In this document: positions 1 to 64,000 of the stretch, piece by piece | How positions within the stretch are numbered: the stretch's first letter is position 1 | How the letters are laid out: each line of letters begins with the position of its first letter | Assembly: GCA_009777235.1 (NCBI GenBank) | Contig: WRMH01000006.1 | Span: forward strand, 51,897 to 115,896 | Length of the DNA: 64,000 nt | Direction of reading: 5' to 3' | Source: Oscillospiraceae bacterium | GTDB taxonomy: Bacteria > Bacillota > Clostridia > Oscillospirales > Oscillospiraceae | Notes under the pieces: generated by a model | Database searches by the model: none | What the model was told of the DNA's origin: nothing | Seen by the model: the letters and a program-made list of their open reading frames with translations, nothing else | Program-made: the position numbers and the translations under genes

Positions 1-2407
1 TGATTTTGCCGCTGATGGTCTTTGGGAGACTGTCGCGAAATACCACTATGCGCGGATATTTGTATGGCGCGGTGTGCTTTTTCACATAATCTTGAATCTC
101 GCGTTTGAGCTCTTCGGATGGTTCTTTGTCTTTTGTCAGCACAATGCTCGCCTTGACGATTTGACCGCGTGTTTCGTCCGGCTCCGGTGAAACGGCGCAC
201 TCTAAAACGTACGGCAGCTCCATTATAACGCTCTCGACCTCAAACGGGCCAATGCGATAGCCTGAAGATTTGATTAGGTCGTCAACCCGTCCCACAAAGA
301 ACATATAACCGTTTTCGTCATACCACGCCGTGTCGCCCGTGTGGTATGCCCCGTCGTACCACGCGGCTTTTGTCTGCTCTTCCCCTCTGTAATAGAAGCT
401 AAACAGGCCGCAGGGGATATTTTTGTCGGTGAGTATCACGATTTCACCCACTTCGCCGGGTCCTACCCTGTTTCCGTCGGCGTCCATGAGCGCGATGTCG
501 TAGAGCGGGCTTGCCTTGCCCATAGAACCCACTTTTGGCGGCATACCGACAAGGTTTGCTATCATGAGCGTTGATTCTGTTTGACCAAAGCCCTCCATAA
601 TCGAAAGACCCGTGGCTTCCTTAAAACGGTTAAAGACTTCGGGATTGAGCGCTTCACCCGCCGTGGTGAGGTGTTTTAACCCGGATAAGTCGTATCTCGA
701 CAAATCCTCGCGAATGAGAAAGCGGTACATGGTCGGCGGTGCGCAAAACGTCGTAACGCCGTATTCGGCAAACATCGGCAGTATCTCAAGCTGGTCGAAG
801 CGGTCAAAGTCATAGCAGAAAATACCCGCCTCGCAGAGCCATTGGCCGTAGAGCATACCCCAAACGGACTTGCCCCAGCCTGTGTCCGAAATCGTGTAGT
901 GAATACCGTCCGGGTCAACATTATGCCAGTATTTTGCCGTGATGAAGTGACCGAGCGCGTATGTGTACGAATGTGCGGCGATTTTGGGGTAGCCTGTGGT
1001 GCCGGATGTAAAATACATGAGCATAAGGTCGTCGCCGCACGGGGCGTCCTCTTCACGCGGGAAAAAGCTGCGGAAACGCTCGCATTGCTTGTCGTAATCG
1101 AGCCAGCTATCGAGAGAGCAGTCCGCGCCGCCGGGGTCGCTTGCGCCCGCGGGGCTTTTTGCGTAGCTCTTGTTTATCATTATTTTTATGGCAACGGCGG
1201 GGCAGTTTGCGATAGCTTTATCTGCTTCAAAAGGCGCGTGTGACTGGCCTGTGCAAATTATCGCCGTAATACCCGCCGCTTCAAAGCGATATTCATAATC
1301 TTTTTGCACGAGCTGGTCTGTGGCGGGGATGGCAATCGCTCCGATTTTATGCAGCGCGGTGATTATCGGCCAAAACTGATAATTGCGTTTGAGTACCAGC
1401 ATGACGCGGTCGCCCCGCTTTATGCCAAGGCTTGTGAAATAGTTTGCGGCTCTTGAGGATTGGCGCGAGATGTCGGCAAATGTGAACTTACGCACTGTTT
1501 TTTCACGGTCGAGATGTACCATAGCAACTTTATCCGGCACTTTCGCGGCAAGGGCATCAACGACATCAAATGAGAAATTAAATTCGTCCTGATCTTTGAA
1601 CGAAATGGAAGTAAGCACACCGTCGGCATCCTCTATGGGATAGCAGAAGTTTTCATAGACGCGTTTATCTTTTGGCGTCTCGGGCTTCTTTTCCGCGCGG
1701 GCGGCAGCGTCTTTTGCTTTCTTTGCCGCGCGTTTTTCCGCCACCTTGGAGTCTGTCCATACTTTTTTGCCGCCGTGTGTAACAAAATCGCCGTCTATCG
1801 CTCCAATATCCTGCGCGTCAGCGTGTTCTGCAAGGACGACCGCGCAAAAAACGCAGTCTTTACCGCCCACGGCAATCATTCCGTGAGGCGTTGTGCTGTC
1901 AAAATAAATACTGTCGCCCTCGGAGAGTATCTCTATATGCTCGCCGATTTGCACCTTGAGCTGACCTGAATAAATAATGTTAAATTCCTGACCGCTGTGC
2001 GTAACAAGCGGTATAGGCTCGTTTTGCTGGGCATCGGAATAATTATACGTGACCCAGTAGGGTTCTGCGATCTTGCCGCGAAAACGCGGTGCCAAGTCGC
2101 GTACCTCAATGTTTTGCTCTTTTGACGTGACCCGTCCCGCGCCTCGGCGCGTTATCGCGTATGAGGTAAGGAGCGCTCCGGTTTGGCCCTCAAGCAAGTC
2201 ACTTAGCTCAACGCCAAAGAGCAGCGCCGAGTTGTGAATGAAGGAAAACGGCAGGTCTACCGATCCCGACTCGTATTTCTTGTACTGCTGCACGGAAATA
2301 CCCATTTTTTCCGCCATTTGAGCGGCGGTAAATCCGCTGACCTCGCGCAGCTCGCGCACGCGCAGCGCGACATCATAGATAGCTGTGCTCGTTTTGGTTG
2401 TTTGCAT
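1..2407 (-). CDS. XRE-cupin regulator fused to AMP-forming acyl-CoA synthetase (3' end outside window)
   Basis: I translated this by hand because the frame has no stop in the window and is therefore absent from the ORF track. It starts at ATG 2405-2407, with GGAGG on the minus strand about 12 bases upstream. Roughly residues 8-70 form a helix-turn-helix of the XRE type (AAQMAEKMGISVQQYKKYE). Residues 110-190 form a cupin barrel ending in a 'DSTTPHGM' motif, then comes a Lys/Ala-rich linker. From about residue 260 it is an acyl-adenylate synthetase with the ATP loop TSGTTGYPK, a GFGQTE motif, a TGD motif and the A10 lysine motif PKTISGKI at the window edge, so only a few residues are missing. 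Known medium-chain acyl-CoA synthetases activate fatty or aryl acids with ATP and CoA. The fused sensor suggests regulation by the ligand or product, which is inference. It is the first gene left of the glycan cluster. Confidence 0.9.
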   Translation of the reverse strand, partial: MQTTKTSTAIYDVALRVRELREVSGFTAAQMAEKMGISVQQYKKYESGSVDLPFSFIHNSALLFGVELSDLLEGQTGALLTSYAITRRGAGRVTSKEQNIEVRDLAPRFRGKIAEPYWVTYNYSDAQQNEPIPLVTHSGQEFNIIYSGQLKVQIGEHIEILSEGDSIYFDSTTPHGMIAVGGKDCVFCAVVLAEHADAQDIGAIDGDFVTHGGKKVWTDSKVAEKRAAKKAKDAAARAEKKPETPKDKRVYENFCYPIEDADGVLTSISFKDQDEFNFSFDVVDALAAKVPDKVAMVHLDREKTVRKFTFADISRQSSRAANYFTSLGIKRGDRVMLVLKRNYQFWPIITALHKIGAIAIPATDQLVQKDYEYRFEAAGITAIICTGQSHAPFEADKAIANCPAVAIKIMINKSYAKSPAGASDPGGADCSLDSWLDYDKQCERFRSFFPREEDAPCGDDLMLMYFTSGTTGYPKIAAHSYTYALGHFITAKYWHNVDPDGIHYTISDTGWGKSVWGMLYGQWLCEAGIFCYDFDRFDQLEILPMFAEYGVTTFCAPPTMYRFLIREDLSRYDLSGLKHLTTAGEALNPEVFNRFKEATGLSIMEGFGQTESTLMIANLVGMPPKVGSMGKASPLYDIALMDADGNRVGPGEVGEIVILTDKNIPCGLFSFYYRGEEQTKAAWYDGAYHTGDTAWYDENGYMFFVGRVDDLIKSSGYRIGPFEVESVIMELPYVLECAVSPEPDETRGQIVKASIVLTKDKEPSEELKREIQDYVKKHTAPYKYPRIVVFRDSLPKTISGKI

Positions 2408-2414
2408 ATTTTTC

Positions 2415-3458
2415 TTATTCCTCCGTTTGATTATTTCGATAATATTTTAGCGTGTCCTCAAGAGTTTGTTTTAGAGTGTATGCCCGTGACCAGCCCGTGT
2501 CCCGTATAAGTTTGGCGTTGTCGCATATGAGTATCGGGGTGTCTGACGGGCGCATACGGCTCTCATCTTGCTTTATGTTAATCTTTGCGCGAGTCATTGT
2601 GAGCAGCATATCGAGTATCTCTTTGCCGCTGCAGCCTGTGCCGCTTCCCACATTATACACCTGCGCGGATATGCCCTTTTCGGCGATTAGGCGATAGGCC
2701 CTTGCAATGTCCCGCACGTCCGTATAGTCGCGCACGCTCTCTAAGTTGCCCACCGTGAGCGTGTTTGCCTTTCCCCGTTCGATTTTTGCTATAGCGTCGC
2801 AAAAATCAGGAATAATGAAGCCCGTTTTTTGACCGGGTCCGCTATGGTTAAATGAACGCGTATAGCAAACGTCAAGGTTATAAATTTTCGCAAATTGCGC
2901 CGACGCCGCTTCCCCGATAAACTTAGAGATAGCGTATGGGTTTTGCGGATTTGGCTGCCGCTTCTCATCTATGGGCTTTGTCACGCCCGTCGCTCCATAT
3001 TCGTCGGCTGACCCAATCATCACGACGCGGGGACGGGGCGCGGGATTTTGTGAAGTATGCCGGTGTGACGCGGCTTTTTGCATATGATGTATGCCTCCGA
3101 GCACGTTTACCGCTCCCAGTATGTTTAATTTTGCCGTCAACTCGGGTATCTCCCATGAGCGGCGTACATCCGCCTGCCCCGCAAGATGAAACACAATATC
3201 AGGCTCTGTGCGGCCAATAAAATCCCGGACGGCTTCGGTGTCCAAAATGTCTATAATCTCTGTGCGGTTATCATGGTCTTTGCCGCAGGCGGCGCAAGTT
3301 TTATCCGCCTCACTTTGCAAGCTGCCCGATATGTCCATGCCAAATACTTCATATCCATACAGACACAGCTCTTTGCACAGATGTCTGCCGACAAATCCCA
3401 TACTTCCGGTGATAAGCGCTTTCGGTTTAGTTTTTTTTAGTTGGCGGGCTATTGACAT
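2415..3458 (-). CDS. rmd: GDP-4-dehydro-6-deoxy-D-mannose reductase-like SDR
   Basis: This is a 347-residue short-chain dehydrogenase of the extended epimerase class. It has an N-terminal NAD(P) loop (TGSMGFVG, residues 17-24) and a YAISK catalytic Tyr/Lys motif near residue 177. Family enzymes reduce GDP-4-keto-6-deoxymannose to GDP-D-rhamnose. The assignment rests mainly on its place next to gmd on the same strand, as in A-band and S-layer glycan clusters. A generic NDP-sugar epimerase is the alternative. A dispersed repeat separates it from gmd, so the two may not share one transcript. Confidence 0.75.
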   Translation of the reverse strand: MSIARQLKKTKPKALITGSMGFVGRHLCKELCLYGYEVFGMDISGSLQSEADKTCAACGKDHDNRTEIIDILDTEAVRDFIGRTEPDIVFHLAGQADVRRSWEIPELTAKLNILGAVNVLGGIHHMQKAASHRHTSQNPAPRPRVVMIGSADEYGATGVTKPIDEKRQPNPQNPYAISKFIGEAASAQFAKIYNLDVCYTRSFNHSGPGQKTGFIIPDFCDAIAKIERGKANTLTVGNLESVRDYTDVRDIARAYRLIAEKGISAQVYNVGSGTGCSGKEILDMLLTMTRAKINIKQDESRMRPSDTPILICDNAKLIRDTGWSRAYTLKQTLEDTLKYYRNNQTEE

Positions 3459-3482
3459 TTACTACTTTCCTTGCTTCTTATT

Positions 3483-3620
3483 TTTAACAAAATCATAAGT
3501 CCCTGCTTCTATTCCTGCGCTGTCATAAAATCATTCCTCCCCGATCAATTGCGTCCATCCGTGCGCAAACGATCGGACGCTCCGCATCCATGCTTCGCTC
3601 TCGGAATGATGTTTATGACC
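3483..3620. repeat. Dispersed intergenic repeat, copy 1 (MITE/REP-like, inverted ends)
   Basis: This is a non-coding element of about 138 bp between rmd and gmd, nearly identical to copy 2. Its inner 100 bp (3521-3620) is bounded by imperfect inverted repeats: TGTCATAAAATCATTCC on the left, and the complement of GGAATGATGTTTATGACC on the right. Its centre carries GCGTCC/GGACGC pairing potential. The left 38 bp starts with TTTAACAAAATCATAA. No open frame of note lies inside. Confidence 0.85.
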
Positions 3621-3632
3621 CCCGCTTTTCGG

Positions 3633-5830
<2,198 letters not shown>

Positions 5831-5869
5831 AAAAATTACCCCTCTCTATCAACGCATAATTCACAATTG

Positions 5870-6008
5870 TTTAACAAAATCATAAGTTTCTCGCCTCTAT
5901 TCCTTCGCTGTCATAAAATCATTCCTCCCCGATCAGTTGCGTCCATCCATGCGCAAACGATCGGACGCTCCGCATCCATGCTCCGCTCTCGGAATGAATT
6001 TTATGACA
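5870..6008. repeat. Dispersed intergenic repeat, copy 2
   Basis: This copy is nearly identical to copy 1 over its full 139 bp and is in the same orientation. Its right terminal repeat overlaps the last codons of the exporter ATPase gene at 6001-6795 and supplies that gene's TAA stop. The core CGCAAACGATCGGACGCTCC is shared by all three copies. Confidence 0.85.
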
Positions 6009-6795
6009 GCTTTGCCTGTGAGTCGTCAGCACCGGCCTCCAAACCGGCGCATACCCCCGGGTCGCCATAGACCGCGACGACGTCTTTCATATCGCCGCCG
6101 CATATCACTTTTCCTCTTTCGAGCAAAATGGCGCGTGAGCACATTCTCTTTATAAGTTCAATATCATGCGTAACCATCAAAGCTGTAGTGCCGCCGCTGA
6201 TCATGCCCTCAATGCGCTCTATGCACTTTGCCATAAATTTATAGTCGCCGACGCCCAATATCTCATCAACTATCAAGATGTCGGGCTTTACGCTCGTTGC
6301 CACGGCAAAACCCAGCCGCGCCACCATGCCCGATGAAAAGTTTTTTAGCGCGACGTCCTCAAACTCCCATAGCTCGGCAAAGTCAATGATTTCATCATAT
6401 TTTTGCGCCATATATTTCTTTGAGTGTCCGTACATAGCGCCGTTCATGTATATATTTTCGCGGGCGGAAACCTCCACGTCAAAACCGGCTCCAAGCTCTA
6501 AGAGCGGGGAAATCTCGCCTCTCACCGTAATAGAGCCGGACGTTGGCTTAAATACGCCGGCGATGAGCTTTAGCAAGGTTGATTTGCCCGCGCCGTTGAG
6601 CCCCATTATGCCAAAAACCTCTCCCCTTTTCACGTCAAAACTAATATCGCGCAGCGCCCAGAACTTTTCGTAAAAAAGCTGCCGTTTGAGGCTTTTTACT
6701 ATATATTCTTTTAGCCCCGAGACTTTGTCCTTGCTCAGGTTAAACATCATAGAGACGTTTTTTACTTCAATTGCCGATTTTTCTAAAATTTCCAT
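6001..6795 (-). CDS. Polysaccharide ABC exporter ATP-binding protein (Wzt/TagH type)
   Basis: This 264-residue ABC ATPase has a Walker A loop GLNGAGKST, a signature NFSSGM, and a Walker B ILIVDEIL. The architecture is the short Wzt/KpsT/TagH type without the C-terminal carbohydrate-binding domain found in some O-antigen exporters. It should couple ATP hydrolysis to export of a lipid-linked glycan through the permease encoded 85 bases upstream at 6881-7966. The C-terminal residues and stop fall in a dispersed repeat, so the natural C-terminus may have been altered by its insertion. Confidence 0.9.
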   Translation of the reverse strand: MEILEKSAIEVKNVSMMFNLSKDKVSGLKEYIVKSLKRQLFYEKFWALRDISFDVKRGEVFGIMGLNGAGKSTLLKLIAGVFKPTSGSITVRGEISPLLELGAGFDVEVSARENIYMNGAMYGHSKKYMAQKYDEIIDFAELWEFEDVALKNFSSGMVARLGFAVATSVKPDILIVDEILGVGDYKFMAKCIERIEGMISGGTTALMVTHDIELIKRMCSRAILLERGKVICGGDMKDVVAVYGDPGVCAGLEAGADDSQAKLS

Positions 6796-6880
6796 ACTAA
6801 AAATCTTTCTGAGGCTTTTGTGGTGTTTTTAATCTTTGGCTAATTTTTGACAGGCTTTGGCTTTGCCGCAGGAGGAGCAT

Positions 6881-7966
6881 TTATAAATATAAAATGTACC
6901 TGTCCTGTTTTCGCATAAAGGTATACGCGCCGACCGAGAGCGATACTAAGGAAAATGATATACATACCATGTTTGCCCATAAGTCAGGAATAGTTCCCCA
7001 TAGAGCGAGGTTACGGAAGTATGTGACAAAATGGTAAAGCGGGTTGAATCCATATAGAGGTACGAGCCACGGGGGCAATATATCCATCGGGTACATGATC
7101 GGCGTCAAAAACATCCAGAGTGTCAAAAACACGCCGTACAAATATGTGAGATCGCGGAAAAACACCGCCATAGACGACATGAACATAGCCACCCCGAGCG
7201 TAAACACAAACAGATATATCATCGGGATGGGAAACAGTAGCATCGTCCACTGAAATTCGACGCCCGTAAAAACAAAGACTATCAAAAAGGCTATAAACGA
7301 AAAACCCAGATTGACAAGCGACGATATTACCCGAGACGCGGGGAAAACATACTTTGGGACATAGATTTTTTTTATGACGCCTTCGCTTTGGATAATGGAA
7401 CTCATAGCAAGCGTGGTAGCTTCATTTAAAAAGTTGTACATGATTATACCGCTCAGGTAATATACCGGAAAGTTTTCGATTTGAACCCTAAAAAGATAGG
7501 AAAAAACCGCGGTCATGATAAGCATGGTGAGCAGCGGGTTTAGCACTGACCACAGCACTCCGAGTATGCTCTTGCGGTATCGCGATACAAAGTCGCGCTT
7601 GACTAAAAGTATCAAATATTGTTTGTATCTGTTGAATGTAAATATTTGTGCCTTGACGTATTTTCGCTTAAATATAAGCAGCAAGAAGGCGATCGTACCG
7701 ATAGCTGCCGCCACCGCCAAAAACGCGATTTTTGAGGAAAAAAGCGCGAAAGCTGTAAGCTTTTCTATGATGGTCTGAGGGGCGCCGGTGCTTTGAGCGT
7801 CAGTGTAATCGGGGCTTTGCGGGTCTGCGGGGTCTTGAGCGGCGGTTTTGGCGTCGTCACCCCGTCGGTCGCCGATAATGCTTTCCGGCAGCATTGAAAA
7901 TGCCAAAAAGTAAGCGGCAGTCAGTATGATTGCAAAGAGCGCAACTCGTTTTTTTGTCAGCATCAT
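6881..7966 (-). CDS. Polysaccharide ABC exporter permease (Wzm/TagG type) with N-terminal extension
   Basis: This is a 361-residue ABC-2 type permease. Residues about 105-361 match the Wzm/TagG core, with an amphipathic entry segment (LLVKRDFVSRYRKS) followed by six hydrophobic segments. Residues 1-104 are extra. They hold a first membrane segment (about 8-26), an acidic Asp/Ala/Pro-rich stretch, and a second segment (about 76-97). Ordinary family members are about 260-270 residues, so the extension is unusual. AGGGGC lies upstream of the ATG pair. It forms the exporter with the ATPase downstream and lies 11 bases from the small membrane protein upstream. Confidence 0.88.
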   Translation of the reverse strand: MMLTKKRVALFAIILTAAYFLAFSMLPESIIGDRRGDDAKTAAQDPADPQSPDYTDAQSTGAPQTIIEKLTAFALFSSKIAFLAVAAAIGTIAFLLLIFKRKYVKAQIFTFNRYKQYLILLVKRDFVSRYRKSILGVLWSVLNPLLTMLIMTAVFSYLFRVQIENFPVYYLSGIIMYNFLNEATTLAMSSIIQSEGVIKKIYVPKYVFPASRVISSLVNLGFSFIAFLIVFVFTGVEFQWTMLLFPIPMIYLFVFTLGVAMFMSSMAVFFRDLTYLYGVFLTLWMFLTPIMYPMDILPPWLVPLYGFNPLYHFVTYFRNLALWGTIPDLWANMVCISFSLVSLSVGAYTFMRKQDRYILYL

Positions 7967-7977
7967 CAGTTTTGCCC

Positions 7978-8379
7978 CTATTTGTCGTCGCTCGTGGTGT
8001 TTTCGGCGTCATCTGCGGCGTCCTCTCCGTCAGCCTCGCCGTCAGCCTCGTCATCGGAGCTTCCGATACGCGAAATGCCGCTCACTTTGACAAGGCTAAG
8101 TACATAGGCAAGCACGATTGCCGCCACAAGCGTAATCAGCATATATTGAGCGATAAACGCGATGGTGTTCAGACTCGAATTGCCCGTCAAAGTCCAGTCG
8201 GCAAACTCCCAGCCCCGCGCCCAAAAAATGGCGTGCGCGACCGCTATGATAAGAAACGCAAAAACAATCAGCAGCTCTATGCGTTTTCTCAAAATCAGTT
8301 CATATCCTTTAAACCTTTCGTAGAAAAGTACGGCTATGAGCGCCGGGGCAAGAAAAACAATCGGTATCAATATAAACAT
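7978..8379 (-). CDS. Small membrane protein with acidic tail, unknown function
   Basis: I do not recognise a family. I set the start at ATG 8377-8379 (MFILIPIVF) because AGGAG lies 9 bases upstream, which trims 23 residues from the track ORF and gives 133 residues. There are three hydrophobic segments (about 1-20, 34-52 and 73-96), then a C-terminal tail of about 30 residues made almost wholly of Asp, Glu, Ala, Gly and Ser. It lies tightly between the arylsulfotransferase-like gene and the exporter permease on the same strand, so a role at the export complex is plausible but unproven. Confidence 0.7.
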   Translation of the reverse strand: MFILIPIVFLAPALIAVLFYERFKGYELILRKRIELLIVFAFLIIAVAHAIFWARGWEFADWTLTGNSSLNTIAFIAQYMLITLVAAIVLAYVLSLVKVSGISRIGSSDDEADGEADGEDAADDAENTTSDDK

Positions 8380-8467
8380 ATATTTGTCTCCTCTAAAATA
8401 GCAGTCTTTTTGCGGTCTTTCCCGGACAGCGGCCGCCTGCGCCGTCAATCGGCGTCAGCGGTCTGCG

Positions 8468-9352
8468 CTAATCGTCAGCATACATTGGCCTTTGCGTTAT
8501 TTGATGTTCGTCGAGACCGCCGTATTTCATGGCCGCACTTATAGTCTCGGCGCTTATGATTTTGCCGAGCATATTCACCTCGAGCGCCAAAACCTCATTT
8601 GCCTGCGACGTTCCCATCACAATAAACATATTTCCATTGTCCAAATATTTTGTCGGATAATTCAGCGACAGATCATCATAATACCATCTATAGTCACCGT
8701 TCGCGTCAAAAGCCGTCTTTTTTACATGCGTAAAGTAAAATTTCGTCGTCTCCGGCGATTGGCCTGATGGCTCTCCGCTGTCTTTTTCGGAGCTTTGCGG
8801 CACTAAGTTATTTAAAATGTCATCCGGCATGGGCTGGGTCTCTATCAGGAAGAGTGCGCTTGTTTCCGCGCCGCCGCGCTCTTTTGCGGTTATTTCGACT
8901 ATGTTTTTAGCTCCGGGATAAAGCCCGTATACGGGCAGGATATGCCTGTTGTTATAGCCCTTGAACGTGTGAAAGATGGTCGCTTCCTGCGTTTTTGATA
9001 TGATTTTTACGGACACCTGCGCCGGTTCTTTGGTATCGAATAAAACGAGCGCCGTAAGGGGCGATGTGTCGTATGGATTTAGCGATACTATCGGGTTTTC
9101 CAAGTTATGCTCATCTGTGTCAAGTTTTGAGAGCAGCCAATCGTCTGTCTCTTCTTGCCTTTGCATTTGACCGTATATTACGTCAATGAGCGGCGCGGGG
9201 GGCGGTATCGGTTCCGGGGCGGGCGGCGGTTCCGGTGCGTCCGATTCCGGTGAACCGGACATTATGCTCGACACAAAGATAACTATCGCGGCAACAATGA
9301 TGATTGCGGCGAGGATCGCTTCCTGCTTTTTGTTCATTTCGAGCTTGATCAT
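8468..9352 (-). CDS. Membrane-anchored arylsulfotransferase N-domain-like protein, catalytic propeller missing
   Basis: The protein is 294 residues, with an N-terminal membrane anchor (about 10-30) and a Pro-rich stretch. Residues about 85-165 resemble the ASST N-terminal beta domain (NPYDTSPLTALVLF, then a HILPVYGLYPG motif). Residues 200-290 look like the first blade of the ASST propeller (DGNGDYRWYY-like, LDNGNMFIV). Full-length family members run to about 550-600 residues. This one stops at GLDEHQITQ, about where the catalytic-histidine region would begin. It may be a natural truncation product or a glycan-binding remnant. It precedes the small membrane protein and exporter genes. Confidence 0.65.
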   Translation of the reverse strand: MIKLEMNKKQEAILAAIIIVAAIVIFVSSIMSGSPESDAPEPPPAPEPIPPPAPLIDVIYGQMQRQEETDDWLLSKLDTDEHNLENPIVSLNPYDTSPLTALVLFDTKEPAQVSVKIISKTQEATIFHTFKGYNNRHILPVYGLYPGAKNIVEITAKERGGAETSALFLIETQPMPDDILNNLVPQSSEKDSGEPSGQSPETTKFYFTHVKKTAFDANGDYRWYYDDLSLNYPTKYLDNGNMFIVMGTSQANEVLALEVNMLGKIISAETISAAMKYGGLDEHQITQRPMYADD

Positions 9353-9508
9353 CGTAGGTAAATCCCTTCAAGTTTGCGCTCTCGAGATTGTACCATAGCC
9401 CGCGCAAAAATACAAGGCAGGAAAATCGAATGGACAAACAGCCTTTCGAGCGCAAGGGGTTGTGGTGTAACGACAAAACTTGCGACGGCACGGCGTGGAA
9501 TTTTTTTG

Positions 9509-9537
9509 TTGAGCAAATTCTAACTTTGCTGTATAGT
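9509..9537 (+). promoter_or_regulatory. Sigma-70-type promoter for murF
   Basis: TTGAGC (9509-9514) and TATAGT (9532-9537) are 17 bases apart, about 90 bases upstream of the murF start. A second TATAGT at 9544-9549 comes from a local repeat of CTGTATAGTAA. Confidence 0.55.
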
Positions 9538-9625
9538 AAGCTGTATAGTAAACACTAAGATCGTCTTGGGTTTTGGGCGTTGCGCCCGGACATATCAACA
9601 GACATATCAACCGGGGAGGGCTTTC

Positions 9626-10987
9626 ATGAAGCACCTGACGCCTCAAATAATCGCCGAAATAACAAAAGGGGAGTATGTGGGCTCTGAGAGCGGGCTAAAT
9701 GTCCGCGTTTTTGGCGCGTCGTATGACAGCCGCAATGTAAAGCCCGGCAACCTTTTTGTATGCGTAAAAGGCGCGCGCGCCGACGGCCACGCATATACGG
9801 AAAGCGCGTTTGAATCCGGCGCGGCTTGCTGCCTTGCCGAAGCTCATATTCCGGGTGCCAAAGGCCCGTATGTGCTTGTCAAGTCCACGCTTGAAGCGGT
9901 AAAAACAATCGCCGGGCATTATCGAAGCTCTTTTTCAATTCCCATAATAGGCATAACGGGCAGCGTCGGCAAAACGACAGCCAAAGAACTTACCGCGGCA
10001 GTACTGGGCGAAAAATTTCGCGTCCATAAAACCTATGGAAACCTCAATAACGAGCTTGGCGTCCCGCTGACGCTTCTGTCACTTGACGAGTGCCATGAGG
10101 CGGCGGTTATAGAGATGGGCATCAGCGAATTTGGCGAGATGAGCCGCCTGTCAAAAATGGTTCGTCCGGACATTTTCATAATAACGAAAATCGGGTACGC
10201 CCATCTTAAATCGCTCGGAGATTTGAGCGGCGTTCTGCGGGCAAAAAGTGAGGCTTTTAGTTTTATGAAACCTGACGGGATCGCGGTTTTAAACGGAGAC
10301 GACGAGCTTTTATGGAAATATGACCCCAAAATAAAAAAAATAACATTCGGTTTTGACTCGCGCAATGATTTTCGCGCGGAAAATGTCCGCTGCTCGGGCA
10401 CGGATTTTATATTATTTGATATAGCAAATAACACGGATCGCTTTGCCGCGAAAATCCCCGCATACGGCAACCATATGGCACATCTCGCATCGGCGGCCGC
10501 TGCCGTCGGTCAGATTCTCGGCGTGACACAAGACGGTATAAGGCGCGGCCTGTTGTCGTATGCTCCCGTCGGCGGCAGGGCAAACGTATCAGCCACAGGG
10601 TTTATAACGCTTATTGACGACTGCTACAACGCAAATCCGAATTCTGTCAAAGAAGCGCTCGAGTCTCTGTCCTCGTTCTCTGGCCGGCGCGTCGCGATTT
10701 TGGGCGATATGTTGGAGCTTGGCACGCGGTCAGACGAACTTCACGCTGAAATCGGAGCGTTTGCGGAGCGGCACAATATTGACAGCCTTATCTGCTGCGG
10801 CGATAAGGCAAAGCTGATATTTGACGGCTATATGGCTTCCGGCGGAAAAACAGCGCGGCATTTTCATCTCAAAGATGAGCTTATTTTGGATTTGCCGCAT
10901 CTTATAAGCAAAAACGACGCCGTGCTTGTCAAGGCTTCACGGGGTATGCTATTTGAGCATATAACAAGTGTTTTGCGCGAGATGTAG
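9626..10987 (+). CDS. murF: UDP-N-acetylmuramoyl-tripeptide--D-alanyl-D-alanine ligase
   Basis: MurF adds D-Ala-D-Ala to UDP-MurNAc-tripeptide with ATP in the cytosol, completing the peptidoglycan precursor. I use ATG 9626 (MKHLTPQI), preceded by GGGGAGGG, so the protein is 453 residues, a normal family length. The N-terminal substrate domain is followed by the ATP loop GITGSVGKTT (residues 109-118). Later motifs include NDD in the central domain and DDCYNANPNS near residue 330, which is typical of Mur ligases. It stands alone between glycan genes with its own promoter, rather than in a division/cell-wall operon. Confidence 0.95.
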   Translation: MKHLTPQIIAEITKGEYVGSESGLNVRVFGASYDSRNVKPGNLFVCVKGARADGHAYTESAFESGAACCLAEAHIPGAKGPYVLVKSTLEAVKTIAGHYRSSFSIPIIGITGSVGKTTAKELTAAVLGEKFRVHKTYGNLNNELGVPLTLLSLDECHEAAVIEMGISEFGEMSRLSKMVRPDIFIITKIGYAHLKSLGDLSGVLRAKSEAFSFMKPDGIAVLNGDDELLWKYDPKIKKITFGFDSRNDFRAENVRCSGTDFILFDIANNTDRFAAKIPAYGNHMAHLASAAAAVGQILGVTQDGIRRGLLSYAPVGGRANVSATGFITLIDDCYNANPNSVKEALESLSSFSGRRVAILGDMLELGTRSDELHAEIGAFAERHNIDSLICCGDKAKLIFDGYMASGGKTARHFHLKDELILDLPHLISKNDAVLVKASRGMLFEHITSVLREM

Positions 10988-10994
10988 CCCTCTT

Positions 10995-12017
10995 TTACGC
11001 ATAATAGCCGATCCACCACTTGACGAAGTCTTTTAATCCTTCACCGAGCGGGGTTTTTGGCGCCGCGCCCGTGTCGCGGATAAGCTCGCCGATGTCCGCG
11101 TATGTCTCTTTAACATCTCCCGGCTGCAGCGGGTGCATCTCCTTTATGGCTTTTTTGCCGGAGTATTCTTCAAGGAGCGCGATGAAGTCAAGGAGCTTTT
11201 CGGGTCGGTTGTTGCCGATGTTGTATAACTTATACGGTATGTTTTCCGCGAACATGGCGGCGGATTTATCTATCAGAGCCACAATGGAATCCACCGCATC
11301 GTCCACATAGGTAAAGTCACGTTTCATATCGCCGTTGTTGAACACCTTTAACGGCTTGCCGTTATAGATGGCGTCCATAAACAGCATCGGCGCCATATCA
11401 GGACGCCCCCACGGGCCGTATACGGTAAAAAAGCGCATTCCCGTGATGGGTATGCCATACAGGTGCGCATATGTGTACGCCATGAGCTCATTTGATTTTT
11501 TTGTCGCGGCATACAGGCTTATGGGGTTATCTGTCCTGTCGTTCACGGAAAACGGCTGCTTTTCATTTGAGCCGTAGACAGAGCTTGACGAGGCGTATAG
11601 CAAATGCTTAGTCTCAAATCGGCGGCAGCATTCCAAGATGTTTACAAAGCCGACTAAATTTGAGCGCACATAAATGTCAGGATTGTCTATCGAATAGCGC
11701 ACGCCGGCTTGCGCCCCGAGGTGAATGACCGCGTCCGGTTTGTGTTCATTGAATGTTTTTTCGAGCGCGGCTTTGTCGGCAAGGTCTGCCCGGATGAAAG
11801 TAAATACGGGCGGCTCTGATGTGTTTTGAGGTTTCGCCGCGCTTTCGAGCTCGTGAAGCCTCGCTTCTTTTAGCGAAACGTCGTAATAATCGCACAGGTT
11901 ATCAAACCCTGCCACGCTGATACCCGTCATGAGCAGCCGCTTTGCCGTGTGAAACCCGATAAACCCTGCTGCTCCGGTAACGAGTACATTTTTGCTTTTC
12001 AAATCACATATATCCAT
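10995..12017 (-). CDS. UDP-glucuronate 4-epimerase-like SDR
   Basis: This extended SDR epimerase has VTGAAGFIG as its NAD loop, a SSSVYG motif and YAATK as the catalytic Tyr/Lys pair. The phrase FDNLCDYYDVSLKEARL is typical of UDP-glucuronate (CapI/LspL-type) 4-epimerases. With ugd it could make UDP-galacturonate. I prefer ATG 12015-12017 as the start. The longer track start is a TTG lacking a ribosome binding site, and a strong promoter predicts transcription beginning at this ATG. Its 3' end faces murF with a 7-base gap. Confidence 0.85.
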   Translation of the reverse strand: MDICDLKSKNVLVTGAAGFIGFHTAKRLLMTGISVAGFDNLCDYYDVSLKEARLHELESAAKPQNTSEPPVFTFIRADLADKAALEKTFNEHKPDAVIHLGAQAGVRYSIDNPDIYVRSNLVGFVNILECCRRFETKHLLYASSSSVYGSNEKQPFSVNDRTDNPISLYAATKKSNELMAYTYAHLYGIPITGMRFFTVYGPWGRPDMAPMLFMDAIYNGKPLKVFNNGDMKRDFTYVDDAVDSIVALIDKSAAMFAENIPYKLYNIGNNRPEKLLDFIALLEEYSGKKAIKEMHPLQPGDVKETYADIGELIRDTGAAPKTPLGEGLKDFVKWWIGYYA

Positions 12018-12023
12018 AAAAAT

Positions 12024-12052
12024 ATTATACATACGGCGGCGCAATTTTGCAA
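12024..12052 (-). promoter_or_regulatory. Near-consensus promoter predicting a leaderless transcript
   Basis: On the minus strand TTGCAA (12047-12052) and TATAAT (12024-12029) are exactly 17 bases apart. The predicted transcription start, about 7 bases beyond the -10 box, falls on the A of the epimerase ATG at 12017. No Shine-Dalgarno sequence is visible. Confidence 0.6.
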
Positions 12053-12078
12053 CAACTCATCCGGCTCTATTTATTCAC

Positions 12079-12168
12079 GGTCATAAAATCCAATCAATTG
12101 CGTCATCCATGCGCAAACGATCGGACGCTCCGCATCCATGCTCCGCTATCGGAATGATTTTTATGACC
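12079..12168. repeat. Dispersed intergenic repeat, copy 3 (about 90 bp, internally deleted)
   Basis: The terminal inverted repeats are GGTCATAAAATC and the complement of GATTTTTATGACC. The core GCGCAAACGATCGGACGCTCC matches copies 1 and 2. About 10 bp (the ATTCCTCCCC stretch) is missing compared with the other copies. It lies between divergent promoters. Confidence 0.8.
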
Positions 12169-12198
12169 GCTTTATATTGGTTATTTAAACAATATTTA

Positions 12199-12228
12199 TT
12201 GACATCAGGGGTGCGTTTGGTGTATAAT
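12199..12228 (+). promoter_or_regulatory. Consensus promoter for the DUF4214/NodB-like gene
   Basis: TTGACA (12199-12204) and TATAAT (12223-12228) are 18 bases apart. Both hexamers match the vegetative consensus fully. The coding start lies about 98 bases downstream. Confidence 0.75.
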
Positions 12229-12259
12229 CCCCCTTGAAAAGAAAAATCTTGTTGCCCTC

Positions 12260-12290
12260 TTGCGGCCGGTGAGCAAAAATCAGGCCGCAA
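12260..12290 (+). promoter_or_regulatory. Leader hairpin in the 5' untranslated region
   Basis: TTGCGGCC (12260-12267) pairs perfectly with GGCCGCAA (12283-12290) across a 15-base loop, between the promoter and the start codon of the gene at 12326. There is no U-tract, so mRNA stability or protein binding is likelier than termination. Confidence 0.5.
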
Positions 12291-12325
12291 AACAAAAAGC
12301 AAAAGTAAAAGTAGTGAGGTATGTT

Positions 12326-13369
12326 ATGAAAAGACTAAAATCTGTAATATCGCTCGTCCTTTTGATCGCGTTATCTTTTTCACTGACCCACGGCATTGTC
12401 GCATCCGCGGCGGATGACCCTGTCGAACAGTTTGTGACGCGCCTGTATCAAGTAATCCTTGATCGCAAGCCCGATGACTCCGGCTTAAAATTTTGGGTAG
12501 GCAAACTAAAAAGCGGCGAAGCGGACGGTTCCGGTGTTGCTTATGGCTTTATATTCAGCGATGAAATTATTGACAATAAGCTCACAAACAGCGCCTACAT
12601 TGATATTTTATACAATGCGATTCTGGGCCGGACGGCGGATCCCGGAGGCAGAGCATACTGGCTTGAGAGAATGTCATACGGCGCATCCCGGTATGATATT
12701 TTTCTGGGATTTGTTAATTCAAAAGAGTTTTCTGATCTGTGCGCGGCTTACGGCATCTTGGTGGGCAGTACGGCGCATATGCCCGTACCCGCGCCTCCTC
12801 CAAAGCTGAGAATCGCCCTTACATTTGAAGGCGGGCCGAATACAGAGACAACAAACCGTTTCCTGAATGTGCTCGCGCAAAACGGAGTGGTCGCCACATT
12901 CTATTTCCAAGGAGACCAAATAGGCGACAGCGAAAAAGATATAGTTTTACGCGCATCTAAGGATGGACACGAAATCGGAAGCATGGGGTGGTCGCAGCAA
13001 TGGATAACCGACAACATGGCCGATTGGAAAATTAAAAATGATCTCACTTATACCAGCTTCATAATCGAATCCATAACCGGAACCGCGCCGATCGGCTACA
13101 GGCCGCCAAACGGTGTCACTAATGCTTTCATGACAAAATATATCACTACAGAACTCGGTTACAGAATGGATTTGTGGACCGTCAACAGGTCTTCCTGGAA
13201 CAGCGTGGACGGTATATATAATCACGTAATGTCTACTGTCAAAGACGGCAGCATCGTCCGCCTTATGGAAACCGATAACACGCTTGCTGCTCTGAGAAGA
13301 TTGCTGCCCGACTTATTGGCGGACGGATATGAGCTTGTAACCGTAGCCGAACTCAAAGCAGGCGGTTAA
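12326..13369 (+). CDS. Secreted DUF4214 protein with catalytically dead NodB polysaccharide-deacetylase domain
   Basis: ATG 12326 follows GTGAGGT and gives 347 residues. Residues 1-29 are a signal peptide ending in ASA. Residues about 33-145 are a DUF4214 domain with the repeated pattern LY.xxLxRxxDxxGxxxW. Residues 160-345 have the NodB fold. The metal-binding motif TFDDGP has become TFEGGP, and the histidine motif HxxxH has become GSMGWSQQ, so the metal site is lost. The paralogue at 22009-23094 keeps all these residues. It is probably a secreted glycan-binding pseudoenzyme. The kinase/nucleotidyltransferase gene follows after 7 bases. Confidence 0.87.
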   Translation: MKRLKSVISLVLLIALSFSLTHGIVASAADDPVEQFVTRLYQVILDRKPDDSGLKFWVGKLKSGEADGSGVAYGFIFSDEIIDNKLTNSAYIDILYNAILGRTADPGGRAYWLERMSYGASRYDIFLGFVNSKEFSDLCAAYGILVGSTAHMPVPAPPPKLRIALTFEGGPNTETTNRFLNVLAQNGVVATFYFQGDQIGDSEKDIVLRASKDGHEIGSMGWSQQWITDNMADWKIKNDLTYTSFIIESITGTAPIGYRPPNGVTNAFMTKYITTELGYRMDLWTVNRSSWNSVDGIYNHVMSTVKDGSIVRLMETDNTLAALRRLLPDLLADGYELVTVAELKAGG

Positions 13370-13376
13370 AAAGAAT

Positions 13377-15314
13377 ATGTCTGAAAAGATTTCGCTTTTT
13401 GTGCCGGGGAGGCTGTGCCTCTTTGGTGAACATAGCGACTGGGCGGGATTGCAGCGGCTGTTTAACGCCGACATCGTGCCGGGTGCGTCTATCGTCACGG
13501 GCATTGAGCAAGGGATATATGCCGACGTTGAAAAACATGACAGATTTGCCGTCCGCAATGTTTCAAAGGAGCTTGCGGACGGTTGGTCTGATTTTGAGAG
13601 CGCGATGCAATCCGGCGAGCTTAAAAAAACCGCCGCTTCCGATAACTACTTTGCGTATGTGGCGGGCGTGGCCTCCTATGTTTTTGAAAACTATAATGTC
13701 GGCGGCATGAAAATCACCATTACAAAAATGACGCTTCCGGTAAAAAGCGGATTATCGTCAAGCGCCGCTATATGTGTGCTCGTGGCCCGGGCATTTAATC
13801 ATCTTTACGGTCTTAATATGAACACGATAGGCGAAATGACCGTTGCTTTTAAAGGTGAACAGCGCACAAAATCAAGATGCGGACGGCTTGACCAGGCGTG
13901 CGCTTTTGGCATTTCGCCTGTTTTGATGAGATTTGACGGTGAAGATATTGACGTAAAGCGCCTTGTTGTCGGACAGACGCTGCACTTTGTTTTCGCAAAT
14001 TTAAAAGGCAGCAAGGACACAATCAGCATACTGTCAGATTTAAACAAGTGTTATCCTTACGCAAAGGGCGATATAGACAAAGATGTCCAGTCGGCGCTCG
14101 GCATAGAGAATGAAAAAATCGTTTCAAAAGCCGCCTTATACATAGAGCAGGGCGACGCCAAAGCCCTCGGCGCGTTAATGAGCGAGGCACAGGCATTGTT
14201 TGACGCAAAGGTTGCTCCGGCATCGCCAAAAGAGCTCGCCGCGCCGCTTTTGCACAGCGTACTTGCCGATGAAACGGTAAAGCTGCTGACCTATGGCGGA
14301 AAAGGTGTCGGCTCGCAGGGAGACGGGTCTGTGCAGTTTTTGGCCAAAGACGCAGACTGCCAAAGCAAGCTCGCCGAGTATCTGAATAATAAAGGCATGA
14401 CGGCAACAACCCTGACCATAAAGCCGAGGCACCATATACATAAGGCGATCATTCCCGTAGCGGGTTTCGGAACGCGGCTCTATCCGGCTACGCGAGCCAT
14501 AAGCAAAGAATTTATACCCGTCGTTGATTCCGACGGCCTTGTAAAACCGGTCATATTGATAATTTTGCAGCAGCTTTACGACAGCGGAATTGATGAAATT
14601 TGCTTGATAGTAGGCGAAGAAGAGGATATTGAGACGTATAACAGATTTTTGAAAAATCCGTTATCGCAAGACCATGCGCGTAAATTGCCCCCTCAAATGG
14701 CAAAATACGAAAACAAGCTGCTCGAGATAGGCAAGCGCGTGACTTTTTGCGTGCAAAAAGAAAAACATGGATTTGGCCATGCCGTTTATCAAAGCCGTGA
14801 ATTTTGCGGCAATGAGCCTGTCTTACTGTTGCTCGGAGACACTATATATCGGTCGAACATATCAAAATCTTGCAGCGAACAGCTTATCGAGTCATTTGAC
14901 CGTATCGGTAGGCCGATAGTGGCTATTCACCCCATACCTGTTGAAGATGTCGTGCATTATGGCATACTTTCCGGCACTTGGGAAGATAAGTCCGAGAGGG
15001 TTCTGTCAATCACAAATTTTGTCGAAAAGCCGACCGCCCAGTATGCGCGTGACTGTCTTGGCGTTGCTTCAAGCGGCCGGGATAAGAGATTTTTCTCTGT
15101 GTTCGGGCAATATGTTTTGACGCCGGATGTTTTTTCACAGCTTGAGGCCAATATTTTGGAAGAGAGCGAGACAGAGAAAAACGGCGAATACGGACTCACG
15201 GATGCCATTGCGGCTCTCATTGACAAAGGCGGCGTTTATGGCGTCGTTTTGGACGGCGAAATGTTTGACACGGGAAACGCGCAGGCCTATAAACGCACAA
15301 TGCGCCTCTATTAG
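13377..15314 (+). CDS. Fused GHMP sugar-1-kinase and GalU-like UTP-sugar nucleotidyltransferase
   Basis: The protein is 645 residues with two enzymes. Residues 1-350 form a GHMP kinase: motif 1 PGRLCLFGEHSDWAG (10-24), motif 2 SGLSSSAAIC (124-133), a GRLDQ segment with the likely catalytic Asp near 172, and a motif 3-like GKGVGSQGDGS. Residues about 355-645 form a GalU-type nucleotidyltransferase: AGFGTRLYPAT, then SKEFIPV, a GDT segment, and EKP. Such a pair would phosphorylate a free sugar at C1 and then make its UDP form. The bifunctional fucose enzyme FKGP has the opposite domain order. The sugar is unknown; galactose, glucuronate or arabinose are possible. galE follows 20 bases later. 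Confidence 0.85.
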   Translation: MSEKISLFVPGRLCLFGEHSDWAGLQRLFNADIVPGASIVTGIEQGIYADVEKHDRFAVRNVSKELADGWSDFESAMQSGELKKTAASDNYFAYVAGVASYVFENYNVGGMKITITKMTLPVKSGLSSSAAICVLVARAFNHLYGLNMNTIGEMTVAFKGEQRTKSRCGRLDQACAFGISPVLMRFDGEDIDVKRLVVGQTLHFVFANLKGSKDTISILSDLNKCYPYAKGDIDKDVQSALGIENEKIVSKAALYIEQGDAKALGALMSEAQALFDAKVAPASPKELAAPLLHSVLADETVKLLTYGGKGVGSQGDGSVQFLAKDADCQSKLAEYLNNKGMTATTLTIKPRHHIHKAIIPVAGFGTRLYPATRAISKEFIPVVDSDGLVKPVILIILQQLYDSGIDEICLIVGEEEDIETYNRFLKNPLSQDHARKLPPQMAKYENKLLEIGKRVTFCVQKEKHGFGHAVYQSREFCGNEPVLLLLGDTIYRSNISKSCSEQLIESFDRIGRPIVAIHPIPVEDVVHYGILSGTWEDKSERVLSITNFVEKPTAQYARDCLGVASSGRDKRFFSVFGQYVLTPDVFSQLEANILEESETEKNGEYGLTDAIAALIDKGGVYGVVLDGEMFDTGNAQAYKRTMRLY

Positions 15315-15334
15315 AATATAAGGAGATATAACTT

Positions 15335-16330
15335 ATGGGTAATTTGCTTGTTTGCGGCGGAGCCGGATATATTGGTTCGCATACTCTCGTAGTTTTGCGC
15401 GAGGCGGGCTATAACCCTATTGTCTATGACAATATGTCCGAGGGGCACTTGGCGGCTGTTTCGGGTTTTACCCTTATTGAGGGAGATCTCGCCGATACGG
15501 AACTTTTGCGCGAGACCATATCACGCTTTGATATAGACGGCGTGGTGCATTTTGCGGCCTATGCGCTTGTCGGTGAGAGCATGAAAAACCCCATCAAATA
15601 TTATCAAAACAACGTGGGCGGCACGGCAAGCCTGCTTGAGGCCATGCGTGATACAAATGTGCGGCAAATCGTGTTTTCATCCACCTGCGCAACATATGGC
15701 GAGAATGTGCCCGTTCCTATTACGGAGGACGTGCCGCAAGAGCCGTGCAATCCCTATGGCGAGTCAAAGCTGTTTGTAGAAAAGCTACTGAGCCGCTGTG
15801 ATGCGGCATATGGCATTAAATCTGTTTCCCTGCGTTATTTCAACGCGGCGGGCGCTATGCAAGACGGCAGCATCGGGGAGGCTCATCTGCTCGAAACCCA
15901 TTTGATACCGCTGACGCTAAAGGAAGCTCTCTGCGGCGAAGGCAAGCTCGAGGTGTTTGGGCTTGATTATCCCACGCCGGACGGCAGTTGTATCCGCGAC
16001 TATGTACATGTTTTAGATTTAGCCTCGGCGCACCTGTGCGCGCTGCGGTATTTGGAACGCGGAGGGGATACGCAGTTTATCAATCTCGGCACTGGTGTCG
16101 GCTCGTCCGTGCTTGAGGTCATACAGACAGCGCGAGAGGTGACGGGCCGCGATATTGCTTATACGGCCAGAGAGCGGCGTCCCGGCGACCCACCCGTGCT
16201 TATCGCTTCCGGCAAAAAAGCGCGGCAGCTGCTCGGGTGGACAGCCGAGCGCAGTGATTTGCGCACGATTATCGCCGATGCGTGGTCTTGGCATAAGACA
16301 CACCCCGCCGGATATGGAGATATGTTATGA
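15335..16330 (+). CDS. galE: UDP-glucose 4-epimerase
   Basis: This 331-residue GalE-type SDR has GGAGYIGSH at the N-terminus, SSTCATYG with the catalytic Ser/Thr, and YGESK with Tyr and Lys. The phrase RYFNAAGA and the DGSCIRDYVHV segment are GalE signatures. It interconverts UDP-glucose and UDP-galactose. It lies between the kinase/nucleotidyltransferase fusion and the HAD phosphatase in one plus-strand operon, and its stop overlaps the next start as ATGA. Its UDP-galactose could supply UDP-galactopyranose mutase at 40473-41567. Confidence 0.93.
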   Translation: MGNLLVCGGAGYIGSHTLVVLREAGYNPIVYDNMSEGHLAAVSGFTLIEGDLADTELLRETISRFDIDGVVHFAAYALVGESMKNPIKYYQNNVGGTASLLEAMRDTNVRQIVFSSTCATYGENVPVPITEDVPQEPCNPYGESKLFVEKLLSRCDAAYGIKSVSLRYFNAAGAMQDGSIGEAHLLETHLIPLTLKEALCGEGKLEVFGLDYPTPDGSCIRDYVHVLDLASAHLCALRYLERGGDTQFINLGTGVGSSVLEVIQTAREVTGRDIAYTARERRPGDPPVLIASGKKARQLLGWTAERSDLRTIIADAWSWHKTHPAGYGDML

Positions 16331-16827
16331 TAAAGCTCATAGTCTGTGATGTGGATGGCACTTTGACGGACAGCCTCGTCATTTACAGCGACGGCAATAT
16401 CGAGAGCAAGGCGTTTAGCACTAAGGACGGGTTGATCTTAAAGGTACTGCCTAAGCTCGGTATCAGTGTGGTTTTCTTGACCGGACGCACATCCGAAGCC
16501 GTCTTTCGCCGCGCCGCCGATCTTGGCGCGACGGCAATTTGCGGCATTTCCGATAAGCTGCCGGCACTGCATGAGTTGCTCTCTTCGCGCGGCATTTTGC
16601 CCGAAGAGTGCGCGTATATCGGAGATGATCTAAACGACTATGCCGCCATGACGGTTTGCGGTTTTAAGGGAGCGCCGTCCGACGCGGCAGCGGATGTACG
16701 TCAGTTATGCGATTATGTTTCGCCGTTTAAAGGCGGGTATGGCGCTGTGCGCGACGTCTGCGAGCAGATACTAAAGCGCGACGGGAAGTATGAAGAGTTT
16801 TTACGCTTGTTTACCGGCTCCTTATAG
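16327..16827 (+). CDS. KdsC-like HAD phosphatase
   Basis: This 166-residue HAD-superfamily protein has DVDGTLTD at residues 8-15, a TGR motif with Lys downstream, and IGDDLNDYAAM as motif III. Length and motifs match the capless KdsC/CMP-acylneuraminate-synthetase C-domain group, which remove phosphate from acidic nine- or eight-carbon sugar phosphates. No KdsA or NeuB gene is in the window, so the substrate is unclear. It overlaps galE by 4 bases and ends 6 bases into the convergent glycosyltransferase. Confidence 0.85.
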   Translation: MIKLIVCDVDGTLTDSLVIYSDGNIESKAFSTKDGLILKVLPKLGISVVFLTGRTSEAVFRRAADLGATAICGISDKLPALHELLSSRGILPEECAYIGDDLNDYAAMTVCGFKGAPSDAAADVRQLCDYVSPFKGGYGAVRDVCEQILKRDGKYEEFLRLFTGSL

Positions 16828-17784
16828 CTCCTTATCAACTTGCGCTACTTCGGCGACTTCTTTTATAGAGTACGGCATATCAATTTTTGAGCCGAAATAT
16901 ATGCGGGTGAGCATATCGCTCATCAGCCCGAAAACGAAGAGCAAAAGCCCGACGATAAGAAACGCGATGGCAACCATCGGGTGAAAATTGTTTGTAAGGC
17001 TTTGCCCGGATATAAACAAAATAACTGTCCAAACGCCAAAGAAAGCTCCAATAGTCAATGATAAAATGCCAAAGCTGCCGAGCAGATGAAACGGCCTGAC
17101 GGCGTATTTGTGCCAAAACCATACAGTTATCATGTCGAGCAGACCTTTTATTGAACGCTTCCATGTGTATTTTGTTTTCCCGCTCTTTCGCGGTCTATGG
17201 TTTACAACGATTTCGCCGACCTTAAACCCCTTTATTCTAAGCAGTCCGGGGATAAAGCGGTGCATTTCCCCATATAGGTTAATGTTTTCAAAGCATATTT
17301 TTCGGTACACTTTGAGCGAGCATCCGCTGTCGTGTATATGGTCTCGCACAATGATCCGTCTGAGAAGATTTGCGCAGCGGGATGCGATTTTCTTAAAGAA
17401 ATTGTCTTTTCTGTGTCTGCGCCATCCTGAAACAACATCAAGGTTGTTTTCCTCCAAATATGTGATCAGCTTTGGTATGTCGGCGGGGTCGTTTTGCCCG
17501 TCGCCGTCCATTGTGACGATATATTCATATTTTGACGCCTTGATTCCGGCATCCATTGCGGCGGTCTGCCCAAAATTGCGGCGCAGCCTTATATATTTGA
17601 TAGGCGCGCATTTCGTGAGTAGCACTTCACGCGTGTTGTCGTAAGAGCCGTCGTCCACGAAAATGATTTCAAAACTGTATTTGTTTTGAACGCAAACTTT
17701 GAGGATTTCGTTAAAGAGGGTCTCGATGCTCCCTTGTTCGTTAAACACAGGAACTACTACAGATATTGAAGCTATTTTCCTCAT
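16822..17784 (-). CDS. GT2 glycosyltransferase, dolichyl-phosphate-mannose/GtrB-like, with membrane segments
   Basis: This 320-residue GT2 protein has an N-terminal VVVPVFNEQGS motif, a DDGSYDNT motif, and the catalytic MDGDGQNDP segment. Two strong C-terminal membrane segments (about 225-262 and 270-300) fit the GtrB/ArnC-like group, which move a sugar onto undecaprenyl phosphate at the inner face of the membrane. The 680-residue GT-C transferase at 18670-20712 could use that lipid-linked sugar. The ATG is preceded by GGGAG at very short spacing. Confidence 0.88.
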   Translation of the reverse strand: MRKIASISVVVPVFNEQGSIETLFNEILKVCVQNKYSFEIIFVDDGSYDNTREVLLTKCAPIKYIRLRRNFGQTAAMDAGIKASKYEYIVTMDGDGQNDPADIPKLITYLEENNLDVVSGWRRHRKDNFFKKIASRCANLLRRIIVRDHIHDSGCSLKVYRKICFENINLYGEMHRFIPGLLRIKGFKVGEIVVNHRPRKSGKTKYTWKRSIKGLLDMITVWFWHKYAVRPFHLLGSFGILSLTIGAFFGVWTVILFISGQSLTNNFHPMVAIAFLIVGLLLFVFGLMSDMLTRIYFGSKIDMPYSIKEVAEVAQVDKEL

Positions 17785-17932
17785 CTCCCATCAATGATAT
17801 TTTTGTCAATCTTGCGAAACTCTAATATCCAAGCCTTTCCATAGTCTCAAATAGTGCATCTATGGCACGCTCTCGCGCAAAAACTCAAGCCTGAGTTTCA
17901 CATTCATAGCTGTCGCCAATCGCTGAGGAGTT

Positions 17933-18112
17933 TTAGGTGAGGGTTTGAGCGGTTTCTGAGTCTTGACGCACAGTTACCTCAACATTCTCGCGATAGAACT
18001 TTGCAAAAGGATTTCTGACCGTTTTTCCTTCCTTCAACAACGTTTTTAACTCTTCAATGCCTTGCGGAGTATATTCAAAATTCGACATTTCGTGAATATC
18101 TCTTTTTTCCAT
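17933..18112 (-). CDS. Putative antitoxin partner of BrnT
   Basis: I start at ATG 18110-18112 (MEKRDIHEM), with GGAGG 8 bases upstream. The longer track ORF would overlap the toxin. The product is about 59 residues, charged, with a predicted helix-rich centre (TPQGIEELKTLLKEGK). It follows BrnT by a single base, which is the usual brnT-brnA order. No clear ribbon-helix-helix match is visible, so its antitoxin role rests on context. Confidence 0.6.
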   Translation of the reverse strand: MEKRDIHEMSNFEYTPQGIEELKTLLKEGKTVRNPFAKFYRENVEVTVRQDSETAQTLT

Positions 18113-18113
18113 T

Positions 18114-18395
18114 TTATTTACCTCCAATGTAATACCCTGCTTCTGCGTTAGTCGGCTTTCTTGCGGAAATAATTCTGATAATCGTGTCACTCTCGCGGTA
18201 ACAATGACAGACTATTAACAGCTTTGACATTTGTGACATCCCTATGATGTAAAATCTATCTTCTGCTCCGGAGTGTTTTTCATCATAGTACAAAACTGCC
18301 TTACTATCTTTGAAAACGGTCATGGCTTCTTCAAAAGATACATTATGCTTTTGAATGTTAATACTATTTTTTGTTTCGTCCCACTCAAACTTCAT
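18114..18395 (-). CDS. brnT: BrnT family toxin
   Basis: This 93-residue protein has the BrnT opening (FEWDETKNSINIQKHNVSFEEA), a central hydrophobic LLIVCHCY strand, and the closing RIISARKPTNAE motif. BrnT is a RelE-like RNase toxin that cuts mRNA and is neutralised by a DNA-binding antitoxin that also represses the operon. The putative antitoxin follows directly. The locus lies alone between two glycosyltransferase genes, a typical place for a small mobile toxin-antitoxin pair. Confidence 0.88.
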   Translation of the reverse strand: MKFEWDETKNSINIQKHNVSFEEAMTVFKDSKAVLYYDEKHSGAEDRFYIIGMSQMSKLLIVCHCYRESDTIIRIISARKPTNAEAGYYIGGK

Positions 18396-18669
18396 GAAAT
18401 GCGCACCACCCTCATAAATACACTACCACAATATCACACTTACGTCAACTTTATCAAAATCTAAAAAACCGTACTTCAAACGCATAGGCATTAAGTGTGG
18501 GTAAGATAAAAAATCATGAAACATATTCAAGTCGGCGAAGGCGATATATTTGACGTTGGGTCAAAATTGATATGCCGTATTCCCTAAAAGAGGTTGTTTT
18601 GCACGAGGGCGATAGCGAGGAATCAGTTAACGAGAAGCCGTGGAAATTGGTAGGGATTTTCAGTAAAAT
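18396..18669. other. Intergenic stretch with decayed coding remnant
   Basis: On the plus strand a 23-codon frame from ATG 18518 (MKHIQVGEGDIFDV) runs into a second short frame that reads MPYSLKEVVLHEGD and overlaps the 3' end of the GT-C gene. Neither is long enough to call a gene. It is probably a fragment left by a past insertion. Confidence 0.3.
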
Positions 18670-28735: not shown

Positions 28736-28845
28736 TAATTTTGCACCTCCGTTATTCAATATGGATAGGTTTTCATTATAAGGGTGAATAAAAGAATCAG
28801 CAAGCTAACGAGAAATTTTTCAATGCAGCTTTCGACAACTCTGTT

Positions 28846-29952
28846 TTATTTGAAAATATGAGAAGATTTGGATTTTCTGACTAAAATTCCAGTTTCTGTC
28901 ATATATTGCGACTGAAAAGATTTATGGTTCTTAAACCACTTATCTACTATTTCCTTAACAGTATTATTGCACTCAGGTTTAACTATTTTACTTGTGTTTG
29001 AATTCAAATAGTGAATAACGCTTTTATACACAATATCTTGATTCCAACCAGGTCCTATGGTAACTGACTTAATCGGATATGGCAGAGGTCTTGTCTTGTC
29101 AATCGGTTGCCAAGCGATTTTCATATAAGGAGTCAGAACTCCATCCAAATTAAGATGATGAATAGTATTATGGCAAGCGTAGTTCTTGTTTTTATCATCC
29201 AATAGTAATAAATGCTTCGGTCTAAAAATGAGGCGATACTCTTTTTCCTCTTCGTGTTCAGAACCTTTTATCAATGGTGCATTTTCAAAACACTTCTTAA
29301 TTATCCCGTTAATTTCATTTGCGGGTTTTTGCTTCATATTTACCAAGCTTTCCAAGACATCCTCAACTGCTTTTTTTACGATTTTTTTTACATCGTCTTT
29401 ACCATACTCTACTTTGTGGATTTCATTTCCGAATGAACGAACTTCTGCGTAGTTCTTTTCATTTTTACTGTGTCTGTATAAGTTTGCACTATCTATGTCA
29501 TTTTTTTTGCAATACTTTGAAAATTTTTCTGGCATACTCTTGTCAACAAATTCATATCCCTCAAAATCAAACTCAATTGATACACCTGTTTCTTTCGCAT
29601 ACATTTCCCATTGTGAAAGCGACTCTTTATTCTTTGTAAAGCAAACAAAATATATCTCAGGGCTGCTCTTATGTCTTTTGCTATCAAAATAGCTATATTG
29701 CATGAAGTTAGTACTATACGGTTTTGATGGAATTTCAGAAATGATTTTTTGAATGACATTTTGAAACTCAGGCTTTATTGAAGGTTGCTCCGATAGCAAT
29801 TTAGGCAATTTCTTTAACTCTCTATATATTTTTGAATAACCGTTATCAAATTCCTGATGGTCATTAGAATATTTAACATGAAACGCATAAAACTGATGAT
29901 CATCTATTATTTTTTGTAACACATCAACTTTGGTAAAGTGATATAAATTCAT
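28846..29952 (-). CDS. DUF2971 family protein
   Basis: This 368-residue protein has the DUF2971 hallmarks: an opening LYHFTKVDVLQKII, a FVCFTKNKESLSQWEMYA stretch, and KEYRLIF near residue 243. The opening H-x-T and the general layout recall ADP-ribosyltransferase-like folds such as DarT. That similarity is my inference. The gene overlaps the receiver-like gene by ATGA, so translation is coupled. With the giant upstream protein it could be the output arm, perhaps a toxic effector. No membrane segment is present. Confidence 0.8.
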   Translation of the reverse strand: MNLYHFTKVDVLQKIIDDHQFYAFHVKYSNDHQEFDNGYSKIYRELKKLPKLLSEQPSIKPEFQNVIQKIISEIPSKPYSTNFMQYSYFDSKRHKSSPEIYFVCFTKNKESLSQWEMYAKETGVSIEFDFEGYEFVDKSMPEKFSKYCKKNDIDSANLYRHSKNEKNYAEVRSFGNEIHKVEYGKDDVKKIVKKAVEDVLESLVNMKQKPANEINGIIKKCFENAPLIKGSEHEEEKEYRLIFRPKHLLLLDDKNKNYACHNTIHHLNLDGVLTPYMKIAWQPIDKTRPLPYPIKSVTIGPGWNQDIVYKSVIHYLNSNTSKIVKPECNNTVKEIVDKWFKNHKSFQSQYMTETGILVRKSKSSHIFK

Positions 29953-30479
29953 TTCACAACCCTACCTATTAAAAAATCATAAAAATCAGAACCTGCCGCC
30001 GCATCTTCAAAACTATCCGGTCTTAAGTAAAATGCAAACCGTGGCGTTAATGCCTCAAAACATGCGGTATCACAACAACTTGAGTAAAATACAATATCAG
30101 AATAGTTTAATAAGCCACTATCAACCATTTCTTTTGCAAGCTTACGTGAGTTAAATTTTTCATATTGCTCTCCACTATCATTAAGAATTTCCAGGTCCAT
30201 AGCAACTCTCACCCCCTCTTTTAAGGAATCTATTAATTCAAAAAGATTATCCTTAAATTCCTCAAAGTTGACAGCATCTTTATACTCATAAAAGTTGATT
30301 CGCGAATTTTTTCCATCGCTTTCCTTCAATTTAGTATAATCATTTTCGTTAAATGCCAAGCCTGGACTTGGGTAAACAAAAAGCTTTTCTAGCATATTGT
30401 CACCCTCTATTCTATTTGTTATTAATTCTACAATCAATTCAATAGCATTAAAAGAATCTTCAATCAATATAAGTTTCAA
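29949..30479 (-). CDS. Response-regulator receiver-like protein
   Basis: I start at TTG 30477-30479, which has GGAG 8 bases upstream, rather than at the track start inside the preceding gene. The protein is about 176 residues. An LKLILIEDS first strand with two acidic residues, a central RVAMDLEIL strand whose Asp could be the phosphoacceptor, and DIVFYSSCCD with a Ser at the usual Thr/Ser position fit a divergent receiver (REC) fold. No DNA-binding domain follows. It lies 13 bases after the giant GHKL protein and overlaps the DUF2971 gene, so it may carry a signal between them. I do not recognise a named family. Confidence 0.6.
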   Translation of the reverse strand: MKLILIEDSFNAIELIVELITNRIEGDNMLEKLFVYPSPGLAFNENDYTKLKESDGKNSRINFYEYKDAVNFEEFKDNLFELIDSLKEGVRVAMDLEILNDSGEQYEKFNSRKLAKEMVDSGLLNYSDIVFYSSCCDTACFEALTPRFAFYLRPDSFEDAAAGSDFYDFLIGRVVK

Positions 30480-30492
30480 GTTAAACACTCCT

Positions 30493-33400
30493 TCATTTCC
30501 AATCAACAAGGATTGGTAGTTTAAACTTTATTTTGTTCTTATTATCTTCCTCGTAAAGGTCAAAAGCTATTACTGGTTCAGCAGAGTTTATTTTATAACT
30601 TTCTATACCACTTAGTATTTCCTCGCAATACCAATTTGACGCATAAAGAGTGATCCCGTCATTTTGCCTCTTTAATTCCCTTTCATTTATATTTTCTAAT
30701 AGGTATTTCTTTATATCTGCTTCTATTTGCTTTTTCACAGCATCATTCTTAAAATCGTAATTTACCTCATTTTCAATCGTCAAATAGTATAATACGCCTT
30801 TTCTTTTCTTATTCGTTCGATTCGACGCATGATAATGATTGACAGTAAAGCTAACCTCTTTGTCTCCTATTTTCATTATTTCAAATGAAACTTTGACTGG
30901 ACTTCTTTCTTTCCGATATTTGATTGCATTTTGCACTAATGATAGGAGTATACATAGTGCATCCGACTCTCCCACTTCTTTCTCTGGTAAAACATATAAT
31001 ACATCTAAATTTCCATAAACATCAATTTTTTGCATCTCAACTCTATCGGGATGTGCGAAATGTGCTGTTTTATTAAGTATCTCAATATTTAACATCACCC
31101 AATTACTATGCAGTTTCGTTGAAGTCAACCTAATTGATTCACGTTCTATATCGCCTGACATTCGCTTTACGAGCGCACTGTGGTACTTTTCGCTTATAAA
31201 GGAGTCAGACATAAACCTTATCGCAGCCCCTATACATCTTTCCAGATTGGTGTCTATACTACTCGGCAGTTTTTGCCGCAAGTACGCTGTTACAAACTCT
31301 CTTCTATACTTAGAATCACTATGTGACGCATTCTTCAAATGTGACAAGGCATCAGCTCTTCTTTTCTCGGCTATTTTTCCTGAGATCAGGTTGTTTGTAA
31401 AGTCGCTTAAGAGTTTAGAAACTATAAGTTTCCTGAAAATCATAATGTTCTTAATGGCATACTTAAATTGTATACCTTCCAGTTTTGAATCTTCTATTAA
31501 GAGGTAGATTTTACGGTTTTCTTTTTCAGAAAGAGCAATATCATATTTTAGCATTGCGGTTCTCTCGTTTATACAATATGTTTCCAGAACCATTTCACGC
31601 TCAAGCATTTCCTTCATTTTTTCGTCTATATTGTATGCGCTCATAACTTCATTATCCTGTTTGCTGCAGGCTAACGGAATAAATGAATTTTTATTATCGG
31701 GCAGGTCGGACAGAATAACACAAACTGTTTTCGAATTCGTCGCAAATCTTACAAGAGTCGTAAGTACGTTGTAAAACTTATCAATGTCGCCGTTGCTAAT
31801 TGAACTTTTGCCGGTTAACAGATGAAATATAGCTATAACAGCAATAAGTTTCAATTCATATCCTTCCTTGAAATTATTTACATTTATTCTATTTGCAACA
31901 CTATCTTTCTTAACATCAATTGCGTCAGTAAATACCAATGTTTTGACAAGATTCTCATAGTAATACTTATTGAGGGTCGTTACAAATTTATCGTTTATTG
32001 TACAAACTTTTTCATCGTCTTTTTTACAAACTTTGTCTTTGAACCAAGTGCTATCCCTTTTTGTATTAGTTCCCAGTTCGTTAACTATTTCTTCAACCTC
32101 ATCGCCTAAGTCATTATTCAAATCCTTTATACTATCTATCAACAGCCTGTTATTCTCGAAATATGCGTTCTCCTTAAAACTACCGAAAACTAAATCCGCT
32201 ACTTTTTCATTGAATTTGCCGGATTGTAAATTCTTTTCAATATCATTGCTGTACTCTTCCCCAAATAGAAGAAGATATTCTAAAAACACACATTTTGATT
32301 CATCACTACTCAAACAGGTTATTCGCTTTATTGCCGATAAATACTCCTTTGCAAATTTTTCTCGTTTAAGCTGTCGCAATTTTTCCTTTTCGGGTTCGTC
32401 AAGATTTTTGTCAATGCCTTCATCAATGCTTTTACCTGTGGTTTTACATATTGCTTCATCTATGTTTGCATCAATACTCTTTAGCGCCGACTCATGGTAA
32501 GCGTGTATTCGTCTTATGTTTTCTTTTCGAATGATAAACGAAGAACCCAAATCGGCAAGCCTTTTTATTAACGTTATCAATAAGCAGTACTTGATTTCGT
32601 ATCCATTTAAGCCATCAATGATTTTATATATTTCCTTGTACTCAGAATCAGACTCGGTCGCTTTGTTTTTCTTATCATCTTCTTCTGCTATTAAATAATC
32701 TAAAATTCTGATCATTATTTCAAAGATGGCTTCTTTATAACTCTTTGAATAGCTAAAGAAAGGACGAGAGAGAACTTTTATATATGATATAAGGTATTCT
32801 GCATTATGATACCCATCATGCAGTTTAGTATGTGCGTCTACGCACATGGCGGAAGGCGACCCTTCAAGTAATCCAATCATCATATTAAAAGCAGTTTCTT
32901 TTTCGTTTGCAGCTCGCTCCTTGCTCTGCAGCTCACAGTTTGCTATATGAGAGCAAATCATCCTTCTGAACGCCCGCGCTTTTTTCTCTTTGTCATTTTT
33001 CTTAATGGAAGTAGATTCATTTATTTCAAGAACACCATGTTTATCGATTTTCTTAATACAATAGTCGTATAGAACATTAGTTGAAGAATACTCGCTTAAT
33101 ACTGTGAAATTACTTACGAATTTGCATAAAACACATGCGTCTTCATGGTTTCGCATAGAAGATATATTTAACTCGACAAAGGCGTTAAACATATTCAAAT
33201 CTTTGATATAGTTCTCCTTTGTCGCAAGCGAACATCTGTTTATTAAGAGGGTGATGCTCTTAAAAATCTCTATGCTTACGAATTCACTGGTGAAAGCTTT
33301 ATCCGGGAAAATCGAAGCCAGTATGCTCTTTACTCGCATAAAAGAGCTTCCTGATACGATGGTGTCGTCAACAAAGTGAAATCTTATATTGGACTTTCTT

Positions 33401-36400
33401 TCCGCACTCTCTAAGTTTTCATATAAAGCACATAGATTGCTGTATTTTGTCTTGATATTCTCCCTAAACTCTTTTTCTGCGTCAATAAACAGGATTAGAG
33501 ACACATTACTAAATACCTGCCGCTCAAATTCCTTTACAAAAGCAGAGTTAGAAAAGTGCCTCGGTGCAACAATGATGTCGTATGTGAGTCTATCGTCGCT
33601 TGTAGTGTTGATTTTTCCCGAAAGCCCTTTTAACCAATTCGTTACTTCATCCTTTTTTTCAAGCATAAGTTCTTCTGTTTGAAAATAAAAGCTGAAGTGA
33701 TTGCCTTTTCTCTCAATATGCCTATATATCAAGTAATTCTCTAACATCCTTATTCTTCCAATGTTATCTATTGACATAAGTTTGGCGATGTTAGGATTTT
33801 CGTTCGCATTCTCTTTGTCCGGTTTGAGTCCTATTTTTTGCATGGGTACAACAGATGTTTTATCTGTCTCAATCAGGGGCTCTTCTTTATAATATTCCAT
33901 GTTGGGATTTGGCGGAAAGCACTTTTCACAGATAAGGGGATTATACCAAGTGGTATTGACATCTATAAAAAAACGTACAGTTTTCTTCCCATATTCAATT
34001 AAGTCCGTTTCAACTTCTTTCTTGTATGGTTTAATCTTAATCTTAGTCCAAAATCTTTTTTCATCTTCGGATAAAATGAGCCCTCCTTTACTGTCCCTAC
34101 CTAAAACTACCGCATAATTAGCAATTATTTTTGGTTCTGCATTTTTAACCGATTTCGCATTTTTCAGATATTTCGCTAGAGCAGATATCACTTTATTGTG
34201 GGTGGTTAATGTCGAGTTGATGGGAATCACTACTACATACAAGGGGTTTTCTGTGATAGAAATATCGGTTATATGCTTGAAATTAAATTTGTCTGTTAGG
34301 TTTTGATCATTTGCAGACTTTTTATTATCACTATAGATGATGTATCTGATATGTGGCTTATCGGCTTTCTCTGTCATTACCAGCTGACCATCGGGTAAAC
34401 TATCAAAGCCATCGGATTCGATGAACTTTTTTAGTTTCACCACTATCTCGTATAAAAGCATATCTGAGTATGTTTCGTATCCAATTAAAACTATATCTTT
34501 GCCTGTAGCTATTTTTTTTGTACTAATAATATCATATATTTCCTTTGCGAGGATGTATGAGAAATGCGAAACATAATAACTATTGTGAAACAGAAGCTCC
34601 GCTTCATAAAAACTGTCAATGTGGATTTTTGACCCGATTCTCATATGCGTAGGGCTGAGTTTGCATCCGAACGGAGTCTTTTGCAAGTCTGCTTCCAGAA
34701 CGTTTTTAACATTCCTCTCAAACGGAACCACGCCTTGCTCAATTTTCTGATACCTCTGCAATGAAAAAGGGGTCAGCTCTAATGGTTTTATTTTCTCTTC
34801 AGTTTTTTCTCCATTTTGCCTTGAATGTGTGATTCTTTTGTCCAACATCTGTATTATCGTTTTTACACACCTTGGATTGGTGCCTCGTGAGAAAGCTATT
34901 TTTTCAGAATAGGAAAGGAAAGCCGCTAAACTATTACCTGTTATGATAAACTCTTCCTCAAAATCTCTCCCGTACAGATATATTTGCACATTGTGCATAA
35001 ACTCATTCTTGCCTTCTTTGTTGTAAAAAACAGCAAAAATCCTGACAATCTCCAAAATAAAATTATCATCACAGTTGAATATCGCAACATCAAGTTTTTT
35101 ATTTGCATACTTGACCAAGAACGAAATTATAGCCTTTGCAAGGAACTCAATACGCCTGCTTGGAAGATCGTTCGCATCATAGTAAAAAATCGTATTGCTC
35201 TCATCTGATCTATTTTTAACAATATGTTCAGCAAAGCCTTTGCTCATGTTGTCTATCAACTTTTCTTTACGCTCTTGTAAAGAATGGATGTCTTCAGTGT
35301 TTATCTCACTATAATAACTTTTACATGTTTTTTCGTCAAATGGGAATCCTTTTTCTGTAGTATATGGGTATGTTAAATTATCGTTGAAGTTTACGCTCCC
35401 ACTTAGTGCTGTATAATTATGTACAGCAGCATCTACCTCTTTAAATGGTATCAGAATAGTATACTGCGTTCCCGGTATTTTCTTTACGTTGCTATAGCGT
35501 TCAGTGTTTGAATAATAACCCGAAGGTTCGATCATGCAGTCTTTTGAACTTCTTGCTATAAAACAGCCATCAGAGTTAGTAATCAGCGAATCAAACAGTT
35601 GCAACCCATAATGATGCACCACATTTGTCGCTATAGAGTTATATAGTACCCAAGATTTCTTTTCATCCTCATTTGGATCAAAGAATGTTCTTATTTGGGG
35701 ATTGGCAAAACCCTCTAATACACTATCATATATTTCCTTGCTATCGTCTGTAGAGGCTTGTTGCCTTTCTGCGATTTTTGATATGAATTTCTGAGGCAGG
35801 CTTTCATGTGAGTAATCAATAATATGCGCTTCCAGATAGAAGTTATGCTTACCTTTTCGGTCGTGTAGGTAGTTTACGAATCTATCCTCCAATTTCTTAA
35901 TCGTGTCAACCTTTTCAGTTGAGTATACCCTAAAGCATAAGTAACCATTCATATTCTCAGAATGATTCATTGCGTTTTCCATCAGTTGAAGTAAGCCGTC
36001 AGCCATATCTCTTGCGTCGAAAATCAATTTCCTTAAATATTCTTCACTATTGCTCACTTTTTTTGTTACTTTATAAGAATAGTATTCATACAGGCACATG
36101 ATGTAATATGCCAGCAAAGGCATATTTTTGATTTGATTAAAGAAGTTTCCGCCCTGATAATACTTGCTTCTTTCTTTAAGCGCTTCTGAATTAATCTTAT
36201 TTTTTCTTATATTACTAAAGCAAAAGAGGTTTTTCATAAATCGTAGAAGCTGAGTATCCCTACCCTCCTGAGTTTCTTTTTTCTGTCTTTCTATTTCGCT
36301 CTCAAAATTCATAATATCTGCCGACTGTATGCTAGGCTTGCTTCTTTGGTTTTTTTCTCTTACCAGAAATAACTCCATAGGCTGCGACCAGTAATCAACC

Positions 36401-36999
36401 GTGTCGACTTTTTCTTTTTCAGACTCGTCGATTGTACTGTATTCACTAGTAATTTCAATTAAGGGCGACAGGCTTTGCAAAATAGTGATGTTTTTTTTAT
36501 GCGATAACTGTTGGATTTTTGTACCCTTTCCGTCAGCATAATATCCGTAGTAGCGACCTGGTTTTTTTTGAAGTTCATACATTAAAAATAATCCTGCTGA
36601 AAAGTACAGGTCATTTGCTTTTGTCTTATCTTTAGCTTTTAAAAGCAGATAGCAATTGCGTTTATTCTGCAGAATTAATGCGAAGTATTGAAGGTTTACT
36701 ATATCATTTTCATTTGAATCGTTTGTAACAGAAAAAACGTATTCTACATTGTTCCGCTCGGCATAAATCTTATTAACAGGGACATCAGTTAGTTTATTAA
36801 TGCTGTTCTCATTAATTGAGCCAGCTATGTCTTTAAGAAAAGTTTCATCTACCTTCGCACTTCCGGTTTCAACATATGCGTCTATACCACTACCAAGAAT
36901 AAAATCAGCCTTGCTCTTTGTGTCTTCAATTTGCTCAATAATCTCCAAACAACGAGCATAACTGTCTTGATTGTTGTTTAACGTAAAAACCACTACCAT
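30493..36999 (-). CDS. Giant protein with two GHKL ATPase-like domains and phosphoribosyltransferase-like motifs
   Basis: The protein is 2168 residues from ATG 36997-36999, with GAGGTC upstream. A GHKL ATPase-like module shows an N-box LQLMENAMNHS near residue 338 and a G-box HYGLQLFDSLI near 463. A second GHKL module is at the C-terminus, with LSLVQNAIKYRKE near 2020 and NDGITLYASN near 2115. Between them, residues about 1140-1230 contain FVDDTIVSGSS, close to the PRPP-binding motif of type I phosphoribosyltransferases. An upstream segment near 785-945 (IVLIGYETYSD, VVVIPINSTLTT) may be a second, weaker such domain. The rest is mostly helical. There is no membrane segment. It leads an AT-rich operon with a receiver-like and a DUF2971 gene. 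Function is unknown; sensing or nucleotide-linked immunity is inference. Confidence 0.8.
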   Translation of the reverse strand: MVVVFTLNNNQDSYARCLEIIEQIEDTKSKADFILGSGIDAYVETGSAKVDETFLKDIAGSINENSINKLTDVPVNKIYAERNNVEYVFSVTNDSNENDIVNLQYFALILQNKRNCYLLLKAKDKTKANDLYFSAGLFLMYELQKKPGRYYGYYADGKGTKIQQLSHKKNITILQSLSPLIEITSEYSTIDESEKEKVDTVDYWSQPMELFLVREKNQRSKPSIQSADIMNFESEIERQKKETQEGRDTQLLRFMKNLFCFSNIRKNKINSEALKERSKYYQGGNFFNQIKNMPLLAYYIMCLYEYYSYKVTKKVSNSEEYLRKLIFDARDMADGLLQLMENAMNHSENMNGYLCFRVYSTEKVDTIKKLEDRFVNYLHDRKGKHNFYLEAHIIDYSHESLPQKFISKIAERQQASTDDSKEIYDSVLEGFANPQIRTFFDPNEDEKKSWVLYNSIATNVVHHYGLQLFDSLITNSDGCFIARSSKDCMIEPSGYYSNTERYSNVKKIPGTQYTILIPFKEVDAAVHNYTALSGSVNFNDNLTYPYTTEKGFPFDEKTCKSYYSEINTEDIHSLQERKEKLIDNMSKGFAEHIVKNRSDESNTIFYYDANDLPSRRIEFLAKAIISFLVKYANKKLDVAIFNCDDNFILEIVRIFAVFYNKEGKNEFMHNVQIYLYGRDFEEEFIITGNSLAAFLSYSEKIAFSRGTNPRCVKTIIQMLDKRITHSRQNGEKTEEKIKPLELTPFSLQRYQKIEQGVVPFERNVKNVLEADLQKTPFGCKLSPTHMRIGSKIHIDSFYEAELLFHNSYYVSHFSYILAKEIYDIISTKKIATGKDIVLIGYETYSDMLLYEIVVKLKKFIESDGFDSLPDGQLVMTEKADKPHIRYIIYSDNKKSANDQNLTDKFNFKHITDISITENPLYVVVIPINSTLTTHNKVISALAKYLKNAKSVKNAEPKIIANYAVVLGRDSKGGLILSEDEKRFWTKIKIKPYKKEVETDLIEYGKKTVRFFIDVNTTWYNPLICEKCFPPNPNMEYYKEEPLIETDKTSVVPMQKIGLKPDKENANENPNIAKLMSIDNIGRIRMLENYLIYRHIERKGNHFSFYFQTEELMLEKKDEVTNWLKGLSGKINTTSDDRLTYDIIVAPRHFSNSAFVKEFERQVFSNVSLILFIDAEKEFRENIKTKYSNLCALYENLESAERKSNIRFHFVDDTIVSGSSFMRVKSILASIFPDKAFTSEFVSIEIFKSITLLINRCSLATKENYIKDLNMFNAFVELNISSMRNHEDACVLCKFVSNFTVLSEYSSTNVLYDYCIKKIDKHGVLEINESTSIKKNDKEKKARAFRRMICSHIANCELQSKERAANEKETAFNMMIGLLEGSPSAMCVDAHTKLHDGYHNAEYLISYIKVLSRPFFSYSKSYKEAIFEIMIRILDYLIAEEDDKKNKATESDSEYKEIYKIIDGLNGYEIKYCLLITLIKRLADLGSSFIIRKENIRRIHAYHESALKSIDANIDEAICKTTGKSIDEGIDKNLDEPEKEKLRQLKREKFAKEYLSAIKRITCLSSDESKCVFLEYLLLFGEEYSNDIEKNLQSGKFNEKVADLVFGSFKENAYFENNRLLIDSIKDLNNDLGDEVEEIVNELGTNTKRDSTWFKDKVCKKDDEKVCTINDKFVTTLNKYYYENLVKTLVFTDAIDVKKDSVANRINVNNFKEGYELKLIAVIAIFHLLTGKSSISNGDIDKFYNVLTTLVRFATNSKTVCVILSDLPDNKNSFIPLACSKQDNEVMSAYNIDEKMKEMLEREMVLETYCINERTAMLKYDIALSEKENRKIYLLIEDSKLEGIQFKYAIKNIMIFRKLIVSKLLSDFTNNLISGKIAEKRRADALSHLKNASHSDSKYRREFVTAYLRQKLPSSIDTNLERCIGAAIRFMSDSFISEKYHSALVKRMSGDIERESIRLTSTKLHSNWVMLNIEILNKTAHFAHPDRVEMQKIDVYGNLDVLYVLPEKEVGESDALCILLSLVQNAIKYRKERSPVKVSFEIMKIGDKEVSFTVNHYHASNRTNKKRKGVLYYLTIENEVNYDFKNDAVKKQIEADIKKYLLENINERELKRQNDGITLYASNWYCEEILSGIESYKINSAEPVIAFDLYEEDNKNKIKFKLPILVDWK

Positions 37000-37203
37000 A
37001 CTTTACAAGACCTCTTTACATTTAATATCTGTAGTTTAGTTGGCAACTCTCTTTTTTCGAAAATAAGTATAGCATGTTTTTCAAAATAAAGAAATGTCTA
37101 AAATGCAAAATCATCGGCAAATCATCGGCCAATTTGCAAGATATATTTATGTTTACTGCGGAGTATTCTATTTGTCTAATGGGGGATATACCCGCGAAAT
37201 TGT
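37000..37203. other. AT-rich junction region without a supported gene
   Basis: This lies between the start of the giant GHKL gene and the FkbM-like fragment. A 61-codon minus-strand frame (37022-37207) has no ribosome binding site or recognisable sequence. A promoter for the giant gene is expected here, but none stands out. Confidence 0.4.
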
Positions 37204-37389
37204 TCATTGACAGCTTTGATGTAAAAATGCGCGTAAAAGCGTTAATGGGTTTGTAAAGAAATCAAAAAACGCCGCAAAAAATTCTCTTTCGTCGTTGTTT
37301 TTAAATTTTTGCAACCGCTCATATATTTTTCTTGAGGTATCATCCGCTAATTTTTCTCGGATTTTTGTAAATTTACTAATTCGTCTCAT
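37204..37389 (-). pseudogene. FkbM-methyltransferase-like N-terminal fragment
   Basis: The 61-residue frame has a good ribosome binding site (GGGGAG, 5 bases before ATG 37387-37389). Its sequence, especially KLADDTSRKIYERL followed by an Asp/Phe-rich run, resembles the start of FkbM-type sugar methyltransferases, which normally exceed 250 residues. It stops early, close to the start of the giant GHKL gene. It is best read as the broken left edge of the glycan locus where accessory DNA entered. Confidence 0.45.
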
Positions 37390-37455
37390 CCCGACTCCCC
37401 TTTTTTACATTTTCAACGGTAATATATAAACAATTCTTGTAAAACTTTCATCTTT

Positions 37456-38511
37456 TCACCTATAAATCGCTTTCTGGGCGTGCCTGATATTTAATGCCTG
37501 TTTATTTGACATGAAATAAATCGAAGTCAGCATTTCCACAATGTATCCCAATGCCCTCGGTTTCTTAATGCTTTGCATGTCAAATTGCTCAATACGCTCC
37601 ATAATGCCAAAAGCCCACTTGCAATAATCCGCGAATACCCCGTGTTTCGCGGAGATAAGGTTAGATGTGTAAAAATACTTACCGTTGAGGCATCGGACGT
37701 AATCGTCATAGTCGTCCGGATAGAGCATATTTAAAACCGTCAGCAAAACAGCGATAATGTCTTCGCTCACAAATCTCTGAAACTGGGACTTCGCGTTTGG
37801 GTAACAAATATACGGAAGCGTCAAAATGGCATCGGCGTTATCGTTTAGCATCTCCGGACTAACTAACAGGTGCCGCCGATAATGTTCAATTCCCACCCAA
37901 GGAGCCGACGCGTTTTTCCACACCCAGTACATTGCGCTCGCTTCGCTATACTGCTTGTTTTTGATTGATATGTTATCGCCGGTGTTGTCAGGTATCCCGC
38001 AAATGCGAATGTCAGTCAGCTCCGCCCCCGCTTGGATCGAAGTTTCCCACGGTTCAAGTTTCGGACGCTTTTTCAAAGGTTTATCAAGATGATGCCGCAC
38101 TTCAAAAAGAGTAAATTCAATATCTCCGCCCGGCTTTTTCATCGCCAAAGGGAACTTGCCGATACTGGCGTAATAATCAGACATCAGCAAATGTTCTTCA
38201 TGAGACGTGAGTTTGAATGTGCGAAGATAACCGTTAGCTTTTAGGTTCGCGGCAATCTCGTCTTGCAAAAGTTCCGTCACCGCTATAATAATCAGCGTGT
38301 CCGGCGAAACTGTTTCAAGAGCTTGCACGGGCAAGCCCTCAATTTCGCGTGGATTACCGTCAAGGTTGCTGACAATAAAGCATTCCGGGCTGCGGCTCGA
38401 TAAATGCTTTATCGCGGTATACGCGCCATAAGCCACCACCTGGGCGCCGTAGAACGCAAATTTGGAATATTTTTGTATTATTTCGGTTATCATCAAGCGG
38501 TCAATCATCAC
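37456..38511 (-). CDS. DUF4422 glycosyltransferase with N-terminal Rossmann-like domain
   Basis: The protein is 351 residues. Residues about 15-125 form a Rossmann-like domain (KFAFYGAQVVAYG) like that seen in PglD-type or NDP-sugar-binding modules. Residues about 145-350 match DUF4422, with IPDNTGDNIS, SEASAMYWVWKN and the WVGIEHYRR motif. DUF4422 proteins are capsule or teichoic-acid-linked glycosyltransferases. It overlaps the upstream cytidylyltransferase by ATGA, so the two are coupled. A similar Rossmann module occurs in the genes at 54994-55791 and 55782-56984. Confidence 0.87.
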   Translation of the reverse strand: MMIDRLMITEIIQKYSKFAFYGAQVVAYGAYTAIKHLSSRSPECFIVSNLDGNPREIEGLPVQALETVSPDTLIIIAVTELLQDEIAANLKANGYLRTFKLTSHEEHLLMSDYYASIGKFPLAMKKPGGDIEFTLFEVRHHLDKPLKKRPKLEPWETSIQAGAELTDIRICGIPDNTGDNISIKNKQYSEASAMYWVWKNASAPWVGIEHYRRHLLVSPEMLNDNADAILTLPYICYPNAKSQFQRFVSEDIIAVLLTVLNMLYPDDYDDYVRCLNGKYFYTSNLISAKHGVFADYCKWAFGIMERIEQFDMQSIKKPRALGYIVEMLTSIYFMSNKQALNIRHAQKAIYR

Positions 38512-39236
38512 AAATCAGCTACCAGCCCCAGTATTTGCTCGTTTTCCATCGCCTCATACAAGGCTCGGTATATATAGTAATCCGCCGGGGTGGTGACCTT
38601 TAAGTTGTTTGGCGTGCTCGTCACAGTGTGCATCTTCACATTGTAAGCACCGCATAAGAACGCGGAATCCACAACCCTTAGCCCGTCTCTTTCCGCCCGC
38701 CTGTATAAGTCCCAAATCTGCCCATATCTGAAAGACTGCGGAGCTTTGGCCGTAAACATTTCGTTTCTAAGGGGAACGTTGATTATTGTATTATCCGGCT
38801 CTAAGCGGACTACGCTTTCCGTTGTAGCTTCAATTGTAATGGCATTGCCGTATTCTTTGACCTTGGCAATGTTCGCGGAAATTAAATCGGCGTTTATGAG
38901 CGGACGCACCCCGTCATGTATCAGTACGATGTCATCCGGGTTGCACACATTTTCAAGAGCTTGCAAGCCGTTATATATTGACTTATCGCCGCTGTCTCCG
39001 CCCGGCACGATTTGACTTATCTTGTCGAGAGCGTATTGCTTGATCATATATTTGAGCTCCGCTATCCGGTCTTCTATACACACCACGACAATATTGTCTA
39101 TCTCAGAGTGGATTTCAAAATGCTCAATCGTGTAAATAATAATGGGTTTTCCGTGCATCTCCAGAAATTGCTTTGGCTTTGCGCGGGCATTCATGCGAAC
39201 GCCGGTGCCTCCGGCAAATATGAGGGCTGTATTCAT
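38508..39236 (-). CDS. IspD/TarI-family cytidylyltransferase
   Basis: This 242-residue nucleotidyltransferase has an ALIFAGGTGVRM loop, KPKQFLEMHGKPI with the CTP-binding Lys, HDGVRP near residue 106, and a closing TTPADYYIYRAL segment. These features fit IspD or the closely related ribitol-5-phosphate cytidylyltransferase TarI. The glycopolymer context favours an alditol-phosphate substrate over isoprenoid synthesis. AAGGAGG precedes the ATG by 7 bases. It is coupled to the DUF4422 gene. Confidence 0.87.
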   Translation of the reverse strand: MNTALIFAGGTGVRMNARAKPKQFLEMHGKPIIIYTIEHFEIHSEIDNIVVVCIEDRIAELKYMIKQYALDKISQIVPGGDSGDKSIYNGLQALENVCNPDDIVLIHDGVRPLINADLISANIAKVKEYGNAITIEATTESVVRLEPDNTIINVPLRNEMFTAKAPQSFRYGQIWDLYRRAERDGLRVVDSAFLCGAYNVKMHTVTSTPNNLKVTTPADYYIYRALYEAMENEQILGLVADL

Positions 39237-39341
39237 CGTGTGACCTCCTTGTCATCGCGCCGGGCTTTGGCTATCTCCGGCGGCATATCTTATGCTATTA
39301 TACACCATAATACGCCATAATGAAACCCCGCCGAACAAATC

Positions 39342-40385
39342 TCAACCCCCGTGCCAATCTCTTATCATGCGCTCATACATATCAACAAGCCCATACTTCG
39401 GTTTCCAGCCGAGTGCCATCAGCTTATCCGCGCTCAGCGTATAGCTGACATCCGGCGCGTAGCCGCGCTTTTCAATATCGCCTGGAATATTTATAACTAC
39501 CGAAACCTTTCCTCCGGCAACTTTATCCGCGACTAAATGCGCCATTTCCCGTACCGTCACGCTCGCGGCGGGATTTGCGACATTGTACGCCTCGCCGTTT
39601 TTGCCTTTCAAAAGCAGCAAAAACAATCCGCGCACCGCGTCTGACATATAGCAGTAATTGCCCCGCGATTTACCCTGCGTGTGCAACACTACGTCCTCTC
39701 CGGCGACTGCGGCTCTCGCAAACTGCGCGAATACTCTTGTATCGTCTTTTGGCGTACCCGCCCCGAAAGTTTGCGCGAGCCGTGCAATTTTTATGGGGGT
39801 TTCATGCTGAAAAAGCCAGCAATTGCACATCACCTCGCACATTCTCTTGCTCTCGGGATAACAGCTTCGCGGATTTGTTATGTCAATATACCCCAAATCC
39901 TTTTCGGTTATCAAAGACAAGTTGAGGTCTGTGAGCCCATAGACCTCTATTGATGAGAGGTAAACCATGCTTTTCACTTGCTTTTCTCTCGCTAAAACAA
40001 GTATATTTTCCGTGCCCTTCAACGACGTTTCGCATACGCGCAAAGGGTTTAAAATCATCTCTGCGGAACTTGTCACCGCCGCGCAGTGAAAAATATAGTC
40101 AATGTTTTGAGAAAGCTCGATGGGCTTTCTTATATCATGCTTGTGAAAAATAGCTTTGTATTTTTCTACGAGCACCGCCGCTTTCGCTTCATTTTGGCCA
40201 AGTGCTATGATTTTGATGTCCAGATTATGCTCAACGCTCGCGGCGCGCAATGTTCGCACAATAACCGAGCCGATTGCGCCGGTCGCGCCCGTGACAAGCA
40301 CAGTACCGTTTTTCAATTTCCGCCACGGAATATTTTTATCAAAAATCGTTTCGTTCAAATCTTCGCATAAGATCATATTTTTCAC
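39342..40385 (-). CDS. NAD-dependent NDP-sugar epimerase/dehydratase
   Basis: This 347-residue extended SDR begins at GTG 40383-40385 with GGGAGG upstream. It has TGATGAIGSVIV as the NAD loop, YLSSIEVYG, and YPESKRMCE with the catalytic Tyr and Lys. Proteins of this subgroup are often next to IspD/TarI genes in surface polymer clusters and may reduce or epimerise the sugar before activation. Its exact reaction is not clear. It sits 105 bases upstream of the cytidylyltransferase. Confidence 0.82.
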   Translation of the reverse strand: MKNMILCEDLNETIFDKNIPWRKLKNGTVLVTGATGAIGSVIVRTLRAASVEHNLDIKIIALGQNEAKAAVLVEKYKAIFHKHDIRKPIELSQNIDYIFHCAAVTSSAEMILNPLRVCETSLKGTENILVLAREKQVKSMVYLSSIEVYGLTDLNLSLITEKDLGYIDITNPRSCYPESKRMCEVMCNCWLFQHETPIKIARLAQTFGAGTPKDDTRVFAQFARAAVAGEDVVLHTQGKSRGNYCYMSDAVRGLFLLLLKGKNGEAYNVANPAASVTVREMAHLVADKVAGGKVSVVINIPGDIEKRGYAPDVSYTLSADKLMALGWKPKYGLVDMYERMIRDWHGG

Positions 40386-40472
40386 CGTTTTTTACCTCCC
40401 GGTTTGTAAAACTGTCTTTTGTAAATGAATGACGGCTTTTTTCCTACACGCTCAGTAATCGCTCATCTATTT

Positions 40473-41567
40473 TCACACCCTCTCCGAAAAATCCAACGCC
40501 TCGGCAATAACCTTGTCCATGTCAAAGTATTTGTACTGACCCAGACGCCCGCCAAAATACACATCGTCTTGCCCGTCGGCCAACGCCTTATATTTTTCGT
40601 AAAGCGCGTTGTTTCGCTCATCGTTTATCGGATAATATGGCTCCAAACCGCGCTCCCAGGCTGCGGGATATTCATGTGTAATGACCGTGTTGGGCTGGTT
40701 TCCAAACGCAAAATGCTTATGTTCAATGACGCGGGTGTATGGCACTTCCCGTTCGGTATAATTTACGATGGCATTGCCCTGATAGTTGTCAGTTGGCAAT
40801 ATTTTTGTTTCAAAGCGAAGCGAGCGGTATTCCAAAGCACCGAAGCGGCAGCCGAAAAACTCATCAATCGCCCCGGTATAAACGGTTTTTTTCGCAATGC
40901 CCGGATTGCGGGCGATAAAATCAAAATAGTCTGTATTCAGGCGCACCTCGCAATTTTCAAGCATTTTTTCCGCGATCGGCGTATATCCGCCGACGGGGAT
41001 GCCCTGAAATGGATCGTCAAAATAGTTGTTGTCATACACGAAACGCAAAGGCAGCCGCTTGATGATGAACGGCGGCAAATCTTTACAGTCACGCCCCCAT
41101 TGCTTTTCGGTATACCCTTTGATAAGTTTTTCGTATATGTCCCGACCCACCAAAAACAGCGCTTGCTCCTCCAAATTTTTTGGCTCTTTAATGCCTGATT
41201 TTAAACGCTGCGCGTCTATCATTGCTCTTGCTTCGTCAGGAGTCTTAACGCCCCACATCTTGTTAAAGGTATTCATATTGAACGGAAGGTTATATATTTC
41301 ATTTTTATAATTGGCAACGGGCATATTTATATAGTGGTTAAACTCCGCAAACTTGTTTATGTAATCCCACACCTTTTTATTTTTTGTGTGAAATATGTGC
41401 GGCCCGTATTTATGGACACAGATACCTTCCACATCTTCTGTATAGATGTTTCCGCCAATATGGCCGCGCCGGTCAAGCACTATGCACTTTTTCCCGGCTT
41501 TTGTCATTTCATGCGCCGCGACAACTCCGAACAAACCGGCTCCCACAATCAAATAGTCGTATTTCAT
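40473..41567 (-). CDS. glf: UDP-galactopyranose mutase
   Basis: This 364-residue flavoenzyme interconverts UDP-galactopyranose and UDP-galactofuranose. The FAD loop VGAGLFGVVAAHE is at residues 7-19, followed by GGNIYTED, HKYGPHIFHT with the conserved His, and GYTEKQWG around 175. The family-typical FGGRLGQYKYFDMD closes the C-terminus. GAGAGG lies upstream of the ATG. Galactofuranose is therefore likely in the surface glycan, with UDP-galactose from galE. Confidence 0.96.
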   Translation of the reverse strand: MKYDYLIVGAGLFGVVAAHEMTKAGKKCIVLDRRGHIGGNIYTEDVEGICVHKYGPHIFHTKNKKVWDYINKFAEFNHYINMPVANYKNEIYNLPFNMNTFNKMWGVKTPDEARAMIDAQRLKSGIKEPKNLEEQALFLVGRDIYEKLIKGYTEKQWGRDCKDLPPFIIKRLPLRFVYDNNYFDDPFQGIPVGGYTPIAEKMLENCEVRLNTDYFDFIARNPGIAKKTVYTGAIDEFFGCRFGALEYRSLRFETKILPTDNYQGNAIVNYTEREVPYTRVIEHKHFAFGNQPNTVITHEYPAAWERGLEPYYPINDERNNALYEKYKALADGQDDVYFGGRLGQYKYFDMDKVIAEALDFSERV

Positions 41568-41643
41568 ATTATTTACCTCTCACCTATTCATATTAAGTGT
41601 AAAAATATCATATTCAAAGACACATTCTAAAATGAATGTTTCC

Positions 41644-41721
41644 CTAAAATCTTGGCTCTGTCAAGGTGTACTTGTCAAGTAAAGTAGACATATTTTTTAT
41701 TTTTGTGATTTCATCAGTCAT
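41644..41721 (-). CDS. Possible 25-residue peptide or coding remnant after fic
   Basis: ATG 41719-41721 has GGAGATG 6 bases upstream and encodes 25 residues (MTDEITKIKNMSTLL) before TAG. It begins 15 bases after the fic stop on the same strand. It may be the start of a gene whose rest was lost. No family is recognised. Confidence 0.25.
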   Translation of the reverse strand: MTDEITKIKNMSTLLDKYTLTEPRF

Positions 41722-41736
41722 TTCACATCTCCAGGA

Positions 41737-42798
41737 TCATTTTGGCTGATTATCCGTTTTACCATAAGCAGACGAACGCCCACCGCCGGTTTTGATTAAA
41801 TATCCGCTGACCACAAGCGAAGCTAGTGTGCGCTCTATCGTTATCTTGCTGATGTCCGGGCAGTCTTCTATAATATCCCTTTTTGTGATTTTACCGATTT
41901 TCCGATCTATTACTGCCTTTATGCGATCGGGCTTTGACAATCCGCGATGCTGCAGATAGGTCACGCGCTCCTCAAACTCATAGTACGCTTTCTGAACAAT
42001 TCCAAGATAATAACGAACAAACGGGATGTAATCGCTTTTGTTGTCGTGCCAATCTGTTGAGCTGTTTTGCAACACCTCGTAATAAGTATCTTTGGTGTTC
42101 TCAATCAGCTTTTCTAAACTAATATATTTCCCAACAATATACCCAGCACGATAGAAAAGCAACAGCGTCAATAAGCGGCTCATACGTCCGTTGCCGTCAT
42201 TGAAAGGGTGAATACAAAGAAAATCCAACACAAACATAGGTATTAGCAGGAGCGGGTCATGTTCGCGTTTTCCCATACTTTTAACAAATGAATCACAAAG
42301 GTTTTCCATCGCGTTTGCTGTCAGATATGCGGGCGTTGGCGTGAAACGAATTTTTTCGCTGTCGTCTGAGCCGGTTTCGGTAATGAAATTATCGGCGTTT
42401 TTGTATGAACCGCCAATTGATGTCCCCGAAAACGAGTACAACTGTTTATGCAGTTGTAAAATGACGTTCGGCCGCGGGTGAATATAGTCATAGCTTTCGT
42501 GAATTGTGGCAAGAACGTCACGATACCCCGCAATTTCCTGCTCCGTCCGATTACGAGGCGCTGATTTGTCCCGAACCAATTCTTCCAATCGCTTGTCGGT
42601 AGTACGAATACCCTCAATTCGATTTGACGCACCCGTGCTTTGTACTTTCGCAATTTCCGTCAGTGTGGTAAGCGCGTCCGTATGTGCCTCGATGTATAGC
42701 TCTTGTTTCCCCTTGTGTTCATGAATATTTGTGAGCATTGACACGATGTCGGGCGTGAGCAGGGCTTTGGGAGTGTTTTTGTAATCAAATACTTTCAT
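41737..42798 (-). CDS. Fic protein 1 with autoinhibitory helix and C-terminal winged helix
   Basis: This 353-residue Fic protein has the active-site motif HPFNDGNGRMSR (residues 197-208). The inhibitory helix motif is SNRIEG near residues 58-63, so it is a class II Fic, normally held inactive until the helix moves. Fic enzymes transfer AMP from ATP to Thr, Ser or Tyr on target proteins. The C-terminal 80 residues look like a winged-helix DNA-binding domain (DCPDISKITIERTL). Its promoter carries two 22-bp direct repeats just upstream, a likely binding site. A second Fic lies 1 kb away. Confidence 0.93.
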   Translation of the reverse strand: MKVFDYKNTPKALLTPDIVSMLTNIHEHKGKQELYIEAHTDALTTLTEIAKVQSTGASNRIEGIRTTDKRLEELVRDKSAPRNRTEQEIAGYRDVLATIHESYDYIHPRPNVILQLHKQLYSFSGTSIGGSYKNADNFITETGSDDSEKIRFTPTPAYLTANAMENLCDSFVKSMGKREHDPLLLIPMFVLDFLCIHPFNDGNGRMSRLLTLLLFYRAGYIVGKYISLEKLIENTKDTYYEVLQNSSTDWHDNKSDYIPFVRYYLGIVQKAYYEFEERVTYLQHRGLSKPDRIKAVIDRKIGKITKRDIIEDCPDISKITIERTLASLVVSGYLIKTGGGRSSAYGKTDNQPK

Positions 42799-42832
42799 TG
42801 CGTTTTTCCTTCACTCCTTCATAATCTACATC

Positions 42833-42861
42833 ATTGTACCGCAAAATGACGTAATTTACAA
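42833..42861 (-). promoter_or_regulatory. Promoter for fic 1
   Basis: On the minus strand TTGTAA (42856-42861) and TACAAT (42833-42838) are 17 bases apart, about 35 bases before the fic ATG. The 22-bp direct repeats start 5 bases beyond the -35 box. Confidence 0.6.
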
Positions 42862-42865
42862 GTGA

Positions 42866-42909
42866 GTGATAGTGAAAGTTTACCAAAGTGATAGTGAAAG
42901 TTTACCAAA
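42866..42909. repeat. Two perfect 22-bp direct repeats in the fic/HEPN intergenic region
   Basis: GTGATAGTGAAAGTTTACCA continues for two more bases and is repeated head-to-tail at 42866-42887 and 42888-42909. The pair lies between the divergent fic 1 and HEPN-MNT promoters. Two tandem identical sites suggest binding of a dimeric regulator. Confidence 0.9.
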
Positions 42910-42940
42910 GTTGTTTTCTCTGCTCTCATAATAAAATACT

Positions 42941-42986
42941 TCTCCGGCATATTGATTTTTCTAAAATTCAATGTATACTGGATTTG
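42941..42986 (+). promoter_or_regulatory. HEPN-MNT promoter within a 46-bp repeated segment
   Basis: TTGATT (42952-42957) and TATACT (42974-42979) are 16 bases apart, about 30 bases before the HEPN start. The surrounding segment from TCTCCGGC to GGATTTG recurs at 58684-58728 with a few changes. Confidence 0.6.
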
Positions 42987-43009
42987 TAGGCAACAATCTC
43001 TAAGGAAAG

Positions 43010-43414
43010 ATGGTGTACGAGGTGAATGATCAAGTTGAGTATTGGTTGGCAATCGCGGATTATGATATTGAAACTGCGAGAGCAATGCTAAAAAGCGGAC
43101 GCTTGCTTTACGTAGGCTTCATGTGTCATCAGTCGATTGAGAAAGCGTTAAAAGCCGTTATTTCCAGTGACTGCGGAGAAGGGGAACTTCCACCAAAAAT
43201 ACATGACCTTTCCAAGTTGGCTGTACGAGCAAATCTATTCGACATAATGTCAGAAGAACAACAAGATTTTATTGAAACATTAAATCCACTCAATATTAAG
43301 GCTCGCTATCCTGAGTACAAAGCAAACTTGGCGGCAGGAATTACAAAGGAAAGTAGCAGAGAGCTTTTAAAGAAGACGGAGGAATTACTATGTTGGATAA
43401 AAAAACAGTTATGA
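43010..43414 (+). CDS. HEPN domain protein (HEPN-MNT pair)
   Basis: This 134-residue all-helical protein matches the HEPN domain (PF05168-like). It has YWLAIADYDIETARAML at the start, then MCHQSIEKALKAVI and a KARYPEY segment near residue 102. The RNase motif R-x4-6-H of toxic HEPNs is not evident, so it may not cleave RNA by that route. AGGA lies only 4 bases before ATG 43010; GTG 43013 is a close alternative start. It overlaps the nucleotidyltransferase by 25 bases. HEPN-MNT pairs usually act as toxin and antitoxin. Confidence 0.88.
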   Translation: MVYEVNDQVEYWLAIADYDIETARAMLKSGRLLYVGFMCHQSIEKALKAVISSDCGEGELPPKIHDLSKLAVRANLFDIMSEEQQDFIETLNPLNIKARYPEYKANLAAGITKESSRELLKKTEELLCWIKKQL

Positions 43415-43722
43415 AAACGGTTGAGCAATATGCGGAAGCTGTGACAAAAGAGCTTTCCCCGTCTGCCATTTTTCTATTTGGCTCGTATATCAATGGGCAT
43501 CCACATGAAGACAGCGACATTGATATTGGTATTGTTTTTGACGGTTTCACGGGCGACTGGATGCAAACGGAAACATGGTTGTGGCGCTTACGTCGTGGAA
43601 TTAGTTTTGACATCGAACCGCATTTGCTTGACAGTGCAGATGATAAAAGCGGTTTTGCGAAGCATGTTATTAAAACAGGGCAGATGATTTACCAAGCAGG
43701 CAATTCTCATCTTCACTCCTAA
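43390..43722 (+). CDS. MNT-type minimal nucleotidyltransferase
   Basis: This 110-residue protein has the polymerase-beta-like motif LFGSYINGHPHEDSDIDIGI (residues about 34-53), with the two Asp of S-D-I-D. MNT antitoxins of this family can AMPylate the HEPN partner. The gene starts inside the HEPN gene, so the two are translationally coupled. The segment DIEPHLLD supplies a third acidic residue. Confidence 0.92.
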   Translation: MLDKKTVMKTVEQYAEAVTKELSPSAIFLFGSYINGHPHEDSDIDIGIVFDGFTGDWMQTETWLWRLRRGISFDIEPHLLDSADDKSGFAKHVIKTGQMIYQAGNSHLHS

Positions 43723-43828
43723 CACGAAGATTCGTCCGAGATAGTGCCTGTCCACATTCTTCTATAGATAGACACTGTTTAGTTATACAACAACTGCCGC
43801 AGGTATGCAACCGGACTGTGTCTAATGA

Positions 43829-44869
43829 TTATTTCTTTATATATTTTGTATTCCGTGCGGTGCCGATTTTTTCAATCAAGCCGCTTTTCAGCATTGCGGC
43901 AAGCACGGCTTCTACCGTAGTTGGGCTGACGTCGGGCAAAATATAGCAGACTTCCTGTTTGGAAATCGGTAAAAGACTGCCCAGCACCGTGGCCTCTATG
44001 CGTTCGCGTTTGGTTACTTTTTTGCTGTTCACTACGGCAAAACGCTTGTCGAGTTCTTTGTAACAGAACAACAATGTTGTAACAAAATTTTCGATGAATG
44101 GGAAGTAGCTGTTTTGCCCTTTGCGCCAAGCAACCGAGCTGTCTTTTAACGCGCTGTAATAATCCGCTTTTGTGCGATTTATTTGCTCTTCAAAAGATAT
44201 ATACCGTCCCGCGTTAAAGCCGTTTTTATACAACAAAAGTAAGGACAATAAACGCGACATTCTGCCGTTGCCGTCTGAGAATGGGTGGACGCACAGAAAG
44301 TCTAAAACAAAACATGGAATTAACAGCAACTGATTTATGTTGTAATTACTGCGTGCATCCAAATACGCCAGCACAAGCTGCTCCATTGCTTCGGGTGTTT
44401 CGGCGGCGGTAACAGGCTCAAAGCGAACGCGCCTGACGCCGCCCACCATTTCCATAATCATATTATCGTTCTCTTTATACGCACCGCCGCCGGTGGGCGT
44501 GTATGACAGCATAATTTCGTGAAAACGCAGTATATCGCGCTCCCGAATATCGAGAACGCCTTGTTTCTCGTGTATAAGACTGAGCGCATCGCGGTATCCC
44601 GCGATTTCCGCTTCGTTGTGGTTTAGCGGCGCGCTGTTTTGATTCACAATTTCGTGGATACGCTGTTCGCTTGTAATAATGCCCTCAATCTCGTTAGAAC
44701 CCTTGACCGACTGCACTTTAGCGATACTTTCCAACCGCTCAAAAACCTCGCCGAAGTTTTCTTTGCGTTCATTTTCACGTTCACGCAGTTCGCTTATTTT
44801 ACTGACGATGTTCACGAGACCGGCGGGAAGCATTCCATGTTCCAAAAAGGAATAATCAAAAAATCGCAT
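43829..44869 (-). CDS. Fic protein 2 with autoinhibitory helix and C-terminal winged helix
   Basis: I start at ATG 44867-44869 (MRFFDYSF), with AGGAGG 5 bases upstream, removing 13 residues from the track ORF. The 346-residue protein has HPFSDGNGRMSR (195-206) and the class II inhibitory motif SNEIEG (58-63). The C-terminus resembles a winged helix (DVSPTTVEAVLAAML). It has the same layout as Fic 1 and is probably an old duplicate or a related mobile module. A perfect 12-bp inverted repeat overlaps its promoter, consistent with autoregulation. Confidence 0.92.
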   Translation of the reverse strand: MRFFDYSFLEHGMLPAGLVNIVSKISELRERENERKENFGEVFERLESIAKVQSVKGSNEIEGIITSEQRIHEIVNQNSAPLNHNEAEIAGYRDALSLIHEKQGVLDIRERDILRFHEIMLSYTPTGGGAYKENDNMIMEMVGGVRRVRFEPVTAAETPEAMEQLVLAYLDARSNYNINQLLLIPCFVLDFLCVHPFSDGNGRMSRLLSLLLLYKNGFNAGRYISFEEQINRTKADYYSALKDSSVAWRKGQNSYFPFIENFVTTLLFCYKELDKRFAVVNSKKVTKRERIEATVLGSLLPISKQEVCYILPDVSPTTVEAVLAAMLKSGLIEKIGTARNTKYIKK

Positions 44870-44887
44870 ATCTGCCTCCTGTCTAAC

Positions 44888-44927
44888 TATCTGCATATAT
44901 AATAGCATTTTATATGCAGATAATCAA
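44888..44927 (-). promoter_or_regulatory. fic 2 promoter with perfect 12-bp inverted-repeat operator
   Basis: On the minus strand TTGATT (44922-44927) and TATTAT (44899-44904) are 17 bases apart. The inverted repeat TATCTGCATATA (44888-44899) and TATATGCAGATA (44911-44922) is perfect, with 11 bases between. It spans the -10 box and touches the -35 box, so a bound dimer would block RNA polymerase. Confidence 0.65.
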
Positions 44928-44945
44928 GAGGTTACTTCATATACA

Positions 44946-46838
44946 TTGACTCCTGTAAAACCTAACTGCTCTGTAACTTTACTTTCGGCTCTTGGAATCT
45001 ATTGTTATAAAGGTTTGGAAGACGATTCTGTTGTTAAGGCAAGATTGTGGTTTACTGAATCAGACTATATTTCTGAAGGCTGGTTCCGTCAACGAATATA
45101 TGTTGTTGATGCGAATCCTTTCGGGAAAGGTATGCCACAAGTCTCGGTAATAACAGATGTTAGGCATACGGCGACAGCTCTTTTAGCTGCCTTATGCTTT
45201 GATGCACCAGTAACTTTCATTGCAGATGCGCTTAGAAATTTGCTCAAGGATGAATGTCGAGATTTTAATCATAAAGGATGGAAAGCTGACATGAGCGACA
45301 AGCTCGCTCCATCGGATCTTTATGCAACTATATATATGCTTGCAAGTCTGTATTCTTTAAAAGTGTCAGCGTCCTGTACGGCCTACGGCCTTACAATTCT
45401 TGGCATTAATAAACTTTTAAGAAATGGCTTGAATGCAATATGCGATAAACAACCGCATGAACTTGGATATAACAATTCTATCGAACAATCATTAAGAACA
45501 AATGCGATAATACTATTTTTTCTTGCGCCTCTTCTTGCTGATATTTACCCAGAATATCTAGAAGAATCTGTAAAATTCATTATGCGATATGTACATAGAG
45601 ATAATGGTGTTGCTACTTGGCTTGATGGTGATTTTGATACCACTGTAAGCATTTTAGCAGGCTTAGTCGCGGCGGAAAAACATCTTAATGGAAAAAACGT
45701 TAACCTTGATACAGTCATCAAAGAAACCAAATGTTTTGTCGAAACGGAATTTAATACCCGATCTGTTTTTCATCCAGTAAGCTTAAGCTTTATTTTGTTC
45801 ATATACACCAATACGAATTTGCATAAATCAGTTCATTCAACGGAATCAAAAGAGGAGGATACCATCATAGACATTCTGTTAATGGTTTCTACAAAAGCGG
45901 AAGAACAAGCCATAACCAAATTGGAACATTTTGAGGAACGAGAACTAAATGATAGACTCTCGTATTTATTCCGTAGCGAGAAAGGCCTTAATATAGCGAT
46001 GGCGAGAGGATTCGCGTATGGCGAATTAGATGTGGCAATTATGGCACAAACGATTTATATGCAACTAAAACCGAAAGTTTTAGCGATGGCAGGATTTTGC
46101 GCTGGAAAACGCGGAGAGCAAGCGTTAGGTGATGTGGTTATCGCAGATAGGGTTTTCAATTACGATATAGGCCAGCAAGTTGCTGAGAATAAAATAAAAC
46201 CACAGATTTCCAGTTATAATTTAGATGTTAGAGTTAAGCAGAAAATTGAAAGATATGGAGAAAATTGGAGATCTTCCATTCAGTTGGACAAACCAGAAGA
46301 TTTCGACTTTCAATGCTATGCGTTTCTTAGAGAACTCTTGAATTACCCAGACGGAGTAAAACCTAATGTTCTTTACGACAAAAAGAAGTATCCTAATTGG
46401 GAAGATATTGTAAAACATCTTTTGGAGAAAAAATATATCGGAAAAATTAATAATAATGAACAAATTATATTGTCTCAAAAAGGAATTAGATACTTAAATG
46501 AGTTACTTCTTTTATTTCCGGATGGCTTTGTTCCTCCAATTCCTTCAACAATGTTGGGGACACTTGCTACCGGGACAAAAGTTCAACAATGGGATGGAAT
46601 TTTCAATTACTTAAATTCTCAATTCGATAGAAAGTGTAGCGTATTGGATATGGAAGGACATGCGATGGCTAAGATAGCCGAATTTAATGAATGTCCATTC
46701 ATAATTGTAAAAGGCGTAGGAGATTTTGCGCAAAATGGGAAAAAATTTGATAATAGATTTATTGACTATGCTGTGTATTCCTCGTATAGATTTCTTATAG
46801 AATTCTTAGGAAAAAATTTATCAGTTTTTGGTTTGTGA
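44946..46838 (+). CDS. Nucleoside-phosphorylase-domain protein with helical N-terminal region, possibly 5'-truncated
   Basis: The track start is a TTG without a good ribosome binding site. The frame is open back to a stop at 44853 under the fic 2 promoter, so the true N-terminus may be lost. The region up to about residue 330 is helical, with repeats (RHTATALLAAL, FDTTVSILAGL) that recall alpha/alpha-toroid folds. Residues about 345-630 carry a PNP/MTA-SAH-nucleosidase domain: MAGFCAGK, LGDVVIADRVF, LGTLATGT and VLDMEGHAMAKIAE. A roughly 115-residue insertion interrupts it. Such domains occur in bacterial conflict systems, perhaps degrading nucleotides or NAD; that is inference. Confidence 0.75.
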   Translation: MTPVKPNCSVTLLSALGIYCYKGLEDDSVVKARLWFTESDYISEGWFRQRIYVVDANPFGKGMPQVSVITDVRHTATALLAALCFDAPVTFIADALRNLLKDECRDFNHKGWKADMSDKLAPSDLYATIYMLASLYSLKVSASCTAYGLTILGINKLLRNGLNAICDKQPHELGYNNSIEQSLRTNAIILFFLAPLLADIYPEYLEESVKFIMRYVHRDNGVATWLDGDFDTTVSILAGLVAAEKHLNGKNVNLDTVIKETKCFVETEFNTRSVFHPVSLSFILFIYTNTNLHKSVHSTESKEEDTIIDILLMVSTKAEEQAITKLEHFEERELNDRLSYLFRSEKGLNIAMARGFAYGELDVAIMAQTIYMQLKPKVLAMAGFCAGKRGEQALGDVVIADRVFNYDIGQQVAENKIKPQISSYNLDVRVKQKIERYGENWRSSIQLDKPEDFDFQCYAFLRELLNYPDGVKPNVLYDKKKYPNWEDIVKHLLEKKYIGKINNNEQIILSQKGIRYLNELLLLFPDGFVPPIPSTMLGTLATGTKVQQWDGIFNYLNSQFDRKCSVLDMEGHAMAKIAEFNECPFIIVKGVGDFAQNGKKFDNRFIDYAVYSSYRFLIEFLGKNLSVFGL

Positions 46839-46920
46839 ATCTATTTGAATCCTTTATCATAACGACTTAGTTAAGGATAAAGGATTTGGCGAAGCAAAAA
46901 GAAATTGGGAGGACAATGCT

Positions 46921-47688
46921 ATGGTAAAAAGCGAGGAAAAATTCACAGGCATAGCGAATCTTTATAAAAATTTTAGGCCATCATATCCAAAAGAACTTAT
47001 AGACTATTTATACTCACAGGTTGGATTTCTTGATAGCAGTATTATAGCGGATGTTGGTTCGGGAACAGGGATGTTTAGTCACCTTCTGATAGAACGAGGT
47101 AGCAGTGTTTATTGTGTTGAACCAAATGACGATATGCGCAAAACAGCCGAAAGTGACTTGGTGGGAGCTGGGCTAAAAAACTTTTATTCAATTAATGCTT
47201 CTGCAGAAAATTTAAAACTACAAGAGAAAAGCATTGACTTTGTGACAGTAGCGCAAGCGTTCCATTGGTTTGACAGGATATTATTCAAGTCGGAATGTCG
47301 CCGGGTTTTGAGAAATAATGGTGCAGCAGTTCTTGCGTGGAATTTTTGGGATTATAGTGCTAAGATTATTAAAGAGCAATATATAATACGCGAAAAGTAT
47401 TGCGTGGGTACGCAAGGTTTAATGACGAGGGATATGCAAAAAAGTGATGTTCGAAATTTTTTCTTAGACGAAATTTATGAAAAAAGAAGAGTCAAGAATG
47501 ATTTATTTTTGAATCGCGAATCTTTTATTGGTCTATATCTTACTGGATCACACAGTCCAAGAGAAAAGAAAAATCCTGAAAAATATTATGGATTGATAAA
47601 AGAATTGAATATGCATTTTGATCAACATAATATAGGCGGAACCATTCATTTACCACAATTTACAGAATGTTATATTGGAATGGTTTGA
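46921..47688 (+). CDS. Class I SAM-dependent methyltransferase (Methyltransf_11 type)
   Basis: This 255-residue protein has the SAM-binding DVGSGTGMFS loop (residues about 41-50), an acidic VEPND after strand 2, and VAQAFHWF at the post-IV motif. GGGAGGAC lies upstream of the ATG. Related proteins are annotated UbiE/small-molecule methyltransferases. The substrate cannot be told. It stands between the phosphorylase-domain gene and a transposase fragment. Confidence 0.87.
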   Translation: MVKSEEKFTGIANLYKNFRPSYPKELIDYLYSQVGFLDSSIIADVGSGTGMFSHLLIERGSSVYCVEPNDDMRKTAESDLVGAGLKNFYSINASAENLKLQEKSIDFVTVAQAFHWFDRILFKSECRRVLRNNGAAVLAWNFWDYSAKIIKEQYIIREKYCVGTQGLMTRDMQKSDVRNFFLDEIYEKRRVKNDLFLNRESFIGLYLTGSHSPREKKNPEKYYGLIKELNMHFDQHNIGGTIHLPQFTECYIGMV

Positions 47689-47849
47689 AATTATCGAGAG
47701 TTATTGCGTTATTTTTTGGAAACTAACTAATGCCTACCGAACAATCGAAAAGTCATTAAAAACGATAGTCTATCAAGCACTTGCGTGGTATAATATCTGA
47801 AAGGAAAAGCGCGAAAATTGATAAAAACCCTTGCAGGCGGCGTAAGAAA

Positions 47850-48719
47850 ATGTACAAGTTTCCAAGCAGGCAAATAAGCATAGAAGATTTTGGAATGCCG
47901 TCGCCGTCAGGCGTCAAATTGAATTCTGAGAACCATTGGGTGCAAAAGGCAGTGCAGATACCGTGGGATGAGATAAAGAAACGGCATACGGCGTTGTTTA
48001 AGAATCACAAGGGAAATGTTGCAAAACCACTTCGTTTGGCATTGAGCGCATTGATAATCAATACAAAGCGAGGCTTATCAGACGTGGAGACGGCACTGCA
48101 GATACAGGAAACACCCTGCTTGCAATATTTTTGCGGAATGGGCGCATACGAAGACAAACTGCCTTTTGCCCCATCGCTGATGGTATATTTTCGTAAAGGG
48201 CTGACCCCTGAAATACTTGGCGAAATCAATGAAATGATAAGAGCAAAGATGGGGCACCACTGCCGAATCAGCCGACAAGCGGCAAAGGCGATGAATCCAA
48301 ACCACCGAACGAAGGGACCCTGCATAGTGGATGCGAGCTGTGCGCCACAGAAAATACGATACTCGCAGGACAGTTCGCTGCTGAACGAAGCGCGGGAGAA
48401 TCTTGAGGGCATGGCAGACGAACTTCATGAACCGACAGATAGTGAGAAACCGCGTACATATCGCAAGAGAGCGCGGCGCGAATACATTAAATTCTCAAAG
48501 AAGCGCAAGAAAACATTTAAGGAAATTCGCAAAGCGGTAAAGCCTCAACTTCAATATATCCGACGAGACCTGCGAATAGTCGACGAGTTATTGGAAAAGG
48601 AAAGACGCCGCCAAAGTGGCTCGCGTAACGGCTATCAACCATCAGACCTCTATGAACAACAGCTCTTGATGTACAACAACCGCAACCACACAATAGCCGA
48701 CAGAATTGTCAGTTTTTAA
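47850..48719 (+). pseudogene. IS5/IS1182-type transposase, C-terminally truncated
   Basis: I read the start as ATG 47850 (MYKFPSRQI). The N-terminal helical domain is followed by a conserved GLSDVETALQIQETPCLQYFCG-type segment and IVDASCAPQKIRYSQDSSLLNEAR, holding the first catalytic Asp region. The frame stops right after the ADRIVSF phrase, where the complete protein continues with the catalytic core and DDE end. The element is therefore dead. The break lies at about 48715, just before a small DUF6809-like gene on the other strand. Confidence 0.85.
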
Positions 48720-48723
48720 GCAG

Positions 48724-48981
48724 CTACGCCACTAATCCCATATTTTTCAACAGCCAAACGCCATCCTTGAGACCCTGCCGATAAACAACTTTTGCTTCAT
48801 GCTCAGCAATCAAACCAACTTCAAACAGGCTTTCTTCGACAAATACTTTTTCGTCTGCGGTTAAAGTGGTGGTCAGCGTTTCATCTATGTGATCCAGCCG
48901 TTGTTTTATGTGCTTGTACTCCCCGGAATCTTTATGTTCCGCAATTGTATTGGAGAGCAAATTATCTAAAATTCGTTCCAC
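48724..48981 (-). CDS. DUF6809-like small protein
   Basis: This 85-residue charged helical protein starts at GTG 48979-48981 with no strong ribosome binding site. The repeated heptad-like pattern (LDHIDETLTTTLTADEK) suggests a coiled coil, and LKDGVWLL is the conserved end. Similar small proteins are common and uncharacterised in Clostridia. Its N-terminus, MERILDNL, is echoed by the fragment at 49381-49499. It ends 4 bases from the truncated transposase. Confidence 0.6.
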   Translation of the reverse strand: MERILDNLLSNTIAEHKDSGEYKHIKQRLDHIDETLTTTLTADEKVFVEESLFEVGLIAEHEAKVVYRQGLKDGVWLLKNMGLVA

Positions 48982-49380
48982 TCTTGTTTGTTATTCATGG
49001 ATGATTTTCCTTTCAAATAGTATTTTGGGGACTGCAAACATTGTCTATCGACTTGCGAACCCGCATGAATACGGGCTTTGTGTTATGCCCCTTATTACTA
49101 TTCATCCCAGAATGAAAAGGTACGCTGTTTAGTACAGCGTGAACCCTCTGCGTTGCAGTGCTTTTCGCAAACAAAAATGCGAACATTGAACACGGTGGTG
49201 GGGGTAGTGCTTTGCTGCTATTCATTGCAAATTGCTTTAATAAAATGCGTAAAATTATGTGTAAAATGTGCAGAAAATTACTTTTATAAGCCATAAACGC
49301 GCTATTGCCAATTCGCGCCCTAAGCGTGTATAATAAGTATGTAGAGAGACACCGCCAATCAAAGGAAGGAGCGACAAAAA
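48982..49380. other. Intergenic region of about 400 bp with a small hairpin
   Basis: There is no gene with a ribosome binding site. ACGCTGT (49122-49128) pairs with ACAGCGT (49134-49140) around a short loop, without a T-run. The plus- and minus-strand frames listed here are short and unlike known proteins. It looks like recombined debris between two related DUF6809-like genes. Confidence 0.5.
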
Positions 49381-49499
49381 TGAGCATAGAGAGAATGCTG
49401 GATAATTTACCAGTATTGTGTACTGCCGATAGACTTACTTACGTAAGCGTAACTTGGAATGAAAATCGGAGCAAGCAAACAAGCCATTTTAGTGATTGA
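49381..49499 (+). pseudogene. DUF6809-like N-terminal fragment
   Basis: It starts at ATG 49381 after GGAAGGAG and reads MSIERMLDNLPV, close to the start of the gene at 48724-48981 on the other strand, then ends after 39 residues. The rest of the protein is not found downstream. It is probably a broken paralogue. Confidence 0.45.
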
Positions 49500-49718
49500 A
49501 AACAGAAGTCAACCGTTACCTTGGTATTTACATTTTGTGAGGGGACTTTCTTTCACGCAAAATGATGCTTCAGAGAAACTGATAATGAGTTTTGAGTTGT
49601 TAAATGGAGAGATTCTTGATTAATGAGTTTTGCCATGTATAGGACATTAGTAGTGTGTGTATTTTCTCCGACAATGGATTGAATTAACTGTATATTTTTG
49701 AATTGGAAGAGACATTTT

Positions 49719-50384
49719 ATGGGGATAAGCAGAAAAAAAAGAAACAGGAGGAAAAATGCCAATAAAGGTGTACCAAATATCACTCAAAATCCTCAACATC
49801 ACCAGAATAATCATGATTGTGATGTATTAAAAAATACTAATACTATCGATTTGGTTTTAACCCACATTTCTGGAATATTGGAAAATAGGCGAGAACAAAT
49901 CGCAGAAAGATCAACAGTTAGTTTGGCGGCTGCTTCAGGTTTATTTGTTCTGATTATCAGTTTTATAACCGGGGCGTTCAACCAAGAGCGTGAGTTTTAT
50001 ATAATTGTGATCATATGCTTAATTATATCTTTATTATTAACGGCTATTTCGATTATTACATCACTTGACTTGATAAAGAGGATTTCTAGAAAGAAAAATC
50101 AGAGAAAAATACCTGAGAAAAACATTTTGTTTTTCGGCTGGATTGCCACCCAAACAGAAGATGCATTATACAAGCAGTATTCAAAATTATGCAATGACGA
50201 TTATAGAAAAGCGCAAATTCGACAATCAATATCGTTATCAAAAAACTTGCAATACCGATATAACCAATTAAAGAAGACTTACGTATTTTTTGTTCTTGGG
50301 TTGATTACATACATTATTTCTATTACTTTGAATATACTGTATGAACACGATGTTTTTTCTCAACTTGCTCAGTGGATTAAATGA
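49719..50384 (+). CDS. Pycsar-effector-like (PycTM) membrane protein
   Basis: I start at ATG 49719 with GGAAGAG 8 bases upstream, giving 221 residues. After a basic N-terminus come two membrane segments (about 75-96 and 98-122). A charged loop with FFGWIATQTEDALYKQY and LCNDDYRKAQIRQSI follows, then YRYNQLKKTYVFFVLGLITY as a third segment. This pattern resembles the Pycsar effector TM domain (PF18967-like). Such effectors open membranes when a cyclic nucleotide binds. No pyrimidine cyclase is nearby, so the trigger is unknown. It overlaps no gene but precedes the MBL operon by 37 bases. Confidence 0.65.
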   Translation: MGISRKKRNRRKNANKGVPNITQNPQHHQNNHDCDVLKNTNTIDLVLTHISGILENRREQIAERSTVSLAAASGLFVLIISFITGAFNQEREFYIIVIICLIISLLLTAISIITSLDLIKRISRKKNQRKIPEKNILFFGWIATQTEDALYKQYSKLCNDDYRKAQIRQSISLSKNLQYRYNQLKKTYVFFVLGLITYIISITLNILYEHDVFSQLAQWIK

Positions 50385-50421
50385 ATTGTGCAATGACACA
50401 ATAAATATTTGGAGGTTAATT

Positions 50422-51144
50422 ATGGAAGTAGTTTTATTGGGAACAGGGTCGATTCTTACAACAAGTCTTAGTTCTTGCGCTGTTTTGGATTCCAGAATAA
50501 TGCTTGATTGTGGCAATGGTGCTGTAAAGGCATTGCGTCGCAATAATATCGATCCAAAGAGTGTTGATATTTGCCTAATAACGCATTTTCACGCTGATCA
50601 TTTTTTTGATATACCCTTTATGCTCTTGGAACAGGGACTTCGGCAACTGCGTGAAAATGAGTTCATCATAATTGGGCCTAATGACACTAAGCACCGTATA
50701 ATAAATCTCTTTAATTTAGCTTACCCGGAAGATTGGGATAAAATCCAATCCCAATCTAAACTCAAAGTAATTGAAATATCAGAACCACGGCAAGTATTTC
50801 AAGTGTATGGTTATGATATTACAAGCGTAAAAGTAGAGCATGCAAACTATGATGCCTATGGCTATATAGTCTCCGACGGTCAATTCTGTGCGGGGTTTAC
50901 CGGAGATGCTGTGCTATGCGAAGGCGTCATCGACATTACTGAAAGTAGCAATATTGTTTTCGCAGATATGAGCTTTGAAAACCCCTCAAAAGGTCATATG
51001 GGATTAAGTGATATTGAAATTCTTATGAATGAATATGGTCAAAATAAACGCATAATTCCGACGCATATGACAGACAATGTTAGAAATGTATTTTCACAAA
51101 AGCATTTCCCTGCACCAGAGGATGGTGCAAAATATTCGTTATAA
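50422..51144 (+). CDS. Metallo-beta-lactamase-fold hydrolase (RNase Z-like)
   Basis: I start at ATG 50422 (MEVVLLGTGS) with GGAGG upstream, giving 240 residues. The LLGTGS opening, metal-binding THFHADHFFD motif (H-x-H-x-D-H), a later FTGDA Asp, and IPTHM His fit the RNase Z/phosphodiesterase branch. Substrates range from RNA to cyclic nucleotides and small esters. It leads a tight plus-strand operon with HprK-like, radical SAM and kinase genes. Confidence 0.88.
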   Translation: MEVVLLGTGSILTTSLSSCAVLDSRIMLDCGNGAVKALRRNNIDPKSVDICLITHFHADHFFDIPFMLLEQGLRQLRENEFIIIGPNDTKHRIINLFNLAYPEDWDKIQSQSKLKVIEISEPRQVFQVYGYDITSVKVEHANYDAYGYIVSDGQFCAGFTGDAVLCEGVIDITESSNIVFADMSFENPSKGHMGLSDIEILMNEYGQNKRIIPTHMTDNVRNVFSQKHFPAPEDGAKYSL

Positions 51145-51191
51145 GTTCGTAATTAGAATTATTCTACACATAAGGAAAAGGTGATGCGAAG

Positions 51192-52106
51192 ATGGTTATA
51201 ATTGAGAGTCGATTGCCAAAAATTTTTGGAGTAGTTGTTGATGGATTTAGCGTTGATATAGCTAATCGATTGAAAAAATGGGTAGTGCCTTTTTGGAACA
51301 CTGACTGTTTAAGCGATTACATTAATATACTTACGATTGTTCCAGTATCTACAGGAAATGAGGTGGGTTATAGAGTTGGTGTATGCTATATAGACTCTAA
51401 CAATTCTGTTGACAAAATAGTTAGCCTGATATTGCACCATACAAGAATAATATTCAAGCTGTGTGCTATGCAATATGGTTATGTAAATTTACATTCAGCG
51501 TGTATTTCTTACAACGATATAGGAATATTGATTGATGCACCACGAAATAATGGAAAAACGACGGTTTTACTCGAAGCACTTTCAACAGGTGATTTTTTAT
51601 TGATTGCTAATGACCAAGTTATGCTAAATCACAATAACATGATTTCATATGGTTATCCTGCTACGGTAGGACTAAGGACAAGCTCTCTTTCCCATAAATT
51701 GCAAAGCAAAGTTATTCGGTATGAAAATGATCCATATGTTAATGGTAAAAAGCCAATAGTACATATTGTCGATATTGCTGATGAATTTGATGCAACTATC
51801 TGTCCTCAAGCTCAGATCAAGGTACTTGTTAACTATTCAAAGGCGAATAATTATAATGAATTACATGTCAAAACCAGTTTTGTGAACGGTCGCGAAAAAC
51901 TCAAGTCCATGGAATTTCCACTTACAACGGCATACAGAAGTGAAGTTGTCGAGTATTATTTGGGTCGGGTGAGTGAAGTTGTTCATCCTATCTTTTGCAA
52001 AGAAAATCACGATTACACGTTACTATTGATTGATGTTTCTTGCGGAATAAAACAAATTCCCAATTTATTGGAAAAGATAAAAACGTCTATAATGGAGTTA
52101 AGTTAA
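51192..52106 (+). CDS. HPr kinase-like P-loop protein
   Basis: The 304-residue protein has a Walker A-like APRNNGKTT near residue 118 and a following IANDQVML strand in the position of the HprK acidic pair. LHSACISYND before the loop is also typical of HprK-like proteins in peptide natural-product clusters, which phosphorylate peptides or small substrates. The N-terminal 90 residues are not recognised. It begins 48 bases after the MBL gene and ends 1 base before the radical SAM gene. Confidence 0.72.
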   Translation: MVIIESRLPKIFGVVVDGFSVDIANRLKKWVVPFWNTDCLSDYINILTIVPVSTGNEVGYRVGVCYIDSNNSVDKIVSLILHHTRIIFKLCAMQYGYVNLHSACISYNDIGILIDAPRNNGKTTVLLEALSTGDFLLIANDQVMLNHNNMISYGYPATVGLRTSSLSHKLQSKVIRYENDPYVNGKKPIVHIVDIADEFDATICPQAQIKVLVNYSKANNYNELHVKTSFVNGREKLKSMEFPLTTAYRSEVVEYYLGRVSEVVHPIFCKENHDYTLLLIDVSCGIKQIPNLLEKIKTSIMELS

Positions 52107-52107
52107 T

Positions 52108-52953
52108 ATGGATAATTCTCCAAATAGAACCACACATCTTATTAGCGCGTGCTTAGAACTAACAAATGAATGCGAAGTCAACTGTCCTTATTGCTTATTG
52201 GATTGCAAACAACAATTTGTTTCAAAAAAAAGATTGTTTCAGATTGTTGACGCTCTTCTTGAACATGGTGTTAGGAGATTTTCCATTGGAGGTGGTGAAC
52301 CTCTTTGTTCTGAAGATGTCTATTCTATTGGTATACGGATCAAAGAAGCAAGTTCAGAATCTTTATTAAGAACTTCAGGTTGTAGACCAATTAATTTAAA
52401 CATTATCGAACAGGCGTATGACTTGATTGATATTTCCATTGATAGCACATCTGCCGTATATTATAGAAGGTGTAAACCAAACGCTGATATAAAAATAGTA
52501 CTAAAAAATATTGAGGATATATTAAAGGCAAGCTTTGAATTGCGTTGCAATGTACTTGTAACCAAATTAAATTATAATGACATTATCCGTTCAATAGAAC
52601 ACCTCATATTGCTAGGTGTTAAAAATATCAGAATGCAACAATTAATACATAGAGGACTTTCCAAAGCAAAATATGAAGAACTTATGATTTCTGGCAATGC
52701 CTATAACACCCTAATGGAAGAGTTAAAACATATATCGGAAAGAGCAAAAGTGCATATATCGGATTTAAAATCGACCACTCAACGAGCACTATGTATAATT
52801 AAGCCAAATGGATTAGTCTATATAGCAAATCAATTTTGTTTGGAATTCTTTGGCGATATATTTGATCATGCCACTTTGACGAAAGTAGGTGAGCAGTTAT
52901 ATGATATCCAGAAAGAATTATACCAAAGCAAAGCTGAATTCTATTTGCCGTGA
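52108..52953 (+). CDS. Short radical SAM protein
   Basis: This 281-residue protein has the 4Fe-4S motif C-EVN-C-PY-C near residue 25, a GGGEPL SAM-binding turn near 65, and the usual partial TIM-barrel. The C-terminus (IIKPNGLVYIANQF) looks like a SPASM-type segment but lacks the dense cysteines needed for extra clusters. GGAG precedes the ATG by 10 bases. The kinase gene begins 53 bases before its stop. The substrate is unknown, and no small precursor peptide gene was found nearby. Confidence 0.88.
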   Translation: MDNSPNRTTHLISACLELTNECEVNCPYCLLDCKQQFVSKKRLFQIVDALLEHGVRRFSIGGGEPLCSEDVYSIGIRIKEASSESLLRTSGCRPINLNIIEQAYDLIDISIDSTSAVYYRRCKPNADIKIVLKNIEDILKASFELRCNVLVTKLNYNDIIRSIEHLILLGVKNIRMQQLIHRGLSKAKYEELMISGNAYNTLMEELKHISERAKVHISDLKSTTQRALCIIKPNGLVYIANQFCLEFFGDIFDHATLTKVGEQLYDIQKELYQSKAEFYLP

Positions 52954-53818
52954 TTTAGTTTCAGAAGACTTGGAATCATATATTGAGAAATCATATGCGT
53001 TGCTTCTCTTTACAAAGAATAATGTTATAAAAGTGTTTGATGAGAATTACTCGCGGTCTAATAATACCTTGATGAAGGAATATGAATGGGATAATCAATT
53101 TGAATATCTATCTCCTAAAGTTATTTGCGGATACAGAGGCATTAATGACCATGATATATTAATTACTAAGCGCATTCCATCTATATCTAGTGTTTGTTTA
53201 ATGTTGTCTTGTAAAACCATACAGCCAAATGAAATATTAACAATATTTGAATTTATAGAAAAACTTGAGCTCCCATTATCCAATGAATCTCATGCGGATT
53301 TATATAAACGTTACCTTAAGAACATTGTGTACCAAATCGAAGAATTATCTAAATCATGTAGGGATGATGTTTATTTGCATTTGGTTAAGAAATACATTGA
53401 ATCGGTAGACTCAGATATTTTTATTTTTTCATGTAAAAACAAAAGGGTACGTAGTGTTCACGGCAATTTATTCAGTTCCAACATATTCTTACATGAAAGT
53501 CAGGTTATTATTATAGACCCGATATCTGATGGGCATATATCGTCAGTAGCTGACATTATCGTAGATATAGCCACTTTTTTTGTGGATGTTAGTATTTTTT
53601 GCGACGATACACTAAAAAGTTGCATTCGCCACGCCCTTAATGAAAAATACTCTGTTGATGAAAGATTGCTTTTCAAAATGCATTATATTTTGAAATTATT
53701 GGTTCGTTTAAGATTTGCTTTTTTAGAACGAAAATTGCACAACAACAATGTTGCAAATGCTAACGAAATAATTATTGAGCAGGTTCCAGAATTGCTTTGT
53801 AAGGAAATCTTAGTATAA
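52901..53818 (+). CDS. APH/choline-kinase-like small-molecule kinase
   Basis: I start at ATG 52901, which has AGGTGAG 7 bases upstream, inside the radical SAM gene. The 305-residue protein carries VHGNLFSSNIFL as the Brenner motif (H-G-x-L-x5-N) and IIIDPISDG as the metal motif, both of the APH-type kinase fold. Such enzymes phosphorylate antibiotics, amino alcohols or sugars. Overlap with the upstream gene implies coupled translation. It completes the MBL/HprK-like/radical SAM operon. Confidence 0.78.
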   Translation: MISRKNYTKAKLNSICRDLVSEDLESYIEKSYALLLFTKNNVIKVFDENYSRSNNTLMKEYEWDNQFEYLSPKVICGYRGINDHDILITKRIPSISSVCLMLSCKTIQPNEILTIFEFIEKLELPLSNESHADLYKRYLKNIVYQIEELSKSCRDDVYLHLVKKYIESVDSDIFIFSCKNKRVRSVHGNLFSSNIFLHESQVIIIDPISDGHISSVADIIVDIATFFVDVSIFCDDTLKSCIRHALNEKYSVDERLLFKMHYILKLLVRLRFAFLERKLHNNNVANANEIIIEQVPELLCKEILV

Positions 53819-53870
53819 GTGGGGGATTGTTTTATACTCGCGGTAGCAAATCATTTAATAATGCACCCAC

Positions 53871-54105
53871 TCAATCGAAAACACACCCATTGCTAGCAAT
53901 GTTCTGCTCCGGATTGCGCCAGTAATCGCATTTGTCCTCACAGTATTTACATACAGATAAGCTCCACGGCGGGCATTGGCGGTCATCCGTATTTGTTTAC
54001 AAATACAAGTTCAAAAGTGTCTGCATTATCCGATAAAGATTCATTTGGGTTTATCCTTTGTGTCAATCGTGAAGATTTTTCCGCAATATTTCAATCTTCA
54101 TCCAT
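53871..54105 (-). pseudogene. Decayed cysteine-rich small protein (frameshifted)
   Basis: On the minus strand a short frame from ATG 54103-54105 with GAGAGG upstream reads MDED, then shifts to a frame including TQRINPNESLSD and VFVNKYG, then shifts again to DDRQCPPWSLSVCKYC and EDKCDYWRNPEQ, ending at TGA 53871-53873. The C-x2-C and C-x3-C spacing suggests a zinc-binding end. Two frameshifts in under 240 bases imply a dead gene. I do not recognise a named family. Confidence 0.42.
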
Positions 54106-54267
54106 GACTACTAACCTCTCATCAGTCAGTTTTGATAAGCTTGGTTTATAGTGTTGTGGGCTTGTTTGTAGGTATGCTGCGGGTTGCCCCTTACATTCGT
54201 TGAGATTTTGTATATCTACATGATTGTTTTGATTAGTTACATTATTATTGCACCAATGTTAACGTAA

Positions 54268-54774
54268 CTAATCAGCGTTGTTAATTGAGTCCGCTGCCAA
54301 TTCATCAATCATCAGTTCTTCAAGGCGTGTTATGTCGGGAAATACAATCTTCACGCCTCTGCGATGTAGTCGCAGAAGTTCACGGAAATTGCGGTTAATG
54401 AGCATCTGCAGCCGCGTATTTACGGGAATCGGATTTTGCTTAACCATGTGAATGTGGTCTATGTATTTTGGGAGGATGGGGAACATATTCTGAAGCAGAA
54501 ACACCGCATTTACGCTTGCGTATTCGCCTATAATAATTTTCAGGCACTTGCCGTAGCGGTTGATGTCCTTTTTCATATAGCACATGTATTTTTCAGTTCG
54601 GCTACTCATGGGAATTACCCACAGAAGCCCTGTCTTTTCGTCCTTGATACAAAAGTATGTAGGGCGATATGAACCGCCTTCATAGTTTCGCATGAGCTTA
54701 TCATCGCTTACCACATCAAAGTACAGGTCTTTAATGTGGTAAACATATCCCGGCTTTATATCGCTTTGGTTCAT
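54268..54774 (-). CDS. toxN: Type III toxin, ToxN/AbiQ/CptN family endoribonuclease
   Basis: I start at ATG 54772-54774 (MNQSDIKPGYVYHIKDLYF), with GGTGAC upstream, giving 168 residues; the longer frame would run into the terminator hairpin. The SDIKPGYVYHIKD opening, RPTYFCIKDEKTGL and WVIPMSSRTEKY segments are those of the ToxN/AbiQ family. The toxin cleaves RNA in AT-rich contexts and is inhibited by its own RNA antitoxin, and these systems block phages by abortive infection. The RNA repeats, a terminator hairpin and a strong promoter precede it on the same strand. Confidence 0.92.
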   Translation of the reverse strand: MNQSDIKPGYVYHIKDLYFDVVSDDKLMRNYEGGSYRPTYFCIKDEKTGLLWVIPMSSRTEKYMCYMKKDINRYGKCLKIIIGEYASVNAVFLLQNMFPILPKYIDHIHMVKQNPIPVNTRLQMLINRNFRELLRLHRRGVKIVFPDITRLEELMIDELAADSINNAD

Positions 54775-54796
54775 ATATGTCACCTTTCTATGAGAA

Positions 54797-54824
54797 TCCC
54801 CGCCGCAGAAAAACACGGCGGGGA
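54797..54824 (-). terminator. Hairpin between antitoxin RNA and toxin gene
   Basis: On the minus strand TCCCCGCCG (54816-54824 side) pairs with CGGCGGGGA (54797-54805 side), a perfect 9-bp stem with a 10-base loop. The following tract is only weakly U-rich (TTCTCAT), which would let a fraction of transcripts read through into toxN, as known for type III loci. Confidence 0.7.
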
Positions 54825-54832
54825 CATCATTT

Positions 54833-54922
54833 TCGAGCCTTTTTTTATACCCCGCTCCGGTATGCGGCGAAAATTTGTCGAGCCTTTTCTTATACCCCGC
54901 TCCGGTGCGCGGCGAGTATTTT
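54833..54922 (-). ncRNA. toxI: Type III antitoxin RNA repeats (ToxI/CptI-like)
   Basis: Two tandem 45-bp units begin at 54833 and 54878 on the plus strand. Read on the minus strand each contains ACCGGAGCGGGGTATAA followed by GAAAAGGCTCG. The units differ at a few positions. Period and copy number resemble cptIN-type antitoxins (about 40-48 bases, about two copies) as I recall them. The RNA would be cut by the toxin into units that then bind and inhibit it. A strong promoter lies 20-50 bases upstream. Confidence 0.85.
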
Positions 54923-54944
54923 CATACCTTACGATACATCTATT

Positions 54945-54972
54945 ATTATACTCATATCTCCCCAAAAGTCAA
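54945..54972 (-). promoter_or_regulatory. Strong promoter of the type III toxin-antitoxin locus
   Basis: On the minus strand TTGACT (54967-54972) and TATAAT (54945-54950) are 16 bases apart, about 23 bases before the first antitoxin repeat. Confidence 0.75.
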
Positions 54973-54993
54973 CCGCTATTTTTAGCCTTTCTT

Positions 54994-55791
54994 TTAGACT
55001 TGACTGTGGCATTGGAAATTGTAGAAAAGTTTGTCACGAAACGGCGCGACAGCTATTTCACCGGCGGCTACGTCCACTCTGAAACTGCGGTCGGGGTAAA
55101 CTTCCCGTGCGGCTTTAAGCATATCTATAACTTCATGTCCGCGCCTCTCATATTCCGCTTGCTCCGGTTTTGGGAAATGCGAGCAGTATATACATTTTGT
55201 GTTGCAAAAATCAGCTCCATACTTTGAGCTAATATTCAACACCGTGATAGCCGGTTCAATGTCCCAATAACCAAATTCCAGATTTGGGCAGCCGTCGCAA
55301 ACGGATGGTCTATTATGCCGCCAATTGTCAATTATCTCTCTGGCTTGCTCTTCATATCGGCGAAAATTCACTTTGGGGTCTGGGCTTGCTTCAAACTCAA
55401 GCCTTTTCATAAACTCGGGAACACAGCACACTCCGATTTTGTTGTCAGTAAGTATGAAATAATGTCCCATATTGTGACAGCCTTTGCGATATTCAACGGG
55501 CTCAAAGAATTTTATCGCCTTTCTTTTTATCCCTCGCGCAATTAGTTCGGATACAATGCCCGCATACTTTTCCCTTGTTGGGGTGATGTATATTTCATGC
55601 ACAGGCCAATTAGCGATCGCGGCATCAAGAGGCAAAATATCTATATCACTTAATTGAAACTTGGTATAATGCTTCGTTTCGTCTGCGTCGGCAAAGCACA
55701 CGGGGATAATGCCGCGACTGTTCCAATCGGCAAAATGATTTTGGGCGTTTTGACCGGCTCCATAGAAAATAATCTGCTTTTTCATACACAT
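54994..55791 (-). pseudogene. Rossmann-radical SAM protein, C-terminally truncated at the type III TA locus
   Basis: The 265-residue frame has an N-terminal Rossmann-like domain (IIFYGAGQNAQNHF) and then a radical SAM domain: LNISSKYGADFCNTKCIYC shows the C-x3-C-x2-C cluster near residue 200. Only about 65 residues follow the motif before TAG, so most of the radical SAM barrel is missing. The break is 21 bases from the toxI promoter. Its 5' end overlaps the methyltransferase gene by 10 bases. Insertion of the TA locus probably cut it. Confidence 0.75.
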
Positions 55792-56984
55792 GATTCCCTT
55801 GCGTGTGCATCTTTTACTGTGTATCCAAGCGCGGAAAATTGCCTGCGGACTTCTTTGCGGATCGCTTCATCCTCAATCGTAATAACTAATGTTTTGCCGT
55901 CGCCGGGAGACGATATATCCGGCGTATCAACTTTATGTCCGCATATTTCTTTTATATTGTCCGCCGCAATATCCCAGATAGGCGACACGAAAGTTATACC
56001 TTTACTCTTGCAGTATTTCAGAAAACCTGTCATACCGCGTCCCGCACCGTAGAAAATAGTTTCAGCAGATAAATGCAAGATTAGAAATTCTATTACCTCA
56101 CTGTGCCAACAAGACCAGTCAGCTTTTCCCGTTGCGTAATAATTTGTGTTGAGTTGCAATGCCTTCTTTAAGGCAATCAATTCTTTATCCGCATAGTGTT
56201 CGGAAAGAACACTCAATATTGAATCCATTCTTATACTTCGCGGGTCAATTTCCCACGGCAGCAAAAGCGACTCGAATACATTTTGAATGTATTTGCGTGT
56301 GTCGGGCGTTATCTGAAACGCGCCGATATTTTGATATAAAGATTTTTTCAGTTGTATGCGCTCGGCCGCTACACTTGAAAACAAGTGTCTGCAAGCATAT
56401 GCCTTCGGAGGGTTGAAATGTGTCCACAGCAGAATATCATGCAGCACCACAATTGCCCCGTCTATCAGATATGGAAGAACGCATAAGAAATTGAGCGATT
56501 CTATCGGATGAAAATGGGCTGTATCAAGCACCAAAAAGTCAAATTTACCCATTTTATCTCCTAACTCGGAGATAACTTCGCTCGGGTCTTTTCCGGTAAT
56601 AAGCGTCCAACAGTCAAGGGGCAAATCGGGATGTGTCAGCGCAAAATTGCCAATTGGTTTGTCGCTGGTATGTACGCACTTCTCACCTGTTCGTTCATTA
56701 GTAGCGGCTGTATAACGTCCATATTCCATCAAATCAATAGACGTAAGTTTCGCGTTCGGAGTGCTTCGGATAGCGTGAAGTATCTGCGCGCTTCCCTCAC
56801 CAAAATTCACGCCGATTTCAAGCACATTTTTTGGCTTATAGTATGAGAGTAAGCCGTTCGTAAAACAGCACTCATCGAATCCCATCATCGGATGCTCATC
56901 AACACACGGTTCCAAGTCATCAAGAATCTCTGTACAATATTCCTCCGGCGGTACCGGCAGTTTCGTAATGCGCAGCATATTCAT
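55782..56984 (-). CDS. Methyltransferase with C-terminal Rossmann domain
   Basis: The 400-residue protein has an N-terminal class I methyltransferase domain (KNVLEIGVNFGEGSAQIL near residue 53, then SIDLMEYG), like the Methyltransf_24 group. Residues about 300-395 form a Rossmann module (TIFYGAGRGMTGFL) similar to the one in the downstream radical SAM gene and the DUF4422 gene. It likely modifies a sugar or its carrier. It overlaps the next gene, so the two were coupled before truncation. Confidence 0.8.
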   Translation of the reverse strand: MNMLRITKLPVPPEEYCTEILDDLEPCVDEHPMMGFDECCFTNGLLSYYKPKNVLEIGVNFGEGSAQILHAIRSTPNAKLTSIDLMEYGRYTAATNERTGEKCVHTSDKPIGNFALTHPDLPLDCWTLITGKDPSEVISELGDKMGKFDFLVLDTAHFHPIESLNFLCVLPYLIDGAIVVLHDILLWTHFNPPKAYACRHLFSSVAAERIQLKKSLYQNIGAFQITPDTRKYIQNVFESLLLPWEIDPRSIRMDSILSVLSEHYADKELIALKKALQLNTNYYATGKADWSCWHSEVIEFLILHLSAETIFYGAGRGMTGFLKYCKSKGITFVSPIWDIAADNIKEICGHKVDTPDISSPGDGKTLVITIEDEAIRKEVRRQFSALGYTVKDAHARESCV

Positions 56985-57144
56985 AAATCCTCCTAATAAT
57001 GCTTTATTTCGTCAATCATGAGTGACGTATTTTCATTAATCATTCCCACTCACGCCTCTTATTTCTGCAACAACGCATACAATACTGTATCAGACGTACC
57101 GATTGCTTGCTGCCGCAGATAATATTTGTATTCCGGAACGATTT

Positions 57145-58575
57145 TTATTGCAATTTTACATTAACATACTTCTGATTTCTGCTGTTAGGCTTATCCGGAA
57201 TCGTCATTTTTAGTTGCCCTGTCTCAAGTAGCGGTGTCAAAAATGTTTTGTTAAAATGCTCACGGCTGGCAAGCCCAATAAACGATTGCATCTCTTTTCG
57301 CGACCGTGGCACAACACAGAATTCGACCAAAGAAGCACGTTTATCTTGCCTTGCAACTTGTCCTGTATCTTGCCCTGTAACTTGCCCTGTAACTTGTCCT
57401 GTATCATGCAAGTTATAATTAACACTTTTCAAAACCACATGAAAAGCTGTTGGAGTAGAACGAAACTCCGGCGCGTGTTCATCTGTATAACCAAAAAGAT
57501 TTGAGGTCTCCGTGCGTATCTTCTTAAAGCCGCTGCCACGACGTTCTATATAGTCAAGACGATGGAACATTTCCGCAATTATCGGATTGCGGCGAGTTGA
57601 AGGAACGTCGTCAATATCGCGTTCCTGTATAAGCGTTCCGTCAGCCATCCCACCGGGAGAATAAACCTCCAATCGGTCATCGTACATATCAACATGAACC
57701 TCGCTGCCGACTATGTCGTATGATCTGTGCATGATGGCGTTCGCAAGAATCTCAAAAACCGCTCGGTCGGCATAATCCGGTTTATTCACGCGATGGTCTG
57801 ACATTTTCCTCCATCGCACTTTGGAGTTCGTTTTTACAAAATCATGGCTGCTAATGAGTTGAGATATGATGTCCCCTTCGAACTCTTTGTCATCTATTGC
57901 GTCGTCGCCCACAGAACCCTTGGTCAGTCCGTTCCAGCGAGTGCAAAAAACACGCGATTGCAATAGTGGGCATTCGTCTGAGAACATCAATCCGGCGTAT
58001 GTCAGTATACCATCATGTTTGCACATGCCGAAAGAGATATAGTCGTTTCGGGCGACAACTTTTTTTGTGATTCTCTTGAATGTAGATTCAAATACGGTAA
58101 AGGTCAAATCCTCAAACCTATAGTCGGTTGGCAATGAATCAAATGACAGATTTTTCCCTTTCATGACAAGCTCCCGCAATCGGTTGGCCGGAGCGGGCAA
58201 GCTGTCACTGCCCATTCGTACATAGGCAGTAAGGCTACCCTTTTCTGAATAAAAATACGGAGTATCGTCGCCCGGAAAAACCTCCAAAGCCAATACGTCT
58301 TTTCCGTCATCAGCATAATAAGTGGTGAAATCAATAACAGGCATCGGGTCAATAAACTCCTTGATTCTTTTGCCGATGATGTCAATGTCACCCTTTATGT
58401 CTGCAAGACCGACAATACGCTTGTCGTCAGCGACCCCAAAGAGCAGAACCCCGCCAGATCCGTTGGCAAACGCACTCACGGTCTTCAGCCAGCTTTTTGG
58501 ATGCCTGGCCTCAAGCATTTCCTTGAAATCGCACGTTGTTGCTTCTGCGAGCAATAGCTCCGCAAGGGTTTTCAC
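57145..58575 (-). CDS. AlbA_2 (Schlafen-like) domain ATP-binding regulator 2
   Basis: This 476-residue protein starts at GTG 58573-58575 with AAAGGAG 10 bases upstream. The AlbA_2 domain is residues about 12-125 (FKEMLEARHPKS, ANGSGGVLLFGVADD). The ATPase-like region has AVFEILANAIMHRSYD near residue 270 and RRNPIIAEMFHRLDYIERRGSG near 340. A linker rich in Gly-Gln-Val-Thr, coded by 12-bp repeats, precedes the winged-helix end. It is a paralogue of the gene at 27224-28735 in architecture. Confidence 0.88.
   Translation of the reverse strand: MKTLAELLLAEATTCDFKEMLEARHPKSWLKTVSAFANGSGGVLLFGVADDKRIVGLADIKGDIDIIGKRIKEFIDPMPVIDFTTYYADDGKDVLALEVFPGDDTPYFYSEKGSLTAYVRMGSDSLPAPANRLRELVMKGKNLSFDSLPTDYRFEDLTFTVFESTFKRITKKVVARNDYISFGMCKHDGILTYAGLMFSDECPLLQSRVFCTRWNGLTKGSVGDDAIDDKEFEGDIISQLISSHDFVKTNSKVRWRKMSDHRVNKPDYADRAVFEILANAIMHRSYDIVGSEVHVDMYDDRLEVYSPGGMADGTLIQERDIDDVPSTRRNPIIAEMFHRLDYIERRGSGFKKIRTETSNLFGYTDEHAPEFRSTPTAFHVVLKSVNYNLHDTGQVTGQVTGQDTGQVARQDKRASLVEFCVVPRSRKEMQSFIGLASREHFNKTFLTPLLETGQLKMTIPDKPNSRNQKYVNVKLQ
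57356..57403. repeat. 12-bp tandem repeats in the AlbA_2 linker
   Basis: Four 12-bp units close to ACTTGCCCTGTA run in tandem and encode GQVTGQVTGQDT-type linker. The sequence differs from the linker repeat of the first AlbA_2 gene, but period and protein position are the same. Confidence 0.85.
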
Positions 58576-58683
58576 TCAGTAATCACTCCTTTCGACAAGG
58601 CTTCCAAAACCCTGTTGTAAACTAAAATATAATGCCTGGATTGCATTGGCTTTGATTCCCCCTGAAAAACGGGGAAACTCAAA

Positions 58684-58728
58684 TCTCCGGCGTATTGATT
58701 TTCTAAAATTCAATGTATACTGGACTTG
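58684..58728 (+). repeat. Second copy of the HEPN-MNT promoter segment
   Basis: The stretch from TCTCCGGCGTATTGATT to GTATACTGGACTTG matches 42941-42986 with three substitutions and one T deletion. TTGATT and TATACT are retained, but no plus-strand gene follows. It ends beside the DUF3791 stop codon. Confidence 0.75.
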
Positions 58729-58732
58729 CTTA

Positions 58733-58951
58733 TCACGGCTGTGCTTTCCCTATAAACTCATCAATACAGTCAACGACATAAACCGGACTTGTTGTATGCA
58801 AGCCCTCCCAACGCTTGATAATAAAATCAACAGCGTTGGTTTTTCGCAGATAATCATAGGCTTCTTCGCCGCTCATGCCTTTTTCGTTCTTGTAAAACTC
58901 AACGCAAGAAGCTAAAAACCATATCTCGCCTTTTGGGATATTAGCAGTCAT
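58733..58951 (-). CDS. DUF3791 protein
   Basis: The 72-residue protein has the DUF3791 pattern: a helix ending FYKNEKGMSGEEAYDYL, then TNAVDFIIKRWEGLHT and IDEFI. DUF3791 genes are often next to DUF3990-type or other toxin-like genes and are suspected antitoxin or immunity parts; function is not known. It follows the next gene upstream by one base. Confidence 0.75.
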   Translation of the reverse strand: MTANIPKGEIWFLASCVEFYKNEKGMSGEEAYDYLRKTNAVDFIIKRWEGLHTTSPVYVVDCIDEFIGKAQP

Positions 58952-58952
58952 A

Positions 58953-59234
58953 TCATTGTTCCTCCGGGAATGTAATCTTTCCTGTGGCTAATTCTTCTTC
59001 AAGCATGTCATAAAGCAACGGATAACCGAGCCGCCACACCTTAGTTTTCTCATCTTCCAGCGTTTTATATAACTGTGAACGGTAAAGCAGAGCCGAGGCT
59101 TCATCTAAACTTATATTACGATTTTCTATAGCTACCGCGAGTATCTTTTGGGCGGTATTTAATGTTCCGTTTTTAGCAACTGTTTTTATTAACTCAAATG
59201 ATTCGCTTTTTCTTCTTTCCGTATTATTCAGCAA
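58953..59234 (-). CDS. Unknown small protein upstream of DUF3791
   Basis: The 93-residue frame starts at TTG 59232-59234 with no clear ribosome binding site, and the frame is open upstream toward the end of the Rpn gene, so the true start is uncertain. It is helical and charged (SESFELIKTVAKNG, LDEASALLYRSQLY). It lies 1 base before the DUF3791 gene and 32 bases after the Rpn gene, so the three may form one transcript. No family recognised. Confidence 0.5.
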   Translation of the reverse strand: MLNNTERRKSESFELIKTVAKNGTLNTAQKILAVAIENRNISLDEASALLYRSQLYKTLEDEKTKVWRLGYPLLYDMLEEELATGKITFPEEQ

Positions 59235-59266
59235 CTCAATCGTTTCGCGCCGAATAATTAACGCAC

Positions 59267-60154
59267 TTAGTTTCCGTGTCGGAGGTCTTTAACCTCGCTG
59301 GGGGTTAACCCTGTGAGTTTAACAATGTCGTCATCACTCATACCCAAAATTATGGCGTTTGTCGCGGTAGATAGTACACCCTCGCGCCTGCCCTCGCGTT
59401 TGCCCTTGAGGATGCCTTTGCGCTCGCCTTCGAGGATGCCCTCAAGGATGCCCTCGCGTTTTGCGTTGCCAAGCGCGCTTACCTCGTCGTGCAGGGCTTT
59501 TTCGCGAAGACGCGCAACCTCCTGTATCTTTTCGTCCTCGCTCATCTTGTGCAGGATATATACTGCTTTTTGGATAGGGGCTACGTTAGTTTCTTTTAGC
59601 ATATCAAGTTCTTCCTCCGTTTCCGCGTTTATGAGCTGTAGCCACAGCTCGGCAATGTCATCCTTGTTTGCTTTCTTACCTATTTTGGTCAGCTCGAAAA
59701 AATGTATGGCGCATTTGTCGGTCAGCTCTTCATGCCGTGACTTTTCCATAATTGTAAAATGCGAATGATACTCGCTGCATTTGAAATAGGAATATGCGAT
59801 AATGTTAATGCAAATTGCGGGTTTTAGCTTAGAGTAGTCATTGCCTCTTTTCAGCTCGCCGCTAAATAGCTTTGACCAATGGTATACGGTCCTGTCATTA
59901 AAGCTCGGGTCATTACCGTATTGCATTTCGACGTTTATGAGTTTACCGTCAACTTCCATGTTCATGTCCATACGGACAAACTTGCCTTCTATGCCGTCCG
60001 GCATGATTTCAGAGTTTTTGACCACTATGTTTTCAATTGAGTTTTGCGGAAGCCCCAAAAGGCTCGAAAGCAGGTTGCTGAGCAAATCTAAGTTTTCGGA
60101 AAACAAAATCTTGAATATGACATCGAGCTTAGCCCTTATAGTATTTTTTGACAT
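59267..60154 (-). CDS. Rpn family recombination-promoting nuclease (PD-(D/E)XK)
   Basis: The 295-residue protein starts at ATG 60152-60154 with AAGGAG 8 bases upstream. The DVIFKILFSENLDLL opening, RMDMNMEVDGKLINVEMQY core with the D...E-x-Q catalytic pattern, and YSKLKPAICINII segment match the Rpn/PDDEXK_2 group. The C-terminus has degenerate Gly-Ile-Leu-Glu-Gly repeats (GILEGILEGERKG), usual in these proteins. Rpn proteins are DNA nucleases linked to mobile DNA and phage defence. Confidence 0.9.
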   Translation of the reverse strand: MSKNTIRAKLDVIFKILFSENLDLLSNLLSSLLGLPQNSIENIVVKNSEIMPDGIEGKFVRMDMNMEVDGKLINVEMQYGNDPSFNDRTVYHWSKLFSGELKRGNDYSKLKPAICINIIAYSYFKCSEYHSHFTIMEKSRHEELTDKCAIHFFELTKIGKKANKDDIAELWLQLINAETEEELDMLKETNVAPIQKAVYILHKMSEDEKIQEVARLREKALHDEVSALGNAKREGILEGILEGERKGILKGKREGRREGVLSTATNAIILGMSDDDIVKLTGLTPSEVKDLRHGN

Positions 60155-60615
60155 TGGCGATACTCCTTATAATATCTATTATAGCAAAACTTAGCTATAA
60201 AAGCTATTAATAAAATTTCTCTATATCTTTACTGATAAATTGAGCTAATTGTACCACAACGCAAAGAACTGTCAACAGTATTCCCCGCCCGCTGCTCGCC
60301 GGGCGGGAGTCAATACATGCTGACTAACTCGTGATATTTGGACATAGCTCAAGGCTTTATGTTTTTAATCTGAAATTTCTAAAAATCCCTACTCTGTATT
60401 ATATATATTTACTTAATATATACTATTTAATTATTTAATACCTTGTTATATTTAGAAGATGTCTCAAACCGTTGCAATTACTAATTTTTTAACCACGAAC
60501 TATAACTTTTATTTCAAAATTAAAACCCCATGCCACCCGATTGTGGATAACTTTTGGCGATTTTGTGGAAAACAGCCAGGCGCGTGGCTAAATAGCAAAA
60601 AAGATAAACAAAGTT
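60155..60615. other. AT-rich stretch of about 460 bp without a gene
   Basis: No frame longer than about 40 codons has a ribosome binding site. A GC-rich hairpin, CCCGCCCG with CGGGCGGG, lies near 60285-60310 without a T-run on either strand. The remainder is very AT-rich, including a run of ATATATTTACTTAATATATAC. I see nothing else in it. Confidence 0.5.
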
Positions 60616-60960
60616 TCACCGTTTTGCTTTAGCGAGGTCTAAAATATTGATTTGCTTATAAAAAGAAGATTTGCAAAGGCCTGTTTTTGACAAAGCTTCT
60701 TGCAGGGACATATGGCCGGATACATATTTCCGGCAGGTCTGCTCAAAGTTTTTAGGAAGAACCAGGCAGGGGCGGCCAAACTTGACACCGCACTCCCGGG
60801 CAAGAGCTATGCTTTCGGCTTGGCGCTGCCGGATCTTCTCCTCTCCATTTCTGCGCTGTATGAAATCGTTTGCAAGCACATATTTGAAACAAAAGTGTAT
60901 GTGAGATGTTGCGATCCGTCAAGGGGCGAGTTTAGTAAAGGAAATATAGTTTACAGCCTC
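60616..60960 (-). pseudogene. Serine recombinase/resolvase remnant with frameshifts
   Basis: The 87-codon frame ends in a resolvase-type C-terminus (KIRQRQAESIALARECGVKFGRP, then a HTH with SSFYKQI). Upstream the matching protein continues in another frame as FVSNMCLQTISYSAEMER, preceded by FPLLNSPLDGSQHLTYT. In intact Tn3/resolvase proteins these follow one another. At least one frameshift (near GAGAGGAGAAG) and a further in-frame stop or shift near 60945 break the gene. The N-terminal catalytic serine domain is missing. Confidence 0.7.
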
Positions 60961-61086
60961 TTGGAAAGTTCTTAAATGCCGTGATTATCGGCATTTGAGA
61001 ACTTTAGAATTTAGTGATTCAATTCCTGTTATTGCAAGTGGCACGCAACCCATGAAATAACAAAATACACAGGTCTTGTTTGTAGG

Positions 61087-61416
61087 TCAAGATTTCTTTT
61101 CTGAAAACTCTATTGCTTTAGCTTGTCCAAACAAATCGCCGTAAACTGTCGCAAACGAAAAGCCGTTTTTGCAAGAGCAAATCTTGCATTTCTTTTTACG
61201 CCAAGGGCACTTTGGCACAGCATATATGTTCGTTTTTAATTGCTCTAAAATCGTCTTTTTGGCTTGTTTGTCGATCATAATTTTATGGTAATTCTTTGTT
61301 GCCACCCTTTCTTCTGAACCACTTATAAGAAACAAACCTTTTTGTTTTATTAGTCTTTTATTGGCCGCAATTGAGTAATCGGGTGCATAAAACACCTCCT
61401 CTTCCAAAGAAAACAA
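61087..61416 (-). pseudogene. C-terminal part of the FRG protein, separated by a frameshift
   Basis: This 109-codon frame contains the end of an FRG domain: EVFYAPDYSIAANKRLIKQKGLFLIS, then KKTILEQLKTNIYA and VYGDLFGQAKAIEF. It continues the fold of the upstream 716-codon frame, which leaves the family pattern near 61430. The junction is in a T-rich stretch (ATTTTTGTTTTC). A cysteine-rich insertion (CPWRKKKCKICSC) is unusual. Confidence 0.75.
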
Positions 61417-63500
61417 AAATCAGCATAACAGATATCACGAACAACAGATGTTTTTTTTGCGTTGCCGAACAGTTTTTGAAGCAACTTGCCATAGTTTTCT
61501 TTAATGATATAAAAAAAATGCAGGGGCAAATTATCGTAAAAATTTACAACATAACTCAAAATAGTTGCATAATTATCTTTATATTGTTCATCGCTAAAAA
61601 AAACAAACTGATTCATTTGTCCGATTAACGAATCTATAATATCGACAATTCCATTAATGCCCTTTTTAGCAGCCTTTTCCCTCAGTATTTTGAGTGAAGT
61701 AATATAGGGAGATTCATCTAAATTGTAGCAACCAAAAGTTTTACCCATGAAATTTTTGTTTTTGCACATCAATACCACACTGTATACATAGTTGAGATAG
61801 CGTTTAAGCAATGTAATAAATCTTTTGCAATCATTCAAAGCTTGAAACAAATCATTCTTTTCTATTTTATTTAGATTAATCAAGTGCGCATATGCCAAAG
61901 CTTTTTGCTCAGTATATAAACTATCATATTCCTCAACGTCAAAAGAAAACACATACACAACGCCGGTTTCTATATTTTTTCCTTCGCCAAATTCTAATTT
62001 AGGGTCTGCACACGCAAAATACAACGCAATTAGTGGGCAAAAAGAGATGTCTAAAAATCTTGTAGGTATCCCGTAATGCTGTTGTTTGCAAATGTTTAGA
62101 GCGGTTGCATAAGAAACATTTTTAGGAGGGATCTCACCTTTTGAATGAAAAATGTCAGCACTATTTTCCAATGAAAACATATATTGTTCGTTTTCACTAT
62201 CTATGCGAATATCTCGAAACACGGAGGCAGAAATAGCCCCATAGTCAATAGTCTGCCCGCGAAATCCTAAATATGGATTTTCCTTTGATGAAGCTTTTTC
62301 GTTCAAGTGCAATTCGTAAATATGCTTAAAATATTCATCAATGTTGGATATAGACGGCTTTCGCATTTCAGTACAAATATAAACATCTGACAAAGCATTT
62401 GCTATGCCAAACATAAAAATTTTTTTTACATCGTCTAAATTCACCATTTCATTGCACTTTGCGTTGATTGCATTCATCAAGTTAAAAAAATTGACATCCA
62501 TTTCACTCGAAAGAATCTCTTTGAAATTGATTCCAAGATTATTAAAATTGTATGTATGCATATTAGACCCATGGTGATAAACTGCTTTCCCAAAATTACA
62601 TTTTGCCAACAAGTCTGATGTAGGAGCTGTTAGCGCCTTGACATTAGCATTGGGTTGGACTTTATTAATCACACAGCTAAAATATTCATATGCATCATAC
62701 ATAGCATGAATTTCATTCGAGGTTAATCCTTCGAATACTTTTTTACCGTCAACAAGTTCCCACTCCGCGTTTCGCAATTTCTTATACTCTTTTTTCCAAA
62801 GTTTTCTCAATGGGTGTTCATAAAGATACCCATGTCCAACCTTTACGGCGAAATCCTTATATTTGTCCGCATCATCAAACGCTACAAGCAATTTTTCAAG
62901 TGTCACTTGCCGATAATTCTCAATATCCAAACAATTTCCATCGGTATTTTCGCGCCAGTAAGGTATTTGTACGTCAAGTTTGCTAATGCTTGCGGTGTCA
63001 TTGTCGATATTTGCCTTATTGTTAACATAGAGCTTATTGGCGGAAAGTGCAAGAACAGCGAGCGCCGAACCGACGTTATCATAAACATATACATTTATTT
63101 CATTAAAATGTTTAATCAAATATTTGTGAAAATATATCACCGCCTTTATTCGTCCACCTGTTCCAGATAAAAGAATGTTTATCTTTTTGACTCCACTATT
63201 TTTGTATTTTTCTAAAACTCTATAAATACTACCACCATTATCATTAAAATCATTTAGGGAAAGCGAATAACTGTCGATATTGTTAAAATGGTGGTGTTTT
63301 GATAGTGCATTATACTGTCTCGAATCATTTTGGGTCGCAAAAAAGAGCAAAAAAGCGGTTTCTTTCTGCCCCTCAGTTTTCATAAGATTGGCTATCAGTT
63401 TTCTTAATTCAGTCTTTTTTGCGATAACTATGTTTGAATCAGTATCCTTACGACAAGTCCTTAATTCGACATTGCAATTACGAATTTGTGCTTTTCTCAT
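61350..63500 (-). CDS. ClpP/SDH-like protease-fold domain fused to FRG domain (frameshifted near the end)
   Basis: Residues about 95-170 look like a ClpP/SppA/SDH-type serine protease fold: NILLSGTGGRIKAVIYF with the GG turn, then VYVYDNVGSALAVLALSANKLYV with a Ser at the usual nucleophile site. Residues about 400-560 start an FRG domain: GFRGQTIDYGAIS and QQHYGIPTRFLDISFCPLIALYFACAD. FRG domains occur in phage-defence proteins, and SDH-like domains are linked to them in some genomes. The last 35 codons (CFLWKRRCFMH) leave the family pattern, because the true C-terminus is in the next frame. A 55-codon gene is 8 bases upstream. Confidence 0.75.
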   Translation of the reverse strand: MRKAQIRNCNVELRTCRKDTDSNIVIAKKTELRKLIANLMKTEGQKETAFLLFFATQNDSRQYNALSKHHHFNNIDSYSLSLNDFNDNGGSIYRVLEKYKNSGVKKINILLSGTGGRIKAVIYFHKYLIKHFNEINVYVYDNVGSALAVLALSANKLYVNNKANIDNDTASISKLDVQIPYWRENTDGNCLDIENYRQVTLEKLLVAFDDADKYKDFAVKVGHGYLYEHPLRKLWKKEYKKLRNAEWELVDGKKVFEGLTSNEIHAMYDAYEYFSCVINKVQPNANVKALTAPTSDLLAKCNFGKAVYHHGSNMHTYNFNNLGINFKEILSSEMDVNFFNLMNAINAKCNEMVNLDDVKKIFMFGIANALSDVYICTEMRKPSISNIDEYFKHIYELHLNEKASSKENPYLGFRGQTIDYGAISASVFRDIRIDSENEQYMFSLENSADIFHSKGEIPPKNVSYATALNICKQQHYGIPTRFLDISFCPLIALYFACADPKLEFGEGKNIETGVVYVFSFDVEEYDSLYTEQKALAYAHLINLNKIEKNDLFQALNDCKRFITLLKRYLNYVYSVVLMCKNKNFMGKTFGCYNLDESPYITSLKILREKAAKKGINGIVDIIDSLIGQMNQFVFFSDEQYKDNYATILSYVVNFYDNLPLHFFYIIKENYGKLLQKLFGNAKKTSVVRDICYADFCFLWKRRCFMHPITQLRPIKD

Positions 63501-63508
63501 CTAGGATT

Positions 63509-63676
63509 TCACCTTTGCTTATAGTTGTCTTTCAAAGCTGCAGTAAGAATGTCTAACCTTTTCTTATACGGATTCCTACCTATCCGTCGTTTCACTTTGA
63601 TTTCTGAAGCATATGTGCTATTATACAAAGACAACTCCTCTTTATCTTTAATAGTATTTTTCGTATTACTCTCCAT
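63509..63676 (-). CDS. Small basic protein of 55 residues
   Basis: I start at ATG 63674-63676 with AGGAGAG 6 bases upstream. It is charged and basic (EIKVKRRIGRNPYKKRLDILT), with a helical C-terminus. It lies 8 bases before the ClpP/FRG gene under the same promoter, so it may be an antitoxin, regulator or leader. No family recognised. Confidence 0.55.
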   Translation of the reverse strand: MESNTKNTIKDKEELSLYNSTYASEIKVKRRIGRNPYKKRLDILTAALKDNYKQR

Positions 63677-63754
63677 AAATAACTCTCCTAAGCAGCTGAT
63701 ACTTTGTAACGCAAAACTAACGCATGGAAACTTATCCACATATCAACGAGAAGC

Positions 63755-63783
63755 ATTATACTGCTATTTGACCGGGTTGTCAA
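63755..63783 (-). promoter_or_regulatory. Consensus promoter of the small protein/FRG operon
   Basis: On the minus strand TTGACA (63778-63783) and TATAAT (63755-63760) are exactly 17 bases apart, a perfect vegetative consensus, about 80 bases before the small protein start. Confidence 0.78.
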
Positions 63784-63929
63784 GCATTATTTTTGCGTTT
63801 GGCGCAAAAAATTTTGTGAGTAAATTCCCAAAGTAAGAGCAACAGTGGCGTAGGGGGTGGCATTTAGTCTGAAAAATAAAATATGGTAGCATTAAGTCCG
63901 GGAAATTTTCTATTGAAAGGAAGAATACA

Positions 63930-64000
63930 ATGCCGGGCTTAAGAGTTAATGGGGGCAAGCACCTAACGCTTGATAATCGTCAAGAAATCATGGAATGTCT
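63930..64000 (+). CDS. IS30 family transposase, N-terminal start (runs off window)
   Basis: ATG 63930 with AAAGGAAG upstream opens a frame to the window end. The translated start, GGKHLTLDNRQEIMECL, matches the opening of IS30 transposases, where a helix-turn-helix follows. Upstream, related segments GGTGGCATTTAGTC and GGTAGCATTAAGTCC probably lie in the left terminal region of the element. Confidence 0.7.
   Translation, partial: MPGLRVNGGKHLTLDNRQEIMEC

Follow-up and report, generated by a model that had tools for sequence, protein, structure and literature searches.

An HprK-like kinase gene beside radical SAM and probable pseudokinase genes in a low-GC island of an Oscillospiraceae genome

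Introduction

HprK-like kinases in biosynthetic loci have so far been described for lasso peptides, where homologs of HPr kinase phosphorylate the C-terminal Ser of the precursor (PMC8498205). Inactive kinase homologs also serve in peptide pathways: KinH and TvaE work with partner enzymes in RiPPs (PMC9415263). Exchange of the kinase motif HGD for HGN occurs in VRK3 and in the pseudokinase domains of the JAKs, the latter with a DP motif as well (PMC2639636). Our literature search returned nothing relevant on clusters that combine HprK, radical SAM and phosphotransferase genes.

Here we analysed a window of 64,000 nucleotides of an Oscillospiraceae bacterium (GCA_009777235.1, contig WRMH01000006.1), in which an earlier sequence-only reading had proposed a cassette of four genes for an MBL hydrolase, an HprK-like kinase, a radical SAM enzyme and an APH-like kinase.

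Results

The four genes form a same-strand run of consecutive open reading frames, all of them open and full length (Table 1). Only 1 bp separates the HprK-like from the radical SAM gene, and the ATG of the APH-like gene lies within the radical SAM gene, giving an overlap of 53 bp; the MBL gene is followed by a gap of 47 bp. Because of these joints, coupling is tight for the HprK-like, radical SAM and APH-like genes and loose for the MBL gene, so that the tight packing first described applies to the last three genes and not to the MBL joint. Promoter-like sites were no more frequent than in shuffled sequence, no Rfam RNA was found and no transporter, resistance or scaffold-building gene adjoins the cassette.

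Table 1. Features of the locus and of compared loci. Positions are those of the window unless a locus or accession is given.
Feature	Position	Strand	Evidence or remark
Nucleosidase-domain protein, 630 aa	44946-46838	+	PF01048 6e-10
SAM methyltransferase	46921-47688	+	PF08241 5e-17
Transposase remnant	47781-48719		inside low-GC stretch; GC3 0.50
2-TM protein, PycTM domain	49698-50384	+	PF18967 31.6 bits, gathering 27.2
Four-gene run	50422-53818	+	consecutive ORFs
MBL-fold metallo-hydrolase, RNase Z/phosphodiesterase-like branch, 240 aa	50422-51144	+	PF12706 7.3e-14, metal ligands
HprK-like P-loop kinase, 304 aa	51192-52106	+	family profile, motifs
Radical SAM enzyme, 281 aa	52108-52953	+	PF04055, CX3CX2C, degenerate C-terminal SPASM
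APH/protein-kinase-like, probable pseudokinase, 305 aa	52901-53818	+	motif order and spacing
ORF, 182 aa	54268-54816	-	no Pfam match
ORF, 265 aa	54994-55791	-	no Pfam match
Methyltransferase-domain gene	55782-56984		
RiPP-like modules	L110:6151-8556, L118:23-2401, L133:531-3106, L135:784-3062, L105, L124, L131		
HprK-like relative with altered Walker A	L107:5697-6716		
Three-radical-SAM cluster (L102/L111/L112)	G267:C1:2629000-2648000		
Parageobacillus plasmid operon (L113)	NZ_CP040554.1:7142-19560		

A GC3 of 0.26-0.31 is common to the four genes, the 2-TM gene, the methyltransferase gene and the nucleosidase-domain gene (0.28-0.29 in the latter two), against 0.44-0.55 in the flanking genes (43829, 54268, 55782, 57145 and 59267). 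Given this shared low GC3 and the higher values outside, the segment from 45 to 54 kb is one horizontally acquired stretch, and the low-GC unit reaches further upstream than the four genes. The 2-TM gene lies 37 bp upstream of the MBL gene, and its product has a PADLOC PycTM match at 5e-13. Its matching GC3 within one stretch suggests a history shared with the cassette, and it may belong to the same transcript as the four genes. PADLOC further reports PDC-M60C (4e-21) in the part of the island between 44946 and 47688; we regard the nucleosidase-domain and methyltransferase genes as island members and make no claim that they belong to the pathway.

In the 630-aa protein the nucleosidase/phosphorylase domain is split by an insert, the N-terminal part looks helical, and PADLOC matches to PDC-M60C and to a PN-superfamily effector mark it as a possible defence gene. 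Downstream of the island, the 182-aa ORF resembles ToxN/AbiQ-type proteins by eye only, and the 265-aa ORF, which sits behind the methyltransferase-domain gene, carries a radical-SAM-like motif, CNTKCIYC.

Against PF07475 the HprK-like protein scores 17.6 bits (E 0.003), short of the gathering score of 33.3. A profile of ten relatives nevertheless has HPr kinase structures as its best PDB matches (7e-7), and in the structure alignment the His, the Walker A and the Asp line up with it. Homology to HPr kinase, as first suggested, therefore holds by family profile, and because the Pfam gathering score was missed the protein is best regarded as a distant relative and not a plain family member. H101, K122 and D141 are invariant among its relatives; the Walker A, APRNNGKTT at residue 116, keeps GKT, and D141 is preceded by Asn instead of Asp, as in most relatives. 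The AF2 model, computed from the single sequence without an alignment, reached a pLDDT of 34, too low for use. In the relative at L107 the Walker A reads GGKFAWKTT, with Trp for the Gly of GKT, so that some members of the group likely do not bind ATP normally.

The radical SAM protein matches PF04055 at 9.6e-14 (52.3 bits, cut-off 29.5) with an intact CX3CX2C motif (C22-C26-C29). Its C-terminal tail resembles the start of a SPASM domain from which most cysteines are gone; with only C229 and C244 there and no Pfam match to the seven-Cys SPASM domain, the lack of a full SPASM noted earlier is confirmed. MoaA and pVip are the best profiles (46-64 bits). Neither identity was accepted: viperin was rejected at 46 bits against the NCBIfam cut-off of 180 for pVip, and the MoaA GTP 3',8-cyclase at 64 against 325 bits, the protein ending in FYLP.

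The MBL protein has an intact metal site (HFHADH, H55-H57-D59-H60, with H140, D162 and H215), every ligand of which is kept in a 38% identical Nonomuraea protein. It matches RNase Z and cyclic-nucleotide phosphodiesterase models at 8e-24 and 8e-18, far under their cut-offs, and scores 19.9 bits against the Pfam model of the Apyc1 anti-Pycsar nuclease, below the gathering score of 50. Among the matches listed, its relatives are found in Nonomuraea, Actinomadura and Nocardiopsis (37-41% identity) and in Clostridia (about 30%). Since none of the best 80 loci listed carries an HprK, radical SAM or APH-like relative, or shows consistent neighbour genes, the MBL protein represents a stand-alone small subfamily and not a cassette marker.

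The APH-like protein presents kinase-like motifs in the expected order, VIKVF, KEYE, HGNLFSSN (187-194) and IIIDP. Its assignment rests on these motifs without a profile match: no Pfam APH family was hit at E<=1, a Bud32 match stands at 0.023, and our own APH profile gave 0.025 in a one-sequence search, at about zero bits. The single-sequence AF2 model, again without an alignment, was unusable. HGN stands where the catalytic HGD (H-G-D-x4-N) is expected, and since the catalytic Asp is thereby missing, the protein is probably a pseudokinase; of the APH-like kinase proposed earlier, the ordered motifs remain and the catalytic residue does not.

A second copy of the four-gene set was found in none of the samples of genus, family, order, class, phylum, plasmids, phages and viral contigs. 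The radical SAM query covered genus, order and class samples, the HprK query relatives, class and phylum samples, and the APH-like and 2-TM queries the genomes of the bacterial family; each protein was also run against viral contigs. All of these are samples, most species lying outside the HprK, radical SAM and APH-like queries. Within them a conserved four-gene cassette, which the sequence-only reading had expected to recur, is not supported. What recurs instead is an HprK-like gene accompanied by an APH-like gene and by oxidoreductases that vary and, separately, an HprK-like gene with a radical SAM gene in RiPP loci.

Five operons represent the first arrangement (Streptomyces, Parageobacillus and another Bacillota genome), with an APH-like gene in all five runs and radical SAM, SDR, FAD or inositol-phosphate enzymes added. 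Two Streptomyces plasmids carry FAD oxidoreductase-HprK-P-loop kinase-glycosyltransferase-NUDIX-phosphotransferase, G862 (Bacillota) has HprK-SDR-APH, and S. clavuligerus has rSAM-rSAM-APH-HprK with overlapping genes. The Parageobacillus plasmid encodes HAD-inositol phosphate synthase-AdoMet synthetase-DegT-like-SDR-HprK-P-loop kinase-SurE-APH-like, its APH-like gene lying below gathering (0.0044). As two of the Streptomyces operons are near-identical, the pairing amounts to four independent cases, and the loci were gathered by similarity to the window HprK, a selection bias on the link. In a local search, APH-like genes were present in the APH-associated HprK operons and in none of the RiPP-type and PqqD-type loci examined.

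In a tree of 23 HprKs the window protein groups with the APH-associated HprKs (support 93/91); this clade has long branches and few members, so its support is not decisive. Forcing the window protein among the RiPP-locus HprKs costs 10.4 log units and is not rejected (p-AU 0.084). The tree thus appears to favour the APH-associated over the RiPP-type grouping, without being decisive.

Several details of the gathered loci deserve mention. The Parageobacillus operon lies on a conjugative plasmid, its HAD gene encodes a HAD phosphatase, its DegT-like aminotransferase is split, and it also contains nucleotidyltransferase and PqqD genes; its gene content suggests a pathway to an aminocyclitol or a carbocycle, and some 8 kb further along the plasmid there is an annotated Pycsar pair. 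In a related cluster of G267, three radical SAM genes stand in tandem, broken up by transposases, along with PRPP-synthetase-like, HprK-like, cyclase-like and NTP_transf_5 genes and an ABC exporter.

The second arrangement recurs in the bacterial family of the window as a RiPP-like module of a Cys-containing peptide of about 86-100 aa, an HprK-like protein, a radical SAM/SPASM protein and sometimes PqqD; its precursors begin MKK-x-Y-x-x-P. A profile built from four such peptides was positive in control RiPP loci (1.6e-23, 3e-8, 1e-5) and recovered unseen precursors in L095/L105, L124 and L131; it gave no significant match in the window or in L102 and L107, although unrelated precursor classes would escape it; the absence of a precursor peptide noted at the outset is thus borne out. 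For all five proteins the hhalign probability of an RRE/PqqD-like domain was below 0.3%, in an insensitive comparison of single sequences with seven PqqD. With neither a precursor-profile match nor PqqD-like similarity, the window lacks the usual parts of RiPP-type HprK modules.

Discussion

Our preferred explanation, held tentatively and at somewhat short of even probability, is a horizontally acquired operon for phosphorylation and radical tailoring of a small molecule. The HprK-like enzyme would, at the expense of ATP, phosphorylate a hydroxyl on a small metabolite, more likely a sugar, a cyclitol or a nucleoside-like compound than a peptide, and the radical SAM enzyme would carry out a radical step on the same substrate. 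Phosphotransfer activity is probably lacking in the APH-like protein, which would bind and present the substrate or a partner, and the MBL hydrolase would act on a phosphoester, or a bond akin to it, in either the product or an intermediate. Here we infer the substrate class, the order of steps and every catalytic activity. There may be passengers among the four genes. A small-metabolite substrate, raised already from the letters alone, is plausible.

Among the alternatives, maturation of a RiPP ranks highest, although we consider it unlikely. The HprK-like protein would phosphorylate Ser/Thr of a precursor encoded elsewhere, the radical SAM enzyme would cross-link it and the APH-like pseudokinase would bind it, with the lasso-peptide kinases (PMC8498205) and KinH and TvaE (PMC9415263) as precedents. 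HprK-like genes stand directly beside radical SAM genes in seven loci of the bacterial family, and a precursor is detectable in six of them; the same precursor profile is silent in the window, which moreover lacks SPASM and PqqD-like domains and a protease or exporter beside the cassette, and the HprK tree prefers the APH-associated group. Rather less probable is that the genes came together by chance, or are now in decay, within a low-GC island that is mobile, the kinase being dead, the SPASM worn and the pathway lost. The HGN change, the degenerate SPASM, the set not being conserved elsewhere and the transposase remnant would all fit such decay, but the frames are open at full length, the core motifs of the MBL and radical SAM proteins are intact, the joints overlap and HprK-radical SAM adjacency recurs elsewhere.

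We give still lower weight to a defence-like operon of nucleotide signalling, in which a modified nucleotide produced by the radical SAM and HprK-like enzymes would open the 2-TM PycTM protein and the MBL hydrolase would degrade the signal. The 2-TM gene exceeds the gathering score for PycTM, is close to the cassette and matches its GC3; the island holds a PADLOC PN-superfamily-like protein, the MBL protein is weakly like cyclic-nucleotide phosphodiesterases and Apyc1 (PMC9117128), the top radical SAM profiles are MoaA and pVip, and an exporter is absent. However, no cyclase or nucleotidyltransferase was seen, including a Pycsar pyrimidine cyclase among the neighbours scanned, the viperin and MoaA cut-offs were not reached, homologs of the 2-TM protein number zero in 151 genomes of the bacterial family and in plasmids, and the HprK relatives have no adjoining 2-TM relative. 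Least probable of all we consider a five-gene defence operon, in which a messenger made by the radical SAM and HprK-like enzymes, a nucleotide both modified and phosphorylated, triggers the PycTM-type membrane effector, the MBL hydrolase resets the signal and the pseudokinase senses the trigger.

The window HprK seems to be part of a poorly known group whose members, in other bacterial gene clusters, are repeatedly accompanied by a second kinase-like gene, and its relatives in Streptomyces, in Bacillota and in the window genome sit with inositol-phosphate, aminotransfer, PRPP-synthetase-like and radical SAM enzymes. Should these relatives phosphorylate small metabolites, a regulatory kinase family would turn out to have a neglected branch whose chemistry is its own, and genome mining could use the HprK-APH pair as a handle.

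Compared with described systems, the locus shares with the lasso-peptide kinases ThcoK and SyanK an HprK homolog in a biosynthetic setting; these act on the C-terminal Ser of a precursor, whereas the window has neither lasso genes nor a precursor. KinH and TvaE, likened here by description, resemble the APH-like protein as kinase-like proteins without catalytic residues beside a modifying enzyme, but their partners are flavoprotein decarboxylases and not radical SAM or HprK proteins. Prokaryotic viperins and MoaA, whose profiles score best with the window radical SAM protein, remain distant at cut-offs of 180-325, and both the second cluster motif and the C-terminal GG of MoaA are absent. The RiPP-like modules (L110, L118, L133 and L135) likewise have an HprK-like gene directly beside a radical SAM gene, and differ in their precursor genes, full SPASM and, in some, PqqD, with no APH-like or MBL neighbour seen. 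Finally, S. clavuligerus pF1D35B (NZ_CP065243, L009/L114) has two radical SAM genes (one SPASM and one B12-binding by eye), no MBL gene, an APH that keeps HGD and another gene order; like the window, however, it has a single run in which radical SAM, APH and HprK-like genes overlap, and the two HprKs fall into the same tree group.
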